Source of the DNA: Ruegeria profundi
Lineage (GTDB): Bacteria; Pseudomonadota; Alphaproteobacteria; Rhodobacterales; Rhodobacteraceae
Reading direction: 5' to 3'
Length of the DNA: 64,000 bases
Assembly (NCBI RefSeq): GCF_001507545.1
Contig: NZ_LQBP01000005.1
Location: forward strand, 1-64,000
Each line of letters begins with the position of its first letter. Position 1 is the stretch's first letter. The notes beneath the pieces were generated by a model that saw only the letters and a list, made by a program, of their open reading frames with translations, was not told the DNA's origin and did not search any database. This document shows positions 1 through 64,000 of the stretch, piece by piece. Made by a program: the position numbers and the translations under genes.

Positions 1-257
1 CCAATCGTCAGGCAGACGCGCCCATCTACAAAATCTCTGTGCCCCAATCAGTGCCCAGCGAACGCCACCAGCGCCAATACCGCGAGAGCGGTTTCGTCCA
101 TGTCCGCAAAGTAGACGTTCAAGCAAGTTGCAGCGAACGACCGCAATGCGGACTCAGCCGTCATTGGTGGACGAAGCTAAACGGACTTTGCGACAAAGGA
201 CTTGGCTTTGATCTAAAATTGATTGGATTTAACCAATTTGAAATCTTCAACGCTGCC
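1..257. other. left edge, no supported gene
   Basis: No convincing coding sequence is visible. The stretch is moderately AT-rich and belongs to the inferred island. A rightward open frame from 39 runs to 320, but it shows no family resemblance and overlaps the opposite-strand secreted-protein gene, so it is not called. Confidence 0.4.
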
Positions 258-782
258 TTAGTGGGAGAAATCGAAGCCACCAATAACTGCGAAATATGTA
301 GCCTTTCTGTTCTCCCATAGAGAGGCAAAAGTCTCGCAATCGACAGTGAAGAGTTTGCCATTTGAAGCTGTGTACAAACGCAATGATCTACCTCCGGGCG
401 CCAAAGGGATCGAAACCTCATATCTCACGCCGTTCTCTCCCGATGGTAAAATCAAACTCGTTTTTCGAACCACTTTTGCTTTCAGCCAACTTTGCGAGGC
501 CACAAGTTCATTTGCCCATTTCTTCAGTTCAGCGTGGCTATAGCGCCGCTTTTTCTCTTTCAACAACGCCCAATGAACACCACAAACGGATAGACCATCA
601 GGGGAAGTGAACAAAACAGGAGATGATTTGGAATTCTCTACGGTCCAATCGGAAGGCACAATGATATGCCAGTCATCATTTTTCCCCCTTACTTGCTTAT
701 ACGTTTCGGCGGCAAAAAGTTCCAAAGTCCATAAAATCATTGAGCATGAACACATTAGCAGGACAAAACTGCGGAGCATCAT
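258..782 (-). CDS. secreted protein of unknown function
   Basis: I do not recognise the family. The 174-residue product starts with a hydrophobic stretch (about residues 4-24) ending at LFAAE, which reads as a Sec signal peptide, so a periplasmic or secreted location is likely. The mature part has mixed alpha/beta character with WHIIVPSDWTVEN near its start and two cysteines (in VCGV and TVDCE) that could pair. The pattern loosely recalls PsbP/DUF1795-like proteins that open with a 'P.gW' segment, but I cannot confirm this. The gene lies in the AT-richer island left of the tRNA-Lys scar and transcribes leftward, as do the Sel1 and integrase genes. It is probably accessory cargo. Confidence 0.6.
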   Translation of the reverse strand: MMLRSFVLLMCSCSMILWTLELFAAETYKQVRGKNDDWHIIVPSDWTVENSKSSPVLFTSPDGLSVCGVHWALLKEKKRRYSHAELKKWANELVASQSWLKAKVVRKTSLILPSGENGVRYEVSIPLAPGGRSLRLYTASNGKLFTVDCETFASLWENRKATYFAVIGGFDFSH

Positions 783-915
783 TCCTTCTCCGAATTGGCT
801 GAATTCATTGCGATATCGAACTTGCGGTTCTGCCTTTGCTAAATTTGTTTCGCTTTACTTGCTCTGTTCTTCGCTGAATGCCTTAGTGTTGAGATGCGTG
901 GATCAAGCGCTTGTT

Positions 916-1527
916 TCAATCACAGTTTCGATAGTTGGATCGGAAACAGTTTTCTGCTAGGCGACTTGCCTCTTTGAGCTCGGCAGACGTCATTTTGGAA
1001 GACAACTTAAATTGATACAAGGTAGCGTTTTTGTGTCCATTCTTGATTGCCAGCGTCCACCAAGCGTAAGCCAAGACCTTGCTTTTCTTCACGCCGCGAC
1101 CTTTCTCGTAAGCAATTGCGAGATTGTTTTGAGACGAGGCGTGACCTTGTTTAGCTGCCAAACGATACCAGTTGGCAGCTTTCTTGTCGTCAACTCGCAA
1201 GCAAGTACCAGAGTCGTAGGCGACACCAATATTATGTTGAGCCATTGCATTTCCTTGCTTGGCCGATTTGTTGAGTAGATCTATTGCTTTGGCGCAATCC
1301 TGTTTGAAATGTTTGCCGGTTAGATACGCTATTCCGAGATGAAGTTGTGCGCGAGGATCTCCGCGTTCGGACAACTTTGCAAACTGCGACAACGCACTTG
1401 CTACGTCCCCTCGCTTGTAGGCAGCTACTGCATTCTCGTATTCTCCTGCGTGCGCTGAAGCGCCAAAAAATGTGAGTAGAAGAACCAAAACTCTGGATAG
1501 AAGCTGTATCAAGGTTGCGCCCCCCAT
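916..1527 (-). CDS. Sel1-repeat (TPR-like) periplasmic protein
   Basis: A 203-residue protein with an N-terminal hydrophobic signal (LLSRVLVLLLTFFGASAHAG) followed by about four Sel1-like repeats, for example PRAQLHLGIAYLTGKH, AMAQHNIGVAYDSG and ASSQNNLAIAYEKGRGV. Sel1 repeats form an alpha-solenoid that mediates protein contacts, so this is probably a periplasmic scaffold or adaptor; the partner is unknown. The open frame runs 35 codons further upstream, but the ATG at 1527 places the signal peptide at the true N terminus and is preferred. The last residues (NCFRSNYRNCD) carry a cysteine pair. It is island cargo, on the same strand as its neighbours. Family call is firm; role is not known. 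Confidence 0.8.
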   Translation of the reverse strand: MGGATLIQLLSRVLVLLLTFFGASAHAGEYENAVAAYKRGDVASALSQFAKLSERGDPRAQLHLGIAYLTGKHFKQDCAKAIDLLNKSAKQGNAMAQHNIGVAYDSGTCLRVDDKKAANWYRLAAKQGHASSQNNLAIAYEKGRGVKKSKVLAYAWWTLAIKNGHKNATLYQFKLSSKMTSAELKEASRLAENCFRSNYRNCD

Positions 1528-1975
1528 ATCCAAGACAGGTATTGTCTGCAATTTGTCCCCCAGAGCTTTTCCGTCTTGAATGTAGTTACAAGATAGTGGT
1601 GTTAGGATTGGGATCGCCTTGATCTGGCTCAATCATTGTGGGCGGTGTTCTTGGTTCGCATACAAGGAAGTCCCGACCCTTTTCAAAAACGAGTCAAACA
1701 AGACCTTGAGTTATCAGTTTTCGATTGTAGCGCAATTTCCGCCGTCAATCCGTTTCAGCTGTACTATCGGCTCTGCCGCATAGAACGACCGTGCCTTGAA
1801 CGCTGATTTGTCCGTCTGGCAGTTTTCCCGTTGGTCAGAACCTGCCGCTTTGGAGCGAACGGTGGCATTTTCTGATTTGGAGAAATTCCGCTTTGGGCTC
1901 GAAGCGGAAGATTAACGGGAGATTCCGAAAGTCTGCTTAGGAGCGGCGAGCGGACGATCCCGCCCGCCTAAATCG
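1528..1975. other. intergenic region in the island
   Basis: About 450 bases between the Sel1 gene and the short recombinase. It must hold the promoter of the leftward Sel1 gene. I see no plausible open frame, RNA gene or clear repeat. The right half (about 1780-1970) has interspersed GAACG/GGAG stretches that look like degenerate, formerly coding DNA. Confidence 0.35.
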
Positions 1976-2608
1976 TTAAAGATCGATACGTTCGGCAATA
2001 CTAAGCGCGTCTTCAAGCTCGACGCCAAGGTAACGCACCGTACTGTCCACTTTGCTGTGACCGAGCAGAAGTTGAACGGCACGTAGGTTTCCGGTCTTTC
2101 TGTATATCAAGGCCGCTTTGGTGCGCCTAAGCGAATGCGTTCCGTAGCTGGACGGATCGAGACCAATCGCTGACACCCATTCCCGGACAAGCCTAGCGTA
2201 TTGCCGGGTCGAAAGATGCGGCAAAGCATGCATACGACTTGGAAACAGATACCGTTGTCCATGCATGTGTTGAGAAGAGACCCATTGCGACACGACTTCA
2301 CGTGTATTCTCCGTCACTTCAAATTGCACTGGCTTTGCAGTTTTACGTTGAACAACGGATACCCGATCGCGAACAGAATTGCCGACGGCGAGATCGTTAA
2401 CCCTCAGGCGGACGAGATCGCACCCGCGCAACTTGCTATCGATGGCAAGATTGAACAGTGCCAGGTCTCTCAGCTTGTTTGCAAGTTCGAGCCGAGCGCG
2501 AATGGCCCAGACTTGCTTTGACTGCAATGGCCGCTTCTGTCCGACTAGTCTGCCTTTGTTCCAAGGCGGACGACGCGTTGTGACAACGGGAAGTAGAGAT
2601 TTGGACAT
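1976..2608 (-). CDS. short tyrosine recombinase
   Basis: A 210-residue member of the tyrosine recombinase (phage integrase) superfamily containing essentially only the catalytic domain. Visible active-site parts are an Arg in the SKLRGCDLVRLRV segment, the H-x-x-R box in THSLRRTKAAL, and the GHSKVDSTVRYLG segment with the second His and the Tyr nucleophile. The usual N-terminal arm-binding and full core-binding domains are missing; stand-alone enzymes of this size are common on proteobacterial plasmids and islands. The start at 2608 (MSKSLLPVV) is chosen over an upstream ATG because the extra 14 residues look non-conserved. It sits 104 bp downstream of the P4-type integrase, transcribed the same way, and probably belongs to the same mobile element. 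Confidence 0.85.
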   Translation of the reverse strand: MSKSLLPVVTTRRPPWNKGRLVGQKRPLQSKQVWAIRARLELANKLRDLALFNLAIDSKLRGCDLVRLRVNDLAVGNSVRDRVSVVQRKTAKPVQFEVTENTREVVSQWVSSQHMHGQRYLFPSRMHALPHLSTRQYARLVREWVSAIGLDPSSYGTHSLRRTKAALIYRKTGNLRAVQLLLGHSKVDSTVRYLGVELEDALSIAERIDL

Positions 2609-2712
2609 CTTATATCTCCGTCCATTCCCTTCCGTCCCAAACATCGACACTGTGCCGACAGCTGCAGTCTAATTGCCGCTCGCGTGTCTTCAGCACAGGA
2701 AATTCTCAGGTT

Positions 2713-3876
2713 TCAGGAACTGCCACCGCTGATCTTCTTACCCATCACATCCGCTGCCTGCCGCAACGGGTCATCTGCGAGGTGCGCGTAGCGTTGCGTG
2801 GTAGACTGGTTCGTGTGTCCAAGCAATCGACCGACTATAGGCAGACTCAGACCGCTGGAAACGAGATGCGACGCATGCGTATGCCGATTGTCGTGGATAC
2901 GGTAGTCTTGAAGACCTGCTGATGTGGTGACCGAGCTCCAAAATTTCTTCAGATCTTTGTACGGTTGGTCCGGAGAGCGTCCCGGAAACAACCAACGACT
3001 TTCAGGAGATGCCCCTGCTTTCATTGCCGCAAGTAAATCACAGGTTGCTGACGAAATCGGCAGGTGCTCACGTCGCTTTTGCTTTGTGTGGTGCGACGGC
3101 TTTGTCCAGACCGCGCGATCCAAATCGAAGTCTTCCCATTTTGCCTTCAGCACTTCGCCGATCCGTGCGCCTGTCAGGAGCTGCAGGCGAATAGCGTTCG
3201 CTGCAACCTGATTTGGATGCTCTGACAGAGCCACCAAAAGTCTTTGCAGCTCACCGTCTGACAACCAGCGGTCCCGCTTTTCCTCGGGGAACTTTTCTAT
3301 GCCACGTGCCGGATTGTCAGAACGCTGACCCCAGCGCACAGACAGTTCAAACATTTTCGACATGAGCGCCAGAGTGCGATTGGCTTGATAGGGCGTATCA
3401 CGCATTTGATTGTGAAGCTTCTGAACATGCTGATGCGTCACTTCAATGACTTTAAGATCCCCAAGCTTGGGGAGAATGTATCTGTCCAGCATTGACCGAT
3501 CATTCCGAACGCTACCGGGACGTTTCTTCGGTTCCGCATGTTCGGTCATGTATTGCGTGGCAAGTGAGTTCACCGTTGGTGAATGCCTTAGGCTTTGAGC
3601 ATCGGCGACAGGGTCTGCGCCACGTACCACGTCAGCAAGAAGCGCGCGTGCTATTTCGCGGGCGGCGCCCAAAGTCAAGGTCGGCCCATATCGCCCAAGT
3701 GTCTTGCGTTTCGACCGACCGGTTTGTTTGTTGCGATATTGAACTAAGAAGCTTTTGACGCCGGTCGTTTTCACGCGAAGTCCAAAACCCGGCAGACCGT
3801 CGTCCCAATATATCGTGTCCCGGTTTGTTGCTGAAAGGCGATCGACACTTGATTTTGTTAATCTGACGTTGGGCAT
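2713..3876 (-). CDS. P4-type tyrosine integrase (DUF4102 family)
   Basis: A 387-residue site-specific recombinase. The N-terminal 80 or so residues are a DUF4102 arm-binding domain (LTKSSVDRL, WDDGLPGFGLRV, KTLGRYGPTLTLGAARE). The core-binding helices follow, then the catalytic domain with LLTGARIGEVL (Arg I), HDNRHTHASHLVSSG (H-x-x-R), LLGHTNQSTTQRYAHL (second His and Tyr nucleophile). Such integrases put islands into the 3' ends of tRNA genes. Here the gene's 5' end faces a tRNA-Lys 3' fragment about 155 bp away, exactly where such an attachment site is expected. Start 3876 (MPNVRLTK) is preferred to 3915. The gene looks complete, so the element may still be able to excise if the other end is intact. 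Confidence 0.93.
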   Translation of the reverse strand: MPNVRLTKSSVDRLSATNRDTIYWDDGLPGFGLRVKTTGVKSFLVQYRNKQTGRSKRKTLGRYGPTLTLGAAREIARALLADVVRGADPVADAQSLRHSPTVNSLATQYMTEHAEPKKRPGSVRNDRSMLDRYILPKLGDLKVIEVTHQHVQKLHNQMRDTPYQANRTLALMSKMFELSVRWGQRSDNPARGIEKFPEEKRDRWLSDGELQRLLVALSEHPNQVAANAIRLQLLTGARIGEVLKAKWEDFDLDRAVWTKPSHHTKQKRREHLPISSATCDLLAAMKAGASPESRWLFPGRSPDQPYKDLKKFWSSVTTSAGLQDYRIHDNRHTHASHLVSSGLSLPIVGRLLGHTNQSTTQRYAHLADDPLRQAADVMGKKISGGSS

Positions 3877-4032
3877 ATTGGTCTCAGACGGCTTGGGTAA
3901 GCACAAGGTAAGCAAAGTGTGGAGATTTGGGAAGGGTCTTATAGAAACCTCTGCACGCTAAAGCTTTTGTTATTGAAGAGAATATACTGTCCAATCGAAT
4001 TGGCTACAATGCTGTCGAAAAGGGGCTTATAA

Positions 4033-4079
4033 GACTTTTAATCAGTGGGTCGCAGGTTCGAATCCTGCACGGCTCACCA
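4033..4079 (+). repeat. attachment-site scar: 3' half of tRNA-Lys(UUU)
   Basis: The 47 bases contain the anticodon loop CTTTTAA, the variable region, a perfect T arm (GCAGG...CCTGC around TTCGAAT), the 3' acceptor strand ACGGCTC and CCA. The required 5' acceptor strand GAGCCGT and a D arm are absent from the bases upstream, so this is not a functional tRNA. It is the fragment left when an element integrates into a tRNA 3' end. Its orientation means the island lies to its left and the restored full tRNA-Lys should lie at the island's other end, outside the window. Confidence 0.85.
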
Positions 4080-4736
4080 CTTCTATAACAGTAGTAAAAC
4101 CTGCATGCGTCGTCGGTTACTGCCTTTCGCAGAGATTCGCTTTCCAAGGGCATACGGCCGTTCTTTAATGAGAACTTCCAAGTGCCAAAGAGGCGCAGTT
4201 GATGCACTTTTCGTCGCGCTTAGGTACCGGCTGCTACAGAAGGTTTGGGATGAGGTTTAATTGATTTTGAATAGATTGATTTCGTCCTGCAAAGCCATCG
4301 GTTTTTATATTGCCATTTGGTCAGACAAATCCGGGCTCGCGACGATATCCCAAGGGGTAGTTCGTCACGACAATTAGCGGCTTAGTGACCCGGATTTCTT
4401 GCACAGCTCAAAAGTTTTCCACCTCGAGCAGCTTACAGCACAGAGATCAACACATTGGCGGCACCCGCAAATCCGGCCAATGCCGCTGCGCTTGCCAAGG
4501 TTATGCAAATTATTTCCCACACGCTTAGTTTCATTATGGCCCCCACCAAAATGCCCGTTACCGTGCAGATAGATCAGATCGGGAATATCGAAAAGGTAGG
4601 GTCAGTTTACGTTGCGGAAACTCGCTTCGTGGACAGCGCATATTCGCCGAGATACGGTGCTTTCGGATGACTGGTGGCCGTTTTGGACCAAATTGAAACT
4701 TGACCTGTAGCCGTTCAGCATCACCTGACGCTGCTA
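4080..4736. other. long intergenic region at the island junction
   Basis: About 650 bases between the tRNA scar and the acyl-CoA-dehydrogenase gene. Apart from one possible 33-codon leftward frame (4433-4534) I see no gene. A rightward open frame from about 4045 to 4260 begins inside the tRNA fragment, so it is an artefact at its start, although its tail (ending KVWDEV) could be the remnant of an old gene. No tRNA, IS end or clear terminator was recognised. Confidence 0.4.
4433..4534 (-). CDS. possible 33-residue single-span membrane peptide
   Basis: A short leftward frame from an ATG at 4534, preceded by a GGTGGGGG purine-rich stretch at about ribosome-binding distance. It encodes one hydrophobic helix beginning MKLSVWEIICITLASAAAL and ending in VLISVL. 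Small one-helix proteins are easily missed, and the amino-acid pattern is a clean membrane span, which is why it is listed. No homologue is known to me, and the surrounding region carries no other coding signal, so chance is a real alternative. Confidence 0.25.
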   Translation of the reverse strand: MKLSVWEIICITLASAAALAGFAGAANVLISVL

Positions 4737-5888
4737 TCAGGCCTTTACCGATCCTTTCTGATAGGCTGCGATAAGAAGGCGTTGAATGTCTGACGTTCCG
4801 CCCAGCGTAATCGTGCCTGCCATATCGCGAACCATCCGTTCGCATTCTCCGGTCAAATAGCCGCTTGCACCGTTGATCCGCTGCGCGTCCAGTGCATTTT
4901 CTAGCAAAGATTCCGCAACCTGTAGCTTTGCCACCGACGGGGTCATGCGATTTTGGATACCGGCATCCAATTCTCGCGCGGCGTTTTCGATCAAGAGGCG
5001 GGCGATCTCATAGCGGACCTGCATATCGGCCAGACGATTCGAGACGGTTTGATTGTTGATGATTGGCCTACCATTCGGCGCGCGATCTCGGGCAAACAAC
5101 ACCGTCTCGTCCAACTGCCGTTTCATCGCCCCGACATGGCTTGAGAAAATGAAACTTCGTTCCCACGCAATCGAAAGGTTGAATATGGCATGCCCGGACC
5201 CTTCCGACCCTAAAAGGGAGGTTTGGGGAATTTCGACGTTTTCAAATGTCAGTTTCCCGGTGGGAACGGTTCGATGGCCAGCCTTTTCATAAGGCGCGCT
5301 TTTCGAAATGCCGGGCAGGTTCAGATCAACTAAGAACGCTGACATTCCCCAAGCCCCGAGATCAGGGTTGGTTAATGCAAAAACTTGGGCAACGTCGGCG
5401 GCAGGTGCCATCCCGATCCAAATCTTCTCACCGTTCAGAACATACCCGTTTTGCGTTTTCTGAGCCGTCGCGCGAATTCCCGTCACGTCTGAGCCGCTAT
5501 TCGTCTCGGTCACGGCATGCGCACAGATTGCATCACCATTGATCAGGATCGGCAAAAAGGTCGATTTCTGTTCCTCGCTGCCAAACTCCAGAATTGACTT
5601 CTGCATTGCCCAAAGCTGGCCGTTTAGGCCAAGCAACATGCCATTGTCCCGACACCCTTCGCCCAGCGCGTGCAGCGCCTGAACAGCTTCAAGAAACGAC
5701 CGGCCCTCGCCTCCGAACTGTTCCGGCACGGTTAACGCCAGAACCCCGGCGTCGGCAGCCGCGCGCCAAAGGGTTCGCCAATCAGCCGCGTCTTTTGCAC
5801 CGCGTTTGTCGCGCTCTTCTACATCAGCGCTCAGAACCTTTTTGCCCAGGCTGCGGAAGGTTTCGCACTTTTCACCAATCGGTCGCAT
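4737..5888 (-). CDS. acyl-CoA-dehydrogenase-type flavoprotein, likely acts on carrier-bound substrate
   Basis: A 383-residue protein with the full acyl-CoA dehydrogenase fold: substrate/FAD-binding segment AHAVTETNSGSD (about 123-134), NGEKIWIG (152-159), and the C-terminal GGTSDIQRL (363-371). The medium-chain base position (Glu in the YEGT motif) is Gly363 here; a Glu at 243 in AWERSF sits where isovaleryl-CoA dehydrogenase keeps its catalytic Glu. Located 27 bp downstream of a free carrier protein and an adenylating ligase on the same strand, it matches the PltE/CloN3/RedW type, which oxidises prolyl-S-carrier protein to pyrrolyl-S-carrier protein. That substrate is inferred from context; another aminoacyl or acyl thioester is possible. 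Family is certain, substrate is not. Confidence 0.85.
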   Translation of the reverse strand: MRPIGEKCETFRSLGKKVLSADVEERDKRGAKDAADWRTLWRAAADAGVLALTVPEQFGGEGRSFLEAVQALHALGEGCRDNGMLLGLNGQLWAMQKSILEFGSEEQKSTFLPILINGDAICAHAVTETNSGSDVTGIRATAQKTQNGYVLNGEKIWIGMAPAADVAQVFALTNPDLGAWGMSAFLVDLNLPGISKSAPYEKAGHRTVPTGKLTFENVEIPQTSLLGSEGSGHAIFNLSIAWERSFIFSSHVGAMKRQLDETVLFARDRAPNGRPIINNQTVSNRLADMQVRYEIARLLIENAARELDAGIQNRMTPSVAKLQVAESLLENALDAQRINGASGYLTGECERMVRDMAGTITLGGTSDIQRLLIAAYQKGSVKA

Positions 5889-5915
5889 CGGAACACACCT
5901 GTCGTTTGAGCGGGA

Positions 5916-6152
5916 TCAGAGAGTCTTCAACAAACTCATAACATTTTGCACACTGCTGAAGTTTTCGAACGTGATTTTGTCTGCCGGTATTTCGACCTGC
6001 ATCTCCGTTTCCAAATGCGCAACAAGTGTCATGACGGCCAGCGAGTCCAAAAGCCCTGACATCAGCAGCTCATCAGACGGTGCAACCTGCCGACCGTCCA
6101 GAATGGTGCCCGAGATAAAATTTGCGATACCCTGCTCACTCATGCTGCTCAA
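5916..6152 (-). CDS. stand-alone acyl/peptidyl carrier protein
   Basis: A 78-residue carrier protein with the phosphopantetheine attachment motif LLDSLAVM (Ser37) and the usual four-helix length, ending SSVQNVMSLLKTL. It would be activated by a 4'-phosphopantetheinyl transferase, not seen in this window. Its ATG overlaps the ligase stop by 4 bases (ATGA), indicating translational coupling, and the dehydrogenase gene follows 27 bp later. This places it as the tether onto which the ligase loads its substrate and on which the dehydrogenase acts. It is not the fatty-acid AcpP, which would sit in a fab cluster. Confidence 0.9.
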   Translation of the reverse strand: MSSMSEQGIANFISGTILDGRQVAPSDELLMSGLLDSLAVMTLVAHLETEMQVEIPADKITFENFSSVQNVMSLLKTL

Positions 6153-7675
6153 TTGTCAGCCTCCAATAGGTGTCTTCGATTGATCTTGCCGGTGCTTGTT
6201 TTGGTGAATGCTTCTTTGAATTCTATTTCGTCAGGAACCATGTAGCCAGGAAGTTTGGAGTGTAGAAATGACTTCAGATCCGCCGCGCTTAACTCCTGGT
6301 TTTCCAACAAAGTGACAAACCCCAGAATTTTGGCACCGTCTGACGAGACAACAGCCGCCGCCTCTGCAACAGCTGCGTGAGAGTTCATTGCCAACTCAAT
6401 CTCATCAAGTTCAATACGATAGCCGCGCACTTTGGCCTGGCGATCTTCGCGTCCCAAGAAAACCCACAGCCCGGATGGATCCTGTTCGACTCTGTCCCCT
6501 GTCCGATAGAAACGCTTACCGTCCAGTGTCGTAAAAGATCGGGTATTCTGTTCGGGATTGTTCCAGTACCCGGTCATCATGGAACTGGATGACACTAACA
6601 ATTCACCGTCGCTTGTGCGCACAAACGTTGCGTGATCCATGGTTCGGCCGATGGGTATCGGTTCGTTGGCGGGGTGGGTGTCAGGAACGGTGTATTCCGA
6701 AACCTGATTGACCTCAGCCGGTCCATATGAATTTGATATTTTTGCAGAAAAAGAAGCGCGCAACAGCGGCAGCGCTGATGGCGGCATCGGTTCGCCACCA
6801 TAAATCAGCCACCGCAGGCGGGACACATCCCGCTTATCAAGCGCGCCGCGCTGGCAAAGCTGCATGAAAGTGTAGGGGACCGAGCTCCAAATCGTCCCGC
6901 CACTGTCTTCCAACAGTTTCGAAAGGCTTGCGGGGAACAGCAGCGCTGGCTCTGGGACAAGTTCGGTCGTTGCGCCCACCATTGCAGGGGTAAAGAAATC
7001 GGCCAGAGAGAAATCAAAATGCAGCGGTACGGTGTTAAAGAACACGTCGTCAGGACTTAACCCATAGTGCCTTATCCAAGCGTGGGAAAACGCGCTGCCC
7101 GAGGAAAATGTGTGACAAATGCCTTTTGGGGTGCCGGTGGAGCCAGATGTAAAGATGATATAGGCCAAATCATCCCGTCTGTTTTCATGACACTCAAAAC
7201 CGTTCGCCTGTTCATCTGGCATCGAACAGTCGCAATCGGGGATTTCTACGCCGACAATATGAACGGACTTTTCGGCGACAATCTTTTTTATCAACGCCTC
7301 ACTTCGCGGGGCGCCAATCACAACCGAAATAGCGCAGTCTGAAATGATCTGGACCAAGCGCGCGACAGGTGCCGTTGGGTCGAGCGGCACGAAAGCGGCA
7401 CCAACCATCCAAGCCGCGTGGATGGCGACTGGCATTTCCAGACCTTTGAACAACGCCAATGCGACACGATCACCGGGTTTGACCCCTGCTGAACGCAAGG
7501 TTACGGCCATAGCCTCGGCTTTCCTGCGCAGTTCAAGGTAGGAAAGGGAAGCTCCGTTGCAGCTGAATGCAACGCGGTCGGGCCATTTTTCGGACGCACG
7601 CCAGAGCGATTTATCAATGTCGCTTATTTCAATAGTATCGTTCAATAGGTCACACCGGCGATTTAGTCGGGTCAT
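6149..7675 (-). CDS. free-standing amino-acid adenylating ligase (NRPS A-domain type)
   Basis: A 508-residue ANL-superfamily enzyme that activates an acid with ATP and loads it on the carrier protein encoded next. Core motifs: A3 FTSGSTGTPKG (about 175-185), A4 HFDFSLADF with Asp221, A5 SYGPAE (316-321), A7 YRTGD (390-394), A8 GREDRQAKVRGYRIELDEIE and A10 TGKINRR with Lys497. The Asp in A4 is the residue that binds the alpha-amino group in amino-acid-specific domains, so an amino acid is expected rather than a fatty or aryl acid. No condensation or thioesterase domain is attached. With the carrier and dehydrogenase it mirrors PltF-PltL-PltE (proline to pyrrole-2-carboxylate). Start 7675 is chosen because the extra 29 residues upstream do not look family-like; the ribosome-binding site is weak. 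Confidence 0.85.
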   Translation of the reverse strand: MTRLNRRCDLLNDTIEISDIDKSLWRASEKWPDRVAFSCNGASLSYLELRRKAEAMAVTLRSAGVKPGDRVALALFKGLEMPVAIHAAWMVGAAFVPLDPTAPVARLVQIISDCAISVVIGAPRSEALIKKIVAEKSVHIVGVEIPDCDCSMPDEQANGFECHENRRDDLAYIIFTSGSTGTPKGICHTFSSGSAFSHAWIRHYGLSPDDVFFNTVPLHFDFSLADFFTPAMVGATTELVPEPALLFPASLSKLLEDSGGTIWSSVPYTFMQLCQRGALDKRDVSRLRWLIYGGEPMPPSALPLLRASFSAKISNSYGPAEVNQVSEYTVPDTHPANEPIPIGRTMDHATFVRTSDGELLVSSSSMMTGYWNNPEQNTRSFTTLDGKRFYRTGDRVEQDPSGLWVFLGREDRQAKVRGYRIELDEIELAMNSHAAVAEAAAVVSSDGAKILGFVTLLENQELSAADLKSFLHSKLPGYMVPDEIEFKEAFTKTSTGKINRRHLLEADN

Positions 7676-7888
7676 GCAGCACGTGACTGGTCGCGCCACA
7701 AACCCAGTCGCTGTCTGTTTCGATCTTAGACTTTTTTCGTTTGCAAAGTGGAGTTGGATCACTTGTGATTAAATTTGTTTGATCTTTTGCAGCCTATTCA
7801 ACTTCAGAGCCAAGCCCGAGCGACACGCGGCGCCAGCGCTGAGAGGAACGGAAGCACCGGTTGCATTGTGCCCTGCAAAGCTGCGTCC

Positions 7889-9037
7889 CTAAGTAACATC
7901 TATGTAGGTGGACGACATGCGCGACAGGGTCTCTTGCCGCTGCATCATCTTTGGGGTTTCCGGCAGGTTTAGATGCTTCAGGATATCCGACCACCTGTGT
8001 AACCAATCGTGTTTTTGAAGGGCGTGTTTCAAGTTGATCTGGCGCATACGGTCTTGTTCAGCCGTGTCGTCAAGGATCGAAATAATTGCGTCCAGGGCTT
8101 TGTCAGGGTCTTCTGGCAGACGGATTACGGATTCAGGCCAGTCGAAATAGCGCAGATAATCCTCTGTTTCTGGCGCATACCCAACTTGAATGGCACCACC
8201 TGCGAGACCTTCGACATGTCGGGGCCCCCAGGCAATATTGCCCTTTTTCTGATCGTCGTGACCGATCTTGGCGATGTCGACCATGAATAGTTTCGAGTGT
8301 TGGATCAGATTTGCCAGTAAGTCCCGGTGCACTTTGTGCTGCGCCGTAGTCGGCGGTTTGGTCGCCGAGTCATATAGGTAGAAACCGCGCCGCTCTGCCA
8401 ATGTGGTCAAAAGCCTGTCATGCAGTTCGGGACGGCGGCGTCCCATGCAATAGATGTCAATCGGGCGGTCCGCGGTCAGAGCATAAGGCGCAAACCGAAC
8501 CATGTCGGCGGCTCCGGGTAGGTGAATAACGGGTTTCCCGGTAATGCGGTGCAACGCATCGCAAGATTCGGCAAACGCGCTGGCAATCAGGTCGAATTTC
8601 GACAGTGACTTTATCAGCGGCAGATATTGTTCGATACCGCTGCTCCAGACCTCTTCCAGAACACAGACCGCAAGACCGCATCGGTCACGCCAATTTGGGA
8701 TTGCATCCAACGCCAGCAACTCCAAAGGTTTTTGGGCATTGCAGAAGAATAGGTCATAGTTCCGCGTCAGTGGGGTTTTTTCCACCCCGGATGGCCAGTA
8801 CTGAAACAGAGCGCTGCGCCGGGACAGCCACCGTTTGGGGTTCAATGGAATTTTGCCACTGGTCCTGAGGTGGGGTGCCACAAGCTGCGTATCTTCGATA
8901 TCGGAAATGACGTCCTCAAACTCGAACCCTGAACAACGGGACACATTGTCATTGAGATTGCGTTGCGAGAAAATCAGGACTTTTCGGTCTGAAGACGCCA
9001 AGTGCTTATCCTTTGTCAGCAATAAACCAGCCCGCAT
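7889..9037 (-). CDS. glycosyltransferase, CgeB/GT4-like
   Basis: A 382-residue cytoplasmic protein with the two-lobe layout of GT-B enzymes. The N-terminal half has little recognisable sequence. The C-terminal half holds YCMGRRRPELHDRLL, a KKGNIAWGPRHVEGLAGGAIQVGY segment that fits the donor-binding E-G-x-A-x-G pattern of group 1 glycosyltransferases, then an EDYLRYFDWPESVIRLPED stretch typical of CgeB-like proteins. It probably adds a sugar during synthesis of the polysaccharide repeat unit. It is transcribed leftward towards the ligase/carrier/dehydrogenase genes (about 210 bp gap) and diverges from the RfbC-like gene. Either an ATG at 9037 or a GTG at 9046 could be the start. Confidence 0.75.
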   Translation of the reverse strand: MRAGLLLTKDKHLASSDRKVLIFSQRNLNDNVSRCSGFEFEDVISDIEDTQLVAPHLRTSGKIPLNPKRWLSRRSALFQYWPSGVEKTPLTRNYDLFFCNAQKPLELLALDAIPNWRDRCGLAVCVLEEVWSSGIEQYLPLIKSLSKFDLIASAFAESCDALHRITGKPVIHLPGAADMVRFAPYALTADRPIDIYCMGRRRPELHDRLLTTLAERRGFYLYDSATKPPTTAQHKVHRDLLANLIQHSKLFMVDIAKIGHDDQKKGNIAWGPRHVEGLAGGAIQVGYAPETEDYLRYFDWPESVIRLPEDPDKALDAIISILDDTAEQDRMRQINLKHALQKHDWLHRWSDILKHLNLPETPKMMQRQETLSRMSSTYIDVT

Positions 9038-9286
9038 TACACACACAGAGTGTCAAATTTTAAACAATTTTTCCGCCGCGCGGGTGGCCGGGCGGTTCGA
9101 AGGCACAGTTTTGTGCAGAAAAAACCAAGAATCATGGAAACTGAACCCATTGTCTGGTTAGCTTTTGGCGTGCCTTCAAATGCCTGACAACGCGTGGCTG
9201 ATTTTGGCCAGCGTTGCTTGGCAGGAATTTTTTTGAACAAGGCGCAGTGTGTGTAGTTGGTTGCGGTCTAGTAGAGGCGGTTTTTA

Positions 9287-9817
9287 ATGATTTTCACAGA
9301 AACGCATTTGCGTGGCGCTTATCTGGTAGACTTGCAGGAAATCTCGGACGATCGTGGGTTCTTTGCCCGGGCCTTTTGCGCAAATGAGTTTGAAAAGCAT
9401 GGTTTGAAACCAGCAATCGCGCAAATAAACCTTTCATTTAATGAGAAAAAAGGCACGATGCGTGGTCTGCATTACCAGCAGGCCCCGGCGACCGAGGCCA
9501 AGTTCATGCGGTGTATCAACGGCGCAATCTACGACGTGATTGTAGACATGCGCCCGGACAGCGACACCTACCTTCAGCATTTCGGGATAGAGTTGTCGGT
9601 GGAAAACCGGCGCGCGCTCTACGTGCCCGAAATGTTCGCCCACGGCTATCTTGCGCTGACGGATGGCGCGCAGGCTTACTACTCGGCCAGCGAGTTCTAC
9701 ACCCCCGGCGTTGAGCAGGGGTTGCGCTACGATGATCCGGCTCTTGGTATACAATGGCCGCAAACTGTAACGATTGTTTCTGAAAAAGACGCGGGGTGGC
9801 CGCTGATCCAGCGCTAA
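9287..9817 (+). CDS. dTDP-4-dehydrorhamnose 3,5-epimerase family protein (RfbC-like)
   Basis: A 176-residue cupin of the RmlC family. Key features are GTMRGLHYQ with the catalytic His, the EAKFMRCINGAIYDVIVDMR strand pair, FAHGYLALTDGAQAYY, and the C-terminal YDDPALGIQWP signature. The family epimerises C3 and/or C5 of nucleotide-bound 4-keto-6-deoxyhexoses. No rmlA, rmlB or rmlD is next door; instead two SDR enzymes and a glucose-1-phosphate cytidylyltransferase are nearby, so a CDP- or other NDP-keto-sugar substrate is possible. It heads a rightward operon with the next SDR (35 bp gap) and the flavoprotein. Family call strong; exact reaction open. Confidence 0.88.
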   Translation: MIFTETHLRGAYLVDLQEISDDRGFFARAFCANEFEKHGLKPAIAQINLSFNEKKGTMRGLHYQQAPATEAKFMRCINGAIYDVIVDMRPDSDTYLQHFGIELSVENRRALYVPEMFAHGYLALTDGAQAYYSASEFYTPGVEQGLRYDDPALGIQWPQTVTIVSEKDAGWPLIQR

Positions 9818-9852
9818 GCCCCACCGCGAATCCAAGGACAGACAACCTTTTC

Positions 9853-10791
9853 ATGACACGTTCGACGGAACATAAAACAACGGTAATGGTCACGGGGGCC
9901 GGTGGGTTCATCGGTCGCGCTGCTGTCCAAGCGCTTGCTCGCCAAGGGCACCGCGTGATCGCGACATACCGAAGCGACCCTTGCCCCAAAATTTACGGCG
10001 ATGTGCATTGGGTCAAGCTTGACGTGACCAACACCTCGGATGTCAGTGCCATCATCCATCTGCACCGGCCCAGCCACTTGCTCGCCTTGGCCTGGTACAT
10101 GGGGCCAGGAAACCAGCAGTCGCCTGAGAATTTTCGCTGGATTCAGCATTCAATCGACCTTCTGTTCGCTTTCTCGAGCGCAGGCGGCAAACGTGTAACG
10201 TTTTGCGGGTCGTGTATGGAGTATGATTGGTCCGGCACTGACAAGCTGCGCGAAGACAGCACTCCAATTTCTCCGGCCACGGAATATGGTGCGGCCAAGG
10301 CGGCTTTGTTCACGGCCTTTGGCCCTATGTGCAAGGCGCTGGACCTGTCCGGGTCATGGGCGCGGCCGTTTTTCCTGTACGGCCCGGGCGAGAACCCGCG
10401 GCGGCTTGCGGCGGATGTCATCCGCTCGCTGCTGCAGGGGCAAGAAGCGCTATGTACACATGGGCAGCAGAAACGCGATTTTCTGCATGTTGATGACGTT
10501 GCCACCGCTATGGTCGCCTTGCTGCTGAGCGATCTGCAGGGGCCGGTCAATATCGGCAGCGGAACGGCAATCCCACTGGCCGATCTGATCCATGAGATCG
10601 GGCGTCAGACCAAGGCCGATGATCTGATACGTCTGGGTGCCCGCGAGGCGCGCCCGGGCGATCCGCCGTTGGTCGAAGCCGACATCACCCGGCTTCACGA
10701 CCAGCTGAAATGGACTCCTAGATTTACATTGAAAACTGGAATTGCGGATACCATCGCGTGGTGGCGCCGCGAAATTGTGAGAGAACGTTGA
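9853..10791 (+). CDS. NAD-dependent sugar epimerase/dehydratase (SDR)
   Basis: A 312-residue extended short-chain dehydrogenase. The N terminus carries VTGAGGFIGRAA (NAD-binding GxxGxxG), the active-site region has CGSCMEYDW and the TEYGAAK Y-x-x-x-K pair, and the C-terminal half binds the sugar. It probably makes or modifies a nucleotide-activated deoxy sugar for the exopolysaccharide. The open frame extends into the upstream gene, but the ATG at 9853 gives the expected short N terminus. The following flavoprotein begins one base after its stop codon, so the two are probably translated together. Confidence 0.85.
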   Translation: MTRSTEHKTTVMVTGAGGFIGRAAVQALARQGHRVIATYRSDPCPKIYGDVHWVKLDVTNTSDVSAIIHLHRPSHLLALAWYMGPGNQQSPENFRWIQHSIDLLFAFSSAGGKRVTFCGSCMEYDWSGTDKLREDSTPISPATEYGAAKAALFTAFGPMCKALDLSGSWARPFFLYGPGENPRRLAADVIRSLLQGQEALCTHGQQKRDFLHVDDVATAMVALLLSDLQGPVNIGSGTAIPLADLIHEIGRQTKADDLIRLGAREARPGDPPLVEADITRLHDQLKWTPRFTLKTGIADTIAWWRREIVRER

Positions 10792-10792
10792 T

Positions 10793-12118
10793 ATGAGTGA
10801 CAAAAATATTGTTATCCTGGGCTCCGGCATGTCCGGATTGGGCGCGGCCCACCACCTGCACGGTGCCGGCGTGTCCAGCAGAATGTATGACAAGAACGCC
10901 TTTCCCGGCGGTCATACAGCAACCTTTACCCATGACAGTGGTTTCATCTTCGATGACGGGCCGCATATTTCCTTTTCGAAGGATCCGCGCATTCAAGACC
11001 TGTTCGCCGAGAATGTCGGTGGCCAATACGAAAAACTCCAAGCCTATGTGAACAACTATTATCATGGCGCATGGGTCAAGCACCCGGCGCAGGCCAATCT
11101 GCACAACCTGCCGGACGAGTTGAAAACACAGTGCATTTTGGACTTTATCGAAGCCTCGAAACAGGATGTGGTTGAAAAGCCTGCAAATTATCTTGAGTGG
11201 CTGATCTCGGTCTTCGGCAAAACCTTCGCCACCCATTTTCCGGCCGTCTATGGAAAGAAATACCATACCGTCGATGCTGACCAGATGAGCACCGTCTGGA
11301 TGGGGCCCCGGCTTTACCGGCCTTCGATGGACGAGGTCATCCGCGGCGCGGTTTTTGCCGAGACCCCCGATGTTCATTACATCACCGATTTTCGGTATCC
11401 GACCGAGGGCGGGTTTATATCCTACCTCAAGCCGTTCATGGAAAAGACCGATCTTCATCTGGATCACAAGGTTATCGCCATCGACCCCGAGGCGCGCACC
11501 GTGCAATTCGAAAACGGTGTGACCGAGACTTATGACCACCTGATTTCCTCGATCCCGCTGCCTGACCTGATCCCGATGGTCAAAGGCGCGCCGGATCATG
11601 TGCGCAAGGCGGCGGCGAAGCTGGCCTGCACCACCTGTATCACGGTGAATATCGGCCTGGCGCGCGACGACTTCACCCCGGCCACATGGACCTATATCTA
11701 TGACGAGGACATCGTCTTTACCCGCCTCAGCTTTCCGCACAAAATGTCGACAAAAACCTGTCCACCGGGTTGCGGATCAATTCAGGCGGAATGCTATTAT
11801 TCTCACAAATACCGCCCGCTGGATGTGTCACCGGATGACCTGATTCAACCCGTGATCGACGATTTGGTGAAGATTGGTCTGATCGAGCAAGATGAGAAAA
11901 TCCTGCACACCGATGCCCGCCTGATCACCCATGCCAACATCATCTTTGACCTTGACCGGGAAGAGGCGTTGCCGATTGTCCATGACTGGCTGGATCAGGC
12001 CGGTATCCACTATGTTGGCCGCTTTGGAGAATGGGGATATCAGTGGACGGACGAGGCCTTCAAATCAGGTGAGCGCGGCGCCCGCACCGTGCTGGAAAAG
12101 ATCGGGGCGCTGGTTTAA
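10793..12118 (+). CDS. UGM/protoporphyrinogen-oxidase-like flavoprotein
   Basis: A 441-residue FAD protein. The N terminus IVILGSGMSGLGAAHHL is a Rossmann dinucleotide-binding motif, followed by PGGHTATFTHDSGFIFDDGPH. A GAWVKHPAQANLHNLP segment resembles the substrate region of UDP-galactopyranose mutase-related proteins. Such proteins are common in glycan loci, where they are annotated as amine oxidase or protoporphyrinogen oxidase; a role in changing a nucleotide sugar or lipid-linked sugar is more likely here than haem synthesis. It is the last gene of the rightward trio and its stop codon lies inside an intrinsic terminator. Fold assignment is firm, reaction unknown. Confidence 0.8.
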   Translation: MSDKNIVILGSGMSGLGAAHHLHGAGVSSRMYDKNAFPGGHTATFTHDSGFIFDDGPHISFSKDPRIQDLFAENVGGQYEKLQAYVNNYYHGAWVKHPAQANLHNLPDELKTQCILDFIEASKQDVVEKPANYLEWLISVFGKTFATHFPAVYGKKYHTVDADQMSTVWMGPRLYRPSMDEVIRGAVFAETPDVHYITDFRYPTEGGFISYLKPFMEKTDLHLDHKVIAIDPEARTVQFENGVTETYDHLISSIPLPDLIPMVKGAPDHVRKAAAKLACTTCITVNIGLARDDFTPATWTYIYDEDIVFTRLSFPHKMSTKTCPPGCGSIQAECYYSHKYRPLDVSPDDLIQPVIDDLVKIGLIEQDEKILHTDARLITHANIIFDLDREEALPIVHDWLDQAGIHYVGRFGEWGYQWTDEAFKSGERGARTVLEKIGALV

Positions 12119-12130
12119 GCGCCCCGTTTT
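12104..12130 (+). terminator. intrinsic terminator overlapping the flavoprotein stop codon
   Basis: A perfect 8-bp stem, GGGGCGCT (12104-12111) with AGCGCCCC (12118-12125), closes a six-base loop and is followed by GTTTT. The TAA stop codon of the flavoprotein gene lies across the loop and stem (12116-12118). It separates the rightward trio from the convergent SDR gene ending at 12139. Confidence 0.8.
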
Positions 12131-12138
12131 GAACCAGG

Positions 12139-13212
12139 TCAGACGATAGGCTCGGTCCGGCGGAAATCCTTGTCCAGCTGGTTTTCCTGAAGCAGTGCTT
12201 CAAGCTGGGCAAGGCGTTTGTATTTGCGGCCCTCGAAATCCTCGACCTTGAGGTCACAAGCCTTTACCGCGTCATAAATTTGCTGCGCGCCCCGGACTGC
12301 GTCCCATTTCGGCTTGAACCCCGGGATGGACTTTTCGATTTTGGCCGAGCTGACGCGGTATGACCGGTTATCTGGTCCAGCATCCGCCGCGTAGTCTATA
12401 TGTGCGCCAGGCACCGTCTTGGCGACAATCTCGGCCAGGTCACGGATCTGATAGTTATTCTCGGTCCGGCAGACATTGAAGGCCTCACCCGAAATGGCCT
12501 TTGGGTCGGCTTCCAACGTGGCGAGAAAGGCGCGGGCCATATCCTCGACATGGATGATCGGTCGCCACGGTGTACCATCCGACATCATGAGGATACGCCC
12601 CGAGGTATAGGCGTGCGCGATCAGATTGTTCAGCACGATGTCAAACCGCATCCGGGGGCTGGCACCGTAAGCGGTGGCAAAGCGCAGGAAAGTGGGTGTG
12701 AAGTTGTCATCGGCCAGCGGTTTCAGGTCGCGTTCGGCCAGAACCTTTGAAACGCCGTAATCCGTCTGCGGGTTCAACTTGCCTTCTTCGTCAACAAAAC
12801 CCTCACCCGCGCGACCATAGTTGGAACAGGACGAGGCAAAGACGAACCGGGATACCCCCGCCGCCTTGGCCTGTTTTGCCACGTGAATCGTGCCTTCGTG
12901 GTTTATCTGTTGGGTCAGACCCGGCCGCAATTGGCCGAGGGGGTCGTTTGAAAGTGCCGCCAGGTGCACGACCGCGTCAAACCCTTTCAGGTCTTCGACC
13001 GTCAGATCACGAATGTCTTTACCCAGGTTGGGAATGTCCGGAACGGTGCCGCCCGGGGCGAAGTCCGCGCGGTCAAAGAGATTTATATCGCACCCAGTCA
13101 CCTGGATTCCCGCCTCGGCCAATACCGGGGCGGTGACCGTCCCCACGTAGCCGAGATGCCCCGTTAACAGAACCTTTTGAATGTTCCCATGTTGCCCACG
13201 GACGGTTGCCAT
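12139..13212 (-). CDS. NAD-dependent sugar epimerase/reductase (SDR)
   Basis: A 357-residue extended SDR. It shows LLTGHLGYVGTV (NAD loop), VHLAALSNDPLGQL, FASSCSNYG, and the catalytic TDYGVSKVLAE (Y-x-x-x-K). It follows the glucose-1-phosphate cytidylyltransferase and overlaps its 3' end by about 140 bp in another frame. The CDP-glucose 4,6-dehydratase RfbG that usually follows rfbF starts differently (VTGHTGFKGSW type), so this is more likely another epimerase, dehydratase or reductase of the pathway. An ATG at 13230 is also open; 13212 (MATVRGQ) is preferred. The last 40 residues (EDFEGRKYKRLAQLEALLQ) form a helical tail beyond the usual SDR end. Confidence 0.85.
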   Translation of the reverse strand: MATVRGQHGNIQKVLLTGHLGYVGTVTAPVLAEAGIQVTGCDINLFDRADFAPGGTVPDIPNLGKDIRDLTVEDLKGFDAVVHLAALSNDPLGQLRPGLTQQINHEGTIHVAKQAKAAGVSRFVFASSCSNYGRAGEGFVDEEGKLNPQTDYGVSKVLAERDLKPLADDNFTPTFLRFATAYGASPRMRFDIVLNNLIAHAYTSGRILMMSDGTPWRPIIHVEDMARAFLATLEADPKAISGEAFNVCRTENNYQIRDLAEIVAKTVPGAHIDYAADAGPDNRSYRVSSAKIEKSIPGFKPKWDAVRGAQQIYDAVKACDLKVEDFEGRKYKRLAQLEALLQENQLDKDFRRTEPIV

Positions 13213-13987
13213 TTTTCCACATCTCCTCAAGTCGGCGTTTGTCCGCCAGGTGATCCATGCAATACCAGAATCCAGGATGGCGATAGGCCATCAACTCACC
13301 CATCTCCATCAGTTTGGGCAGGGGGCCTTCTTCCCACATGATCTCATCGCCATTCACGCTGGCGACGGCATCGAAAACGCCGGGTTCCAGTACGAAAAAG
13401 CCGCCATTGATCCAATCAGCCGCGGTTTCTGGTTTCTCCATGAAACCTTCGACCAACCCATCGTCGCGCACCTGAAGGTGGCCGAAAGTGGTCAGCGGGC
13501 GCACCATGGTGATGGTGGCGAGTTTTCCGTGCGACCTGTGAAAGGCAATAAGCGCATCCAGATCGACGTTCGATACCCCATCGCCATAGGTCAGCATGAA
13601 GGTCTCATTGCCAAGGTAAGGTTGCAGCCGGGCCAGACGCCCACCCGTCATGGTGTCCATGCCGGTATCGATAAGATCCACGGTCCAGGGCGGTGTCTCA
13701 GGCTCGGGCCCACCGTTGGCATAGTCGGGTTCACCGAACAGCTCGCGCTGATCGAAATCAATACGCAGGTTTCCCTGATACTGGCACAGTTCTGAAATGT
13801 AGCGCTTGATCAGATCACCCATATACCCAAGCGCCAGAACAAACTCGTGGTGCCCGTAGGTCGAATAGTGCTGCATGATATGCCAAAGGATCGGCCGGTT
13901 GGCGATCTCAACCAAAGGCTTGGGGCGGACCCGGGTCTCTTCAATCAGGCGAGAGCCCTTACCACCTGCAAATATGGCTGTTTTCAA
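13073..13987 (-). CDS. rfbF: glucose-1-phosphate cytidylyltransferase
   Basis: Makes CDP-glucose from CTP and glucose 1-phosphate, the entry to CDP-deoxy sugars. The sequence opens with AIFAGGKGSRLIEETRVRPKPLVEI, a clear nucleotidyltransferase motif, with ALGYMGDLIKRYI, LTYGDGVSNVDLDALI (metal-binding Asp), and GHLQVRDDGLVEGFMEKP. The start is a TTG at 13987 with a strong GGGAGGC site six bases before it; an upstream ATG would add unrelated residues. Family members usually stop near residue 260-267 (here RPWATW), but this frame continues about 37 residues while already overlapping the SDR gene, a shift from the normal end. Length here is 304 residues. Identification is firm. Confidence 0.88.
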   Translation of the reverse strand: MKTAIFAGGKGSRLIEETRVRPKPLVEIANRPILWHIMQHYSTYGHHEFVLALGYMGDLIKRYISELCQYQGNLRIDFDQRELFGEPDYANGGPEPETPPWTVDLIDTGMDTMTGGRLARLQPYLGNETFMLTYGDGVSNVDLDALIAFHRSHGKLATITMVRPLTTFGHLQVRDDGLVEGFMEKPETAADWINGGFFVLEPGVFDAVASVNGDEIMWEEGPLPKLMEMGELMAYRHPGFWYCMDHLADKRRLEEMWKNGNRPWATWEHSKGSVNGASRLRGDGHRPGIGRGGNPGDWVRYKSL

Positions 13988-14119
13988 TTGTGCCTCCCAA
14001 CGGAACTGATTACTGCAAAAACATTTAAAAGTAGGAACATTCAAATTCGACACTACGTAGGCGGCTGCTGTCAATCTTTGTGGCCACGGCAGGCGCAGAA
14101 AACGCAGAAATTTTTGATA

Positions 14120-15466
14120 TTAGCTGTTCACAGGTCGATAGACGGGTTCCGAACCGATTGATTTGGCGGTGCCGCCATCATGTGCGACGGGTGAATCCCG
14201 GAACTTGGCATCGTCTCTGATCGCCCTTGCCACAAGGTTCATTTTGGTGACGTAGGCGACAAAGAATATCCAGTTGGCCTCTAGCCGGCCAAGCAAGGTG
14301 CTTTCGGTAATATTCGCCAGCAAGTAGGTAACCATCAGCGCCAGAGCGCAGACAATCCCGGCCCGGTTTTCGACGAATCGCATGGAAAAAAACGCGGAAA
14401 AGAAAAAGCGAACAATGGCGGTGCCCAAAAGTGCAACGCCCAGAAAGCCGGTATTCAGCCAGGTTTCGATCAGACCGTTATGAGAATAAAAGGGCGTGAA
14501 ACCCAGATTGGCCTTGTTGGAAAACCATGCCAGGTGGCTGGAATCGGGGTGCCAGAACACCCCGTAGCCCCAGCCAAGCCAGAACCGGTCCATGACGTAA
14601 GGCCAGGTAAGCTCCCATATGGGGATCCTCTCGGACAGGGTTGGTTTTCGACCGATCAGCGCAAAAAGCGGGTCGGCCAGCGGCGAGGACAGTAGAAAGG
14701 CAATCAAACTAATGAGCAGGACTGAGAACAGAATAAAGCAGATCGCCCAGATGACCTCGAACCGAGGAATGATTCGATTGACTACCAGCGCACTCATCGA
14801 GACCAATGCAACCACTTGCGATGTGCGGGATTCAGATGCGACCAGCAACAGCAGTCCGAGGAAAAATGTGACCTGAAACACCAGCTTCAGTTTTCCTTTC
14901 ACCTGACCGATCGCGTAAAACGAGGTCAGCAAAGTCATGACGCAGGCTGCACCCAAGCCGTTCTTGTGCAGGAAAATTCCGTTCCACGTATCGCCCCAGG
15001 GCGGTATCCCCCGGGCTTGTGGCAGGGCAGCGATAGCACCCATGGTCAGTACCATTACAACCGCGTAAAACGACGCCATGAATAACAGCAACCCGCGCAG
15101 CGACATGATGCTGCCTAAAAAAAGGGCAAAAGCGGTTGTGACGACCAATGGCACGCATCGCTCGAATGAATAGGCCGGAAGGCTGCTTATTGTGGTCGAG
15201 ACCAGCGCCCAGATCACAAGGATCGCAAGCTCTGGCGAAGCAAAAGCTCCGCGAATAAGATGCCGGTAATACAATGCTGTAATTGCCATGGCGGGCAGTA
15301 ACATCAGGATTTCCAGCTTGTTGGCCAGATTGTTCTGCCACAGCACAATGTTGAACAGATCCGTGCCGAAAAAAACCACAAGCATCAGACATAAAGCAAG
15401 GATCACGTGACGGAACGGCAGGTCCGATGCGTGTCGATTTGCGTTATTCTGGCTCAGGGCGGTCAT
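14120..15466 (-). CDS. Wzy/O-antigen-ligase-type polymerase, membrane protein
   Basis: A 448-residue polytopic protein with about ten to twelve hydrophobic spans. Family features are the loop IFLHKNGLGAACVM (H-K-N-x-L-G), ASESRTSQVVAL, the large periplasmic loop with DRFWLGWGYGVFWHPD, and YSHNGLIETWLNTGFLG. These match the O-antigen ligase/ExoQ superfamily, which polymerises undecaprenyl-linked repeat units at the periplasmic face or transfers chains. With a flippase, an ExoY-like initiator and an ExoP-like co-polymerase in the locus, polymerase is the likely role. It lies upstream of rfbF on the same strand with a gap of about 130 bp. Two ATGs lie close together; 15466 is taken. Confidence 0.85.
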   Translation of the reverse strand: MTALSQNNANRHASDLPFRHVILALCLMLVVFFGTDLFNIVLWQNNLANKLEILMLLPAMAITALYYRHLIRGAFASPELAILVIWALVSTTISSLPAYSFERCVPLVVTTAFALFLGSIMSLRGLLLFMASFYAVVMVLTMGAIAALPQARGIPPWGDTWNGIFLHKNGLGAACVMTLLTSFYAIGQVKGKLKLVFQVTFFLGLLLLVASESRTSQVVALVSMSALVVNRIIPRFEVIWAICFILFSVLLISLIAFLLSSPLADPLFALIGRKPTLSERIPIWELTWPYVMDRFWLGWGYGVFWHPDSSHLAWFSNKANLGFTPFYSHNGLIETWLNTGFLGVALLGTAIVRFFFSAFFSMRFVENRAGIVCALALMVTYLLANITESTLLGRLEANWIFFVAYVTKMNLVARAIRDDAKFRDSPVAHDGGTAKSIGSEPVYRPVNS

Positions 15467-15827
15467 TGTCAAATCTGTCAGACCAATTGATAGCGCTCCG
15501 GGCTGAACAACCCGGCGGTTTTTCGAATAAATGCGAGTGTCCGAAGCTTACGCAGCGATACGTGGATTGTCTATCACGGCAGAACCTGGGAATGCGGCAA
15601 CGCCGACTTGGTGCACAATTACTCGGCAAACTCGGGGGGCCGTTAGGTTGCAAACAAAGACCCTGTCGCTGCAAAGCGTGGTGTTTTAGGGCTGTGATCA
15701 GGATATTGTTTTCCATCGGCACATATGAGTGTCAGTATGCTCCATGGGATACGCACGCGGTCAGCTAGGTAGTCGGCATGCCAGAAAATGGTGAGTTTTA
15801 CGAGTGTTCAGTGCCTAATCCGGGCTA
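15467..15827. other. divergent intergenic region of the polysaccharide locus
   Basis: About 360 bases between the leftward polymerase and the rightward flippase, presumably holding both promoters. The left end has a TGTCA direct repeat close to the polymerase start (TGTCAAATCTGTCAGACC), a possible regulator site. No open frame with coding character was seen. I cannot place either promoter with confidence. Confidence 0.35.
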
Positions 15828-17291
15828 TTGGATGTGTATGGGTTTAGAGTTGCCGGCCAAGGGATACAGTCCGCGATGACATGGTATTTTGTTCCACGAA
15901 TGCTGTCGGCGTTTATCGCGATTGTGATTCTGATCGTAATGACCCGCGTTTTGGGTGCTGCAGACTTTGGGCGATACAATCTTACGCTTTTGTCTGGAAT
16001 GTTGCTGTTTTCGTTTACATTCCATTGGCTGGCCATATCCATTGGTCGATTCCATCACGCACCTGAGTTCGACGGGCAGACGATCGCGACGGTCCTGGGG
16101 GCTTCGGCTCTGCTGGGGGTGTTTTTGCTGTGTCTCGTCGGTCTTGTTCGGATGGTTCTGCCAGCGGAGTGGGTCAGCAGTTTCTTCCTGGCCGTTGTGT
16201 TCTGCACCAGTCACGCGATGTATGAATTGGGAACGGTCTGCCTCAGGCAATACAATGAGGGACCGAAATTCGCCGCCGTGACCTTGCTGCGCCAGGCCTT
16301 GGGCGTGTCACTGGCCGTGACGTTTGTGATGTATGGCGGAGGCTACGCAAGTGCGGTGATTGGAATGTCGATGGGCGCGGCGATTACAGGTGCCTATGCC
16401 CTTGTCTTCGCGCTGAGCCGGTCCGGCATCGTGGTGCCATCCCTTGGTGCGCTCAGAACTTATTTCCGGTTCGGATTCCCATTGGCGGTGGTGTCGTCCA
16501 GCGCCTCGTTCTTTGCGATGTCTTCTCAGTCTCTTCTGGCTTTCTTCGCGGGGATGGACGCGGCCGGATATTTTGCAGCGGCACAAACGCTTGCTTCCAA
16601 AGCGCTGAAATTGCCGATGACGACACTGTCGCGTGTCGTGGCCCCCAGTGTTTTCGAAGCGCATGAGACCAACGGGCTCCGATCATCGGACGCCGTGCTG
16701 GAACGCTATTTCTCGTTCCTCGTGCTGATTTCAATGCCGATCGTCGTTGCGCTGGTCTTTGCTGCGGACGTATTTACGCATCTGCTGTTCGAGCAGAGCT
16801 TTGCCGAAGAAACCGCACTTTACCTAAGATTGCTTTCCCCTGCCGCATTTATCGTCGGCTTGCAGGGCGCCTATTTCAGCTATGCATTTATGCGGTCAAA
16901 GAAAACCGGATTGCAGCTTGGCATTAGTGTTGCGTCACTTGTGGTGCATGCTTTTTTGTCGCTTGTAACTATCTACCTGTTCGGCGCGCCCGGCGCCCCG
17001 ATTGCATTCCTGATCAGCGGTGTAGTTAGCTTTGTCGCTTATTACTACATCGGTCGAAAGGTCGACCCGCTACGGGTGTCGACGACAGAACTGAAATATG
17101 GCGTTCTTGGTGCGATAGCTTATGCGCCATTTTGTATCTCTGCCGGGATGTCAGCGAATCTGACCCTGCAACTTGCACTTCTAGCGGCTGGTTTGATGTT
17201 TATGTTCTGGGTGTTGGTGTTGCTTGGACAAGTTGCGGCGGTCGTCGTGTGGCGCAGGGCGCGCGGGTTCGTGTCTTGGGCGAAAACCTGA
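15828..17291 (+). CDS. polysaccharide flippase (Wzx/MOP family)
   Basis: A polytopic membrane protein of up to 487 residues with about 12-14 predicted spans. TRVLGAADFGRYNL after the first helix is the classic start of Wzx/RfbX-type exporters, and the paired hydrophobic segments continue to the end (LLAAGLMFMFWVLVLLGQVAAVVVW). It should flip undecaprenyl-diphosphate-linked repeat units to the periplasm for the polymerase encoded divergently. Three starts are possible: TTG 15828, GTG 15834 and ATG 15876; the first helix begins right after the ATG, so the shorter form is plausible. The family is clear, the start is not. Confidence 0.85.
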   Translation: MDVYGFRVAGQGIQSAMTWYFVPRMLSAFIAIVILIVMTRVLGAADFGRYNLTLLSGMLLFSFTFHWLAISIGRFHHAPEFDGQTIATVLGASALLGVFLLCLVGLVRMVLPAEWVSSFFLAVVFCTSHAMYELGTVCLRQYNEGPKFAAVTLLRQALGVSLAVTFVMYGGGYASAVIGMSMGAAITGAYALVFALSRSGIVVPSLGALRTYFRFGFPLAVVSSSASFFAMSSQSLLAFFAGMDAAGYFAAAQTLASKALKLPMTTLSRVVAPSVFEAHETNGLRSSDAVLERYFSFLVLISMPIVVALVFAADVFTHLLFEQSFAEETALYLRLLSPAAFIVGLQGAYFSYAFMRSKKTGLQLGISVASLVVHAFLSLVTIYLFGAPGAPIAFLISGVVSFVAYYYIGRKVDPLRVSTTELKYGVLGAIAYAPFCISAGMSANLTLQLALLAAGLMFMFWVLVLLGQVAAVVVWRRARGFVSWAKT

Positions 17292-17586
17292 ACGCAAAAC
17301 ATCTCAACTTAACAGAGATTTGAGGCCCAATGGGCAAGATTTTACCAATCGTGTGGTGCTAAATCGCCGATAGGTTATGGAAATCCGGGAAAAGCGCGCC
17401 CATCTATCGTCGACAGAACTGATTGGTGTTAAGGTTAAGGCCTTCTTAATGAGTTTCTTTTTGCGTCGATGACCGGGATCAGCATGCACCAAGAGGGTGC
17501 TGCCCCAAAAGTGACACAATGCTGCGTACAATCGGGCCAGTGCGTGAAACAGTGGATGAGATCTAACCAAGCGAGCTGAGGCTGGA

Positions 17587-17799
17587 ATGATAATTTTCTA
17601 TTTACTATCAGGCCCTCTGTTTGCCGCGATTGTCTTCGTGGCGTTGGCGATATCGGATGCAAGCTCGATTGCAGCGCTCTCCGGTGGCCTTGTTGCTGGT
17701 TTTTGCGCACCCGCTTTGATTGCTTCTTTGTATCTTGTTTGTAAAAGCAAGTTGCGTGTGAAGATCATCAATAAATTACCCCTGAAAACCGGACAGTAA
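17587..17799 (+). CDS. small two-helix membrane protein, unknown
   Basis: A 70-residue open frame with two hydrophobic segments (MIIFYLLSGPLFAAIVFVAL and a second from about 30 to 52) and a basic C-terminal tail (KSKLRVKIINKLPLKTG). A GAGGCTGGA site sits just before the ATG. Topology suggests an inner-membrane protein with the basic tail inside. It is alone between the flippase and the ExoY-like gene, with about 300 bp before and 400 bp after it. I recognise no family. It may be an accessory factor of the polysaccharide machine or a chance frame in an AT-richer patch. Confidence 0.45.
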   Translation: MIIFYLLSGPLFAAIVFVALAISDASSIAALSGGLVAGFCAPALIASLYLVCKSKLRVKIINKLPLKTGQ

Positions 17800-18216
17800 C
17801 GGGCTGTTTTTTGGGCAAGCCGCTCAAATTTTGACGTCTGCACCATCACGCGATGTGCGGTTGGGTATTACGGCCGCGATTATTCAGATAAAAATCGGGG
17901 TTGAAAGCTTTTCTGCAAAGAATACGAAATGTGTCACGCATGTGGAAAAGTTAACAAACAAGTTGTCACCTCAGGCAATAAATGCAAACATATTTCAGGC
18001 AAAAACCCGGCCATTTTATGACATCGAGTCGGGAAGCAAGACGAAACGGGGCAGCGGATGTGGTGTCGTTGCGCCGTTGATCTATTGAGCAAAAGAAGTT
18101 TGAAACTCACGGCTTTCGCCCTTTTTTTGGGGTAGGCTCGCGGGTCCATAAGGTGTGTTGTGCCTTGGTTTTAGGCGCTTTTTTTGAGTAGTCAGTGCGT
18201 AAGTTTGGGGGTCATT
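17800..18216. other. AT-rich leader region before the priming transferase gene
   Basis: About 420 bases without a convincing gene, noticeably AT-richer than the flanking coding DNA. It contains stretches such as GTTAACAAACAAG (about 17948) and a T-run (about 18121-18127). A long upstream regulatory region before the first committed gene of polysaccharide synthesis is plausible. No operator of a known family could be identified. Confidence 0.35.
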
Positions 18217-18921
18217 ATGAACCACAATCGAGGTTCTTTTCCGATAGAAGAGACCGAAATATATAATACAAGACAACATTTTATACCTGCTTCAAAAAAT
18301 CGCGTAAATCTCCAAGGTTTCTATGCGGCCAAGGGTAAGCGTTTGTTGGATATTGTTCTGGTCTTGATTGGCGCGCCCTTTGTGCTGCCACTCATGCTAT
18401 TGATTGCGATCTGCGTGAAACTGGACGGCGGGCCGGCAATTTACAGACAGAGGCGTGTTGGTCTGGGCGGGCGTGAGTTCGATTTTCTGAAATTCAGGTC
18501 CATGATGATCGATGCAGATCAGATCTTTCTGGATCATCTGAGGGAGTGCCCTGCTGCTGCGGCGGAATGGCAAGCCCGGCAAAAGCTTGAAAACGACCCG
18601 CGTGTTACCAAGGTTGGACGGTTTATTCGGGCCTCCTCTTTGGATGAGTTGCCCCAGCTTTGGAATGTTCTGATCGGCGACATGAGCCTTGTTGGCCCAC
18701 GCCCGATGATGCCTCAGCAACAGGCGCTGTATCCGGGAAGCGACTACAACCTGATGAAACCGGGGATCACCGGATTATGGCAGGTGTCCGAACGCAATGA
18801 TGTCGAGTTTTCGGACCGCGCCGTTTTCGACACTGAATATGCTCAGAAGGTTGGTCTGTGGGTAGACATTAAGATTTTGTTTCAAACCATCGGCGCTGTT
18901 TGCAATGGCACAGGTCGCTGA
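18217..18921 (+). CDS. exoY: undecaprenyl-phosphate sugar-1-phosphate transferase (ExoY-like)
   Basis: Starts polysaccharide synthesis by moving a sugar-1-phosphate from a UDP-sugar to undecaprenyl phosphate. The 234-residue product is the short form of the bacterial sugar transferase family: one membrane helix (RLLDIVLVLIGAPFVLPLML), then KLDGGPAIYRQRRVGLGG, FLKFRSMMIDAD, RVTKVGRFIRASSLDELPQLWNVL, GDMSLVGPRPMM and MKPGITGLWQVS. These are all hallmark motifs of the catalytic domain. The large N-terminal membrane domain of WbaP/WcaJ is absent, as in ExoY. ATG 18217 is preferred over an upstream alternative. The ExoF-like export gene follows 42 bp later, so the two are likely co-transcribed. 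Confidence 0.92.
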   Translation: MNHNRGSFPIEETEIYNTRQHFIPASKNRVNLQGFYAAKGKRLLDIVLVLIGAPFVLPLMLLIAICVKLDGGPAIYRQRRVGLGGREFDFLKFRSMMIDADQIFLDHLRECPAAAAEWQARQKLENDPRVTKVGRFIRASSLDELPQLWNVLIGDMSLVGPRPMMPQQQALYPGSDYNLMKPGITGLWQVSERNDVEFSDRAVFDTEYAQKVGLWVDIKILFQTIGAVCNGTGR

Positions 18922-18963
18922 GCCGTTGCACCGCAGCCAAAAAAACAGAGTGATGCTACGATC

Positions 18964-20286
18964 ATGAAGTTGACCCGTAAGAAAATATTTCATTCCGTAC
19001 CTGCACTGTTCAGGTTGTCATCATTGGCCCGAAGCCTCTGTGCGGCGCTATGCCTGTTTGTGTTGACGCACGGTCCTGCCGCTGCTGATTACAAGCTGGA
19101 GCCCGGAGACCAGATTCGTTTGTCCCTGACCGGCCTTGATGGCCTGTCTTTTGATGCAATCGTTGATGCGCATGGCAACGTAAACTTGAAATGGCTGGGC
19201 CATTTTGAGGCCAAAGGCCTGTTGGCCGATGAGCTGGAAAACCTTGTGCGGTTGGATGCGGCTGGCAAAATCGTCAAGCAATACAATGCGAATGGTGAAA
19301 TCTACATCATTCAGCTGGACGGGGACGAGATCGAAGTCGCCCGCAATGGATACAGGCCCATCATAATCGGTGGGGATGTCGCGCGTACTGGTCAGATTGA
19401 TTTCCGTCCGGCCATCACCGCACGTGAGGCTGTGGCCCTTGCCGGTGGCGTCCGCAGCATGCTGTTGGCCGATGATGTCACCATCGACCCGATACAATTG
19501 ATGCGGTGGCAAACCACCTATGGGCAAGCGGCGCTGCAACACGCGCAGGCAATCGTTCAGGTCTGGCGCACGACGTCCGAGCTGCGACAAGATCTTGACA
19601 TGCCGCCACCGACGCACGCCCAAGTCTCGGTGTCCAACGCGGTTCTGGACGAGTTGATCGCCGAGCAGATCAGGATCAGAGCCGTCAATCAGGAAAACGA
19701 AGCCGGTGAGCGGCGTTATTTCGAAGATGCTGAGGACCAGGCCGAGCAACGCATTGAAATCCTGAAAGAACAGGAGATCGAACTAGCTAAGGCTCTGGCG
19801 TCCGATGAAGAGGAAGAGGCCAGAGTGATCAGCTTGATCGAACGTGGGTTGGCCGCGGGTTCAAGGATTGCCGATACGCGCCGGACCACCGTGTTGTCCG
19901 CCACGCGCTTGTTGGAGGTCGAAGAAGATCTGGCGGCCACAAATCTGGTTCTGACCAGATTGAAACGGGACCGGGAGCTGTATGAACAGCAGCGATCCCT
20001 TGTGTTGTTGCAGCAACGTCGCGACGCGCATCTGGCCCTTCGCGATGCCAGCTTGCAAATGGATACGATTGCAAAATATCTGGCTGGTGCGTCCAGCGAG
20101 ATCGGCACCGAAAGCCTGATCAGTGATATTGATTACTCGGTTACGATTTTCCGGGTTGTCGACGGTGAATTGCAGGAGCTTCGGGCTGAGAAAATGACCC
20201 AGCTGCTTCCGGGCGACAGTGTCGAAATCTCGGTAGAGCAGGTGACACAGCAGACCATACAGCAAACAACACAATTGACCGAATAG
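18964..20286 (+). CDS. exoF: polysaccharide export protein (ExoF/Wza-like)
   Basis: A 440-residue periplasmic protein. A hydrophobic signal ends near THGPAAADYKLEPGDQIRLSL, where the polysaccharide biosynthesis/export domain begins. A SLBB-like segment follows (RNGYRPIIIGGDVARTGQIDFRP, ITAREAVALAGGV). From about 220 to 370 the protein is rich in Glu, Arg and Leu in a heptad-like pattern, consistent with a long coiled coil. The C terminus returns to a beta segment (SVTIFRVVDGELQELRAE) and a Gln/Thr tail. No lipobox is seen, unlike Wza, which fits the ExoF subclass. It would connect inner-membrane ExoP to the outer membrane. Follows the ExoY-like gene. Confidence 0.87.
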   Translation: MKLTRKKIFHSVPALFRLSSLARSLCAALCLFVLTHGPAAADYKLEPGDQIRLSLTGLDGLSFDAIVDAHGNVNLKWLGHFEAKGLLADELENLVRLDAAGKIVKQYNANGEIYIIQLDGDEIEVARNGYRPIIIGGDVARTGQIDFRPAITAREAVALAGGVRSMLLADDVTIDPIQLMRWQTTYGQAALQHAQAIVQVWRTTSELRQDLDMPPPTHAQVSVSNAVLDELIAEQIRIRAVNQENEAGERRYFEDAEDQAEQRIEILKEQEIELAKALASDEEEEARVISLIERGLAAGSRIADTRRTTVLSATRLLEVEEDLAATNLVLTRLKRDRELYEQQRSLVLLQQRRDAHLALRDASLQMDTIAKYLAGASSEIGTESLISDIDYSVTIFRVVDGELQELRAEKMTQLLPGDSVEISVEQVTQQTIQQTTQLTE

Positions 20287-20387
20287 TGGCCTGCGGGAAG
20301 GATCAGGTCGTGTTTAAGTAACGAGTTGGCCCAAGGAGTCGCGTATTTCGCGGGTTCCGGGGCGGTTTTAAGAAGTGAAGTTTTTTA

Positions 20388-21908
20388 ATGGCGTATCTCA
20401 AAGCTAAGGCCGCGCCTCATTCGCAAGGCGCAAATCTGACGACGCTAAAGGCGTGCATCTTGGTGCTGTGCTTTGCGGTTATGCAGACTGTGCCCGCGGC
20501 GATAAATGGCTTTCCCTTTATTTTCTTCGATACGCGCGGTTACAACAATGCCGGCAAGGCGGTAGTAGAAACCATAGCGGGTAAGCAATGGGTCGATGAA
20601 GCGCCGGTAACCAAGGCGACCTCGCCAGCGGATCCTTCGGTCGAACAGGCTGTGGCGGCCGCACCGGACCAACGCGTGATTTCGATGTCCCGTTCGCCTT
20701 ACTACGGCGCTTTGGTCTTTGTATCCCTGCAAGCCGAAGCACTTTTGTTGGTGCTGTTTCAATCGCTGATCGTTGGCTACGTGGCTTGGCTTGTGGTGCG
20801 GCAAATTTGCAAGGAAAACCCCACGAAACCTTATCTGGTCATTGGCGCAATCTGTGCCGCGGTTACACCATTGCCGTATTTCACAGCCTATGCCATGCCA
20901 GATGTGTTTGCAGCCGTGGTGCCGCTTTGTCTGTTTCTGCTGTGTTTTTCGAAACGCAGCCTGACGAAAACTCAGATAGTAATCTGCTGGGTCATTCTGG
21001 CCGCAGCGGTTGCCATTCACAGCAGCCATATTCTTTTGACCTTTGGCCTGTTGGTGCTTTTGGCGCTGATGTCGCTATGGCCGCGGGTTAGACCGCTGCT
21101 ATCTGGTTGGCTTATGTCATTTTTGGCTTTCAGCGCCGGGGTGTCGGCGGTTTTTGCCTTTGCCTTCGTGTCCCAGGCCGTCTTCGGCAGTTGGCCGCAG
21201 AACCTGCCTTTCCTGACAGCGCGCGGGATCGAGGATGGTCCGGTGGCCGAGCTGATGGCAAATGACTGCGGCGGGTATGAGTTTGCAATTTGTGACGCAG
21301 CGCCTTTGGACAATAACAGTTCGCAACTATTTCTTTGGGACAAGAACGGCTACTACCAGTCAGCAGATGAAGCTACGAAGCAACGGCTGAGTGACGAAGA
21401 CTTCTCAGTTTTCCTGACAGCCGCGCTTGCGGAACCAGTGATGCAGATACGGGCTTCGGTTGGGAATGCATTAAGACAACTTGGTATGTTTGGTTTATAC
21501 GAATTCTATACCGCCAAACGAGTCTTTGCTGAAAGCGCGCCGCACTTCATGAATGGCTCTAACCTTAGCAGGTTCGGGGCATCTTTGGCTGTTACTGGCG
21601 GCTTCCCGTTTATATTCCTGTCGACGTTTGTCTATGCGTCGGCCGTTATTAGTCTGATTACGGTGGCTATTATGTTCGGGGTGCGATCAATATCAAACAC
21701 GGCGATGGCGTTGGCCGTGCTGATCCTGGCAACCTTGCTGATAAACGCTGTGGTCTGCGGCGTGTTGTCGGACCCGCACCACCGATATCAGGCGCGGGTT
21801 ATCTGGTTGTTGCCCTTCCTGGCAACATTGCTTGTTTTTCACGGTGCTCAACGCGCCAAGCGGGTCCCGACCCAGTTTTCCGCGGAAAATTCAGATGCAA
21901 CGCTTTGA
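20388..21908 (+). CDS. polytopic membrane protein, possibly GT-C-like
   Basis: A 506-residue protein with about ten hydrophobic segments and a sizeable periplasmic loop after the first helix. That loop contains GFPFIFFDTRGYNNAG, an acidic residue after helix 1 as found in GT-C glycosyltransferases, and a second loop has NDCGGYEFAICD with a likely disulfide. I do not recognise a named family. A polyprenyl-sugar-dependent glycosyltransferase acting on the growing chain in the periplasm is a reasonable guess from the topology and from the GtrA gene that starts about 80 bp later. Not a transporter by any motif I can see. Confidence 0.6.
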   Translation: MAYLKAKAAPHSQGANLTTLKACILVLCFAVMQTVPAAINGFPFIFFDTRGYNNAGKAVVETIAGKQWVDEAPVTKATSPADPSVEQAVAAAPDQRVISMSRSPYYGALVFVSLQAEALLLVLFQSLIVGYVAWLVVRQICKENPTKPYLVIGAICAAVTPLPYFTAYAMPDVFAAVVPLCLFLLCFSKRSLTKTQIVICWVILAAAVAIHSSHILLTFGLLVLLALMSLWPRVRPLLSGWLMSFLAFSAGVSAVFAFAFVSQAVFGSWPQNLPFLTARGIEDGPVAELMANDCGGYEFAICDAAPLDNNSSQLFLWDKNGYYQSADEATKQRLSDEDFSVFLTAALAEPVMQIRASVGNALRQLGMFGLYEFYTAKRVFAESAPHFMNGSNLSRFGASLAVTGGFPFIFLSTFVYASAVISLITVAIMFGVRSISNTAMALAVLILATLLINAVVCGVLSDPHHRYQARVIWLLPFLATLLVFHGAQRAKRVPTQFSAENSDATL

Positions 21909-21985
21909 CCTCAGACTTTGGTGGAGTTCACCGGTCGGCGCAAAAGCACATCGAAGAAACAGAGTGTAAAGGCGGATTTCCAAAG

Positions 21986-22384
21986 ATGCCCTCGTCCCAG
22001 TTCTTAAAATTCGCGATCGTGGGTGCTGTTGCCTTTGTGGTGGATGCGGGTTTGCTGCTCATCGCGATCGAGGGGTTGAACTGGGCACCAGAGGTCGCGC
22101 GGCTGCTATCCTTTTTGGGGGCTGTGACCACAACCTGGTATCTGAACAGAACGTTTACATTTGCCACCCAGGCATCGCCCACGGTGAAGGAATTCATCAG
22201 CTATGTGCTGGCGATGAGCTTTGGGCTGGCGGTGAATTACGCCGTCTTTGTCGCCGTGATCAGGTTGAACGAGATCGCGGGTGCCCATCCGGTGATTGCG
22301 CTGGTGCCATCGACGCTGGCCGGGATGATCATCAACTTTCTGTTTTCACGCCGTATTCTGGATGCGGGTGACGCCCCGAAATAG
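21986..22384 (+). CDS. GtrA-family membrane protein
   Basis: A 132-residue protein with four membrane spans typical of GtrA: FLKFAIVGAVAFVVDAGLLL, WYLNRTFTFATQ (hallmark N-R-x-F-T-F), a third span and FLFSRRIL at the end. GtrA proteins are thought to move polyprenyl-phosphate-linked sugars across the inner membrane or help build the polysaccharide lattice. It follows the GT-C-like gene, and such pairs (a GtrA flippase plus a periplasmic transferase) are known in serotype conversion. The open frame extends upstream to a TTG, but the ATG at 21986 with AAAGGCGG before it matches the family start. Confidence 0.88.
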   Translation: MPSSQFLKFAIVGAVAFVVDAGLLLIAIEGLNWAPEVARLLSFLGAVTTTWYLNRTFTFATQASPTVKEFISYVLAMSFGLAVNYAVFVAVIRLNEIAGAHPVIALVPSTLAGMIINFLFSRRILDAGDAPK

Positions 22385-22407
22385 GGGGCTATGCTTGTAG
22401 GCGGGGC

Positions 22408-22650
22408 TTAATCAGCGGTCGTGCTATCGGCCAGATGACGGGCAAGCTCTTCCCGGTCTTCAGGGGTCAGAAGCCATTCGTCATCCATCCCGGTTGCAAG
22501 ACCCAGCTGTTCGATATTGGGGCGCGACACCCCAAGAAGCTGCCGGACCTGGTCGCGGAACTTGAAACCGACAACGCCGGTAATGACACTGCCAGCGGCG
22601 AAACCACCAGCGCCGAACATGAGGTTTCTGCGGGTTACATCAAACTTCAT
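22408..22650 (-). CDS. small Tat-signal subunit paired with the GMC oxidoreductase
   Basis: An 80-residue protein starting MKFDVTRRNLMFGAGGF, which reads as a twin-arginine signal (T-R-R-N-L-M) followed by a hydrophobic stretch. The rest is short and acidic (WLLTPEDREELARHLAD). Its start overlaps the end of the GMC gene by 11 bp. This resembles the gamma subunit of gluconate/fructose dehydrogenases, which carries the Tat signal and takes the signal-less flavin subunit through the membrane. No cytochrome c subunit is present. The role as an export escort is inferred from this arrangement. Confidence 0.65.
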   Translation of the reverse strand: MKFDVTRRNLMFGAGGFAAGSVITGVVGFKFRDQVRQLLGVSRPNIEQLGLATGMDDEWLLTPEDREELARHLADSTTAD

Positions 22651-24028
22651 TTATCACCCCCAGTTTGTCGCCCAGCCGCGCCGCAAGGGCCATGATGGTG
22701 AGCGTAGGATTGGCGTGACCGCCGGATGCAAACACCGATGACCCCGCCACGAAAAGGTTCTGATACCCGTGCACGCGGCAATCGGCATCGACGACGCTGG
22801 TTTTCGGACTGGCCCCCATCCGCGTCGTGCCAAGGGTGTGACCACCTCCGGTGACGCCGAACATGATCTCTTCGTTGGACATCCGCAGTCGCCCGGTATC
22901 CGAGGCGATCAGCCGTTCGCCCAATGTTTCAAGAAAGGTATCGACCGCCCGGAAACTGCGGGCACCGATGTGGAAATCTGTGCGCAGCTTTCGCAGACCG
23001 GACGGGTCGGTGCCCTCTCTGACGGTGACCCTGTTTTCAGGTTCGGAATCCATTTCCGCCCGGACGATGACGCCATAGGCCACCGCACCGTCGCCCCATT
23101 TGTCGGCAAACATCGTTTCGACGGGATCGTCCGAAACGAACTTTCCGGGATATAGGGCGACCGACACCTCAAGCCCGCCGATTTGCCGATACAGGTCATC
23201 GTCCGGTTCCAGCAGGGCGGTCAGCTCGCCGAAACCGTCGGGAGCAGTGGGAAACTGAAAGGCCCCGTTGCAAATCAGCTTGGCGCAATCGGGGAAATGC
23301 GGATGCTCCATCAGATAGCGGCCGACCTGATCGTTCTCGTTGCCGACCGCAGGCCCGGTCTCGGGCTGCGAGCTGAGCAGAATTTGCGCGTTGCCCATCG
23401 CCCCGGCTGCAAGCACGACCGCTTGCCCGGGCCGCAGGTCAATCCGTCTGGTGCCGCCGTCCAGCGTGTAGATCGAGATGGCCTCGACCCCCTTCCGGTC
23501 GTCCCTTGGGTGCAGGTGGCTGAGGGTGGCGCCAAGCGCAAGATCGGTTGTGGGCAGTCCATCGTAGAGCTGGGGTTCGCGGATCAGGCGCAACGGGTCT
23601 TCGGTGGAGATGGGCCGGTAGACGAAACCCGGCTCAAAATCCGCCGCATAAGTCAGGAATGGTTCTGGCCTGCCCAGATATTCCGCGGCCATTTTGTAAT
23701 AGGGGTCCAGATCGCTGCGCGTGATTGGCCATTGTCGAAAATTGCGGTCGATCAGCGGGCTGCAATACCCGGCCCAGACGGCGGATGTTCCACCCATGGC
23801 GCGCACCCAATGCAGCGGCCAGTGCGATCCGTCCAGATGCCCGCGACCGAAGATCTGGGCAAAGTCGGATTGAATGTCATCGTTGTATTGGGCCTCTCCG
23901 GTCTCAAGCATGATCGCGCTTTTGTCGTGTGCGCCAAGGCGTTTGGCCATCGCATATGCGGCAAGACCGGAACCAGCGACAATAACGTCGTAGGTGTCGA
24001 AATCTACTTCACTCGCTAAAACCTGCAA
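22640..24028 (-). CDS. GMC-family FAD oxidoreductase
   Basis: A 462-residue flavoprotein of the glucose-methanol-choline family. The N terminus has DVIVAGSGLAAYAMAKRL (FAD-binding), followed by MGGTSAVWAGYCSP; the middle has VVLAAGAMGNAQILL; and the C terminus has GGGHTLGTTRMG and FVAGSSVFASGGHANPTLTIMALAARL, with the conserved catalytic His-Asn region. The start is a TTG at 24028 because an in-frame stop lies just upstream and the first ATG is inside the Rossmann fold. No export signal of its own; the neighbouring Tat-signal protein may carry it out. Substrate likely a sugar or alcohol; position within the polysaccharide locus suggests oxidation of a sugar residue, but this is not proven. 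Confidence 0.85.
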   Translation of the reverse strand: MQVLASEVDFDTYDVIVAGSGLAAYAMAKRLGAHDKSAIMLETGEAQYNDDIQSDFAQIFGRGHLDGSHWPLHWVRAMGGTSAVWAGYCSPLIDRNFRQWPITRSDLDPYYKMAAEYLGRPEPFLTYAADFEPGFVYRPISTEDPLRLIREPQLYDGLPTTDLALGATLSHLHPRDDRKGVEAISIYTLDGGTRRIDLRPGQAVVLAAGAMGNAQILLSSQPETGPAVGNENDQVGRYLMEHPHFPDCAKLICNGAFQFPTAPDGFGELTALLEPDDDLYRQIGGLEVSVALYPGKFVSDDPVETMFADKWGDGAVAYGVIVRAEMDSEPENRVTVREGTDPSGLRKLRTDFHIGARSFRAVDTFLETLGERLIASDTGRLRMSNEEIMFGVTGGGHTLGTTRMGASPKTSVVDADCRVHGYQNLFVAGSSVFASGGHANPTLTIMALAARLGDKLGVINEV

Positions 24029-24184
24029 ACTGGCTACTCACTTTATTGGAAACAAAAACGGTCATTGGGCAATGCGGTCATGGTAAGCGATTCTTATGCG
24101 TGGTCGTATATTTTTTTCGGGTCCAAGCGCTCAATCCCAATCACAATCGGCGTTTCGTGCACCGCAGAGTGAATAAGCAACCAA

Positions 24185-26410
24185 TCAGCCGAAGTTCGGA
24201 TCGCCGTAAAGTTTCGCCTTCTTCAGGTCGACGCGCGTCGCCACCAGTGCGGATGGGCGCACGCCCACGTTTTCCAGTTCTCGGATCGCCTGCAACATCG
24301 AATTAACGCGGGTGCTGTTCCAGCGGGTAAACAACAGGACGCGGTTGGATATTTGCGACAGATAGGCCGATTCCACTGCCGATAGCAGCGGCGGGGTATC
24401 CAGCAGAATGACGTCATACATATGCGACAGCGAGTAGAGCAGATCAAGGAACGCCGGTGAGCATAGGAAATCTGCGGCTACCGTTTGGGCCTCTTCCCCT
24501 TCGCCGCAGATCAGCGGCAGGATATCCAGCCCTGCCTGCGGGCTGCCGACGACATAGTTCAAAAGAAACTCCGGGTCTGCTCCGGCGTGTTGCAGGGCGT
24601 CGGGTGTCAGTCGGGAGTAGTCACGATAGGCCGAAGTCAACGTGTCACAATCTATGATCAGCGTGCGGTAATTCGCCTTGGCGCAGACTGCGCCCAATAA
24701 CAGAAGCGATGAGGTCTTGCCCTCATCCGGCAGCGCGGAGGCACCCGAAAATATCACACACTGCGTGTCCGAAGCAGAAAGCTTGTTCTTTCCTTCCGGA
24801 CGGTTCGAAAAAATCATGCTGGCTTGGGCCTCTGGCTCGCTTTGCGTGTTCGAGACGCGAAGGCCGACATCGCTGCTGGCAAGCAGCTTGCGTCCGAAAT
24901 GGTGCATTTCCGCATCCAGCTTGCCGTCATGAATAAAGAAGGTCTCGAACGGCGGGTCTTCTTTGGCCTCTGGCACGATCGCAGACAGCTTGACCCCGGT
25001 TGTGCTTTCATACTCGTGCGTTGTTCTGAGCCGCTTCTGAAAGAGCTCGCGCACAACCGTTCCGATCAGGCCGAAAAACACGATCGCGAACATGACGAGG
25101 ATCGCCGTCTGCGAGCGTTTGGGTTCCGAAGGATCAATAGCAGGCCGGGCCCGTTCGATGATATGCGCGCCCGCATCCAGATAGTCCGCTTGTTCTGCCC
25201 TACGGCCCAGCTGCGACACGAAATCCCGATAGATGGTTTCCGTAACCAGAATCTCGTTTTCGATCCGCTTGGTGACCGAGTCGTGCTGCACCTGCCGGGC
25301 CTGCTGCTCGCGGAATGTTTCGATGCTTTGTTGCAGGCCAACCAGTTGGGCATTCAATTGGTCCATTTTCCGCTCGGCGGATTGCTGTATCGCATCCAGC
25401 GCGGTGATGGCCGCATCGTCTGTAATGTCGCCGCTTGTGCTGCGTGACAACAGCCCGACCTGGGCGGCATAGTCGACTGCTTCGCGCAGATTGCCCTGAT
25501 CGCGCAGCTCTGTGATCGTGTTTGTTTGTTCTTCAAGCTCCTGCAGGGATGCGTTGGCCAGAGAAGATCGCCGTTCCGCCTTGATCCTTTGCGCCTTGAT
25601 CGTTGCATATTCATCAGGGGAATAAGGCGTCTCGATCGAGTGCGTCTCAAGGTCTGAACTCAGTTTGTTCAAGTCTTCCCGCAGCTGACCGATACGGATA
25701 GTCAACCAGCTTTGCGATTGCCCAAGTGCTTCGCGCTTCATTTTGGTCAGAACGGTCAGGTATTCCGATGCCAGGCTGTTGGCGATTTCAGCGGCTTTGT
25801 GTTTCGACTTTGTGGTCACTCGAATTTCGTACACGGCCGATAGGTCCCCGACCTGTTCAATGCGCCTCGATCTCAGCAGGTTTTCGACGGCTGCCTCGCG
25901 GCGTATCTCTTCCTCGGAACGTGTGTCGCCGTCAGCAGTCGCTTCGTCACCGCCCGCGAGTGTATCCACCAAAGCATTCTTTAACCCACGCGCCAGCGCG
26001 ATCGGGTTCAGGGTAATTCCGCCTTCCTCTCCGGCAAACTCGGGATCGTTTTGCAAATTCAGGCGTTCAACTACGCTTTCAATCAGGTCCGTGGACCGCA
26101 GCAGTTGCAATTCGCTTTCAAGAGATGTCAGCGACAGCGGCAAGCCCGAGACCTGCGGCGTGAATTCCGTTTCCGTTTGTACACGGGTTTCGATCATAAC
26201 CTTGGCGCTTGAGGTGAACCGGGTGTCGGCCGTGTAGGTCAGCAGATAGGCTAGAACCCCACCGCAGAACGCAAGTGCCAGAATCCACAGAATGGATCGG
26301 CGGATGGCCCAGACAGCATTGGACAGCATTCTAAGCTCGGGATCGCCGGCAGCGGCTTGCCCCACACCCGATAACTCTACGTCGAGCCCTCTGCGATACT
26401 GATCAGTCAT
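24185..26410 (-). CDS. exoP: polysaccharide co-polymerase with C-terminal ATPase (ExoP/Wzc-like)
   Basis: A 741-residue inner-membrane protein that controls chain length and export. An N-terminal cytoplasmic tail leads to helix 1 (SILWILALAFCGGVLAYLL), then the periplasmic Wzz domain and a long coiled coil (about 200-420). The second helix (TAILVMFAIVFFGLIGTVV) and a cytoplasmic BY-kinase-like domain follow. The Walker A-like motif is SALPDEGKTSS, and VILLDTPPLLS fits Walker B. The C terminus ends KLYGDPNFG with only one Tyr, so the Tyr-rich autophosphorylation tail of Wzc is missing. The gene runs leftward, away from the WecG gene. It likely works with the ExoF-like protein. Confidence 0.9.
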   Translation of the reverse strand: MTDQYRRGLDVELSGVGQAAAGDPELRMLSNAVWAIRRSILWILALAFCGGVLAYLLTYTADTRFTSSAKVMIETRVQTETEFTPQVSGLPLSLTSLESELQLLRSTDLIESVVERLNLQNDPEFAGEEGGITLNPIALARGLKNALVDTLAGGDEATADGDTRSEEEIRREAAVENLLRSRRIEQVGDLSAVYEIRVTTKSKHKAAEIANSLASEYLTVLTKMKREALGQSQSWLTIRIGQLREDLNKLSSDLETHSIETPYSPDEYATIKAQRIKAERRSSLANASLQELEEQTNTITELRDQGNLREAVDYAAQVGLLSRSTSGDITDDAAITALDAIQQSAERKMDQLNAQLVGLQQSIETFREQQARQVQHDSVTKRIENEILVTETIYRDFVSQLGRRAEQADYLDAGAHIIERARPAIDPSEPKRSQTAILVMFAIVFFGLIGTVVRELFQKRLRTTHEYESTTGVKLSAIVPEAKEDPPFETFFIHDGKLDAEMHHFGRKLLASSDVGLRVSNTQSEPEAQASMIFSNRPEGKNKLSASDTQCVIFSGASALPDEGKTSSLLLLGAVCAKANYRTLIIDCDTLTSAYRDYSRLTPDALQHAGADPEFLLNYVVGSPQAGLDILPLICGEGEEAQTVAADFLCSPAFLDLLYSLSHMYDVILLDTPPLLSAVESAYLSQISNRVLLFTRWNSTRVNSMLQAIRELENVGVRPSALVATRVDLKKAKLYGDPNFG

Positions 26411-26694
26411 AACTCATAACAACTTTTGACACAGATATAGTTCAGGTCAGCCCGGCAGCGTCTGGTGGACAACATGTGTCGTCAGCGGCCATCAGCCTGC
26501 GGGCCAGAAAAATTCAACAATGCATTAACCAAACCACAATTGACGGTGAAAAGTAAGCAAGTTTGACAGGAAACGCGCAAATACACATGTTATTCGAAAC
26601 AATCCGGGTCAGAACCGATGAATTTCCTAGCAAGAATCGATGGGCCTGCTAACCTGCTTACACTATCGTTTTTTTGTGACCAGTTGGCTTTTAC
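26411..26694. promoter_or_regulatory. divergent control region between exoP-like and wecG-like genes
   Basis: 284 bases, AT-rich in the middle (about 26508-26610). Two TTGAC boxes (about 26538 and 26562) lie on the + strand in the order expected for promoter elements facing the glycosyltransferase gene, but no -10 element is convincing. Both genes must be driven from here. Confidence 0.4.
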
Positions 26695-27495
26695 ATGAAT
26701 AAGATTCTGGATAAGCGCCTGCCGCATGCTTTTGTCGGGGGCATGCCAGTTGCGATCGCGGGTGCCAACGAATTGACAGACGTCATGCTTGAGGACGTGC
26801 AGCGGCGGCGGTGCGGTAAGCTCAATCGTGCGACAACTGTGTTTTCGTCAAACGCACAGGCGATTTCGCTGTATGCAAGCGATGAACACTTCGCCAAGAC
26901 AATGGATTTGGCCGATATTATCCACGCGGATGGCCAGATTGTTGTCTGGGCGTCCCGCTTATCCTATGGCCGTCTTGGCATCCCCGAGCGAACCGCAACA
27001 ACGGATTTCATCCACTCGGCGGCCACGGTTGCGGCAAAAAATGGTCTGAGCTTTTATTTGTTGGGTGGGGTCGAAGAGATCAACCGCGAGTGTGCGGAAA
27101 AGTTGGCCCTTATGTATCCGGGCCTTACCATTGCCGGACGGCGACATGGTTACTTTGATCCCTCCGAAGAAGACGCGGTCGTGGCTGATATCAATGCCAG
27201 CGGTGCGGATATCCTGTGGGTCGGGCTGGGCAAGCCAAAGGAACAGTTTTTTGCGGAACGGATTGCAACGAAACTGTCGCATTGTGCCTGGATCGTCACC
27301 TGTGGCGGGTGTTTCCATTATATTGTGGGCGATTACGCGCGCGCGCCGGAATGGATGCAAACCTTGGGATTGGAGTGGTTGCACCGCATCGCGACAGGGC
27401 CGGGCCATCTGGCCCGTAGATACATGCGGACCCTGCCTCATGCGCTCAGCATTGTGTTGCGCAAGGATGTTCCCAATCGTTTTGGCCGCAGGTAG
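26695..27495 (+). CDS. WecG/TagA/CpsF-family glycosyltransferase
   Basis: A 266-residue GT26-family enzyme. Motifs: TVFSSNAQAISLYASD, the donor/active-site segment DLADIIHADGQIVVWASRL with the conserved Asp, RTATTDFIH, FYLLGGVEE, and ILWVGLGKPKEQFFAE. Members add N-acetylmannosaminuronic acid, glucose or similar residues to a polyprenyl-linked acceptor and are membrane-associated through a basic C terminus (MRTLPHALSIVLRKDVPNR here). It heads the rightward glycosyltransferase and sulfotransferase operon. Family is certain, sugar is not known. Confidence 0.92.
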   Translation: MNKILDKRLPHAFVGGMPVAIAGANELTDVMLEDVQRRRCGKLNRATTVFSSNAQAISLYASDEHFAKTMDLADIIHADGQIVVWASRLSYGRLGIPERTATTDFIHSAATVAAKNGLSFYLLGGVEEINRECAEKLALMYPGLTIAGRRHGYFDPSEEDAVVADINASGADILWVGLGKPKEQFFAERIATKLSHCAWIVTCGGCFHYIVGDYARAPEWMQTLGLEWLHRIATGPGHLARRYMRTLPHALSIVLRKDVPNRFGRR

Positions 27496-27567
27496 GGGCA
27501 GACAGTTGCCATAAGTTTGAGTTTTGCCGCCGCCTCCGGTTGGTTGGTGTGTTGTGAAAGGTTCGGT

Positions 27568-28434
27568 GTGAGTAAGGTCGAGTTCATTGGAATCGGTGCG
27601 CAGAAGGCTGCGACGACGTGGTTGCACCATGTCCTGTCGGAGCATTCCGCCGTGACCATGGGCGACACCAAAGAGCTCAACTTCTTTACCGCAAATTATG
27701 ACCGGGGCTACATCTGGTACGAAAGCTGTTTCGCCGATGGCCCCGCCGGTACGATCAAGGGCGAATGCTCTCCGACATATTTCTTCAGTCTGGACGCCCC
27801 GCAGCGCGCAAGGGACTACAACAAGGACCTAAAGCTGATCTGTATCCTGCGCGATCCGGTCGAAAGAGCCTATTCCAACCACCTGCATGAAATCCGCAAA
27901 GGCCATATCGCATCCTCGATCTCGTTCGAAGATGCTCTGGCGCGGAACCCGGCCTATGCGCGGCAAAGCCAGTACAAAACGAACCTTGAACACTGGCTTG
28001 CCTGTTTTGACCGAAGCGCGCTGTTGTTGCTGTTTTCCGAGGATATCTCGGAAAATCCCAAGCGGGCATACGATCAGATCTGTCGTCACCTCGCAATTGC
28101 ACCCGATCCGAATCCGGCGTCGCTGTCTGATCGCCACCACGAAACCGTCACCTACCGCAGCCCGGCTGTACAGCATACCCTGCGCCGGGGTGGTGACATG
28201 ATGCGCTCGCTGGGGATGCGTAAAGCGGTACGAACGGTGAAAGCTTTGCCGGGGTTTAAACACGCGCTGTCCATGAACAAAGAGCACCTGAAAACAAAGA
28301 TCGCGCCGCCAACGTCCGAAACGCGGCAGAGGCTGACTGACCTCTTCACGCCCGATATGGAGTTTGTGGCGCGGGTCACGGGCCGTGCGGAATTGCCCTG
28401 GCAGACTTGGCGCGAACGGAAGGGCGGCGTTTAA
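27568..28434 (+). CDS. sulfotransferase
   Basis: A 288-residue PAPS-dependent sulfotransferase. The 5'-phosphosulfate loop is GIGAQKAATTWLHHVL near the N terminus and the 3'-phosphate-binding segment is LKLICILRDPVERAYSNHL. It shares the heparan N-deacetylase/sulfotransferase layout of carbohydrate sulfotransferases. The start is taken as GTG 27568, preceded by GAAAGG, because the open frame upstream adds residues before the conserved KVEFIGIG strand. It ends 3 bp before the second sulfotransferase. In this locus it probably sulfates a sugar of the repeat unit in the cytoplasm. Confidence 0.88.
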   Translation: MSKVEFIGIGAQKAATTWLHHVLSEHSAVTMGDTKELNFFTANYDRGYIWYESCFADGPAGTIKGECSPTYFFSLDAPQRARDYNKDLKLICILRDPVERAYSNHLHEIRKGHIASSISFEDALARNPAYARQSQYKTNLEHWLACFDRSALLLLFSEDISENPKRAYDQICRHLAIAPDPNPASLSDRHHETVTYRSPAVQHTLRRGGDMMRSLGMRKAVRTVKALPGFKHALSMNKEHLKTKIAPPTSETRQRLTDLFTPDMEFVARVTGRAELPWQTWRERKGGV

Positions 28435-28437
28435 CCC

Positions 28438-29409
28438 ATGCGATTGAACCGTGCCGCCCAGATCTTCGGAGAGATGCGCATCAACCAGATGGGCCACGTC
28501 GCGCGGCGTCTGCTCGGTGCCCGGTTTCTGAGCATCGAAGATTTCTTGCCACCGATTACCCCAGAACAAGGCGCGCGCCTTGCAGCCTTGGCGCGTGGTG
28601 CACGCGGTAAGATCAACACGCCGATCCTCGTGCTGGGAGTCATGCCGCGCTCGGGCACGAATTTCGTACGTGATCTGGTGGCTATGCACCCGGATGTGGC
28701 GGCGGATGCCGGACGGTTGTATGAATTTCCCTTATTGCATGCAGCGGATGACGCAGCTGCGTTTGGGCGGGATTTCCTAAGGTATTTTCCGCGAAACGGC
28801 GAGGTTCTTGAGAAATACGATCTGCTGGCGATGTTGGCAGGGGCGTGGTTTCGGGAATTGCAGGCGCAGGCGCCGGGCAAGCACATCCTGCTGAAGTGTC
28901 CGCATGTGCATAACCTGACCCTCGCGCCGTATATCTTCCCGGACGCCAAACTGATCCTGTGTCTCAGGGATGGGCGCGATGTCGTGGATTCAACACTCAA
29001 CACCTTTTCGCGATATTCTTTGGCCCGTAAAACCTTTCGCCAGTTGGCTGATGAGTGGCGGCTTGGAACCGAAGCCATAACAACCTTCGCCGAAGGCGGC
29101 GTGAATGAGACTGAAGACGCGTTGGTGGTGCGGTATGAGGATATCGTCGCGGACTCGCAGCTTTTTGTTACGAACATGCTGGCCCATACCGGGCTGAACC
29201 CCGAAGTTTTCCCCTGGGATCGGGTCGATCAATTGCCGGTGCGCGGTTCGTCGCGGTCAAATGCTTCAGACGATGCGCGTTGGCAGCCGCAGTCAAAAGC
29301 GTCGGATTTTAATCCGGTAAAGCGCTGGGCGGCATGGTCGAAAGCAGACAAAGCCCGGTTCGACAAACTGGCAGGGCGCGCATTGGAGCTTGCCGGGTAT
29401 GAGCGGTGA
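28438..29409 (+). CDS. second sulfotransferase family protein
   Basis: A 323-residue protein with LVLGVMPRSGTNFVRDLVA (P-loop for the phosphosulfate), LILCLRDGRDVVDSTLNTF (3'-phosphate site) and VVRYEDIVAD, the three marks of the PAPS sulfotransferase fold. It differs clearly from the preceding one, so the two likely act on different positions or acceptors. It follows the first by 3 bp and overlaps the next glycosyltransferase by 11 bp, so the four genes are expected to be one transcript. Possible aryl or lipid acceptors cannot be excluded, but the glycan context favours a sugar. Confidence 0.85.
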   Translation: MRLNRAAQIFGEMRINQMGHVARRLLGARFLSIEDFLPPITPEQGARLAALARGARGKINTPILVLGVMPRSGTNFVRDLVAMHPDVAADAGRLYEFPLLHAADDAAAFGRDFLRYFPRNGEVLEKYDLLAMLAGAWFRELQAQAPGKHILLKCPHVHNLTLAPYIFPDAKLILCLRDGRDVVDSTLNTFSRYSLARKTFRQLADEWRLGTEAITTFAEGGVNETEDALVVRYEDIVADSQLFVTNMLAHTGLNPEVFPWDRVDQLPVRGSSRSNASDDARWQPQSKASDFNPVKRWAAWSKADKARFDKLAGRALELAGYER

Positions 29410-30364
29410 ACGCAGAGCACAACCCGGCCCGCATGTGGCCATTTGCGTCGCGACGTATCTGCGTCCGCTGGGGCTGCGGGCATTGATCGAAAGCCTGAAC
29501 GCGCAAACCATCAGCGATGAACAGGTGCAGGTGACACTGGTGATCGCCGACAACGCGCCCGATGCCACGGCTCAAGCCACGTTGGGGGATATCCAAAGCC
29601 TGTCGAACTGGCCGGTGATCTATGTGACCGAGCCGACACGTGGCATCGTGGCGGCCCGGAATCGCACCTTGTCCGAAGTGCCCCAAGATTCCGATTTTGT
29701 TGCTTTCCTCGACGATGACGAAGAGGTTTCGCAAATCTGGCTGGCAGAAATGCTCAAAACCATGCGCCTGCCCGACACCGTGGCAGTTCAGGGCCCGGTT
29801 GAGCCGCGCTATCGCAAAGCCCCGCCGGACTGGGTTGATGCCTTGAACCTGTTTCGTATGGGACCCTATGATCAAGGGGCGGAATTGGTGTCGGCGGCCA
29901 CCAACAACTCGATGGTACGGTCTGCCGTCATCCGTGATCGAAAGCTGCGGTTCGATCCGCGTTTCAACATCACGGGCGGAGAGGACGAAGAGTTCTTTAC
30001 CCGTCTGCGCGACGGTGGTGGCACGATCCGCGCGGCGGCAGATGCTCTGGTCTGGGACGACGTACCCGAAAACCGCACCACGATCCGGTGGCTGGGGCGG
30101 CGTTGGTTTCGCAAGGGCAACACGCTGAGCCGCATTGCGTTGATCCGGCGCAAGGCAGTTGGGATGCGGGTGGTCAAAAGCCTTGGCGCCCTGGGGTGGG
30201 GGTGCGCGATGTGCCTGTGTCTTGGCTTCGGCTCACAGGCCAGGTGGTATCGCGGCCTGCTCGAGATATTTCGGGGCGCTGGCATGATAGCTGGCTTGTT
30301 GCGGTTTGAGTTCTCTGAATACAGCAACTCAGCTGTAAAGGTCGACCGGGTCGGAGGCCGATAA
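29399..30364 (+). CDS. family 2 glycosyltransferase
   Basis: A 321-residue GT-A enzyme. HVAICVATYLRPLGLRALIESL opens the nucleotide-binding fold, VTEPTRGIVAARNRTL follows, and FVAFLDDDEEVSQIWL contains the D-x-D metal-binding motif. ITGGEDEEFFTRLRDGG is the typical acceptor-side acidic segment. A hydrophobic stretch (GALGWGCAMCLCLGFGSQ) near the C terminus may touch the membrane. The ATG at 29399 lies inside the end of the sulfotransferase gene, implying coupled translation. It would add one residue of the repeat unit. Confidence 0.88.
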   Translation: MSGERRAQPGPHVAICVATYLRPLGLRALIESLNAQTISDEQVQVTLVIADNAPDATAQATLGDIQSLSNWPVIYVTEPTRGIVAARNRTLSEVPQDSDFVAFLDDDEEVSQIWLAEMLKTMRLPDTVAVQGPVEPRYRKAPPDWVDALNLFRMGPYDQGAELVSAATNNSMVRSAVIRDRKLRFDPRFNITGGEDEEFFTRLRDGGGTIRAAADALVWDDVPENRTTIRWLGRRWFRKGNTLSRIALIRRKAVGMRVVKSLGALGWGCAMCLCLGFGSQARWYRGLLEIFRGAGMIAGLLRFEFSEYSNSAVKVDRVGGR

Positions 30365-30365
30365 C

Positions 30366-31328
30366 ATGCAGCACACCACGTTTTCGATCATCATCCCGGC
30401 CCGAAACATGGAGCCGTACATCGCTGAAACGCTGGATAGCGTCAGCGCTCAGAGCTTCGGGGCATTCGAAGTGATCTGCATCGATGACGGCTCGACCGAC
30501 CGAACGGCCCGCATCATTGAAGGCTTTACCCGGCGCGACGTCCGTTTCTGTTTGGTGCAGGGCCCGTCAAAGGGTGTCAGCGCAGCGCGAAATCTGGGTC
30601 TGTCACAAGCAAAAGCACCCTTTGTCTTGTTTCTTGATGCTGACGATCTGCTGCACCCCGAAGCGTTGCAGCGCTACTATGACACGCTGACACGCACCCA
30701 AGCAGTGGGTGCGTTGGCGGGTGTGCAGCGTATGGCTGTCGACGGCCATGTCATGCGTGGCACGGATAACAGGGCACTGGTTCCTGCTCAGGATCAGCTG
30801 GACGCGCTGCTGTGCAAGAATTTCGTGGTCAATGGCGGTGCTCTGGCGCTACGCACTGACAGCGCAAAGCGGGTAGGCGGATATGACGAAAGCCTGGTAA
30901 AAGGCGAAGATTGGGAGTTCTGGTGCCGTCTCGCGCTGCTGGGAGAGTTCGCCGTGGTCGACGGGCCGCCGCTGCTGCGTTACCGTCAGGTGGCCAGCGG
31001 GGCCAATCATCAGGCGCGTGGGTCCGTTTTTGCCCGCCGTGTGCCCAGCATTCAGAAGGTTGCGGCCAATGCGGATATGAAGGCGCGGTATGGGTCTCGG
31101 CTTCGTCGACTTTTGCGTAAGCGTCAGATTGATATCTTTTGGTCAGGCGTTCGCAACCAATTCCAATATGGGCGCAAGTCGACCGCTGTGTTCGAAGGCC
31201 TGTGCGGCGCGGTTCTTTATCCCGATAGCCTGCTGCGACCAAAACTGATCTGGCGGTTCCTGCAGAGTTTGGACCGTCGTGCAAATCAAGGGACCGTTAC
31301 ACCCGGTAAAAGCGAAGGGAGGCACTGA
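30366..31328 (+). CDS. family 2 glycosyltransferase
   Basis: A 320-residue GT2 enzyme with FSIIIPARNMEPYIAETLDS at the start, EVICIDDGSTDRTARII, GVSAARNLGLSQAKAPFVLF and the D-x-D motif FLDADD. YDESLVKGEDWEFWCRLALLG is the usual second acidic segment. The gene begins one base after the previous stop codon and ends 3 bp before the GH9 gene. Which sugar and linkage are unknown. It is one of at least four candidate glycosyltransferases in the locus (with the WecG-like, CgeB-like and first GT2), suggesting a repeat unit of several sugars. Confidence 0.88.
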   Translation: MQHTTFSIIIPARNMEPYIAETLDSVSAQSFGAFEVICIDDGSTDRTARIIEGFTRRDVRFCLVQGPSKGVSAARNLGLSQAKAPFVLFLDADDLLHPEALQRYYDTLTRTQAVGALAGVQRMAVDGHVMRGTDNRALVPAQDQLDALLCKNFVVNGGALALRTDSAKRVGGYDESLVKGEDWEFWCRLALLGEFAVVDGPPLLRYRQVASGANHQARGSVFARRVPSIQKVAANADMKARYGSRLRRLLRKRQIDIFWSGVRNQFQYGRKSTAVFEGLCGAVLYPDSLLRPKLIWRFLQSLDRRANQGTVTPGKSEGRH

Positions 31329-31331
31329 CAA

Positions 31332-33881
31332 ATGAGGATATCCCGACGTGCGGTTTTGCTGCAGGGCACTGCGCTTGCTGTATCTGTTCCGTTTCTGAAC
31401 CAGATGGCCCTGGCCGAGCCTGAAACCGATGGCGTGGTCGGGTTCGTTGGTGAGGACATCGTTCAGCTGACCGTCATTGATACGTTGTTTGAAATCTCGC
31501 CGGTGATTCCGGTAACCCAGCGGGATGACCGGGCGTGGTACCCCGATCCGACGGATAGTTTTGGATCGCTCGGGCAGCTCAACGGTGTAGAAGGGTATTT
31601 CTCGGGTTTTGCTAATACCACGCTGCCGCAGGGTTTTACCGAATGGCCGAGGGTCATCAGCGATACCCGGCGGTCTGGGTTCCAGATGACCACAGGAGCG
31701 TTTCTTAAGCATATCCCTGTTGATCAGCCCGACCAATGGCGCGTCACTATTGATGGAAGTCCAGCGAATGTCGTGTCGGTCTATCGCAAATCTGTCCCGA
31801 TCCGCACCAGAGCAGTTGCCAAACGCAAGTGGGAAAGCACCAAGCGGCACAACCTGACCCTGATGCTGGATCGTGCCATACCGGAAGGCGCCGTGGTTGT
31901 GCTTGAGGGGCCATCGGTGCCAGCGGTCAGTCAGCGCAAGTCGCCCGAAGTCTTCAACGAGGCGCTGCATGTGTGTCACGCAGGTTATCCGCTGAATGGT
32001 CCGAAGAAAGCGTATATCGGGTCATGGTGGGGGCACAACAATGTGGGTCAGCCGGGCAACACCGATGCAATTTTGTCCCAGAATACCGAATGGGCAGTGC
32101 TTTCAACCGCAGACGGCGCGGCGGTTCGCACCGGCAGCCTGACCCTTGCCAAACCCGCGTCCGAGCCGCATCGGAACGATCAGAATTTCAACGGCTGCGA
32201 CATATACGAGGCGGATTTTTCGGACCTAGACGAGGACGGAGAATTCATCCTTCAGGTCGACGGTTTCGGTCGGTCGTTTCCATTCCGGGTCTCTCCCGCG
32301 CCCTACACCAAAACACTGCGACTGGCCGCGCGTTGGTATTTTCACCAAAGGTCGGGATGCGAGATTACCGAACCCTTCGGCGAAGGCCGGACCCGTCCGC
32401 GCAACGGCCACCCCGAGGATGGCCTGACCGTCTGGCAAACCGATATCCGCTTGGGCAGCACCGGCGAAGGGTATGGCAAGACCGGGGCAAGTGGGCTTTT
32501 GTCTGAACAGCCCGTGGGCGTCACTGGTTTTGACAGTATTCCTGTATCGGCACGCGCGCAGGACAATCCCGATGCCTGGGGTGGATGGCATGACGCCGGG
32601 GATTGGGATCGTCGCATTCAGCACATGGATGTCGTCTATCACATGGCCAATATCATCGAGGCTTTCGACTATGCCCGCGGGCTAAACCTGAACTTGCCCG
32701 AAAGCGGCAAGCCGTTCGCTCACCCCGATGTTATGGCGCGCAAGGATGCGACCGATCGGGGTGACGGCATGACAGTTCTGCCCGATCTTATACATGAAGC
32801 ACTGTGGGGCATTTCGCTGTGGCGTCGAACACAGGGTGAAGACGGGGCGATTATCGGTGGCGTGGAGTATTCCAATCCAGGCATTTTCGGATCGGTGTCA
32901 TGGAACCCTGTGCAACTGACCTATGCCTACGCCCCCGAGGACTGGGCCGCATACAATTTCGCGCTGAGCGCGGCAAAGCTGGGTCATGTCATCAAGCAGG
33001 TTTGCGGTGATCCCACACTGGGCGACGCCTTGATACAAGAGGCTACGCGGGCCTGGCACTGGGCAGAACAGGATTTTCTCTCCGACACTGCCGAACCGCG
33101 CGACCCCGAGGCGGTCGAAGTCATCAATCGGTCGCGCGTGGCCTCGGCCGCAGTTGTATATCGGGCCAGCGGCGATACAGCGGCCCGCGATGTGTTCGAA
33201 GCGCACAATCCCTTTGTACCCAGGGCCGAGTCCCCGGCAGAGGGGGTCAAAAGGGGAATATACTCCCACGCTTACCTCGAATACGTGCTGGCGGCGCGGG
33301 ATGGTAAGCTGGCAGACCCCGAGATTGTTGACGCAATCGAAGGCTGGATCAGGTATCGCGCCAGACGCTCGGAACGCATGGGGGCTGATTTCGGCCTGCA
33401 CAATACCGGCACCTATCCTTGGGGGCGGGGGTGGCTGCGGTTTGGTCCCGGATCCAACTGGCGGGCCGGAGAAATCGCGATGTTCTTCTCGATGGACAAG
33501 CAGTTGTCACCGGAAATGTCGGATGCCGTGACCGAAGGGATGTGGTTCGGCCTGGGTTGCAATCCGTCGAACACGAGCTTTGTGCAGGGGTTGGGACACC
33601 GGGACTTCGCCGACCCGCTGATGACGGATGAAAACGGCAAACCTCCGATACCCGGGCAGATCAGCTTTGGCGTCGCAGGTGGCAAGCTTCACCAATGGGA
33701 AGAGCGCAAGACGTCGGGTGCGATTTACCCACCCAATCAAGACGACTGGCCGATTTATGCGCAGATTTTCGAAAGCCAAAGCATCGCAATTTGCTCTGAA
33801 CATGGGGTGAAGTCCAACGCGTTGGAGTGGCTGGTGGCCTGCGCCATGGTTAACGCGGGAAGTCCTGAACCGTCTCAGTGA
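31332..33881 (+). CDS. Tat-exported glycoside hydrolase family 9 (cellulase-type)
   Basis: An 849-residue protein. MRISRRAVLLQGTALAVSV is a twin-arginine signal, so it folds before export. An Ig-like cellulase N-terminal region (about 200-320) is followed by the (alpha/alpha)6 catalytic domain. The GH9 signature WHDAGDWDRR is at about residues 420-427 (Asp421 and Asp424 as nucleophile-activating residues). LGCNPSNTSFVQGLGHRDFADP and a Glu in NALEWLVACAMV near the C terminus fit the general-acid region. GH9 enzymes cut beta-1,4-glucans. Sitting directly after the glycosyltransferases, it probably trims or releases the polymer made by this locus and hints at a beta-glucan-like backbone. The last gene of its operon. 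Confidence 0.88.
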   Translation: MRISRRAVLLQGTALAVSVPFLNQMALAEPETDGVVGFVGEDIVQLTVIDTLFEISPVIPVTQRDDRAWYPDPTDSFGSLGQLNGVEGYFSGFANTTLPQGFTEWPRVISDTRRSGFQMTTGAFLKHIPVDQPDQWRVTIDGSPANVVSVYRKSVPIRTRAVAKRKWESTKRHNLTLMLDRAIPEGAVVVLEGPSVPAVSQRKSPEVFNEALHVCHAGYPLNGPKKAYIGSWWGHNNVGQPGNTDAILSQNTEWAVLSTADGAAVRTGSLTLAKPASEPHRNDQNFNGCDIYEADFSDLDEDGEFILQVDGFGRSFPFRVSPAPYTKTLRLAARWYFHQRSGCEITEPFGEGRTRPRNGHPEDGLTVWQTDIRLGSTGEGYGKTGASGLLSEQPVGVTGFDSIPVSARAQDNPDAWGGWHDAGDWDRRIQHMDVVYHMANIIEAFDYARGLNLNLPESGKPFAHPDVMARKDATDRGDGMTVLPDLIHEALWGISLWRRTQGEDGAIIGGVEYSNPGIFGSVSWNPVQLTYAYAPEDWAAYNFALSAAKLGHVIKQVCGDPTLGDALIQEATRAWHWAEQDFLSDTAEPRDPEAVEVINRSRVASAAVVYRASGDTAARDVFEAHNPFVPRAESPAEGVKRGIYSHAYLEYVLAARDGKLADPEIVDAIEGWIRYRARRSERMGADFGLHNTGTYPWGRGWLRFGPGSNWRAGEIAMFFSMDKQLSPEMSDAVTEGMWFGLGCNPSNTSFVQGLGHRDFADPLMTDENGKPPIPGQISFGVAGGKLHQWEERKTSGAIYPPNQDDWPIYAQIFESQSIAICSEHGVKSNALEWLVACAMVNAGSPEPSQ

Positions 33882-34044
33882 CATTTTTCATCGCAGACCC
33901 TGCTGCCCTGACAGGGTTGAACGGGCCAAAAATCGCTCTTTATCATATAGGCAGCGGCAACCCTTTCGCGCCCCAGCGGTCTTGGATAAGACGGTTGCAG
34001 CGCCGTCAGAGCTTAGTCTGACGCAATTAACCAGGAGCGCATTC

Positions 34045-34473
34045 ATGAAGTATCGTCGTCCGGTGTTTGCAGCTCTTTTCTGCGCGCTGCCTTTTGCGGT
34101 TCAAGCTCAATCCACGCAAGATGCGTCGGGGCTAATGATTGAGCTGAATGCAGTAGAAACTGTCGAAGGTGCCTGTCGGCTGACTTTTCTGGTCGAAAAC
34201 GAAACTGAAACCGCGATTGATACTGCCGATTACCAGGTGGTGATCTTCGATGCCTCGGGTGTGTTTGAACGCCTGACCCTTTTTGCGTTCAGGGATCTCC
34301 CGGCGCAGCGTCCGCGCGTGCGCCAGTTCGATGTGCGCGGCCTGTCCTGTGAAAACCTCGGGCGCGTTCTGATAAATGGGTTAAGCGGTTGTACCGTCGA
34401 AGGCGCAGAAAGCGATATCTGCGACGAAACACCGACCCTGAACAGCCGTACAGAAGTGGAGCTTTTGGGATGA
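34045..34473 (+). CDS. periplasmic protein of unknown function in a TonB operon
   Basis: A 142-residue protein with a Sec signal (RRPVFAALFCALPFAVQAQ) and a beta-rich mature domain (EGACRLTFLVENETETAID, DYQVVIFDASGVFERL). Four cysteines in the mature part (in EGACRL, LSCEN, SGCTVE and DICDE) could make two disulfides. The immunoglobulin-like strand pattern suggests a ligand- or protein-binding role. It overlaps the downstream TolQ/ExbB gene by ATGA, so it is part of the same operon, probably as an accessory of the energy-transducing complex. The ATG at 34045 follows a good CAGGAG site. No named family recognised. Confidence 0.7.
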   Translation: MKYRRPVFAALFCALPFAVQAQSTQDASGLMIELNAVETVEGACRLTFLVENETETAIDTADYQVVIFDASGVFERLTLFAFRDLPAQRPRVRQFDVRGLSCENLGRVLINGLSGCTVEGAESDICDETPTLNSRTEVELLG

Positions 34474-35135
34474 GTTTTCTTGACGCCCTGCGCGAAATCC
34501 TGGCCCTGGGCGGGCCGGTGGTGGCAGTCCTGATCGCGATGTCAGTGGTGACGCTGGCCGTCACGTTTTACAAGCTTTGGCAATTCGCCGCATCAGGTGT
34601 AGGGCGGCACCGGGTGCTATCGCAGGCGTTGCAGGCTTGGGACGCCGGGGACAAACAGGCCGCCCGCGCGCGGTTGGCAGAAAGCCACAGCTATCTTGCA
34701 CCGCTGGTCGGTGTTGCAATGGATGCGCCTGACACGCCCGGTTTGGATCAGCGATTGGACGCTGAGGCGGGGCTGGCGCTGGCCGGGCTTGAACGCGGCT
34801 TTCGCCTTCTGGACACGGTGGCGCAACTGGCGCCCTTGCTGGGTTTGTTCGGAACCGTGTTGGGCATGATCGAAGCATTCCGTAGCCTGCAAGCTGCGGG
34901 CTCCTCGGTCGACCCCTCGCTGTTGGCGGGGGGTATCTGGGTGGCGCTGGTAACGACCGCCGTGGGGCTTGCCGTGGCGATGCCGACCTCGATGGTGTTG
35001 TCATGGTTCGAAAGCCGTACCGCGCGCGAACGGGTTTTTGCCGATAAGGCGTTGCGCACCGTTCTGGTGCCGGGGCAAGCGATCCCGTTGACCGAAGACG
35101 CGCAGAGCATGGCGACCACGCCCGGACATGCGTAA
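34470..35135 (+). CDS. exbB: MotA/TolQ/ExbB proton-channel protein
   Basis: A 221-residue inner-membrane protein with three spans: LALGGPVVAVLIAMSVVTLA, then a cytoplasmic domain, then LAPLLGLFGTVLGMIEAFR and WVALVTTAVGLAVAMPTSMV. The last two are the conserved TolQ/ExbB channel motifs. It forms the pentameric stator that uses the proton gradient to drive ExbD and TonB. Starts by ATGA overlap with the periplasmic protein and overlaps the first ExbD gene by 8 bp. Whether it serves a TonB or a Tol system is settled by the downstream TonB-like protein and the lack of tolA, tolB and pal. Confidence 0.9.
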   Translation: MSFLDALREILALGGPVVAVLIAMSVVTLAVTFYKLWQFAASGVGRHRVLSQALQAWDAGDKQAARARLAESHSYLAPLVGVAMDAPDTPGLDQRLDAEAGLALAGLERGFRLLDTVAQLAPLLGLFGTVLGMIEAFRSLQAAGSSVDPSLLAGGIWVALVTTAVGLAVAMPTSMVLSWFESRTARERVFADKALRTVLVPGQAIPLTEDAQSMATTPGHA

Positions 35136-35493
35136 CATCGCACCATTTGTCAGACGGCCGCTGGCGATGACGCCGCTCATCGACGTGATCTTTCTGCTGT
35201 TGTTGTTTTTCATGCTGACCTCAACCTTTTCCAAATATGGTGAGATTGAGTTGAGCAACGCGACAGCCGGTGGCGCGACGTCTGACGTGCCTCAGGACCG
35301 AGCGTTTGTTCAGTTGGGGGCTGACAGGCTGGTTCTGAACGGTGCGCCGGTAACACTGGACGACCTGACGGCGCAGGTGACAACAGGTCAGGTGTTGATC
35401 GACCTTGATCCCGACACAACGGCACAGAGGCTGGTGGACGTGCTGGTTCTGCTGCGCGGGCGTGAAGGTCTGAGTGTCTTGGTGCTGGAATGA
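35128..35493 (+). CDS. exbD: ExbD-type protein with the proton-carrying Asp
   Basis: A 121-residue protein with one membrane helix, TPLIDVIFLLLLFFMLTSTF, and a periplasmic domain ending SVLVLE. Asp19 in the helix (P-L-I-D-V) is the residue that carries protons in ExbD and TolR. The periplasmic part shows the usual ExbD arrangement with VLIDLDPDTTAQRLVDVL. It overlaps the ExbB gene and the second ExbD gene, so all are co-translated. The two ExbD proteins probably pair as a dimer inside the ExbB pentamer. Confidence 0.9.
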   Translation: MRNIAPFVRRPLAMTPLIDVIFLLLLFFMLTSTFSKYGEIELSNATAGGATSDVPQDRAFVQLGADRLVLNGAPVTLDDLTAQVTTGQVLIDLDPDTTAQRLVDVLVLLRGREGLSVLVLE

Positions 35494-35867
35494 TCCGCTA
35501 TAGCCGCCCCCGCCGCAAACGCGACTCGACTATTGCGCTGATCAATGTCGTGTTTCTGATGCTGATCTTTTTCTTGATCGCGGGTACGGTGGCGACGCCT
35601 TTGGACCCAGACCTGAATCTTGTCGAAACATCTGAACTTGAGGGGCGCGAGCCGCCCGACGCGCTGGTGCTGCATCGGGATGGGCGGCTCAGCTTTCGGG
35701 GCACGCCAGTAGACCCCGAAGCCTACATGGCTGGGCGCGACCCCGGACCGGTGCGTATCGTTCCTGATCGTGACGCATCAGGTGCCCGCCTGATGGAGGT
35801 GACAGGCGCGCTGCGCCGACTTGGAGCAACATCGGTGTTTGTGGTCACTGAAAAGGCACTGGAATGA
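35490..35867 (+). CDS. second ExbD-type protein, Asp replaced by Asn
   Basis: A 125-residue protein with the ExbD layout: a basic N terminus (RYSRPRRKRD), one helix (TIALINVVFLMLIFFLIAG) and a periplasmic domain ending TSVFVVTEKALE. The helix has Asn19 at the place of the proton-carrying Asp19 of its neighbour, so it cannot carry protons in the same way. It starts within an ATGA overlap with the first ExbD and overlaps the TonB-like gene by 4 bp. A mixed ExbD dimer with one active and one silent subunit would fit; a separate structural role is another possibility. Confidence 0.85.
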   Translation: MIRYSRPRRKRDSTIALINVVFLMLIFFLIAGTVATPLDPDLNLVETSELEGREPPDALVLHRDGRLSFRGTPVDPEAYMAGRDPGPVRIVPDRDASGARLMEVTGALRRLGATSVFVVTEKALE

Positions 35868-37009
35868 TCCGGGGGTCCGTGATCGTTGCGGGCTTTGCTG
35901 CTCTGCTGTCGTTGCTGTTGCACCTGATGGGGCTAAGTCTGACCGCGCCCAGATTGGCAGGCCAGCCAACCGCCAGCGGCGCGCCAGATAAGGTTGAACT
36001 TGGAAGCAGCTTTGAGGATTTGGTCGACGCTGTTGCGGAACCGGTTGAACCGCAACCGGTGGAAGCACCTGAACCGCCTGTCGACGAACCGCCCGAACCC
36101 GCTGAGATTCCGACCAGCGAGGTTCACGTGGCCTCGGACAATCCACAGCGCACATTTGCGCCGGATACGGGTACCTCGGAGGTGTTGCAGCCAGTCGCAC
36201 CCGAGCCGGTCGAGGCTGACGCTCCCGAGTCCGAAGACACCACCGACGGTGACCAGAGCGCCAGTGACGACGCGGACGAGACACCGCCCGAGACCGCCGA
36301 GGCTGTTGAACCACCCGAGGGCAACCCAGAAGTTACCGAGCCGGTCAATGAGGTCCCCGTCGCATCCCAACCTGCTGAGACCGAACAGCTTGCCGCCCTG
36401 CCGGACCCGACCGACGAAACCGTGCCATCGGTCGTTCCCGTTGTTCCGTTGGAAAGCGAAACGGAGGAGGCCGAAATTGCCGCAACGCCGGTCGAGCCAG
36501 TGCCAGATACATCCGAGAACACTGAAAGCTCAGAGCTGGCCGTAACCTCTTCGATCCGCCCGCCGCTTTCGGATCGCCCTTCGCAGCCTGACCGTCAGGG
36601 AACACTGAACAGAGCCCGTGATTTTAGTGCCCTTCGGTTCCCGTCCCGTGAAATCGAGTCTCCTCTGACCACCTACAGGCGCCGGGGTGTCGATACATTC
36701 ACCTCGGGCGATAGCGGAACCCGGTCTGGCGGGCGCGGACCTGGAAACTCGGACAGAACCAATTACGCCGGGCGGGTTCTGGTTCACTTGAACCGCGCAC
36801 CGATCGTTTACACGGCGGCACGCGGGTTTGCGAAAGTGTTTTTTGAAATCAACCCGGACGGAACCCTTGCCTGGGTTGATGTCGTTGACAGTAATGGCAC
36901 GCCGGATGTCGAGCGCGCCGCCAAGGCGCAGGTCCGCGCGGCCTCACCCTTTCCAAAACCACCCGGAGGCGTGAGCCGCAAACTGTCCTTTGTGTATTCC
37001 AGCAACTAA
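35864..37009 (+). CDS. tonB: TonB-family energy transducer
   Basis: A 381-residue protein with one N-terminal membrane helix (VIVAGFAALLSLLLHLMGL), a long low-complexity periplasmic linker rich in Pro, Glu and Val (about 40-240), and a C-terminal TonB domain (about 295-381) with FFEINPDGTLAWVDVVDSNG and AASPFPKPPGG near its end. This transmits force from ExbB-ExbD to outer-membrane receptors. The linker is more acidic than the Pro-Lys linker of E. coli TonB. Fully coupled to the ExbD gene. No TonB-dependent receptor lies in the window; a porin follows after 370 bp. Confidence 0.88.
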   Translation: MIRGSVIVAGFAALLSLLLHLMGLSLTAPRLAGQPTASGAPDKVELGSSFEDLVDAVAEPVEPQPVEAPEPPVDEPPEPAEIPTSEVHVASDNPQRTFAPDTGTSEVLQPVAPEPVEADAPESEDTTDGDQSASDDADETPPETAEAVEPPEGNPEVTEPVNEVPVASQPAETEQLAALPDPTDETVPSVVPVVPLESETEEAEIAATPVEPVPDTSENTESSELAVTSSIRPPLSDRPSQPDRQGTLNRARDFSALRFPSREIESPLTTYRRRGVDTFTSGDSGTRSGGRGPGNSDRTNYAGRVLVHLNRAPIVYTAARGFAKVFFEINPDGTLAWVDVVDSNGTPDVERAAKAQVRAASPFPKPPGGVSRKLSFVYSSN

Positions 37010-37380
37010 TCGGACGCGCCGGTCTCAAACTGATTCGACATAGCTTCCGCCTTTGGTTGGGGCGGTTCTTTCCTCGCGCAAATGTGTTTTTTTTCGACGA
37101 AAACGCGAGCAGCGAGCCAAATGTTATTGTTTTGTAAATTTAAAGACCAATGACCGTTTTTCTGCATTCAACTTCTTGTTAAAAGATCGTGAAATCCTTC
37201 AAGTAATTGAAAATAAACAATTAAGAGAATTTCTCGTCTTAGGTCGTATGCAAAGGTGCAACGCAGGTTTCGCGCCGAGACGTTCAACAATTCCTGTGCG
37301 GTTGCCTGACCATCGAGTTTGTTCGATTAGGCAGTCCGTCACGCTCTGTGGCGACTCCTCTCAAAGTAAATGGAACTACC
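37010..37380. promoter_or_regulatory. control region upstream of the porin gene
   Basis: 371 bases with a distinctly AT-rich core (about 37080-37240), fitting a strong promoter and long leader for an abundant porin. A CTCGCG...CGCGAG inverted pair near 37073-37112 may end the TonB transcript, but its loop is long. No exact promoter is assigned. Confidence 0.4.
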
Positions 37381-38403
37381 ATGAAAAAGATTCTCATTGC
37401 ATCGGCCGCTCTGATGGCGACTGCAAGCGTTGCAGCGGCTGAATCCGGCGTCAAATTTGGCGGCTACGCCCGTTTTGGTCTTGGCTACGTCGAAGACCGT
37501 ACCGGCACCGTCGAAAACTTCAACACAGTTGGCGGCGTAATCACGTCCACTGATACCGCCACTGTCGATACCGATAACACCGCCCTGATATCGCGGTTCC
37601 GCCTGAGCATTGACGGCTTCACCGAGACGGACAGTGGTGTTCGCTTTGAGGCTCGTGTTCGCTTGCAAGCCGACGACACCCCTTCGACCGGCGAACAGCA
37701 AAAGGCTGGTCTGAACGGCGCTCGCTTCTCGGTCATCTACGGTGGTCTGCGTGTTGATGCCGGTAACGTTGCTGGTTCGTTCGACAACTTGGACGACTAT
37801 TTCGGCACCGAAATCGGCCTGGAAGACTTCCTGGGGCAGTATTCGGGCGTGAACTACAGCTTCCTCGAGTACACCTCGACCGGCTCTGGCGCGAACGCTG
37901 TATTTGTCAAATATAGCGTCGGTGATTTGTCCGTATACGGATCGTATGACCAAAATACGATTGCTGTTAACGGCGGAAAAGACAGTGCAGACCGTTGGGA
38001 CGTCGGCGCGAGCTACACTTTTAACGACATCATTACTGCATCGTTGCTCTACGGTGAAACCGACCTCGCAACTGGCGGTGATGAAAGCCTGGCCCTCTTC
38101 ACCTTGGGTGTAGATATGGGAGATTTCTACGGCACACTGTTCTTGGCCGATGATGATGTTGAAAATGACGACGAAGACGGCACGGCGTACGGTTTCTCGG
38201 TTGCCTACAACGTAGGTGCTGCGACCACGCTGGAACTGGCATACGGTGACGGTTCGGCTGATGATGACCAGCGTTTCATCGGTGTCGGCGCAATCTATGA
38301 TCTGGGTGGCGGCGCGTCTCTGCGCGGCGGTGTCGGCGAGATCAAAGATGGCGATGAGGACGGTATTATCCGTGCCGACTTGGGTGTCCGGTTCAACTTC
38401 TAA
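37381..38403 (+). CDS. outer-membrane porin
   Basis: A 340-residue porin. The signal peptide MKKILIASAALMATASVAAA is followed by VKFGGYARFGLGY, alternating beta strands, acidic turn segments (VENDDEDGTAY) and the C-terminal strand ending LGVRFNF with a terminal Phe, the usual mark for assembly by Bam. This is the Gram-negative porin type common in Rhodobacterales. The ATG at 37381 with the signal peptide is the clear start. The gene is flanked by its own leader and a strong terminator, so it is a single-gene unit and is likely highly expressed. Confidence 0.93.
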   Translation: MKKILIASAALMATASVAAAESGVKFGGYARFGLGYVEDRTGTVENFNTVGGVITSTDTATVDTDNTALISRFRLSIDGFTETDSGVRFEARVRLQADDTPSTGEQQKAGLNGARFSVIYGGLRVDAGNVAGSFDNLDDYFGTEIGLEDFLGQYSGVNYSFLEYTSTGSGANAVFVKYSVGDLSVYGSYDQNTIAVNGGKDSADRWDVGASYTFNDIITASLLYGETDLATGGDESLALFTLGVDMGDFYGTLFLADDDVENDDEDGTAYGFSVAYNVGAATTLELAYGDGSADDDQRFIGVGAIYDLGGGASLRGGVGEIKDGDEDGIIRADLGVRFNF

Positions 38404-38428
38404 GTTGACCTAAGCTGAATATGTGAAA

Positions 38429-38456
38429 GGGCGGGTTTTTGAACCCGCCCTTTTTT
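38429..38456 (+). terminator. intrinsic terminator of the porin gene
   Basis: A perfect 9-bp stem, GGGCGGGTT (38429-38437) with AACCCGCCC (38442-38450), a four-base loop, and six T residues (38451-38456). It lies 26 bp after the porin stop and just beyond the end of the convergent DUF3833 operon, for which it could also act in reverse, though with a weaker U-run. Confidence 0.95.
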
Positions 38457-38460
38457 CTGC

Positions 38461-39003
38461 TTATTTCTTTTCAAAAAACAAGATAACTTCGCCCAGACGG
38501 ACCCCGAAGCGCGAGACATAGGCGCGGTTCAGCAGACGATCATCCGTCAGCAGCCACATCCAATCGTCGAAGTTCACGCGCATCGTTCCGTCTTTGACCG
38601 GTAGATCGATCTTATATTTCCAATTGAACGTATCGCCACGCTCGATCCCGCTGGCGGTGCCCAGAACGCCGGGTGCGGTACCGGTCCAGGTGTCTTCGCC
38701 GGTTTTGGTCAATGTCCAGATGCGTTGTTCGGTGGCACCATCATCATAGACGAAATCCTCGACCAAGGTCAGGGTTTCGCCATCCCAGGTTCCGTCAATG
38801 TCGACAGTAAAGCGGCGGGGTACATTGCCCAGAACATCCTGAAACTGACCGTAGGCAACAGTTTTTCCTTCAAAGAACTCTTCAAGGTTCAGTTGCCGGT
38901 CGGACAGAAATGTCTTGGGGACGCGCGGTTTCGCGGAACAGGCGGCCAAAGCCGCAAGCCCCGCGATGGCAAAACCCAGGATCAGAACGCGGCGAGCAAT
39001 CAT
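38461..39003 (-). CDS. DUF3833-family lipoprotein
   Basis: A 180-residue protein whose N terminus (VLILGFAIAGLAALAACSAK) ends in a lipobox with Cys22, so it is a lipoprotein. The mature part fits DUF3833: LNLEEFFEGKTVAYGQFQD, VDIDGTWDGETLTLVEDFVY, a W-x-G segment and NFDDWMWLLTDDRLLNRAYVSRFGVRLGEV. DUF3833 proteins occur beside FAD oxidoreductases and cyclopropane-synthase-like genes in lipid-modification clusters of several proteobacteria. It is the last gene of the ECF-promoter operon and overlaps the preceding DUF3833 gene by 4 bp. Function unknown. Confidence 0.88.
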   Translation of the reverse strand: MIARRVLILGFAIAGLAALAACSAKPRVPKTFLSDRQLNLEEFFEGKTVAYGQFQDVLGNVPRRFTVDIDGTWDGETLTLVEDFVYDDGATEQRIWTLTKTGEDTWTGTAPGVLGTASGIERGDTFNWKYKIDLPVKDGTMRVNFDDWMWLLTDDRLLNRAYVSRFGVRLGEVILFFEKK

Positions 39004-39617
39004 TGAACGACCCTCGACTCTGCCGCCGCGTCATATCCGTTGGTACCGCTGACATGGGCGGTTTTGGTTTCCGGTGCCGGACGCATTGTAGCAACCAGTT
39101 CAGCAACCTTGAGGCCAAACTTGCGCATTTCCGAACGGTTCATGATCACGCCATTTTCGGTCAGATACATCCAATCAGTGACATCCAGCGTGTGCCCGCC
39201 CGCGTCCTGCGGCAGGATGATGCGATAGGTTAGCTTGACGGTCGAACCCGATATGGTTCCTTTGCCTTCGCCCACGATATCATCTGCCGTGGCGGTAAAC
39301 GTGTTGCCGGTCCCAAGCGTCAGATGCCATTTCCGTGTCATTTTCTTGCCGTTGGAATAGGTGAAATACTCGGCCAGTGTACCGGTGTTTCCATTCCATT
39401 CCCCGACCATGCGGGCGACGAAACTGTTCGACATTTTGCCATTGGGCCCATAGATCAACCCTTCGGACAGTATTTCGCCGGTCAGAACCTCTTTCATTCT
39501 GAACTCGGGGCCGGTGCCGGAATAATCGGTGGGCGATTGCGATCTGAAGCTCAGGAAACGGTTCTTGGAAACTAAAAGAACGAGGATTGCGAGCAAGAAA
39601 ACAACAAGCGTATTCAT
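39000..39617 (-). CDS. DUF3833-family protein, membrane-anchored
   Basis: A 205-residue paralogue of the neighbouring lipoprotein with an N-terminal hydrophobic helix (NTLVVFLLAILVLLVSKNRF) but no lipobox, so it is probably anchored by this helix. Shared family pieces are LTGEILSEGLIYGPNGKMSNSF, GEWNGNTGTLAEYFTYSNG and DVTDWMYLTENGVIMNRSEMRKFG. Starts and stops overlap by 4 bp on both sides, so it is co-translated with the MFS carrier and the lipoprotein. Two different DUF3833 proteins in tandem may sit at the two membranes; that is inferred. Confidence 0.85.
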   Translation of the reverse strand: MNTLVVFLLAILVLLVSKNRFLSFRSQSPTDYSGTGPEFRMKEVLTGEILSEGLIYGPNGKMSNSFVARMVGEWNGNTGTLAEYFTYSNGKKMTRKWHLTLGTGNTFTATADDIVGEGKGTISGSTVKLTYRIILPQDAGGHTLDVTDWMYLTENGVIMNRSEMRKFGLKVAELVATMRPAPETKTAHVSGTNGYDAAAESRVVQ

Positions 39618-40840
39618 TTGGCTGTAACCTCCGTGGGCAACGTCAGGACCAACCCGAACGCGCCAAGTTTCAGGATGCAGGGCAGTACGGCATACGCGAT
39701 GGTGAGTGTCCGCAAAGCTTCGGCGGAATTCGCCTGCCCCGGCGTGAAACCGCTGCGTTCCAGCAACGGCAGGGTGAAAAAGGCAGCAAGCGCAAGGCCC
39801 AGCTTGCCTGCAAATGACCAGATGCCAAACGCGGCCGAGGCGTTCAGCCCTGCACGTGTCAACACGACTGAAAACATGGCAGGCAGCACTACCATATCCG
39901 CCCCAAGCGCGGCACCCGAGGCGAAGCAGATAAGGGCAAAGCCTGTCAGGTCCCCCGCCGACAACATCGCTGCACCGACAAAACCGGCGATCGACAGGGG
40001 CATGGCAATCATCAATGTCTGTTTCGCGCCAATCCAGTTGCTGAGTTTAGCCCAGATCGGCACGGTCGCCCCCGCGCTTAGGAAAAACAAGATCAACAGC
40101 GGTCCGGCCTTGCCGGGCAGTTGCAGGCGGTCCTCAACAAAGAACAGAAACAGAGTTGATGTGATGGCGACTGGCAGGCTGTTAATCAGCGCCAGAAACA
40201 AAAGGCGCAGCGCGCCGGCTTGACCAAGCCCCGCAAATGACAACCCTTCACCTGTGATCGGTGCGCGACGCCACATCGGAAGCGTCATGATCAGGGTGAA
40301 GATCGCCAACAATCCTAGAAACAGGCCAAACGCGGGATAGCCTTGTGCGCTGGCCCCCAATGCCACGAACAAGGTCGGGGCGCTGGCAGCAAGAACAACT
40401 CCGGTCAATTGTCCTCCTTCGCGCCAGGCGGCCAGTGTCATAAGTTCCTTCGGGTCAGTGCGTTTTGCCAAGGTCGCGCTTCGGCCATACAACAATATGG
40501 TGCCCACGCTGTAGGCCGAGAACAAAAGGATCAAAACAGACACTAATGCAGCGATACTTGCCCCCTCGGGTAAACCAAATAGCAAGGGAAAACCCAGCGC
40601 CAGTCCAAACGCAGCGACAGCAGCAAACAGGGCTTGCGCGCGCGGCCAACGGTCGATGGCCCAACCGATAAGCGGATCCTGCACCAGATCGACCAGTCGG
40701 ATTACCAGCAGAACGGTACCGATCACAGCCAATCCGATACCCAGATTAACGGCGGCAAATCGCGGCAAATGGATATACAGCGGAATACCTGCTGCCGCCA
40801 ACATCAGGGCGTATAGGCTGACCCGGGGGTAAAGCATCAC
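39614..40840 (-). CDS. MFS transporter, GPH/MelB-like
   Basis: A 408-residue transporter with twelve hydrophobic segments. The motif LVIRLVDLVQDPLIGWAIDRWPRAQ matches the cation-sugar symporter (GPH) family, where the DxxxDPxxGxxxD segment lies between helices 2 and 3. Sugar transport is unlikely in this operon; a lipid or small hydrophobic intermediate is possible. It overlaps the chalcone-isomerase-like gene and the first DUF3833 gene by 4 bp each. Substrate unknown. Confidence 0.85.
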   Translation of the reverse strand: MMLYPRVSLYALMLAAAGIPLYIHLPRFAAVNLGIGLAVIGTVLLVIRLVDLVQDPLIGWAIDRWPRAQALFAAVAAFGLALGFPLLFGLPEGASIAALVSVLILLFSAYSVGTILLYGRSATLAKRTDPKELMTLAAWREGGQLTGVVLAASAPTLFVALGASAQGYPAFGLFLGLLAIFTLIMTLPMWRRAPITGEGLSFAGLGQAGALRLLFLALINSLPVAITSTLFLFFVEDRLQLPGKAGPLLILFFLSAGATVPIWAKLSNWIGAKQTLMIAMPLSIAGFVGAAMLSAGDLTGFALICFASGAALGADMVVLPAMFSVVLTRAGLNASAAFGIWSFAGKLGLALAAFFTLPLLERSGFTPGQANSAEALRTLTIAYAVLPCILKLGAFGLVLTLPTEVTAK

Positions 40841-41382
40841 TGGCCTTTCAATTGCCGGGTGAAGCTGGCTGATCTTGTGTCATTGCCAAGGAAGATGGAC
40901 ATGAAGGCCCGCTTGGCCCCCGGGTAGGACAGGGTGCAGGTTTTTTGGCCGTTGCGCCAAAATCCAACCTGGTTCGCACCTTCCGAGATGGCGACGTAGT
41001 TATCGCCCCGGCTCACGCCTTGGAAACACTGCTCCAATTGACCTGCGGTGGGCGCAGGGTTGCCCTGGCGCGCCATCTCATCCAGTGTCGACTCGACCAG
41101 GGCTTTTTGTTTCAGGTTCTTTCGGTAGGTCAGTTGAATCCCAAAATCTTCATTCCAATTGAACGCGTCACCCTGAGAGGTGAAAAGCTTGGCGTCGTAA
41201 ACCGGTACACCCAAAAATCGAAACGTCGCGCTGCCCTTGAGCTGCGCGTCAGAAAGCGTCTGATTGATAGGAGACGCAGCAAGCCCGCCCGGAGCCAGTA
41301 TCACCAAGGAAACTAGCACCGTACGGCAAGCGTCAGGTATCAGCCTATGCAGGAATGACCGGGTCTTTTTCAAGCGTTCCAT
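40837..41382 (-). CDS. chalcone-isomerase-like periplasmic protein
   Basis: A 181-residue protein with an N-terminal hydrophobic signal (RTVLVSLVILAPGGLAAS) and a chalcone-isomerase-like domain: LKGSATFRFLGVPVYDAKLFTSQG, LTYRKNLKQKALVESTLDEMARQG, CFQGVSRGDNYVAISE, AFMSIFLGND. In bacteria this fold binds fatty acids rather than making flavonoids. It overlaps the FAD oxidoreductase by 38 bp and the MFS gene by 4 bp. A carrier role for a modified lipid between membranes is a reasonable guess. ATG 41382 is preferred over 41412. Confidence 0.85.
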   Translation of the reverse strand: MERLKKTRSFLHRLIPDACRTVLVSLVILAPGGLAASPINQTLSDAQLKGSATFRFLGVPVYDAKLFTSQGDAFNWNEDFGIQLTYRKNLKQKALVESTLDEMARQGNPAPTAGQLEQCFQGVSRGDNYVAISEGANQVGFWRNGQKTCTLSYPGAKRAFMSIFLGNDTRSASFTRQLKGQ

Positions 41383-42667
41383 TGTCAGCTCCGAGTGTTT
41401 GCGGGGTGCCATTCAGACGCTCAACAACATGCATCGCGCTGGCAATCCCATCTTCGTGAAAGCCGTGCCGATTGTAGGCGCCGGCAAACCAAGTTCGGTT
41501 CTGTCCCTGCATCTCGCGGATTTGTCCCTGGGCTTTCAGGGCGGCTTTGTCGAATACCGGATGGGCAAATTCGACCTTGTCATAGATTTTATCCGCGGGA
41601 ATTTCCGATGACGCGTTCAGCGTCACGAACAGCGGATCGCTGTCCGGAATGTTCTGTAGCCGGTTCATCCAATATGTCACGCCGACGTTTCCGGCTTGTG
41701 ACCTATAGGTCCAGCTTGACCAGCAGGCGCGCCGCCGTGGCATCTGGCCCGGGTCACAGTGCAAAATCGCGGTGTTGGGCTGATAACGGATAGACCCTAA
41801 TGCGGCCTTTTCTGCATCCGTTGCGGCCTCACCTAGAATCGACAGCGATTGATCGGAATGAGTGGCGAGAATGATCTCATCGAACAGATCGGCCTGTCCT
41901 TGGCTGTGTACCGTCACGCCGGTATCGTCCCGGTGAATTTGATCAACCGGGCAGGCCAGGCGTATTTCACTGCCACGCGCCCGCAAAGCAGCATCAATCC
42001 GGCGGACATATTCGATACTTCCGCCTTTGACCGTGTACCACTGATGCTGATTGGCCCGTCCGCTCGCCAACAGGGCATGATTGCGGAAGAACTGCACCAA
42101 AGAGCGGGCCGGGAACTGGTCGACAAACTCCACCGGGGTGGACCAGATGGCGCCACACATGGGCATCAGGTAATTGTGGCGGAACCAATATCCAAGGCGA
42201 AGCTGATCGACCAACTCTCCGATCGTGGTGTCATCATCCTTGGCGGCCTCGGGGGCTTCTTTTCCGAACCGTACAATGTCCGCAATCATCTTGTAATAGG
42301 CCGGCCGCGCAAGGTTGCGTTTCTGCGCCGTCAGGGTGCGCAAGTTGTTCAAACCGTATTCGATGCGGCCATCGTCAATCGTGGCCCCAAAACTCATCTC
42401 AGATTTGATGACCGGCACGTTTAGTTCGTCAAACAGACGTGTCAGATACGGATAGGTGGCATAGTTGAAGACAATAAAACCGGTATCGACCGGCTGATCC
42501 CCGTTCTTGCCAGCAAGCACAGTGCGCGCGTGACCACCAAGCCGCGGCTCGGCCTCAAACACGGTCACGTCGTTGTTTTCTGAAAGATAGTAAGCAGCCG
42601 ACAGACCGGAGATACCTGCACCTACTACTGCGATTTTCTTGCGTACGCCTCGGGTTTCGTCGAACAT
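41345..42667 (-). CDS. FAD-dependent oxidoreductase of a lipid-modification operon
   Basis: A 440-residue amine-oxidase-fold flavoprotein. IAVVGAGISGLSAAYYL and VFEAEPRLGGHARTV form the FAD site; DTGFIVFNYATYPYLTRLFDEL, WYTVKGGSIEYVRRI and WFAGAYNRHGFHEDGIASA are typical of the family that sits beside cyclopropane-fatty-acid-synthase-like genes. It would oxidise an acyl chain, for example as a desaturase in furan-fatty-acid synthesis; that is inferred from family context. ATG 42667 is chosen: a GAGGATGG site lies just before it, and an ECF-type promoter would start transcription about 25 bp upstream. First gene of the five-gene operon. Confidence 0.87.
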   Translation of the reverse strand: MFDETRGVRKKIAVVGAGISGLSAAYYLSENNDVTVFEAEPRLGGHARTVLAGKNGDQPVDTGFIVFNYATYPYLTRLFDELNVPVIKSEMSFGATIDDGRIEYGLNNLRTLTAQKRNLARPAYYKMIADIVRFGKEAPEAAKDDDTTIGELVDQLRLGYWFRHNYLMPMCGAIWSTPVEFVDQFPARSLVQFFRNHALLASGRANQHQWYTVKGGSIEYVRRIDAALRARGSEIRLACPVDQIHRDDTGVTVHSQGQADLFDEIILATHSDQSLSILGEAATDAEKAALGSIRYQPNTAILHCDPGQMPRRRACWSSWTYRSQAGNVGVTYWMNRLQNIPDSDPLFVTLNASSEIPADKIYDKVEFAHPVFDKAALKAQGQIREMQGQNRTWFAGAYNRHGFHEDGIASAMHVVERLNGTPQTLGADNGTLEKDPVIPA

Positions 42668-42700
42668 GCCATCCTCTATATGCGACATTTTACAATAAGA

Positions 42701-42726
42701 TACGCATCGTATGCGCGGATGGATCA
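42701..42726 (-). promoter_or_regulatory. ECF-sigma-type promoter, FAD oxidoreductase operon
   Basis: On the minus strand: TGATCC (42726-42721), 16-base spacer, CGTA (42704-42701). This resembles the RpoE/ChrR-type (ECF11) promoter of Rhodobacter. The predicted start of transcription is about 25 bases before the ATG at 42667. It shares a 12-base identical block with the divergent promoter. Confidence 0.75.
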
Positions 42727-42775
42727 ATCGTATTGAATGTTTTCTCGGTGGGCTGATGCGCTGTTGCCCGGGATG

Positions 42776-42801
42776 TGATCCATCCGCTCTGGCCAACCGT
42801 A
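42776..42801 (+). promoter_or_regulatory. ECF-sigma-type promoter, SDR gene
   Basis: TGATCC (42776-42781), a 16-base spacer, CGTA (42798-42801). Spacing and the first six spacer bases (ATCCGC) are the same as in the divergent promoter. The SDR start codon at 42833 is about 25 bases downstream of the predicted start of transcription and has GACGAGGA before it. Confidence 0.75.
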
Positions 42802-42832
42802 GAACCTGCATGACAACAAAAACGGACGAGGA

Positions 42833-43558
42833 ATGAGCAGTTTCAGCGGGAAAACCTATTGGATTATTGGCGCCAGCGAAGGGTTGGGCCACGCGCTGGC
42901 TAAGACGTTAAGCCGTCAGGGCGCGCGGCTGATCCTGTCTGCCCGGAATGCAGACCGCTTGGCTGAAATCTGCGATACGCTGCCCAATGCGCAATCCGTA
43001 CCGTTTGACGTCACCGATCTGGACGCCGTGCGCCGCGCTGCGGTCGAGGTCGCTGAAGTGGACGGGCTGGTCTATAACGCGGGTGCTTATGAGCCGATGC
43101 GCACGGCCGATTGGGATACCGAGGCGGTATTGTCGATGACAGACGTGAACTATACTGGCGCGTTGCGGGTCCTGGGTGAAACAGTGCCGGATTTTGTGCG
43201 CTCGGGCCGGGGGGATATCACCTTGATCGGATCGCTTTCAGGATATCGTGGGTTGCCCGGGGCTGTGGGGTATGCGGCCAGCAAAGCAGCCCTGATTTCT
43301 CTGGCAGAGACGATGCGGTTCGATCTTGCCGGAACTGGCGTAACCGTGCGGATCGTCAACCCGGGTTTCATCAAGACCCGACTGACCGAGAAGAACGATT
43401 TCAAGATGCCGATGATTATGACGCCCGAAGATGCAGCCGAGCGGGTGGCTAAGGCGATGTCACGACGTCGCTTCCGTACTGACTTTCCAGCGCCGTTTTC
43501 CTGGGGAATTCGCTTGCTGGATTACCTGCCGGATCTGCTGGTCTATCGCGAAAAATAG
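42833..43558 (+). CDS. short-chain dehydrogenase/reductase
   Basis: A 241-residue classical SDR. WIIGASEGLGHALAKTL is the coenzyme loop, LVYNAGAYEPM the N-A-G element, and TLIGSLSGYRGLPGAVGYAASKAAL gives the catalytic Ser and Y-x-x-x-K. It likely reduces or oxidises a keto or hydroxy lipid in the pathway of the divergent operon, because both units share an ECF-type promoter. Its gene is a single unit; it ends 3 bp before the convergent imuB gene. Confidence 0.9.
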   Translation: MSSFSGKTYWIIGASEGLGHALAKTLSRQGARLILSARNADRLAEICDTLPNAQSVPFDVTDLDAVRRAAVEVAEVDGLVYNAGAYEPMRTADWDTEAVLSMTDVNYTGALRVLGETVPDFVRSGRGDITLIGSLSGYRGLPGAVGYAASKAALISLAETMRFDLAGTGVTVRIVNPGFIKTRLTEKNDFKMPMIMTPEDAAERVAKAMSRRRFRTDFPAPFSWGIRLLDYLPDLLVYREK

Positions 43559-43561
43559 ACT

Positions 43562-45214
43562 CTAACCAAACTGCCCCTGACAGAACCAGCCCGCCGACAT
43601 GGTGCCGCCATGGCCGTAGAACAGCCACAACCGCTCCCCCTGTTCCGTCACCACCACCCAGTAATCCCGGACCCCGCTGCGCCAATTGGGGTCGTCCAGC
43701 CACCATTCCGGTGCGATCCGCTCTGGGCCGGTGGCCTGCGCCAGTTGCCAGTCACGCCCACGCCAGCGAAAGGCACTGGGCACTGTCGGGGTTTCCGGGG
43801 CCATGACCGGTTCGGGCTGCCACATCAGCAAGGGTCGCGGGCGGGGCGACGGGGGCCAGTCGTGTGCCGGTTCCGACCATGCAGCCGCCAGCGTCTGCGC
43901 GGTTTTTTCGGGGATATGAGAGGCAACGGGATGATGCCGAGTGATCGCCTCTAACCCCACCCGTGCGCCCAGCTTGCCGATGAGGTCATCGACGGCTGTA
44001 TTGCCGTCCAGCCGCTCGCGGGCCACGCGGCGGGCCTCGGCATGGCCTGCCATGGTACGGGCGTGGATGGGTTCGGTCTGGATCGCCTCAAGCCGCAGCA
44101 TGTCGATACCATAGCCCGCATCAATCTTGTCGGTTTTCATCTCTAACAAAGGGCGGATTCGGTGTTTGTCATAGGTTGGACGGGCCAAACCAACCTCGAT
44201 GATCTCAGCCGCCTGATCGGCGCGGTGCGCCTCCAGCCGTAATGTCCGCACGCCGCGCCCCTTTTCTTCCAGCTTGGTGCAGAGCGTTGGCAGCATCCGG
44301 TCGATGGCGGCCATCACGTCCTCGATCAGGCCGATCGGATTGGGCAGCGTCATCCGCACCGCAAAGTGGTGCGGGGGCCGCGCGGGCGAAACCGGCTCGG
44401 GCGCGCTGCCCATGGCCTGATCCAGCCGCAGGACCAGCCCGCGCCCGAACCTGCGGGCCAACGACGCGCGCGGCTGGCCCAGCAGATCGCCGATCCGGCG
44501 CAGCCCCAGGCGGTTCAACTGCGCGACCACCTGATCTTCAAGCCGCAGCGCCGCGATGGGCAGGGGGCTGAGCGCACCATAGGACTGCCCCGGCGCGGCG
44601 ATCCGTGCACCGCCGCCCAAGGTCATCACCTGTGGTGCGGTTCCACCCTTGGTCCAGTGCCGCCGCTTGCCCGCCCGGGCGCGGGTGGCGCGGGCCTCTT
44701 GGCTGATGGCGTCGCCGTTGCGGTCGGATGTGGCCTCTTGCCCGGCATAGCGCGCCAAAGCCCAGGCCGCGCCCAGCGTGTCGGCGATGCCCATCTGCAC
44801 ACTCAGGCCCATATCGGCGCAGTCGACCTCAAGAACGTTCAGCAGCGCCTCTTCCCCGCCAAACAGATGCGCGCAGCCCGACAGGTCGACGATCAGGCCA
44901 TCGGGGGATTCTTCGGCGACCCACGGGCTGAACTTGCCCGCCCAGCGGCGCAGCGCGGTCAGAAATGCAGCCTCGGCCGGGGTGTTGCGGGGGCGTGTCA
45001 CAAGGTTTGCGCACATGGCATGGGCATCGCGCACGGGCTGGCCCACGCGCAACCCGGCGGCTTGGGCTTCGGCGTTCAGCGACGTGACAACCTGCATATT
45101 CGATTGTTCCGCCACCACAGCCAAAGGCCCATCCTGCAGCCCCCGCGCAGCGCGGATCAGCCGTTCAGCCCCCAAACGGGGAAACCACAGGGATAATATT
45201 CGGCGTTTTGGCAT
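43562..45214 (-). CDS. imuB: Y-family DNA polymerase-like mutagenesis protein ImuB
   Basis: A 550-residue Y-family polymerase homologue. The N terminus RRILSLWFPRLGAERLIRA replaces the catalytic Asp-containing segment of DinB, and DGLIVDLSGCAHLFGGEEAL keeps the shape of the palm but not the acidic pair, as in ImuB. LNRLGLRRIGDLLGQPRASLARRFG is the DNA-binding helix-hairpin region. ImuB is the non-catalytic adaptor of the ImuA-ImuB-DnaE2 mutasome used after DNA damage. A perfect GTTC-N7-GTTC LexA box lies 18 bp before the start codon. No imuA is next to it, and dnaE2 is about 4 kb away, so the usual operon is split. Confidence 0.9.
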   Translation of the reverse strand: MPKRRILSLWFPRLGAERLIRAARGLQDGPLAVVAEQSNMQVVTSLNAEAQAAGLRVGQPVRDAHAMCANLVTRPRNTPAEAAFLTALRRWAGKFSPWVAEESPDGLIVDLSGCAHLFGGEEALLNVLEVDCADMGLSVQMGIADTLGAAWALARYAGQEATSDRNGDAISQEARATRARAGKRRHWTKGGTAPQVMTLGGGARIAAPGQSYGALSPLPIAALRLEDQVVAQLNRLGLRRIGDLLGQPRASLARRFGRGLVLRLDQAMGSAPEPVSPARPPHHFAVRMTLPNPIGLIEDVMAAIDRMLPTLCTKLEEKGRGVRTLRLEAHRADQAAEIIEVGLARPTYDKHRIRPLLEMKTDKIDAGYGIDMLRLEAIQTEPIHARTMAGHAEARRVARERLDGNTAVDDLIGKLGARVGLEAITRHHPVASHIPEKTAQTLAAAWSEPAHDWPPSPRPRPLLMWQPEPVMAPETPTVPSAFRWRGRDWQLAQATGPERIAPEWWLDDPNWRSGVRDYWVVVTEQGERLWLFYGHGGTMSAGWFCQGQFG

Positions 45215-45231
45215 CGGGCAGACATCAAAAT

Positions 45232-45246
45232 GTTCTTACTTTGTTC
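45232..45246. promoter_or_regulatory. LexA box before imuB
   Basis: GTTC (45232-45235), seven bases TTACTTT, GTTC (45243-45246): an exact match to the alphaproteobacterial SOS box GTTC-N7-GTTC. It lies 17 bases upstream of the imuB start codon and should block transcription until LexA is cleaved. Confidence 0.9.
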
Positions 45247-45280
45247 TAATTGAGAATCATGCCCTGAGTCGAGTCCGCAC

Positions 45281-45568
45281 TTACCCGCAGGTCAGCCGCT
45301 GAATGATCCCGGAGCCGTTCACGTAGATGTTCAGCCGGTCGATGCGATAGTCCTGCGTGGCCAAGTCATCGGGGCCCAGCACGCGGGACCGTTCCGGCAG
45401 GCTGGCTTGAATGGCCGAGACCGGCTGGCCTACGGAATCGGCAAAGGGATCCCCTTTGCAGAAGGCCAGGTCCACCGGGGCGGCTTCAGGCTCAGTAGGG
45501 CCGGGCTCGGGCAGGTCGGTTTCAGCGCAGGCGGCTAGGACAATCAGGATCGGGATAAACCGGTGCAT
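45281..45568 (-). CDS. small lipoprotein resembling peptidase inhibitor I78
   Basis: A 95-residue protein with a lipobox-type N terminus (HRFIPILIVLAACAE). After a Pro/Glu-rich linker the domain holds CKGDPFADSVGQP, SRVLGPDDLATQDYRIDRLNIYVNGSG and a C-terminal TCG, close to the I78 pattern (vgqp..., D-Y-R-x-x-R-L-N, C-G end). Such proteins inhibit serine peptidases such as elastase. The ATG at 45568 follows an AGAGGAG site. It faces the frmA gene across a 130-bp divergent region. Confidence 0.8.
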   Translation of the reverse strand: MHRFIPILIVLAACAETDLPEPGPTEPEAAPVDLAFCKGDPFADSVGQPVSAIQASLPERSRVLGPDDLATQDYRIDRLNIYVNGSGIIQRLTCG

Positions 45569-45698
45569 TGGCGCTCCTCTTTTCGGCAATGTCGTTTCTG
45601 AAATATCAAAAGCTTACAGAGGCTGCCATGAAAGCGCAGTTGAAAACACCCTGTAATTGACGCAGGGTCGGGTCAAACAAGACAGGGAGATAAGCACC

Positions 45699-46811
45699 AT
45701 GCGTACCCGTGCCGCCGTTGCCGTTCAGGCTGGCAAACCTTTGGAAGTGATGGACGTAAACCTAGAAGGCCCCAAGGCGGGCGAGGTTCTGGTTGAGATA
45801 AAAGCGACCGGTATTTGCCACACCGATGAGTTCACCCTGTCAGGTGCAGATCCAGAAGGCTTGTTTCCTGCCATTCTGGGCCACGAAGGTGCGGGCGTTG
45901 TGCTTGAGGTCGGCGCTGGCGTGACCAGCCTGAAACCGGGCGATCACGTCATCCCGCTCTACACGCCCGAATGTCGTGAGTGTGAGTACTGTCTGCATCC
46001 CAAGACAAATCTGTGTCAGGCGATCCGTGAAACCCAGGGCAAGGGCTTGATGCCCGACGGCACCTCGCGGTTTTCGACGCTGGATGGGGATCCAATCCTG
46101 CACTACATGGGCTGCTCGACCTTCTCGAACCACACGGTTCTGCCGGAAATTGCGTTGGCCAAAGTGCGCGAGGACGCTCCCTTCGACAAGATTTGCTATA
46201 TCGGCTGCGGTGTGACCACGGGCATCGGTGCGGTGATTAACACTGCCAAGGTCGAAATCGGCAGCCGCGCCATCGTGTTCGGTCTGGGCGGCATTGGCCT
46301 GAACGTGATCCAGGGCCTGCGTCTGGCCGGGGCAGATCAGATCGTTGGTGTCGACCTGAACCCGTCGAAGGTCAATATGGCGACCGCGTTCGGCATGACC
46401 GACTTCGTGAACCCCAAAGAGGTCGAAGGCGATCTGGTTCCCTATCTGGTCAACCTGACCAAGGGCGGGGCGGATTACACATTCGACGCCACCGGCAATG
46501 TCGGTGTGATGCGCGACGCGCTGGAATCGGCGCATAAGGGCTGGGGTGAATCGATCATCATCGGTGTGGCGCCTGCAGGCGCCGAGATCTCGACCCGTCC
46601 GTTCCAGTTGGTGACTGGCCGCTCATGGCGCGGCACCGCGTTCGGCGGTGCCCGTGGCCGGACCGATGTGCCAAAGATCGTTGACTGGTACATGGAAGGA
46701 AGGATCGAGATTGACCCGATGATCACCCACACCATGGGGCTGGACGAAATCAACAACGGGTTCGACTTGATGCACCGGGGTGAAAGCATCCGGTCGGTTG
46801 TTGTGTATTAA
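45699..46811 (+). CDS. frmA: S-(hydroxymethyl)glutathione dehydrogenase / class III alcohol dehydrogenase
   Basis: A 370-residue zinc- and NAD-dependent enzyme that oxidises S-hydroxymethylglutathione in formaldehyde detoxification and also reduces S-nitrosoglutathione. The catalytic-zinc Cys is in [14 protein letters not shown]; the structural zinc is held by [15 protein letters not shown]; the NAD site is [34 protein letters not shown] is the class III signature. ATG 45699 follows AGGGAGATAAG. It is a single-gene unit, ended by an intrinsic terminator at 46828. No S-formylglutathione hydrolase lies next to it. Confidence 0.95.
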
Positions 46812-46827
46812 CAACCCTAAATTGACA

Positions 46828-46852
46828 GGGCGGGGTTTGACCCGCCCCTTTT
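46828..46852 (+). terminator. intrinsic terminator after frmA
   Basis: A 7-bp stem, GGGCGGG (46828-46834) with CCCGCCC (46841-46847), a six-base loop, then C and TTTT. It ends the frmA transcript before the NYN gene. Confidence 0.85.
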
Positions 46853-46899
46853 GATTCTTATCTTCAGGTCATTGTAAATTTCTGAATTGAGGGACTAAA

Positions 46900-47628
46900 T
46901 TGACCAACAAGACAACGGAACGCTTGGCTGTTCTGATTGACGCCGAGAATGTCCCGGCGAAGCATGTTGCCGAGATATTTGAAGAAGTCGCCACCTTGGG
47001 TGAGGCTAGCCTGCGCCGAATCTATGGTGACTTTTCGGGCGGTATCCCGCAAGGCTGGAGCGCTGAGAAACTGGCGGAATACGCCATCGTTCCTCACCAG
47101 CAATTCGCCAACACCACAGGCAAAAATGCCGGAGACATTGCCCTGGTGATCGACGCAATGGACATTTTGCATTCTGGCCGCTTCGACGGGTTCGTTCTGG
47201 TGTCCTCAGACAGCGATTTCACCCGGCTGGCCAGTCGTATCCGCGAACAGGGGTTGAGCGTTTTTGGGATTGGTGAGCGCAAGACGCCCAAGGCCTTTGT
47301 CGCAGCTTGCAACCGGTTTATCTACATCGAGAATATCAAAAAAGAAGAAGCGCAGACCAGCGGTGCTGAAGGGAAAACAAAGAAGCCTTCTGTCAAACAG
47401 GATCTGAACCACGCATATCAGCTGATCCGGAATGTTGTGCTCAAATCTGAAGACCCGGACGGTTGGGTCGGACTCAGCGGGGTTGGTAGCCAACTCGGCA
47501 TGAACTACCCGGATTTCGACACGCGCTCCTACGGATTCAAGCGCTTGAGTGACCTGGTACGCGCAACCGGGAAGTTCGAAGAATCCAGCGAAAACGGGGG
47601 CCTAAAGATCAGACCAAAGGATAGGTAA
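46900..47628 (+). CDS. NYN-domain RNase-like protein with LOTUS/OST-HTH domain
   Basis: A 242-residue protein. The N-terminal NYN (PIN-like) nuclease fold has LAVLIDAENVPAKHV (first acidic residue), NAGDIALVIDAMDIL and VLVSSDSDFTRLASRIRE, giving the acidic cluster expected for a metal-dependent RNase. The C-terminal 80 residues (LIRNVVLKSEDPDGWVGLSG, FKRLSDLVRATGKFE) match the OST-HTH/LOTUS winged-helix domain. This pair is widespread and thought to act on RNA. The start is TTG 46900 with GAGGGA just upstream; there is no earlier in-frame ATG. It ends convergent with the EamA gene. Confidence 0.88.
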   Translation: MTNKTTERLAVLIDAENVPAKHVAEIFEEVATLGEASLRRIYGDFSGGIPQGWSAEKLAEYAIVPHQQFANTTGKNAGDIALVIDAMDILHSGRFDGFVLVSSDSDFTRLASRIREQGLSVFGIGERKTPKAFVAACNRFIYIENIKKEEAQTSGAEGKTKKPSVKQDLNHAYQLIRNVVLKSEDPDGWVGLSGVGSQLGMNYPDFDTRSYGFKRLSDLVRATGKFEESSENGGLKIRPKDR

Positions 47629-47650
47629 GGGTTTACGTATCGCGGCCGCG

Positions 47651-48589
47651 CTAAAACATTGGCCGGGCTGATGCCCCCGTATCCGACCGCGGTGACCGCA
47701 CGCGCAAGACTGGCGTATTCGCTGACGTGTTCGCCCGGCTTTCACGCCAGACGACAAACACTCCAGATGCGATGATGATACTGGCCCCCACGGCGACCCA
47801 GCTGTCCGGGCGTTCGCTAAAAAAGATCATGCCGAACAGCGTTGCCCAGATGATCTGGCTGTACTGGCTGGGGGCGACAACCCCGGCAGGGGCCGCACGG
47901 TAGGCCAGAATGATCAGGTGTTGCGCGATAACCGAGAAGATTCCAACCAATGCCATCATCGCCAGATGTAGCAGAGACGGAGGTTGATAAACGGCGGGTT
48001 GTACGAGACTCATGACTGCGATCGCCAGCAGCATCGGATACAGGATCAACACGGCCGAGCGTTCCTCGTTCCCGATTTTTCGCACCAGAACGGATGCAGA
48101 GGCGCTGCAGAACGCAGCCGTCAGCGCCGCAAGGTGGCCCAGGGTGATTTCGGTTGCGCCGGGTCGCAGGACGATCAGAACACCGATCATACCGACGCCG
48201 ACCGCCGCCCAGCGTTGGCCGCGAACGACCTCACCCAAAACCGGAATCGACAGGACGGTCACGATAAGTGGGAAGGAGAACAGCAGCGAATATACCTCGG
48301 CCAGCGGAAGCACTGAAAACGCATAGAACGCGCAGACCATGGACGTCACCATCAAGCCTGAGCGCAGCATAACCAGCCACGGGTGATGCGGCAGGAAGTT
48401 TCCTGTTGTCCGGTCGGTCAGGATCGTCACAGCCATCGGCACAAAGGAAAAGAGCGTGGCGAAAAAGATGATCTGCATCACCGAATACGTGCCACCCAAC
48501 ACCTTGATCAGGGCATCATGGCTGGCAAAGACAGCAAAACCCAAAAAGGCATAGCCAAGGCCGCGAAGGGTGGTATTTTGAGTGCTCAT
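47651..48589 (-). CDS. EamA/DMT-family transporter
   Basis: A 312-residue transporter with ten membrane spans in two repeated EamA halves. The first half starts LRGLGYAFLGFAVFASHDALIKVL with SGLMVTSMVCAFYAFSVLPLAE; the second half includes LIILAYRAAPAGVVAPSQYSQIIWA. The family exports amino acids and other small metabolites; the substrate cannot be told from sequence. ATG 48589 begins at the first helix; a longer open frame upstream is not supported. A stand-alone gene. Confidence 0.88.
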   Translation of the reverse strand: MSTQNTTLRGLGYAFLGFAVFASHDALIKVLGGTYSVMQIIFFATLFSFVPMAVTILTDRTTGNFLPHHPWLVMLRSGLMVTSMVCAFYAFSVLPLAEVYSLLFSFPLIVTVLSIPVLGEVVRGQRWAAVGVGMIGVLIVLRPGATEITLGHLAALTAAFCSASASVLVRKIGNEERSAVLILYPMLLAIAVMSLVQPAVYQPPSLLHLAMMALVGIFSVIAQHLIILAYRAAPAGVVAPSQYSQIIWATLFGMIFFSERPDSWVAVGASIIIASGVFVVWRESRANTSANTPVLRVRSPRSDTGASARPMF

Positions 48590-48731
48590 CGCTGCGGCCC
48601 CAGGTGATGTATCGGCGTTACCGTCGCAGCGCGGGTGGTGTTCCGGCTGTCGTGTCTTGAGTAAACACATTTCAGTGGGGCGCATAGCCCCTAATTTACC
48701 GCTAACATTGCATACCCGCTATGTACCGGAA

Positions 48732-49145
48732 TCATCGCAGGACTGGCGGCGCGTCTTTAGGCTGACGTGCGGACTGAACCCCCGCCTTCATGCCCGCTCC
48801 GATCCGCCGGGCAAGCGCACTCCACGGAGTAGCCGTTTCCGGTGGCAACGTCTGAGTGGCGACTTCTTCGAACAGGTCCAGCCAATGGGCGAACATCTCG
48901 GGTTTCACGTCTGGCCGTTCGATATGAACCCGCTGTGGATTGCCGTCATAGCAGCGCTCGAACAGGATGGCGTTTCGCCAGAAGGCGGCGATCTTGTCCT
49001 CATGCGCGGGCCAGTCGTGGACGTGCGTGTTGAAAACGGGGCCAAGCACCGCATCCCTGCGCACGCGGGCGTAAAACGCACGGACTTGCGCGTTGATCTG
49101 GTCCGGCGTTGCAGGAAAGCGCGGCGGCAGGGTGGGTCTGGTCAT
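48732..49145 (-). CDS. group III truncated hemoglobin
   Basis: A 137-residue protein of the TrHb3 type. The heme-binding region has VFNTHVHDWPAHEDKIAAFWRNAIL with the proximal His in AHEDKI, and the C terminus has FAHWLDLFEEVATQTLPPE. TrHb3 proteins bind oxygen or NO and are found in many Roseobacters with no settled role. The gene lies 48 bp downstream of dnaE2 on the same strand, so it may be co-transcribed in part under LexA control. That is inferred only from spacing. Confidence 0.9.
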   Translation of the reverse strand: MTRPTLPPRFPATPDQINAQVRAFYARVRRDAVLGPVFNTHVHDWPAHEDKIAAFWRNAILFERCYDGNPQRVHIERPDVKPEMFAHWLDLFEEVATQTLPPETATPWSALARRIGAGMKAGVQSARQPKDAPPVLR

Positions 49146-49193
49146 TGGGCTCTCGGTTTTCGACTCTGATCAGGGCCATATCCGGTTCAGGGG

Positions 49194-52112
49194 TCACACG
49201 ACAGGAGTGGTTTTGTCGCGCGGGTCCGGCGTCAGAAGATGCCGCAGCAGGGCCACCGGATGAGCCCGCAGGCTGAGGCGCGTGGCAACGTAATCCTCGA
49301 CCACCTGTTCGCCCAGGGTCATTTGGGGCAGATAGGCCTCGGGTTCATCCAGCACCTCGCCCTCAAGATCCTGCGAGAACAGCGGCAAGGGTTTGGCGGT
49401 TGCAATCGCCTTGGCCTGCCACAACGCCTCGCGCCGGGTCAGGTCGCAGGCGGCAAAGGCGTCGGCCTCGGCCAGCCGTTCGATCACCGCCGGACCAAGC
49501 CCGGCACGGCGCCAGACGTCATCGATTTGATGGTAGCCATTGCCGCGCGCGGCAGTCAGCCAACTGGCGTCTTCCTCGCTGAGACCCTTTATCTGGCGGA
49601 ACCCCAGTCGCAGGGCCAGACCGCCATGGCCGTCAGGCTCCATCACATTGTCCCAGAAACTGGCATTGATGCAGACAGGGCGCACCTGCACGCCATGCTC
49701 GCGCGCATCCCGCACGATCTGGGCAGGGGCGTAGAACCCCATCGGCTGTGAGTTCAGCAGCGCGCAGGCGAAAATGCCCGGGTGGTGGCATTTGATCCAG
49801 GCCGAGGCATAGACCAGCAGCGCAAAGCTGGCCGCGTGGCTTTCGGGAAATCCGTAGGACCCGAAGCCTTCGATCTGCGAGAAACAACGCTCGGCAAAGT
49901 CGTCGTCATAGCCGTTGCGCTTCATGCCGCGTAAGAAAAGCGCGCGGAATTCGCTGACACTGCCGTGTTTCTTGAATGTCGCCAGCGACCGCCGCAGCCG
50001 GTCGGCCTGTTCCGGGGTGAAGCCTGCACCGACAATGGCGATCTGCATCGCCTGTTCCTGAAACAGCGGTACACCCAGTGTTTTGCCCAGCACCTCACCC
50101 AGCGCGTCCGAGGGGAAGCTGACCTCCTCCTCTCCGTTCCGACGGCGGATATAGGGGTGGACCATGTCGCCCTGAATGGGGCCGGGGCGGATGATGGCGA
50201 CTTCGATCACCAGATCATAGAAATTGCGCGGCCGCATCCGAGGCAGGAAATTCATCTGCGCACGTGATTCCACCTGAAACACGCCCACCGAGTCCGCCTT
50301 ACACAGCATGTCATAAACCGCCGGATCTTCGGGCGGCAGGGTGGCAAGGGTATAGCGGGTCTGGTGGTGCTGACCGATCAGATCGAACGCCTTGCGAATG
50401 CAGGTGAGCATCCCAAGGCTGAGAACATCGACCTTCAGAATACCCAGAGAGTCGATATCGTCCTTGTCCCAGCAAATGACGGTGCGGTCCTCCATGGTGG
50501 CGTTTTCGATGGGGACAAGTTCGTCCAAACGCCCCTCGGTGATAATGAACCCGCCCACGTGCTGCGAGAGGTGGCGGGGGAAGCCATCGATCTCATAGAC
50601 CAATGATAGAGTCTGTTTCAGGCGGTGATCTTCGGGGTCCAAGCCAATCTCGCGCATCCGGTGCGCCTCGAGTCCGACGGTCGAGAAGAAGCCCCATAGC
50701 TGCGATGACAGGGCCGAGATCGTGTCTTCGGTCAGGCCCATGGCGCGCCCAACCTCGCGAATGGCGCGTTTGCCACGGTAATGCACCACCGTAGCACAGA
50801 GGCCCGCGCGGTCCCGGCCGTAGCGATCATAGATGTGCTGGATCACCTCTTCGCGACGTTCATGTTCGAAATCCACGTCGATATCAGGGGGTTCGTCGCG
50901 CGCCTCGGAGACAAAGCGTTCAAAGACCATTGTGCCCAGCTCGGGGCTGACTTCGGTGATGCCAAGGCAGTAGCAGACCACCGAATTGGCCGCCGAGCCG
51001 CGCCCCTGGCATAGGATATCGCGGGACCGTGCGAATTTGACGATGTCTCGGACGGTCAGGAAGTAGGGTTCGTATTTCAGCTTGCCGATCAGGGTGAGCT
51101 CATGGGCCAGCATCTTTTTTGCCTTGTCCGACGCGCCCGCCGGGTAACGCCATTTCAGCCCCTCATGCGCCAGACGGTGCAGACGTTCGGTCGGGCTTTC
51201 CCGCTCGCTACCCTCGCTGGGGTATTCATAGCGCAGTTCGTCGAGCGAGAATGTGAGCTGTTCGCTAAGGTCATGCGCGCGGGCGATAGCCCCTTCATGC
51301 CCTTTGAAAATGCGCAACATCTCTGGTTCAGAGCGGAGACGCTGTTCACCATTGGCAAGCGCCTCACGACCCAGATCGTCGACCTTGCGGCGCAGGCGGA
51401 TGGCGGTCAGCACGTCGGCCAGTTTGCGGCGGGTGCCGTGGTGCATCATCGGCGTGGCGCTGGCGAGCGTGGGGATGCCAAGCTGCTTTGATTCAGTCTC
51501 TAATAGGTCGAAATATGCAGTATCTGCCCCATCATACCGAGGATGCATTAGCAGATGCATCCGTCCGGCAAAGCGGCGCGTCAGCTGTTGTGCCTGTGTC
51601 CGCCAAGCGTTCGCGCCGCCCGGAGACCGGGTCGCGTGTGGCCAGAGCAGCAGGTGAAGACCGTCTGAGAATTCCATCAGGTCCGACAGGTGCAGGATGC
51701 AGTCACCTTTCTCGGCGCGCAGACGGCCGGCGGAGAGAATACGGCACAGGTTACCCCAGCCTTGACGGTTGAGCGGCAGGGCGGTGACGGTGGGCGCGTC
51801 GGTAAAGATCAGCCGCGCCGCCGGGATCAGGCGCGGCACCGCGTGGATCGGGTATGAAGGCGGTTTGGGGATGTGATCGGGGCAGGGTGGGCCGATGGAC
51901 GTATTCTGCGCCTCCCACTCCAGCCGTTCACGCACCTTGCGGGTGATCTCGCGCCCCCTTGTATGGGCGCGAACGATCCCGGCGACCGAGTTGTCATCGG
52001 CAATGGCAATGGCGGGTAGGCCCAGGGTGACGGCGCGCTCCATATACTCCTCGGGGTGTGAAGCCCCGGTGAGAAAGGTGAAGTTCGATGTGATCGACAG
52101 CTCGGCATACAT
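49194..52112 (-). CDS. dnaE2: error-prone DNA polymerase DnaE2 (ImuC)
   Basis: A 972-residue family C polymerase. An N-terminal PHP domain (ELSITSNFTFLTGASHPEEYM) is followed by the palm with GRGSAANSVVCYCLGITEVSP and PPDIDVDFEHERREEVIQH (catalytic acidic residues). QHVGGFIITEG, KVDVLSLGMLTCI, SRAQMNFLPRMRPRNFYDLV and GFGSYGFPESHAASFALLVYASAW are all DnaE2 landmarks. It copies damaged DNA in the SOS response with ImuB. The chain ends soon after SLRAHPVALLRHLL; the C-terminal OB domain with the usual R-Q-R-P-G segment is absent. A near-perfect LexA box lies 17 bp before the start. Confidence 0.92.
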   Translation of the reverse strand: MYAELSITSNFTFLTGASHPEEYMERAVTLGLPAIAIADDNSVAGIVRAHTRGREITRKVRERLEWEAQNTSIGPPCPDHIPKPPSYPIHAVPRLIPAARLIFTDAPTVTALPLNRQGWGNLCRILSAGRLRAEKGDCILHLSDLMEFSDGLHLLLWPHATRSPGGANAWRTQAQQLTRRFAGRMHLLMHPRYDGADTAYFDLLETESKQLGIPTLASATPMMHHGTRRKLADVLTAIRLRRKVDDLGREALANGEQRLRSEPEMLRIFKGHEGAIARAHDLSEQLTFSLDELRYEYPSEGSERESPTERLHRLAHEGLKWRYPAGASDKAKKMLAHELTLIGKLKYEPYFLTVRDIVKFARSRDILCQGRGSAANSVVCYCLGITEVSPELGTMVFERFVSEARDEPPDIDVDFEHERREEVIQHIYDRYGRDRAGLCATVVHYRGKRAIREVGRAMGLTEDTISALSSQLWGFFSTVGLEAHRMREIGLDPEDHRLKQTLSLVYEIDGFPRHLSQHVGGFIITEGRLDELVPIENATMEDRTVICWDKDDIDSLGILKVDVLSLGMLTCIRKAFDLIGQHHQTRYTLATLPPEDPAVYDMLCKADSVGVFQVESRAQMNFLPRMRPRNFYDLVIEVAIIRPGPIQGDMVHPYIRRRNGEEEVSFPSDALGEVLGKTLGVPLFQEQAMQIAIVGAGFTPEQADRLRRSLATFKKHGSVSEFRALFLRGMKRNGYDDDFAERCFSQIEGFGSYGFPESHAASFALLVYASAWIKCHHPGIFACALLNSQPMGFYAPAQIVRDAREHGVQVRPVCINASFWDNVMEPDGHGGLALRLGFRQIKGLSEEDASWLTAARGNGYHQIDDVWRRAGLGPAVIERLAEADAFAACDLTRREALWQAKAIATAKPLPLFSQDLEGEVLDEPEAYLPQMTLGEQVVEDYVATRLSLRAHPVALLRHLLTPDPRDKTTPVV

Positions 52113-52128
52113 GGCGATTCCACATTAT

Positions 52129-52143
52129 ATTCACGTTTTGTTC
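52129..52143. promoter_or_regulatory. LexA-type box before dnaE2
   Basis: ATTC (52129-52132), seven bases ACGTTTT, GTTC (52140-52143), one mismatch from GTTC-N7-GTTC. It is in the same orientation and at nearly the same distance from the start codon (16 bases between) as the box before imuB. Confidence 0.75.
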
Positions 52144-52220
52144 TTTTTCGAGTCCTTTACGCCAAAATCAATGCTCATCGGTCAGAATGACGCTCTCGGT
52201 CCAAGATCGTGCAGAAAAGC

Positions 52221-52312
52221 ATGTGCCGCGCATTTCTCAACGCGCGGCACATGATTGTAAGTCACTCGCGTGACTTGATAAGAAGATCGCAGCCCGTTGC
52301 GGCGTGAACGGG
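52221..52312. terminator. three tandem hairpins between the M16 genes and dnaE2
   Basis: Three perfect stems in 92 bp: ATGTGCCGCGC (52221-52231) with 52242-52252, 11 bp; AAGTCAC (52259-52265) with 52270-52276, 7 bp and a four-base loop; CCCGTT (52293-52298) with 52307-52312, 6 bp, next to the M16 stop codon. They follow the M16 operon on the minus strand and precede dnaE2. None has a clear U-run, so they may be an mRNA-stabilising or attenuating structure rather than a simple terminator. Confidence 0.55.
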
Positions 52313-53617
52313 TTAGCCGTCCAGCCCCTCGGGCTTGCCGACAATTGTGAAATGCAGACCTTCGGGGTTGAGCAATTCACTTGCGACGCGGTTCACCTCT
52401 TCCAGTGTCACCGCGTTCACCTTGTCGTTCCGCGTGGCGATATAGTCGATGGGCAGATTTTCCATCTGCATCCCGACCATGATCCCGGCGATACGACCGT
52501 TGCCGTCAAACCGCAGCGGATAAGCACCAGTCAGATAAGTCTTCGCGTCGTCCAGCTCTTTCTGGGTGACGCCCTCGGTCGCGGCGCGAGCCCATTCCGC
52601 GCGGATCACTTCAACCGCTTCGGCAATACGGTCGTTGGAGGACGAGACCGACCCCAGATAGACTGACGCCAGATCTTTTGGCACTAGGTAGGTTGCAATA
52701 CCATAGGTCAGGCCACGTTTTTCCCGCACTTCCTGCATCAGGCGGCTTTCGAACCCACCGCCACCAAGAATGTGGTTCAGGATAAAGGCGGCAAAGAAAT
52801 CAGGATCGTCGCGATCAATTCCAGCATGACCAAACAGCGCAACCGATTGCGGCGTGTCGAACTCAACCACGCTCACGCCACCGGGGATGTTTACCTCGGC
52901 CCGCTCTGGTATGGGTTTGCCTGTCTCGGGCAGATCGGCCAGCAACGTGTCCAGCAGCGCGCCAAGTTCTTCGGCAGTGATGTCACCCACGGCGCCGACA
53001 TAGAGCCTATCCTTGGCGAAAACACTGTCATAAGCGGCCACCACGTCATCGCGCGTCAACGCGCCGACACTTTCGATCGAGCCTTTGCCCTCGGACCCGT
53101 AGGGATGATCGCCGTAAGCCATCCGCGCAAAGTTGCGCCCCGCGATATCGTTGGGATCGGTCTGGTCCGACCGCAGGCCAGACAAAATTTGCGCCTTTAC
53201 GCGCTCCACAGCATCTTCGTCAAAACGTGGTTCGTGGATCGTGGTGCGCAGCAGGTCGATCACTTCGTCGCGGTTTTCGGTCAGGAATTGCGCCGAGATC
53301 GACACTGAATCATCCGATGCGTCATATTGAAAGGAAGCGGCCAGAGCTTCGAGTTCGCGCGCGTAGGTCCGGGCGTCCATGTCACCCGCGCCTTCTTCGA
53401 TAAGGCCGCTCATCAGGTAAACAGCGCCGCGTTTGTCCGGATCATCCAGCGACGTGCCGCCACGAAAACGCAATTCCAGCGCGGTGAACGGGATCGAATG
53501 ATCCTCGACCAGCCAAGCGGTGATGCCACCGGGCGAGGTCACTTCCTTGATCTCAATCGCAGCCCAAGCGGGCAGCGCGATGACAAAGGCAATCAGGGTT
53601 GCGAAGATCCGTTTCAT
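52313..53617 (-). CDS. M16-family peptidase-like protein without the zinc motif
   Basis: A 434-residue periplasmic protein with a signal peptide (MKRIFATLIAFVIALPAWAA). It has the M16 fold (SIPFTALELRFRGGTSLDDP, LIEEGAGDMDARTYARELEAL) but no H-x-x-E-H, so it is not a metal-dependent protease itself. GGGGFESRLMQEVREKRGLTYG is the Arg/Tyr segment that acts in substrate binding. M16 partners of this type pair with a catalytic protein; here the upstream gene overlaps by 4 bp (ATGA) and has the zinc motif. Together they likely degrade peptides in the periplasm. Confidence 0.9.
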   Translation of the reverse strand: MKRIFATLIAFVIALPAWAAIEIKEVTSPGGITAWLVEDHSIPFTALELRFRGGTSLDDPDKRGAVYLMSGLIEEGAGDMDARTYARELEALAASFQYDASDDSVSISAQFLTENRDEVIDLLRTTIHEPRFDEDAVERVKAQILSGLRSDQTDPNDIAGRNFARMAYGDHPYGSEGKGSIESVGALTRDDVVAAYDSVFAKDRLYVGAVGDITAEELGALLDTLLADLPETGKPIPERAEVNIPGGVSVVEFDTPQSVALFGHAGIDRDDPDFFAAFILNHILGGGGFESRLMQEVREKRGLTYGIATYLVPKDLASVYLGSVSSSNDRIAEAVEVIRAEWARAATEGVTQKELDDAKTYLTGAYPLRFDGNGRIAGIMVGMQMENLPIDYIATRNDKVNAVTLEEVNRVASELLNPEGLHFTIVGKPEGLDG

Positions 53618-54954
53618 TGCGTCACCTCATCGTCTTTCATCAGCCAGCCAGTGACGGAAGTTTCAAGCTGCAGAACCTCGCGCGCGGCTGCAATGATCTC
53701 ATCCCCGGTCACGGCTTGCAGGATGTCGGGCCAGGCTTGCACGTCTTCGACCGTCAGGCCACTGGTCAAAGCGCGGCCGTAGCGGTTGCCAATCCCGTCC
53801 ACATTGTCGCGCGCGTAAATCTGCGCGGCGCGCAGCTGCATCTTGATCCGGTCCAGATCATCCTGGTTCACACCTTCGGCAATGAAATCGGCAACGGCCT
53901 GATCCATTGCATCTTCGGCCTCTTGCAGCGAAACGCCCTGCGCCGGAACAACCAACAGATCAAAGGTCGTATCGTCCAATGAAACGCCACGATAGAAAGC
54001 CCCGGCATAAACAACCTTTTGCTGCTCGAACTGAAGCTTTTCATTCAGATACGACGTGGTGCCGCCGCCCAACAACTCAGACAGCAAATACAGGGCAGCC
54101 GCTGTTTCCTGTGCACCCGGATCACGCTCTGGTGCCAGATAGCTTCGTTGGACATAGGGTTGCGCAACACGCGGGTCTTTGTACGTCAGCCGTCGTGCTG
54201 CTGTTTGCGGGGGCTCTTGCGCGCGGTCCCGCCGCGACACATCCGGGTTGGCCGGGATAACGCCGTAATATTGCTCGGCCAGGGCTTTGACATCATTGGG
54301 TTTAACGTCGCCCGTGACCACAAGAATAGCGTTATTGGGTGCATAATTGTTTTGGTAGAAGGATAGTACGTCCTCCATACCCAAGGTCTCCATCTCATGC
54401 CGCCAGCCGATGATCGGCACAGCGTAACCATGGTTCAGATATTGCGCGGCGCTCATCTGCTCGCCGAAAAGGGCGCGGGGGTTGTTGTCTGTGCGCTGGT
54501 TCCGCTCTTCGAGGATCACGCCGCGCTCGGTGGTGATGTCTTCTTCGGTCAGACTCAGATTGCGCATCCGGTCCGCCTCCATCTGCATCATCAATTCCAA
54601 TCGATCTGCAGCAACACGTTGGAAATAAGCGGTGTAATCATAAGACGTGAACGCGTTGTCATTCCCGCCATTGGCCGCGACGGTGCCCGAAAACTCACCC
54701 GGAGCCAGCGTGTCGGTGCCTTTGAACATCAAATGCTCAAGGAAATGTGCAATGCCGGACGTACCCGCAGGCTCATCGGCTGATCCGACACGATACCAGA
54801 CCATATGCTGCACAACAGGCGCACGGTTATCTTCGATGACGACGACATCCATGCCGTTGTCCAGCGTGAATGTTGTAACCGCCTCATGCCCTTCTTTGGC
54901 AATCAGGGGGCTGGCGGCGAGCAGGGCGGCAGATAATGCCAAAGCCCGAACCAT
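53614..54954 (-). CDS. catalytic M16-family zinc peptidase
   Basis: A 446-residue periplasmic peptidase. A signal peptide (LALSAALLAASPLIAKE) precedes the M16 domain with HFLEHLMFKGT at residues 70-80, the inverted zinc motif H70-x-x-E73-H74; the third ligand Glu lies in the ITTERGVILEERNQR segment. The C-terminal half contains LLGGGTTSYLNEKL. The start at 54954 follows a GGAGGA site; an upstream ATG is not needed. Its stop overlaps the start of the zinc-less partner. The pair is a conserved element downstream of lspA and DUF3035 in Rhodobacterales. Confidence 0.92.
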   Translation of the reverse strand: MVRALALSAALLAASPLIAKEGHEAVTTFTLDNGMDVVVIEDNRAPVVQHMVWYRVGSADEPAGTSGIAHFLEHLMFKGTDTLAPGEFSGTVAANGGNDNAFTSYDYTAYFQRVAADRLELMMQMEADRMRNLSLTEEDITTERGVILEERNQRTDNNPRALFGEQMSAAQYLNHGYAVPIIGWRHEMETLGMEDVLSFYQNNYAPNNAILVVTGDVKPNDVKALAEQYYGVIPANPDVSRRDRAQEPPQTAARRLTYKDPRVAQPYVQRSYLAPERDPGAQETAAALYLLSELLGGGTTSYLNEKLQFEQQKVVYAGAFYRGVSLDDTTFDLLVVPAQGVSLQEAEDAMDQAVADFIAEGVNQDDLDRIKMQLRAAQIYARDNVDGIGNRYGRALTSGLTVEDVQAWPDILQAVTGDEIIAAAREVLQLETSVTGWLMKDDEVTQ

Positions 54955-55036
54955 GGGGCATCCTCCGTTTCGTTTGGTGCTATTCAAACTACGATGGTGC
55001 GGCGCAGGTTCAAGGCCGATGACGGAAAGTTAAGGT

Positions 55037-55555
55037 TTATTCATTCGCCGGAGGCGCGGAAGGCGTTTCAAGCCCGGCGCGGCGCGCGGCTTCGTTTTGC
55101 GCGGCAGCATCAAGCGCTTCGCGGCGATAAACCTGCTCGTACCGATCCACTTTGAACAGGCGCAGACGCGTCAAACGGCCTTGTTTCCTGCGGAACTCAG
55201 CATCTTCGGTTTCGATGACCTGCCGTGTGTTGGCGGGAACGCCATAGCGGCTTGAGGCCGTGACCAGCGCGGCGTCGCTGGACGGAATCGCGGTATTGGG
55301 GTTCAAAGCCGCCTCGCTGCCGCCCAACGCCACGATGGCATCCGCTTTGGGGTTCGGGTCGGTCAGGTTGGCGCCGCCCGGCGTTGGGGCAGGCAGGAAA
55401 TCGTAATCCTTGGGCTGCGTCAGCGGTTTGACTGGCATGACCGAGAACTCATCCGGGCCGTCTCCGGGTGCCTCAAGGTGGCGCAGGCCGATGTTCGAGC
55501 ATCCGGCAATTGTAAAAGCCAATGTCACAGCAAGTATGGAACGCGGCAACCGCAT
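55037..55555 (-). CDS. DUF3035-family lipoprotein
   Basis: A 172-residue protein with a lipobox signal (SILAVTLAFTIAGCSN) and a Pro-rich DUF3035 segment (PDEFSVMPVKPLTQPKDYDFLPAP) that is characteristic of the family; the C terminus is Ala/Glu-rich and helical. DUF3035 proteins are conserved in Alphaproteobacteria, usually right after lspA and before M16 peptidases, as here. Function unknown; an envelope role is likely. ATG 55555 gives a normal lipoprotein signal. Confidence 0.88.
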   Translation of the reverse strand: MRLPRSILAVTLAFTIAGCSNIGLRHLEAPGDGPDEFSVMPVKPLTQPKDYDFLPAPTPGGANLTDPNPKADAIVALGGSEAALNPNTAIPSSDAALVTASSRYGVPANTRQVIETEDAEFRRKQGRLTRLRLFKVDRYEQVYRREALDAAAQNEAARRAGLETPSAPPANE

Positions 55556-55605
55556 CAGAGTCTCCAGCCTGTTTGTGGCGCTTTTATCCCATTTCGTAGG
55601 GGAGG

Positions 55606-56076
55606 TCACGAGGGCTTTTTCCCATCAAACACCACAAGCCCGATAGCACCGGCAAAGATAAACACATCGGCCAGATTAAAGACAAACGGGTTGTTTATGC
55701 CGCAGCAGGACATGTTCAGGAAGTCCAGCACAAAACCGTACAGCACCCGGTCAACCACATTTCCAAGCGCGCCACCAATCAGCAACCCGCCGCAGACAAG
55801 CATGAGTTTCGTGGGTGCTGTCCGCATCAGCCAGACCAGAACACCGACCGAGATCGCCAGCGAAATGCCGATCAGCATCCAGCGGGCGGCCTCGGAATTT
55901 CCTTGGAACAGGCCGAAATTGATGCCCCGATTCTCGCCGTATTTGAAGACCAGAAGCGGCGGCAGAATGTCGATATTGCCCTCGGCCACGCGCAAAACGT
56001 GGACGACCAGATACTTGCTGATCTGGTCGATCAGGAACGCGGCCAGCGCCGCCCAGAGCAGAAAGCGATAACGCAT
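55606..56076 (-). CDS. lspA: lipoprotein signal peptidase (signal peptidase II)
   Basis: A 156-residue inner-membrane aspartyl protease with four spans. It removes the signal peptide from prolipoproteins. The catalytic Asp residues are in GALGNVVDRVLYG (N-x-x-D-R) and FNLADVFIFAG (F-N-x-A-D), both intact, and FLIDQISKYLVV opens the family. Its start codon overlaps the purH stop by one base, so both are on one transcript; DUF3035 follows. Two predicted lipoproteins nearby (DUF3035, DUF3833) would be among its substrates. Confidence 0.95.
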   Translation of the reverse strand: MRYRFLLWAALAAFLIDQISKYLVVHVLRVAEGNIDILPPLLVFKYGENRGINFGLFQGNSEAARWMLIGISLAISVGVLVWLMRTAPTKLMLVCGGLLIGGALGNVVDRVLYGFVLDFLNMSCCGINNPFVFNLADVFIFAGAIGLVVFDGKKPS

Positions 56077-57665
56077 CAGTGACGGAAGTGGCGCATGCCG
56101 GTGAAGACCATGGCAAGGCCTGCATTGTCCGCAGCGGCGATCACCTCATCATCGCGCATCGAGCCACCGGGCTGAATCACGCAGGTGGCACCGGCTTCAG
56201 CGGCCTCCAACAAACCGTCGGGGAAGGGGAAGAATGCATCCGACGCCACGGCAGAGCCGATGGTCAAAGGTTGCGCCAATCCCAGCGCATCGGCCATGCG
56301 TTCGGCTTTTTTGGCGGCGATCAGGGCCGAGTCGACCCGGCTCATCTGACCCGCGCCCACACCGACGGTTGCGCCGTCCTTGACATAGACGATCGCGTTC
56401 GACTTGACGTGTTTCGCCACTTTCCAGGCAAACAGAAGATCGCGCATCTGCTCTTCTGTCGGGGCTTTCTTGGTGACGACTTTCAGATCATCCAAGCCAA
56501 CAAAGCCGTTGTCCTTGTCCTGCACCAGCAGGCCCCCGGCCACCTGCCGTACGGTTTTGCCGCCGGCGGTCACGTCCGGCAAACCCTCGGTCGTCAGCAG
56601 GCGCAGGTTTTTCTTGGCGGCAAAGATCGCCTTTGCCTCATCCGATGCTCCGGGGGCGATCACAACCTCAGTGAAGATACCGGTGATCTCTTGCGCAGTC
56701 GCGGCGTCCAGCGGTTGATTCAACGCAACGATGCCACCAAAGGCCGAGGTCCGGTCACAGTCGAAGGCGGCTTTGTACGCCTCAAGCAAGGTCGCACCCT
56801 TGGCCACTCCGCAGGGGTTGGCGTGTTTGATAATGGCACAGGCCGCGCTTTCTGACGGATCGAACTCGGCAACCAACTCGAACGCAGCGTCGGTGTCGTT
56901 GATGTTGTTGTAGCTCAGTTCTTTGCCCTGATGCTGCACGGCGGTCGCCACACCGGGACGGTTGGTGCCATCGGTGTAGAACGCGGCCTGTTGATGGCTG
57001 TTCTCGCCATAGCGCAGGGGCTGCTTCAATTTTCCGGCAAAGGCGCGCCGGGTGGGTGTGTCCAGTTGCAGCGCATCCGCCATCCAGTTCGACACGGCAG
57101 TGTCATAGGCAGCCGTGCGCGCGTAAGCCTTTTGCGCCAGCCATTGACGGAAGCCATACGATGTCTTGCCGTAATTCTCTTCCAACTGATCCAGCAGGGA
57201 TGAGTAATCCTCGACATCAACCACCACGTTAACAAAAGCGTGGTTTTTCGAGGCCGCGCGGATCATCGCCGGGCCGCCAATGTCGATGTTTTCTATGCAT
57301 TCATCGTAGCCCGCGCCTTTGGCCACTGTTGCCTCAAACGGGTAGAGGTTCACAACCAGCAGGTCGATCGCGCCGATTCCGTGTTCCTCCATCGCCGCAA
57401 CATGGGTGTCATTGTCGCGTAGGGCCAGCAACCCGCCATGCACCATCGGGTGCAGGGTTTTGACCCGGCCATCCATCATTTCGGGGAAGCCGGTGATCTC
57501 GCTTACGTCTTTCACCTTTAGCCCCGCATCGCGCAGCGCTTTGGCTGTGCCGCCGGTCGACAACAGCTCAACCCCGCGCTCGGCCAGTGCCTTTCCCAGT
57601 TCGACCAGACCGGTCTTGTCGGAGACGGAAAGCAGCGCGCGGCGCACGGGGTGAAGATCAGTCAT
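56076..57665 (-). CDS. purH: bifunctional AICAR transformylase / IMP cyclohydrolase
   Basis: A 529-residue enzyme for the last two steps of IMP synthesis. The N-terminal cyclohydrolase domain has [51 protein letters not shown] and [11 protein letters not shown]. The C-terminal transformylase has [15 protein letters not shown] with the catalytic Lys-His pair, [13 protein letters not shown] and [18 protein letters not shown]. Length is standard. ATG 57665 is the family start. It leads the run purH-lspA-DUF3035-M16-M16 and follows the heparinase-like gene after 22 bp. Confidence 0.97.
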
Positions 57666-57687
57666 GGGTCCAAAGGTCCTTTTGGCG

Positions 57688-59427
57688 TCAGTCGAAATCG
57701 GGCTCGTCCCGGTGCAGGTCGCGCACGGCATAGGCTGTATCCTGTGCCTTGCTCAACGTCCACTGGATGCGCGTCGCATACTCCATTGCGCGCCCGGATA
57801 GAACGATCTGTTTTGTCGCGCGTGGCTTCAACCGGCCTTTTTCGAGATAAACGCTTGGTTCAACGGTTAGTTTTGCAGCACCATCATGACGGAAAACCCA
57901 GATTTCCCCGCTTTTGAGAGCCATTGACACCGCCGCACCGCCCAGATCAATGGCCGCATCAACATCCGGATGCAGGTGAAACCGGATGTCATAACCAATC
58001 CCATTCAGGCCCGACGCATCCAGCGCCCTGTCAAATTGCCGTTTGGCCTTGTCGCTGGCGGTCAGCAAAATATCCTCGCCCGTCAGCTCGCGCCCGTCGA
58101 AGCGCAGTTCGAACGTGCGGGCGTGGGTCAGACCGAAAACCTTGGTATAGCCGTCATGCCCGGCCATGAAGCGTGCGCCTTCCATCGGCTCTTCAAACTC
58201 CACCGGTACATCCTTGGGGGCGTCCACCAGTGCCTCGCTGTCGCTGCCGGGTCCTGCATTCGCCAATCGGGCACTGGAATACCCATCAAGACATAGCGTC
58301 GAATGAGACGGCGTCGCCCGTCCGGCCCGCCGCCATTCCGCACCGAAAGTTTCACCGGACCCGCAGTTCACAATCAACGGCCGCCGGCCTGATGTGAGTT
58401 CAAAGGCAAGGGTAGACGCGTGCGCATTGTAAGATGCAGCCCCTGTGGGCGGCGCGCTGGCGTCCAGGATCACACTTGTGCGCCCTGCGTAAAGGCGCGC
58501 GTAGCCCATCGCCAGACCGGATGCGGGCTGGGGTCGAACGCCGCTTTGGGCGAGGGCCTGATCCAATCGCCCCTCGACGCCGCGGCCCCCGCCATGAAAC
58601 CGGGCAAGGGCGCCATCGGAATGGCGCAAGCTGCGCAAGGTGGGCGCGATGCGCTTGATCGCGTCGGCCTGCGCGCCGGGCGTCCCCCGCCCCAAAGCGC
58701 TGAGCGCGGCCGAGGTCCAGGACAACAAAGTAAAGACTTCCAACAGTTCTTCGGGATTGCGGGTGGAAATCCCACCCTGCCGGTCAACTTGTTTCTCGCA
58801 TTCCTTTGCAAGGGCGCGCAGGGCCGGGTCTGACATCTGTTCCAGCCCTTTCAGCGCCAGCCCGGCCTGCACCAAACCGGCCAGCGCCTCGAATCGCGGC
58901 AGGCCCGGCGTGGCTGCGTGCCAGCGCTTTGACAGGAACCATGTTTGTTGTGCCAACGCGCGGAAGAACAGACGGGTTCGCTTTTCATCCGCACCCCGCA
59001 GCAGGAAGGCCGCGTGATTAATCCAACGCATCACGCGCCGTCCGGTCAGATCTGGGGCCCATCCGGGCCCATGCCCGCGCCCATGCGCTTCGATCCAGCC
59101 CCAAACCCAACGCTGCGCCTTGTCGCGCGCCCGCATGTCTCCGACTGCGGCAAGATCATCCAGCCAGGCAAACCCGTGGCGCTCGTTGTCAAACCCGGTG
59201 CTGGGCGCGGTAACGTCCCACAGATCTGTATCTTCAGCCTCGACCAGATATCCGGCAAACAGCAAATTGCCCGCAACCAATTGCCGCCCGCGCGCAAACG
59301 ATCCAACGGTACGGGGTTCAGGCTCGGTCACGAAGCCGGTGACTGCCTTGCGTCTCTGGCTGAGCCGCGCGTACAGGCGGTTCTGAAACCGCGTCCACCG
59401 GTTTGTCATGGTATCTGTCTTTGACAT
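57688..59427 (-). CDS. heparinase II/III-family protein
   Basis: A 579-residue protein with an N-terminal alpha-helical toroid (about 50-300) and a C-terminal beta-sandwich of the heparinase II/III family ([33 protein letters not shown] carries the pattern). The family includes polysaccharide lyases, yet this member is conserved next to rsmB and purH in Alphaproteobacteria and its substrate is not known. I see no signal peptide. Two starts (59427 and 59409) are close; the upstream one is used. Confidence 0.85.
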
Positions 59428-59517
59428 GACGCTCGTTACTCTGCCCCTTGCGCTCTGCTGGCGCCTGAGACCCAACGATAGACCGCGCTGGTCGTCAAGT
59501 CACCGAAAAGCGTGCCC

Positions 59518-60774
59518 TTAGGCGGATTTGTTCAGGCAGGCGATGTAGAAGCCATCCATCCCGCCAAGGTCTGCCCAGTAATCGGGCCGCAGGCGCAAGC
59601 CGCCCTCTGGCGTAATCCATTCCTGATCCACACCGGAAATCTTCAGCGCTTCGCGGTCGACCGTCATGTCGGGGTGTTGATCCAATGCCTCTTCAATCTG
59701 CACCTCCCCCTCGTCCGGCAGCAGCGAGCAGGTGCAGTAGACCAGCCGCCCACCGGGTTTCAGTAAGGTCCAGGCATGGGCAAGCATCTGCGTCTGCAAC
59801 GCGATCAGTCCGGCGAATTCCGAGCCGTCCTTGGCAAAGGGCAAATCGGGATGCCGCCGAATCGTGCCAGTGGCCGAGCACGGCGCGTCGAGCAGGATGG
59901 CGTCGTACTGGCCCTGATGCTCTAGCGCATCGCCTGCAATGACATTTGCTTGCAGATTTGTGCGCTTGAGATTCTCGCGGACTTTTTCCAGACGCGAATC
60001 CGAAATATCCAGCGCTGTGACAGTCGCCCCGGCAGCGGCCAGTTGCAGCGTCTTGCCACCGGGTGCCGCACAAAGATCCAGTAAGGTTTCTCCGGCCCGT
60101 GGTGCCAGAATGCGCACTGGTAAAGCCGCCGCGGCATCCTGCACCCACCAGTCACCCTTGGCGAACCCCGGCAGGGTCGAGACCTGCCCCGCATCGTGAA
60201 CACGAAGTGACCCGGTCGGCAGCGCCTCTCCGGGTCCGGTTGCACCCGGCTTGACCGTGATATCCAGTGGAGCGCCAGCGAAATGGGTACGTTCCATTCC
60301 TGCGACGGCGTCCGCCCCCCAGGCCGCGATCAATGGCTCGCGTAGCCAATCGGGCATACGCGGTACACGCATTTTGGGCCAGGCCTCGGGTCCTTCGGCG
60401 GCCACTTTACGCAGAACCGCATTCACCAGACCCTTGAGCCGCCCATGCTTGCGCGACCGGCCCACGATTTCGACCATGGAATTAACCACGCCATGTGCAG
60501 CTTCACCCAAGCACAGCTCAACCGCGCCCAGACGCAGCGCGTTCCGGACAGTCAAAGCGGGCGTGCGATTCAGATGGTTGTCCAGCAACCGGTCGGCGCG
60601 TTCAAGCCCGCGAAGGGTTTGCAAGGTCAGACGTTGCGCCCGGGCGCGATCGTCCGGTGCAAGCCGGTCCAACGCGCCGGCGGCCAGGCATTCAGGCAAA
60701 AGCCGCCCTTCGCCCAGTATTTGATCCAGCAGATAGATCGCGCTGCGTCGCGCCGCTGTTGCGTTGTCGGACAT
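59518..60774 (-). CDS. rsmB: 16S rRNA (cytosine-967-C5)-methyltransferase
   Basis: A 418-residue methyltransferase. The N-terminal NusB-like domain (RRSAIYLLDQILGEG, HGVVNSMVEIVGRSRKHGRLKGLVNAVLR) is followed by the SAM-dependent domain with LLDLCAAPGGKTLQLAAAGA, DAILLDAPCSATGTIRRHPD (catalytic Cys) and GGRLVYCTCSLLPDEGE (second Cys). It methylates C967 of 16S rRNA. It diverges from the SDHAF4-like gene. Confidence 0.94.
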   Translation of the reverse strand: MSDNATAARRSAIYLLDQILGEGRLLPECLAAGALDRLAPDDRARAQRLTLQTLRGLERADRLLDNHLNRTPALTVRNALRLGAVELCLGEAAHGVVNSMVEIVGRSRKHGRLKGLVNAVLRKVAAEGPEAWPKMRVPRMPDWLREPLIAAWGADAVAGMERTHFAGAPLDITVKPGATGPGEALPTGSLRVHDAGQVSTLPGFAKGDWWVQDAAAALPVRILAPRAGETLLDLCAAPGGKTLQLAAAGATVTALDISDSRLEKVRENLKRTNLQANVIAGDALEHQGQYDAILLDAPCSATGTIRRHPDLPFAKDGSEFAGLIALQTQMLAHAWTLLKPGGRLVYCTCSLLPDEGEVQIEEALDQHPDMTVDREALKISGVDQEWITPEGGLRLRPDYWADLGGMDGFYIACLNKSA

Positions 60775-60863
60775 AGAACCGCCTTTGATTATAAACGCGT
60801 CCGCATTGCCAACAGCGGACGCGGGCGTATATCAAGCCCATGCACGGAAAGGAACCCGATGTC

Positions 60864-61046
60864 ATGAGTGACGACCGCAAAGACCTGCCCCCTGCCGCCC
60901 AACGCGCACTGGCCGAGGCGGAAGAGCGCCGCAAGAAAGCCGATACCGAAGCCAAGAAGATGCCCAGGGAACTGGGTGGTCGCGATGGGCCCGACCCCGC
61001 ACGCTATGGCGATTGGGAGAAAAAAGGCATCGCGATCGATTTCTAA
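60864..61046 (+). CDS. DUF1674 / succinate dehydrogenase assembly factor 4-like protein
   Basis: A 60-residue protein whose C terminus has the family's signature: ELGGRDGPDPARYGDWEKKG ending IAIDF. The N-terminal half is charged and helical. Mitochondrial SDHAF4 helps to flavinate and protect the SdhA subunit; bacterial members are assumed to do likewise. ATG 60864 is the likely start, with GGAACCC upstream; a longer frame from 60840 is possible. No sdh genes lie in the window. Confidence 0.88.
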   Translation: MSDDRKDLPPAAQRALAEAEERRKKADTEAKKMPRELGGRDGPDPARYGDWEKKGIAIDF

Positions 61047-61146
61047 TCCTCCGACCCGGTGACGCGCGAAAAAGACGCTAAACCGGTGGTGTCGTACATT
61101 TGAGTCAACGCGCACCGCCTGTTGTGCAGGCCGTGCCGTGACCGGT

Positions 61147-61956
61147 TCATAGCCCCAGCACATCAACCATATCGTACTGGCCGGGCGTCTTGCCTTGCCC
61201 CCACAGCGCTGCTTTCAGCGCGCCGCGAGCAAAGATGGCGCGGTCAGTGGCAAGGTGGCGCAGCACGATCCTTTCACCGGGGGCGGCAAAAAGAACGTCA
61301 TGCTCACCCACGATGTCACCGCCGCGAATGGCGTGAAACCCGATGTCGCCCCTTTTGCGCGCGCCGGTGATGCCATCGCGGCCCCTGTCGGCCACATCTG
61401 CCAGCTTGACGCCCCGCCCTTCGGCGGCGGCCTCACCCAGCATCAACGCGGTGCCCGAAGGAGCATCGACCTTGTGGTGGTGGTGGCCTTCGATCACCTC
61501 GATATCAAAATCCTCATCCAGCGCGGCGGCGACTTTTTTGGTAAGTTGCACCAGCAAGTTGACACCAAGGCTCATGTTCCCCGCCCGTACGATGACAGCA
61601 TGGCGCGCGGCAGGCTCTAACGCTGCGATCTGGTCCTCGGTCATTCCGGTGGTGCCGATCACATGCACGCAACGCGCCTGTGCCGCCAGAGCAGCAAATC
61701 CCAGTGTCGCCTCAGGCGCTGTGAAATCAATCACCGCCTGTGCCTGCGCGAAAGCCTCCAGCGGGTCATCGGTCACTTTGACACCCAGCGCCTGAGCACC
61801 CATTGTTTCGCCTACGTCCTGACCGATCCAGTCATGACCCTCACGCTCGACCACTCCGACCAGACGGGCGTGGTCGCTGTCCGAAACAGTCTTGATCAGC
61901 ATCTGCCCCATGCGGCCCGAAGCCCCTGTGATAACGATCCCCGGAATATGGGTCAT
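61147..61956 (-). CDS. dapB: 4-hydroxy-tetrahydrodipicolinate reductase
   Basis: A 269-residue enzyme of lysine and diaminopimelate synthesis. [16 protein letters not shown] is the NAD(P)-binding loop, [16 protein letters not shown] is the conserved middle segment, and [18 protein letters not shown] is the DapB active-site signature with the catalytic His and Lys. Length is standard. It diverges from rbfA with a gap of about 90 bp. Confidence 0.96.
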
Positions 61957-62047
61957 TGTGCTGGTCCTTTCGTATTTGTCGGCTCAAAGCCTCCTACCCC
62001 GTTCGCGCCCGCTTGGCAAAGCCCTGCTTTGGGCTTAGATCGGGGGT

Positions 62048-62443
62048 ATGGCAAAGAACAAATTCCACGATGGCCCCGGCCCGTCCCAACGACAGCTGCG
62101 CGTCGGCGAGCTGATCCGCCGCACCCTGTCCGAGGTTCTGGCGCGCGGAGATGTCCACGACCCCGACCTGAATCGCATGTCCATCACTGTGGGTGAGGTG
62201 CGCACTTCACCCGATCTGAAGATCGCGACGGCCTATGTGCTGCCCCTAGGTGGCAAAGGGCAGGAGGACGTGATTGAACTGCTGGCCCGCAACAAGGGTG
62301 AATTGCGGCGCGTGGTTGGCAAGAAGGTCGGCCTGAAATTCTCGCCCGATCTGCGGTTCCGTCTGGATGACACGTTTGATCGTCTGGACGACACACGCCG
62401 CATGTTTGAACAGGACGCGGTGCGCCGCGATCTGGACGAGTGA
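62048..62443 (+). CDS. rbfA: 30S ribosome-binding factor A
   Basis: A 131-residue KH-type protein that matures the 30S subunit and 16S rRNA 5' end. Key parts are [46 protein letters not shown] and the C-terminal [24 protein letters not shown]. It overlaps the next gene by GTGA, so the phosphodiester-glycosidase-like gene is translationally coupled. truB follows, the usual order in ribosome-maturation clusters. Confidence 0.95.
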
Positions 62444-63177
62444 TACGCGCACTTATCTCCTTGGGCGCTGTCCTTTGGGCCGCGCAAGCTGCTGCGGTGA
62501 CCTGCGAAAAGGTGACCCATGAAGAAAAGCGTTACACGGTTTGCGAAGTGGATGCGTCCGAGGCAGACCTTCGCCTGTTTCTGAAGGATGAAAATGGCGA
62601 GTTGCTGGGGCATTTCTCCTCGGTGAACGAAGTGCTGGCCGCCGACGGCAAACGTCTGGCTTTCGCGATGAATGCGGGCATGTACCACGATGACCGCTCA
62701 CCCGTTGGCCATTATGTCGAAGATGGTCAAGAACAGATGCGCGTGATCCCCAATGCAGGGCCGGGCAATTTCGGCCTGTTGCCCAACGGAGTGTTCTGCA
62801 TCCGTGACGGTCGCGCCGACGTGTTCGAAACGCTGGACTACGTAGATCGGGCACCCTTGTGCCGCTTTGCTACCCAGTCCGGCCCGATGCTGGTGATTGA
62901 CGGGGAATTGCATCCGCGTTTTCTGCCTGATTCGACCTCGCTCTATGTGCGCAATGGGGTGGGCACCAGCGCGGATGGGGCGCGGGCGGTGTTTGCAATC
63001 TCGGACGATTATGTCACCTTCCACGAGTTTGGCAGCCTGTTTCGCGATGTGCTGAAAACTCCGAACGCGCTGTTTCTCGACGGCAATATTTCCCGAATGT
63101 ATGAGCGGGCCAGCAACCGGTCTGACATCGGGTTTTCGCTGGGTCCCATTGTGGGGGTGGTAGAAGACGCGCCCTGA
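62440..63177 (+). CDS. phosphodiester glycosidase (NAGPA/DUF2233) family protein
   Basis: A 245-residue protein with a signal peptide ([15 protein letters not shown]) and the phosphodiester glycosidase domain: [50 protein letters not shown] and [12 protein letters not shown]. The mammalian relative uncovers mannose 6-phosphate; bacterial members act on cell-wall or sugar phosphodiesters. The start is a GTG that overlaps the rbfA stop. Its place between rbfA and truB is an ordinary arrangement in Rhodobacterales, so it may be there only by transcription. Confidence 0.9.
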
Positions 63178-63237
63178 AATTGACAGCGGCAGAGCGATCC
63201 GCTAGGTCGCGCGCCTCAGCAAGGATCAAGGTGCAAG

Positions 63238-64000
63238 ATGGGACGCAAACGCAAGGGCCGCGACATTTCCGGTTGGCTGGTGGTGGACAAGCCTGCGGGC
63301 ATGACCTCGACCGCTGTGGTCAACAAGGTGCGCTGGGCTATGGACGCCAAGAAAGCGGGCCATGCGGGTACTCTGGACCCCGAAGCAACCGGCGTTTTGG
63401 CCGTGGCTTTGGGTGAGGCGACCAAGACCGTCCCCTACATCACCGATGCGCTGAAAGCCTACACCTTCACCGTGCGTCTAGGACAAGCCACCAACACCGA
63501 CGATGCCGAGGGCGAAGTGATTGCGCAGAGCGATGCGCGCCCTTCGGATGACGATATCAAACAGGCGCTGACCCCGTTTCTGGGCGACATCATGCAGGTG
63601 CCGCCCAAGTTCTCAGCCGTGAAGATCGACGGACAGCGTGCTTACAAGCTGGCTCGCGATGGTGAGGATGTGGAACTGTCCGCCCGCCCGCTTTGGGTTG
63701 AGGAACTGGTTCTGGTCGACCGCCCTGATCAAGACCACGTTGTGCTAGAGATGACCTGCGGCAAAGGCGGCTATGTCCGCTCGATTGCCCGCGATCTGGG
63801 CGAAGCACTGGGATGCCACGGCCACGTCAAAGAACTGCGCCGCATCTGGTCCGGCCCGTTCGAGGCCGAAGACGGCCTGAGCATCGAGCAGATCGACGAA
63901 ATGGCCAAGACACCCGCGCTGGACGAGTATCTACACCCGCTGGAAACCGGCCTGACCGACCTGCCAGAGCTGAAGTGCACCCCTGAGGGCGCCACCCGTC
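63238..64000 (+). CDS. truB: tRNA pseudouridine(55) synthase, cut by the window end
   Basis: The first 254 residues of Tru[20 protein letters not shown] and [26 protein letters not shown] hold the catalytic Asp (G-T-L-D-P) and the conserved H-x-G-T-L box, and [21 protein letters not shown] and [16 protein letters not shown] are further family motifs. The enzyme forms pseudouridine 55 in the T loop. AAGGATCAAGG lies before the ATG. The frame stays open to the last base, so only the C-terminal part is missing from view. Confidence 0.95.

Follow-up and report, generated by a model that had tools for sequence, protein, structure and literature searches.

Divergent RpoE-type promoters between a ufaD-like operon and a short-chain dehydrogenase gene in Ruegeria profundi, and the start geometry of rpoE

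Genes flanking the promoter pair

The window, which is the whole 64,000-nucleotide stretch of Ruegeria profundi DNA analysed here, contains a minus-strand operon faced by a plus-strand gene. The first gene of the operon encodes a 440-aa FAD amine-oxidase family protein (P0001, 41345-42667; Pfam Amino_oxidase and NAD_binding_8), which we liken to RSP1091 by family and gene order and refer to as UfaD-like (furan fatty acid desaturase; ufaD below). The second gene (40837-41412) overlaps the end of ufaD and encodes a 191-aa protein called chalcone-isomerase-like on a weak match (Pfam Chalcone_3, E 0.001, 19.6 bits against a cut-off of 27). It is followed by genes for a 408-aa MFS/sugar transport family protein (39614-40840, Pfam MFS_2) and for two DUF3833 proteins of 205 and 180 aa (39000-39617 and 38461-39003, both assigned by Pfam), all on the minus strand. 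The plus-strand gene (42833-43558) encodes a 241-aa short-chain dehydrogenase (SDR, Pfam adh_short). Many non-Ruegeria loci show one DUF3833 match only at the place of the adjacent pair seen here (38461-39617).

Pfam families of the UfaD, UfaO and UfaM types are present in the genome, the likeness to the Rhodobacter sphaeroides proteins being one of family level. The protein families of RSP1087-1090 are presumed, RSP1090 being taken to be a DUF1365 protein. RSP1091 (UfaD), RSP1090 (UfaO) and UfaM are described as making furan fatty acids in R. sphaeroides (PMC7380195), and the same source gives 402 aa for RSP1089, 186 aa for RSP1088 and 245 aa for RSP1087. Compared by size only, these three resemble the MFS protein, the second DUF3833 protein and the SDR of the window.

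Two divergent promoters

Between ufaD and the SDR gene lie two sites of the form TGATCC-N16-CGTA, pointing away from each other. The ufaD-operon promoter occupies 42701-42726 on the minus strand (TGATCCATCCGCGCATACGATGCGTA; -35 TGATCC at 42721-42726, -10 CGTA at 42701-42704), and the SDR promoter occupies 42776-42801 on the plus strand (TGATCCATCCGCTCTGGCCAACCGTA; -35 TGATCC at 42776-42781, -10 CGTA at 42798-42801). Both are of the ECF11 (RpoE) type. An earlier note had proposed this motif on both strands with equal spacing, and reading and scanning the sequence confirmed it. A scan of the window for TGATCC-N14-18-CGTA returned two sites in all, the divergent pair, against a chance level of 0.28 sites expected in 64 kb and at least two sites in 1 of 100 shuffles.

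Transcription is predicted to start at about 42691-42693 (minus strand) for the ufaD operon and at about 42810 (plus strand) for the SDR gene. The earlier note had placed both start codons about 25 bp past these positions, each with a good ribosome site. For ufaD this holds, as its ATG (42667) lies about 25 nt on, with a well-spaced AGAGGA; for the SDR gene the distance to the ATG (42833) is 23 nt, and the ribosome site is doubtful because the purine run GAGGA abuts the ATG.

Conservation of the pair in relatives

All 54 of the 54 genus genomes contain a relative of the FAD protein, with best hits of 51-95% once the own genome is set aside. For footprinting, the best 80 of 574 confirmed loci from named genomes were used, the top ones being Ruegeria with 93% identity, and the 250 nt before the FAD gene were searched for TGATC[CT]-N16-CGTA, with spacers of 8-25 also tried. 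Among these best 80, the motif was found on the FAD-gene strand in 71, on the opposite strand in 71, and on both together in 66. Spacers other than N16 were absent except for N17 (one, on the FAD side) and N25 (two and one). As a control, the plus-strand motif occurred in 31 of 3657 random 250-nt stretches from the same loci. The search pattern itself dictates TGATC and CGTA, whereas the spacing of 16 bp and the identity of the sixth base emerged from the data. The sixth base is mostly C and position 7 mostly A, and later spacer positions carry little information.

Nine of the best 80 loci are without the motif on the FAD side, and nine on the other. TGAACC-N16-CGTA replaces the FAD-side site in five of the nine (L109, L111, L112, L115, L118), carried by four Shimia and one near relative from the Rhodobacteraceae. 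The gap between the two -35 elements measures 27-32 bp in 19 of the 28 non-Ruegeria loci with both sites (L088-L127), and 37-77 bp in 29 Ruegeria loci (L061-L087 range). A spacing constraint, or an upstream element shared by the divergent sites, is possible.

The earlier note had also observed that the first 12 bases of the two sites are identical, and the resulting perfect inverted repeat is real (left arm 42715-42726, right arm 42776-42787). Such a symmetric and perfect repeat could be the operator of a dimeric regulator of both genes, with the ECF likeness incidental. The relatives make this very improbable. The six further identical bases (ATCCGC) beyond TGATCC are not conserved in them, and the bases past TGATC(C/T)(A/G) vary. 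Twelve shared leading bases were found in one of the 66 named relatives with both sites (L116, with letters unlike those of the window), so that 65 fall short of 12; 50 of the 66 share 6-7. Within the genus, 12 shared bases occur in the window alone (30 loci examined, 21 resolved and 9 unresolved by the script). Moreover, the distance between the sites ranges from 5 to 90 bp, and the spacing to CGTA is nearly always 16, though 8-25 were tried. The conserved part of the arms is TGATCC, and the dyad-operator role was rejected, as the repeat is not kept; on this comparison the perfect repeat beyond TGATCC(A) is a coincidence, because the rest is not conserved. An extended -35 motif, TGATCCRTYYGC, was likewise dropped: it has 18 matches genome-wide, is not conserved by the relatives, and fits three of nine promoter-positioned sites, namely the window pair and that of the DUF1365 gene.

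Gene order across relatives

Gene orders were established by tblastn of the window and rpoE-locus proteins on the best 80 of 574 loci, and fall into three main arrangements. In arrangement A, chrR-rpoE faces ufaD-ufaO, and 9 of the 12 loci L129-L140 also show the SDR gene further along. In arrangement B, SDR-ufaO faces ufaD, often with rpoE-chrR beyond. In arrangement C, the SDR gene alone faces ufaD-(CHI)-MFS-DUF3833; this is the order of all 29 Ruegeria loci and of the window. Since rpoE or ufaO(-SDR) fills, in other genera, the side that here is taken by the SDR gene alone, the window locus is, judged by these gene orders, a reshuffled version of the established core regulon.

Positions downstream of the promoters are given below as offsets counted from the first T of TGATCC, offset 34 lying 8 nt after CGTA. 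Of 38 type B loci examined (L088-L126), 30 were resolved; in 29 of these, ufaO runs 4 nt into the SDR gene, and across the 30 ufaO starts at offset 34 (15 loci), 37 (14) or 35 (1). With these starts, type B ufaO would be leaderless or nearly so, with a leader of 0-3 nt.

The window contains a mini-ORF, MTTKTDEE followed by a stop (42810-42836, plus strand). Its ATG coincides with the predicted start of transcription, and its stop codon shares bases with the SDR start codon (ATGA). The mini-ORF starts where ufaO would, and ends with the same ATGA overlap, and for this reason it may be a vestige of a deleted ufaO gene, a suggestion that we hold tentatively and below even chances; it may also be fortuitous. 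The same two features would also suit a working leader peptide whose translation is coupled to that of the SDR, and an ATG at offset 34-38 with an ORF ending in the same 4-nt overlap occurs in 8 of 30 genus loci (the window and 29 Ruegeria, one unresolved). The remaining resolved loci lack such an ORF, as do the six nearest relatives (L142-L147). This counts against the vestige reading too, and we regard a leader peptide as unlikely. A conserved leader peptide was a weak candidate on the same ground.

RpoE-ChrR and other targets in the genome

The earlier note had ascribed the pair to the RpoE/ChrR (ECF11) system, a reading that calls for rpoE-chrR in the genome. The two genes are present, at G000:C5:175683-174367 (minus strand), about 132 kb from the promoter pair on the same contig, behind TGATCC-N16-CGTA. 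This promoter (TGATCCGGCTTGGGTCGCGCGTCGTA) forms a divergent pair (C5:175692-175759) with the site of a DUF1365 (ufaO-type) gene. The sigma factor carries the ECF Pfam domains Sigma70_r2/r4, and chrR follows rpoE. ChrR has the zinc anti-sigma domain zf-HC2 together with Cupin_7, and the motifs HxxxCxxC at 33 and HxHxxxE at 144. Their spacings equal those of the ligands given for R. sphaeroides ChrR, His31-Cys35-Cys38 and His141-His143-Glu147 (PMC6852236). In our locus set this rpoE is L034 7031-7684 (minus strand), or G000:C5:175030-175683, and the other rpoE loci are among L179-L363.

Scanning the genome for TGATCC-N15-17-CGTA, as the earlier note suggested, gave 38 sites. Nine stand at convincing promoter positions, all with N16; the other 29 do not, and the bare pattern is therefore weak evidence alone. 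The reversed pattern was dropped as a control for this count, as its low number may reflect the rarity of CTAG. Apart from the promoters already described, N16 sites precede genes for a photolyase (C3), a fasciclin protein (C1), a sigma factor with Pfam sigma regions (C7), a glutathione peroxidase (C18) and a membrane-fusion-type protein (C2, judged by eye). The C7 sigma factor is presumed to be RpoH-like from its sequence. A CMAS (ufaM-type) match of 292 bits lies in an open frame that starts right after the photolyase stop. RpoE-type promoters stand before ufaD, before the DUF1365 gene and before the photolyase gene preceding the CMAS frame. The earlier idea of a lipid-stress regulon fits this set, as the R. 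sphaeroides UfaD, UfaO and UfaM are described as making furan fatty acids (PMC7380195).

The gene content of this Ruegeria-like genome suggests an anoxygenic phototroph. Two adjacent Photo_RC genes (pufL/pufM type) are found at G000:C3:87467-89125, and because of them the cell probably makes its own photosensitiser.

Two side observations concern the same genes. Two ChrR-type cupin domains (121 and 26 bits) lie in one open frame at G000:C2:505006-505623. Upstream of the DUF1365 (ufaO) gene are short ORFs (L034, about 7730-7835): MYTNEEKNAD from offset 33, and a second, MPIERFTGAAEIFN, which has a ribosome site and whose terminal TTGA includes the TTG presumed to start ufaO.

The pair might instead be served by another ECF sigma factor of the genome. 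We give this hardly any weight: the same promoter stands before rpoE-chrR itself and before the kinds of genes published for the RpoE regulon, and in relatives with arrangement A it is rpoE itself that lies divergently opposite ufaD. The RpoE/ChrR assignment is thus supported both by the sigma/anti-sigma pair with the same promoter and by known regulon genes.

Geometry of the rpoE start

At 42 non-Ruegeria ufaD promoters, offset 34 is A in 81% and offset 33 is C in 50%, and the genes mostly start about 25 nt on. We infer that this is the pattern which transcription start at offset 34 would leave. Among 29 ufaD promoters of Ruegeria, 90% carry T at offset 34 and 100% carry A at offset 35. Transcription there may start at 33 or 35, and the T at 34 counts against an exact offset of 34 for every promoter.

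The rpoE gene has an in-frame ATG at offset 34 in 34 of 34 Ruegeria loci and in 108 of 120 loci sampled from other genera in the same family, with the promoter present in 119 of the 120. An ATG at offset 34 is found at 2 of 71 ufaD promoters. The 34 Ruegeria loci, four of which came through an order-wide search, are drawn from 52 genus genomes with a match; the 120 other loci comprise 20 from that search and 100 that were fetched. The order-wide search covered 196 genomes, 158 of which matched and 130 of those were examined; the 28 omitted matches were mostly the weakest, plus G078, G127 and G054. G054 and G057, added through a search beyond the family, both have the ATG at 34 in frame.

The 12 loci that depart from the rule comprise three whose in-frame ATG is at 35 or 36, two whose ATG at 34 is out of the rpoE frame, six with a promoter and no such ATG, and one without promoter; six of the last seven are from one genus. 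In the search beyond the family, 120 of 385 genomes matched, and 30 loci were listed, five of them of the same family. Among the best 25 loci outside the family, nine have the promoter, and seven of these nine have an in-frame ATG or GTG at 34-36; one locus lacks the core. R. sphaeroides was not found among the genomes searched (best match 77% identity), and its own rpoE leader thus lies outside the sample.

A coding extension and a predicted internal start

Starting at this ATG, rpoE would encode an N-terminal extension. Across the 34 Ruegeria loci the extension has constant length, its third codon positions vary most, and its pooled pairwise dN/dS is 0.41, compared with 1.36 and 0.79 in the wrong frames and 0.02 for the sigma core. 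By these substitution patterns the extension is coding. About 94% of 109 sequences have L, F, M, I or Y as its second residue.

A putative internal start is conserved as well: 108 of 118 other loci (one locus was left out for lack of the core) and 34 of 34 Ruegeria loci have an in-frame GTG, TTG or ATG at a distance of 23-31 codons upstream of the FxxLF core. In the other-genera loci, valine codons in this zone are GTG in 84 of 95 cases, as compared with 319 of 734 elsewhere, and anti-Shine-Dalgarno pairing is stronger upstream of the internal start than at other zone codons (-4.35 vs -2.85 kcal/mol). Because the zone was defined with the data in view and the loci share ancestry, these statistics and their p-values are descriptive. 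The alignment with the solved R. sphaeroides RpoE chain (2Q1Z) begins with residue 7 of that chain opposite residue 41 of the present protein, and the studied R. sphaeroides protein therefore corresponds to the short form. In L274 a stop codon lies inside the extension, so the long form is not universal.

We consider it probable, with some room for doubt, that in Ruegeria and the other genera sampled rpoE is transcribed from its RpoE-dependent promoter as a leaderless mRNA encoding a dual-start sigma factor, the long form being about 30-45 residues longer, and that induction switches the isoform. RpoE freed from ChrR would produce a leaderless rpoE mRNA with AUG as its first transcribed triplet; ribosomes starting at this 5'-terminal AUG would make the long form, and ribosomes starting at the internal NTG with its Shine-Dalgarno sequence would make the short one. 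In the accessible parts of the literature searched, no ChrR-type RpoE is described as leaderless or as having two forms; this scope excluded many subscription papers, including the primary ones of 1999 and 2008.

Comparison with known systems

The R. sphaeroides RpoE consensus is given as TGATCC(N15)GCGTA (PMC5036791), and rpoE-chrR and the RSP1091-1087 operon are each reported behind an RpoE promoter (PMC3818230, PMC6852236, PMC7380195). As far as these sources describe it, that regulon shares with the present one the promoter consensus, the sigma/anti-sigma pair, the ufaD and ufaO gene types at family level, and proteins of sizes similar to RSP1087-1089. It differs in that here ufaD has the SDR gene as its sole divergent partner, the ufaO-type gene sits opposite rpoE at a distance of about 132 kb, and the operon holds two DUF3833 copies and a chalcone-isomerase-like gene. 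PSPTO_1043 of Pseudomonas syringae, called RpoERsp, has the consensus TGATCCN16CGTA, the same as here, and its listed promoters include that of its own gene with ChrR and that of phrB; the target list given there is otherwise different and contains no ufaD/SDR pair (PMC5507510).

The closest likeness to a sigma factor with two starts comes from Streptomyces coelicolor, in which an autoregulated p2 transcript is reported to give SigR' from an upstream ATG (PMC5472188). The extension of 58 residues (PMC5472188; 55 in PMC4921905) is said to make SigR' a Clp substrate. Both cases combine an autoregulated promoter, an upstream in-frame ATG, a longer sigma isoform (predicted for RpoE) and a zinc anti-sigma partner (PMC5472188, PMC4921905). 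They differ in organism, in that the long form is described as unstable in Streptomyces (PMC5472188) whereas the long RpoE here is predicted from sequence, and in that the portions of the two sources consulted mention no leaderless sigR transcript (PMC5472188, PMC4921905). A leaderless mRNA of an ECF sigma factor is on record for mycobacterial SigE (sigEp1), although that promoter is described as the one with a WhiB7 motif and is not the sigma-dependent promoter (PMC4921905). A dual-start RpoE would be a convergent counterpart of SigR/SigR', coupling the stress response to leaderless translation. SigR is taken here to belong to an ECF group other than that of RpoE.

Implications for the RpoE regulon

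Very probably, then, the two divergent promoters are RpoE (ECF11) promoters, with ChrR as anti-sigma factor, that drive the ufaD operon and the SDR gene together with the regulon. Singlet oxygen or organic hydroperoxides would inactivate ChrR and leave the RpoE-polymerase active. Leftward, a transcript of ufaD, the chalcone-isomerase-like gene, the MFS gene and the two DUF3833 genes would be made, and rightward one of the SDR gene, both concurrently with those of rpoE-chrR, ufaO, the photolyase/ufaM-type unit and the other targets. The promoters, their conservation, the sigma/anti-sigma pair and the set of genes expected to be co-regulated are read from the DNA itself; singlet-oxygen induction, furan fatty acid synthesis and a requirement of the lipid genes for ChrR turnover would follow by analogy with published work on R. 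sphaeroides.

The system itself is known ECF11 biology and is new in gene order only. The present analysis is of value for the reshuffled gene order of the locus and for the fixed placement of the rpoE start. Footprinting shows that the furan-lipid gene keeps its RpoE promoter despite reshuffled neighbours, and the published RpoE-ChrR core regulon is extended to a Ruegeria-like genome with reaction-centre genes. Should a leaderless stress mRNA indeed yield RpoE in two lengths, the singlet oxygen response model, for which the structure solved is that of the short protein, would miss a layer.
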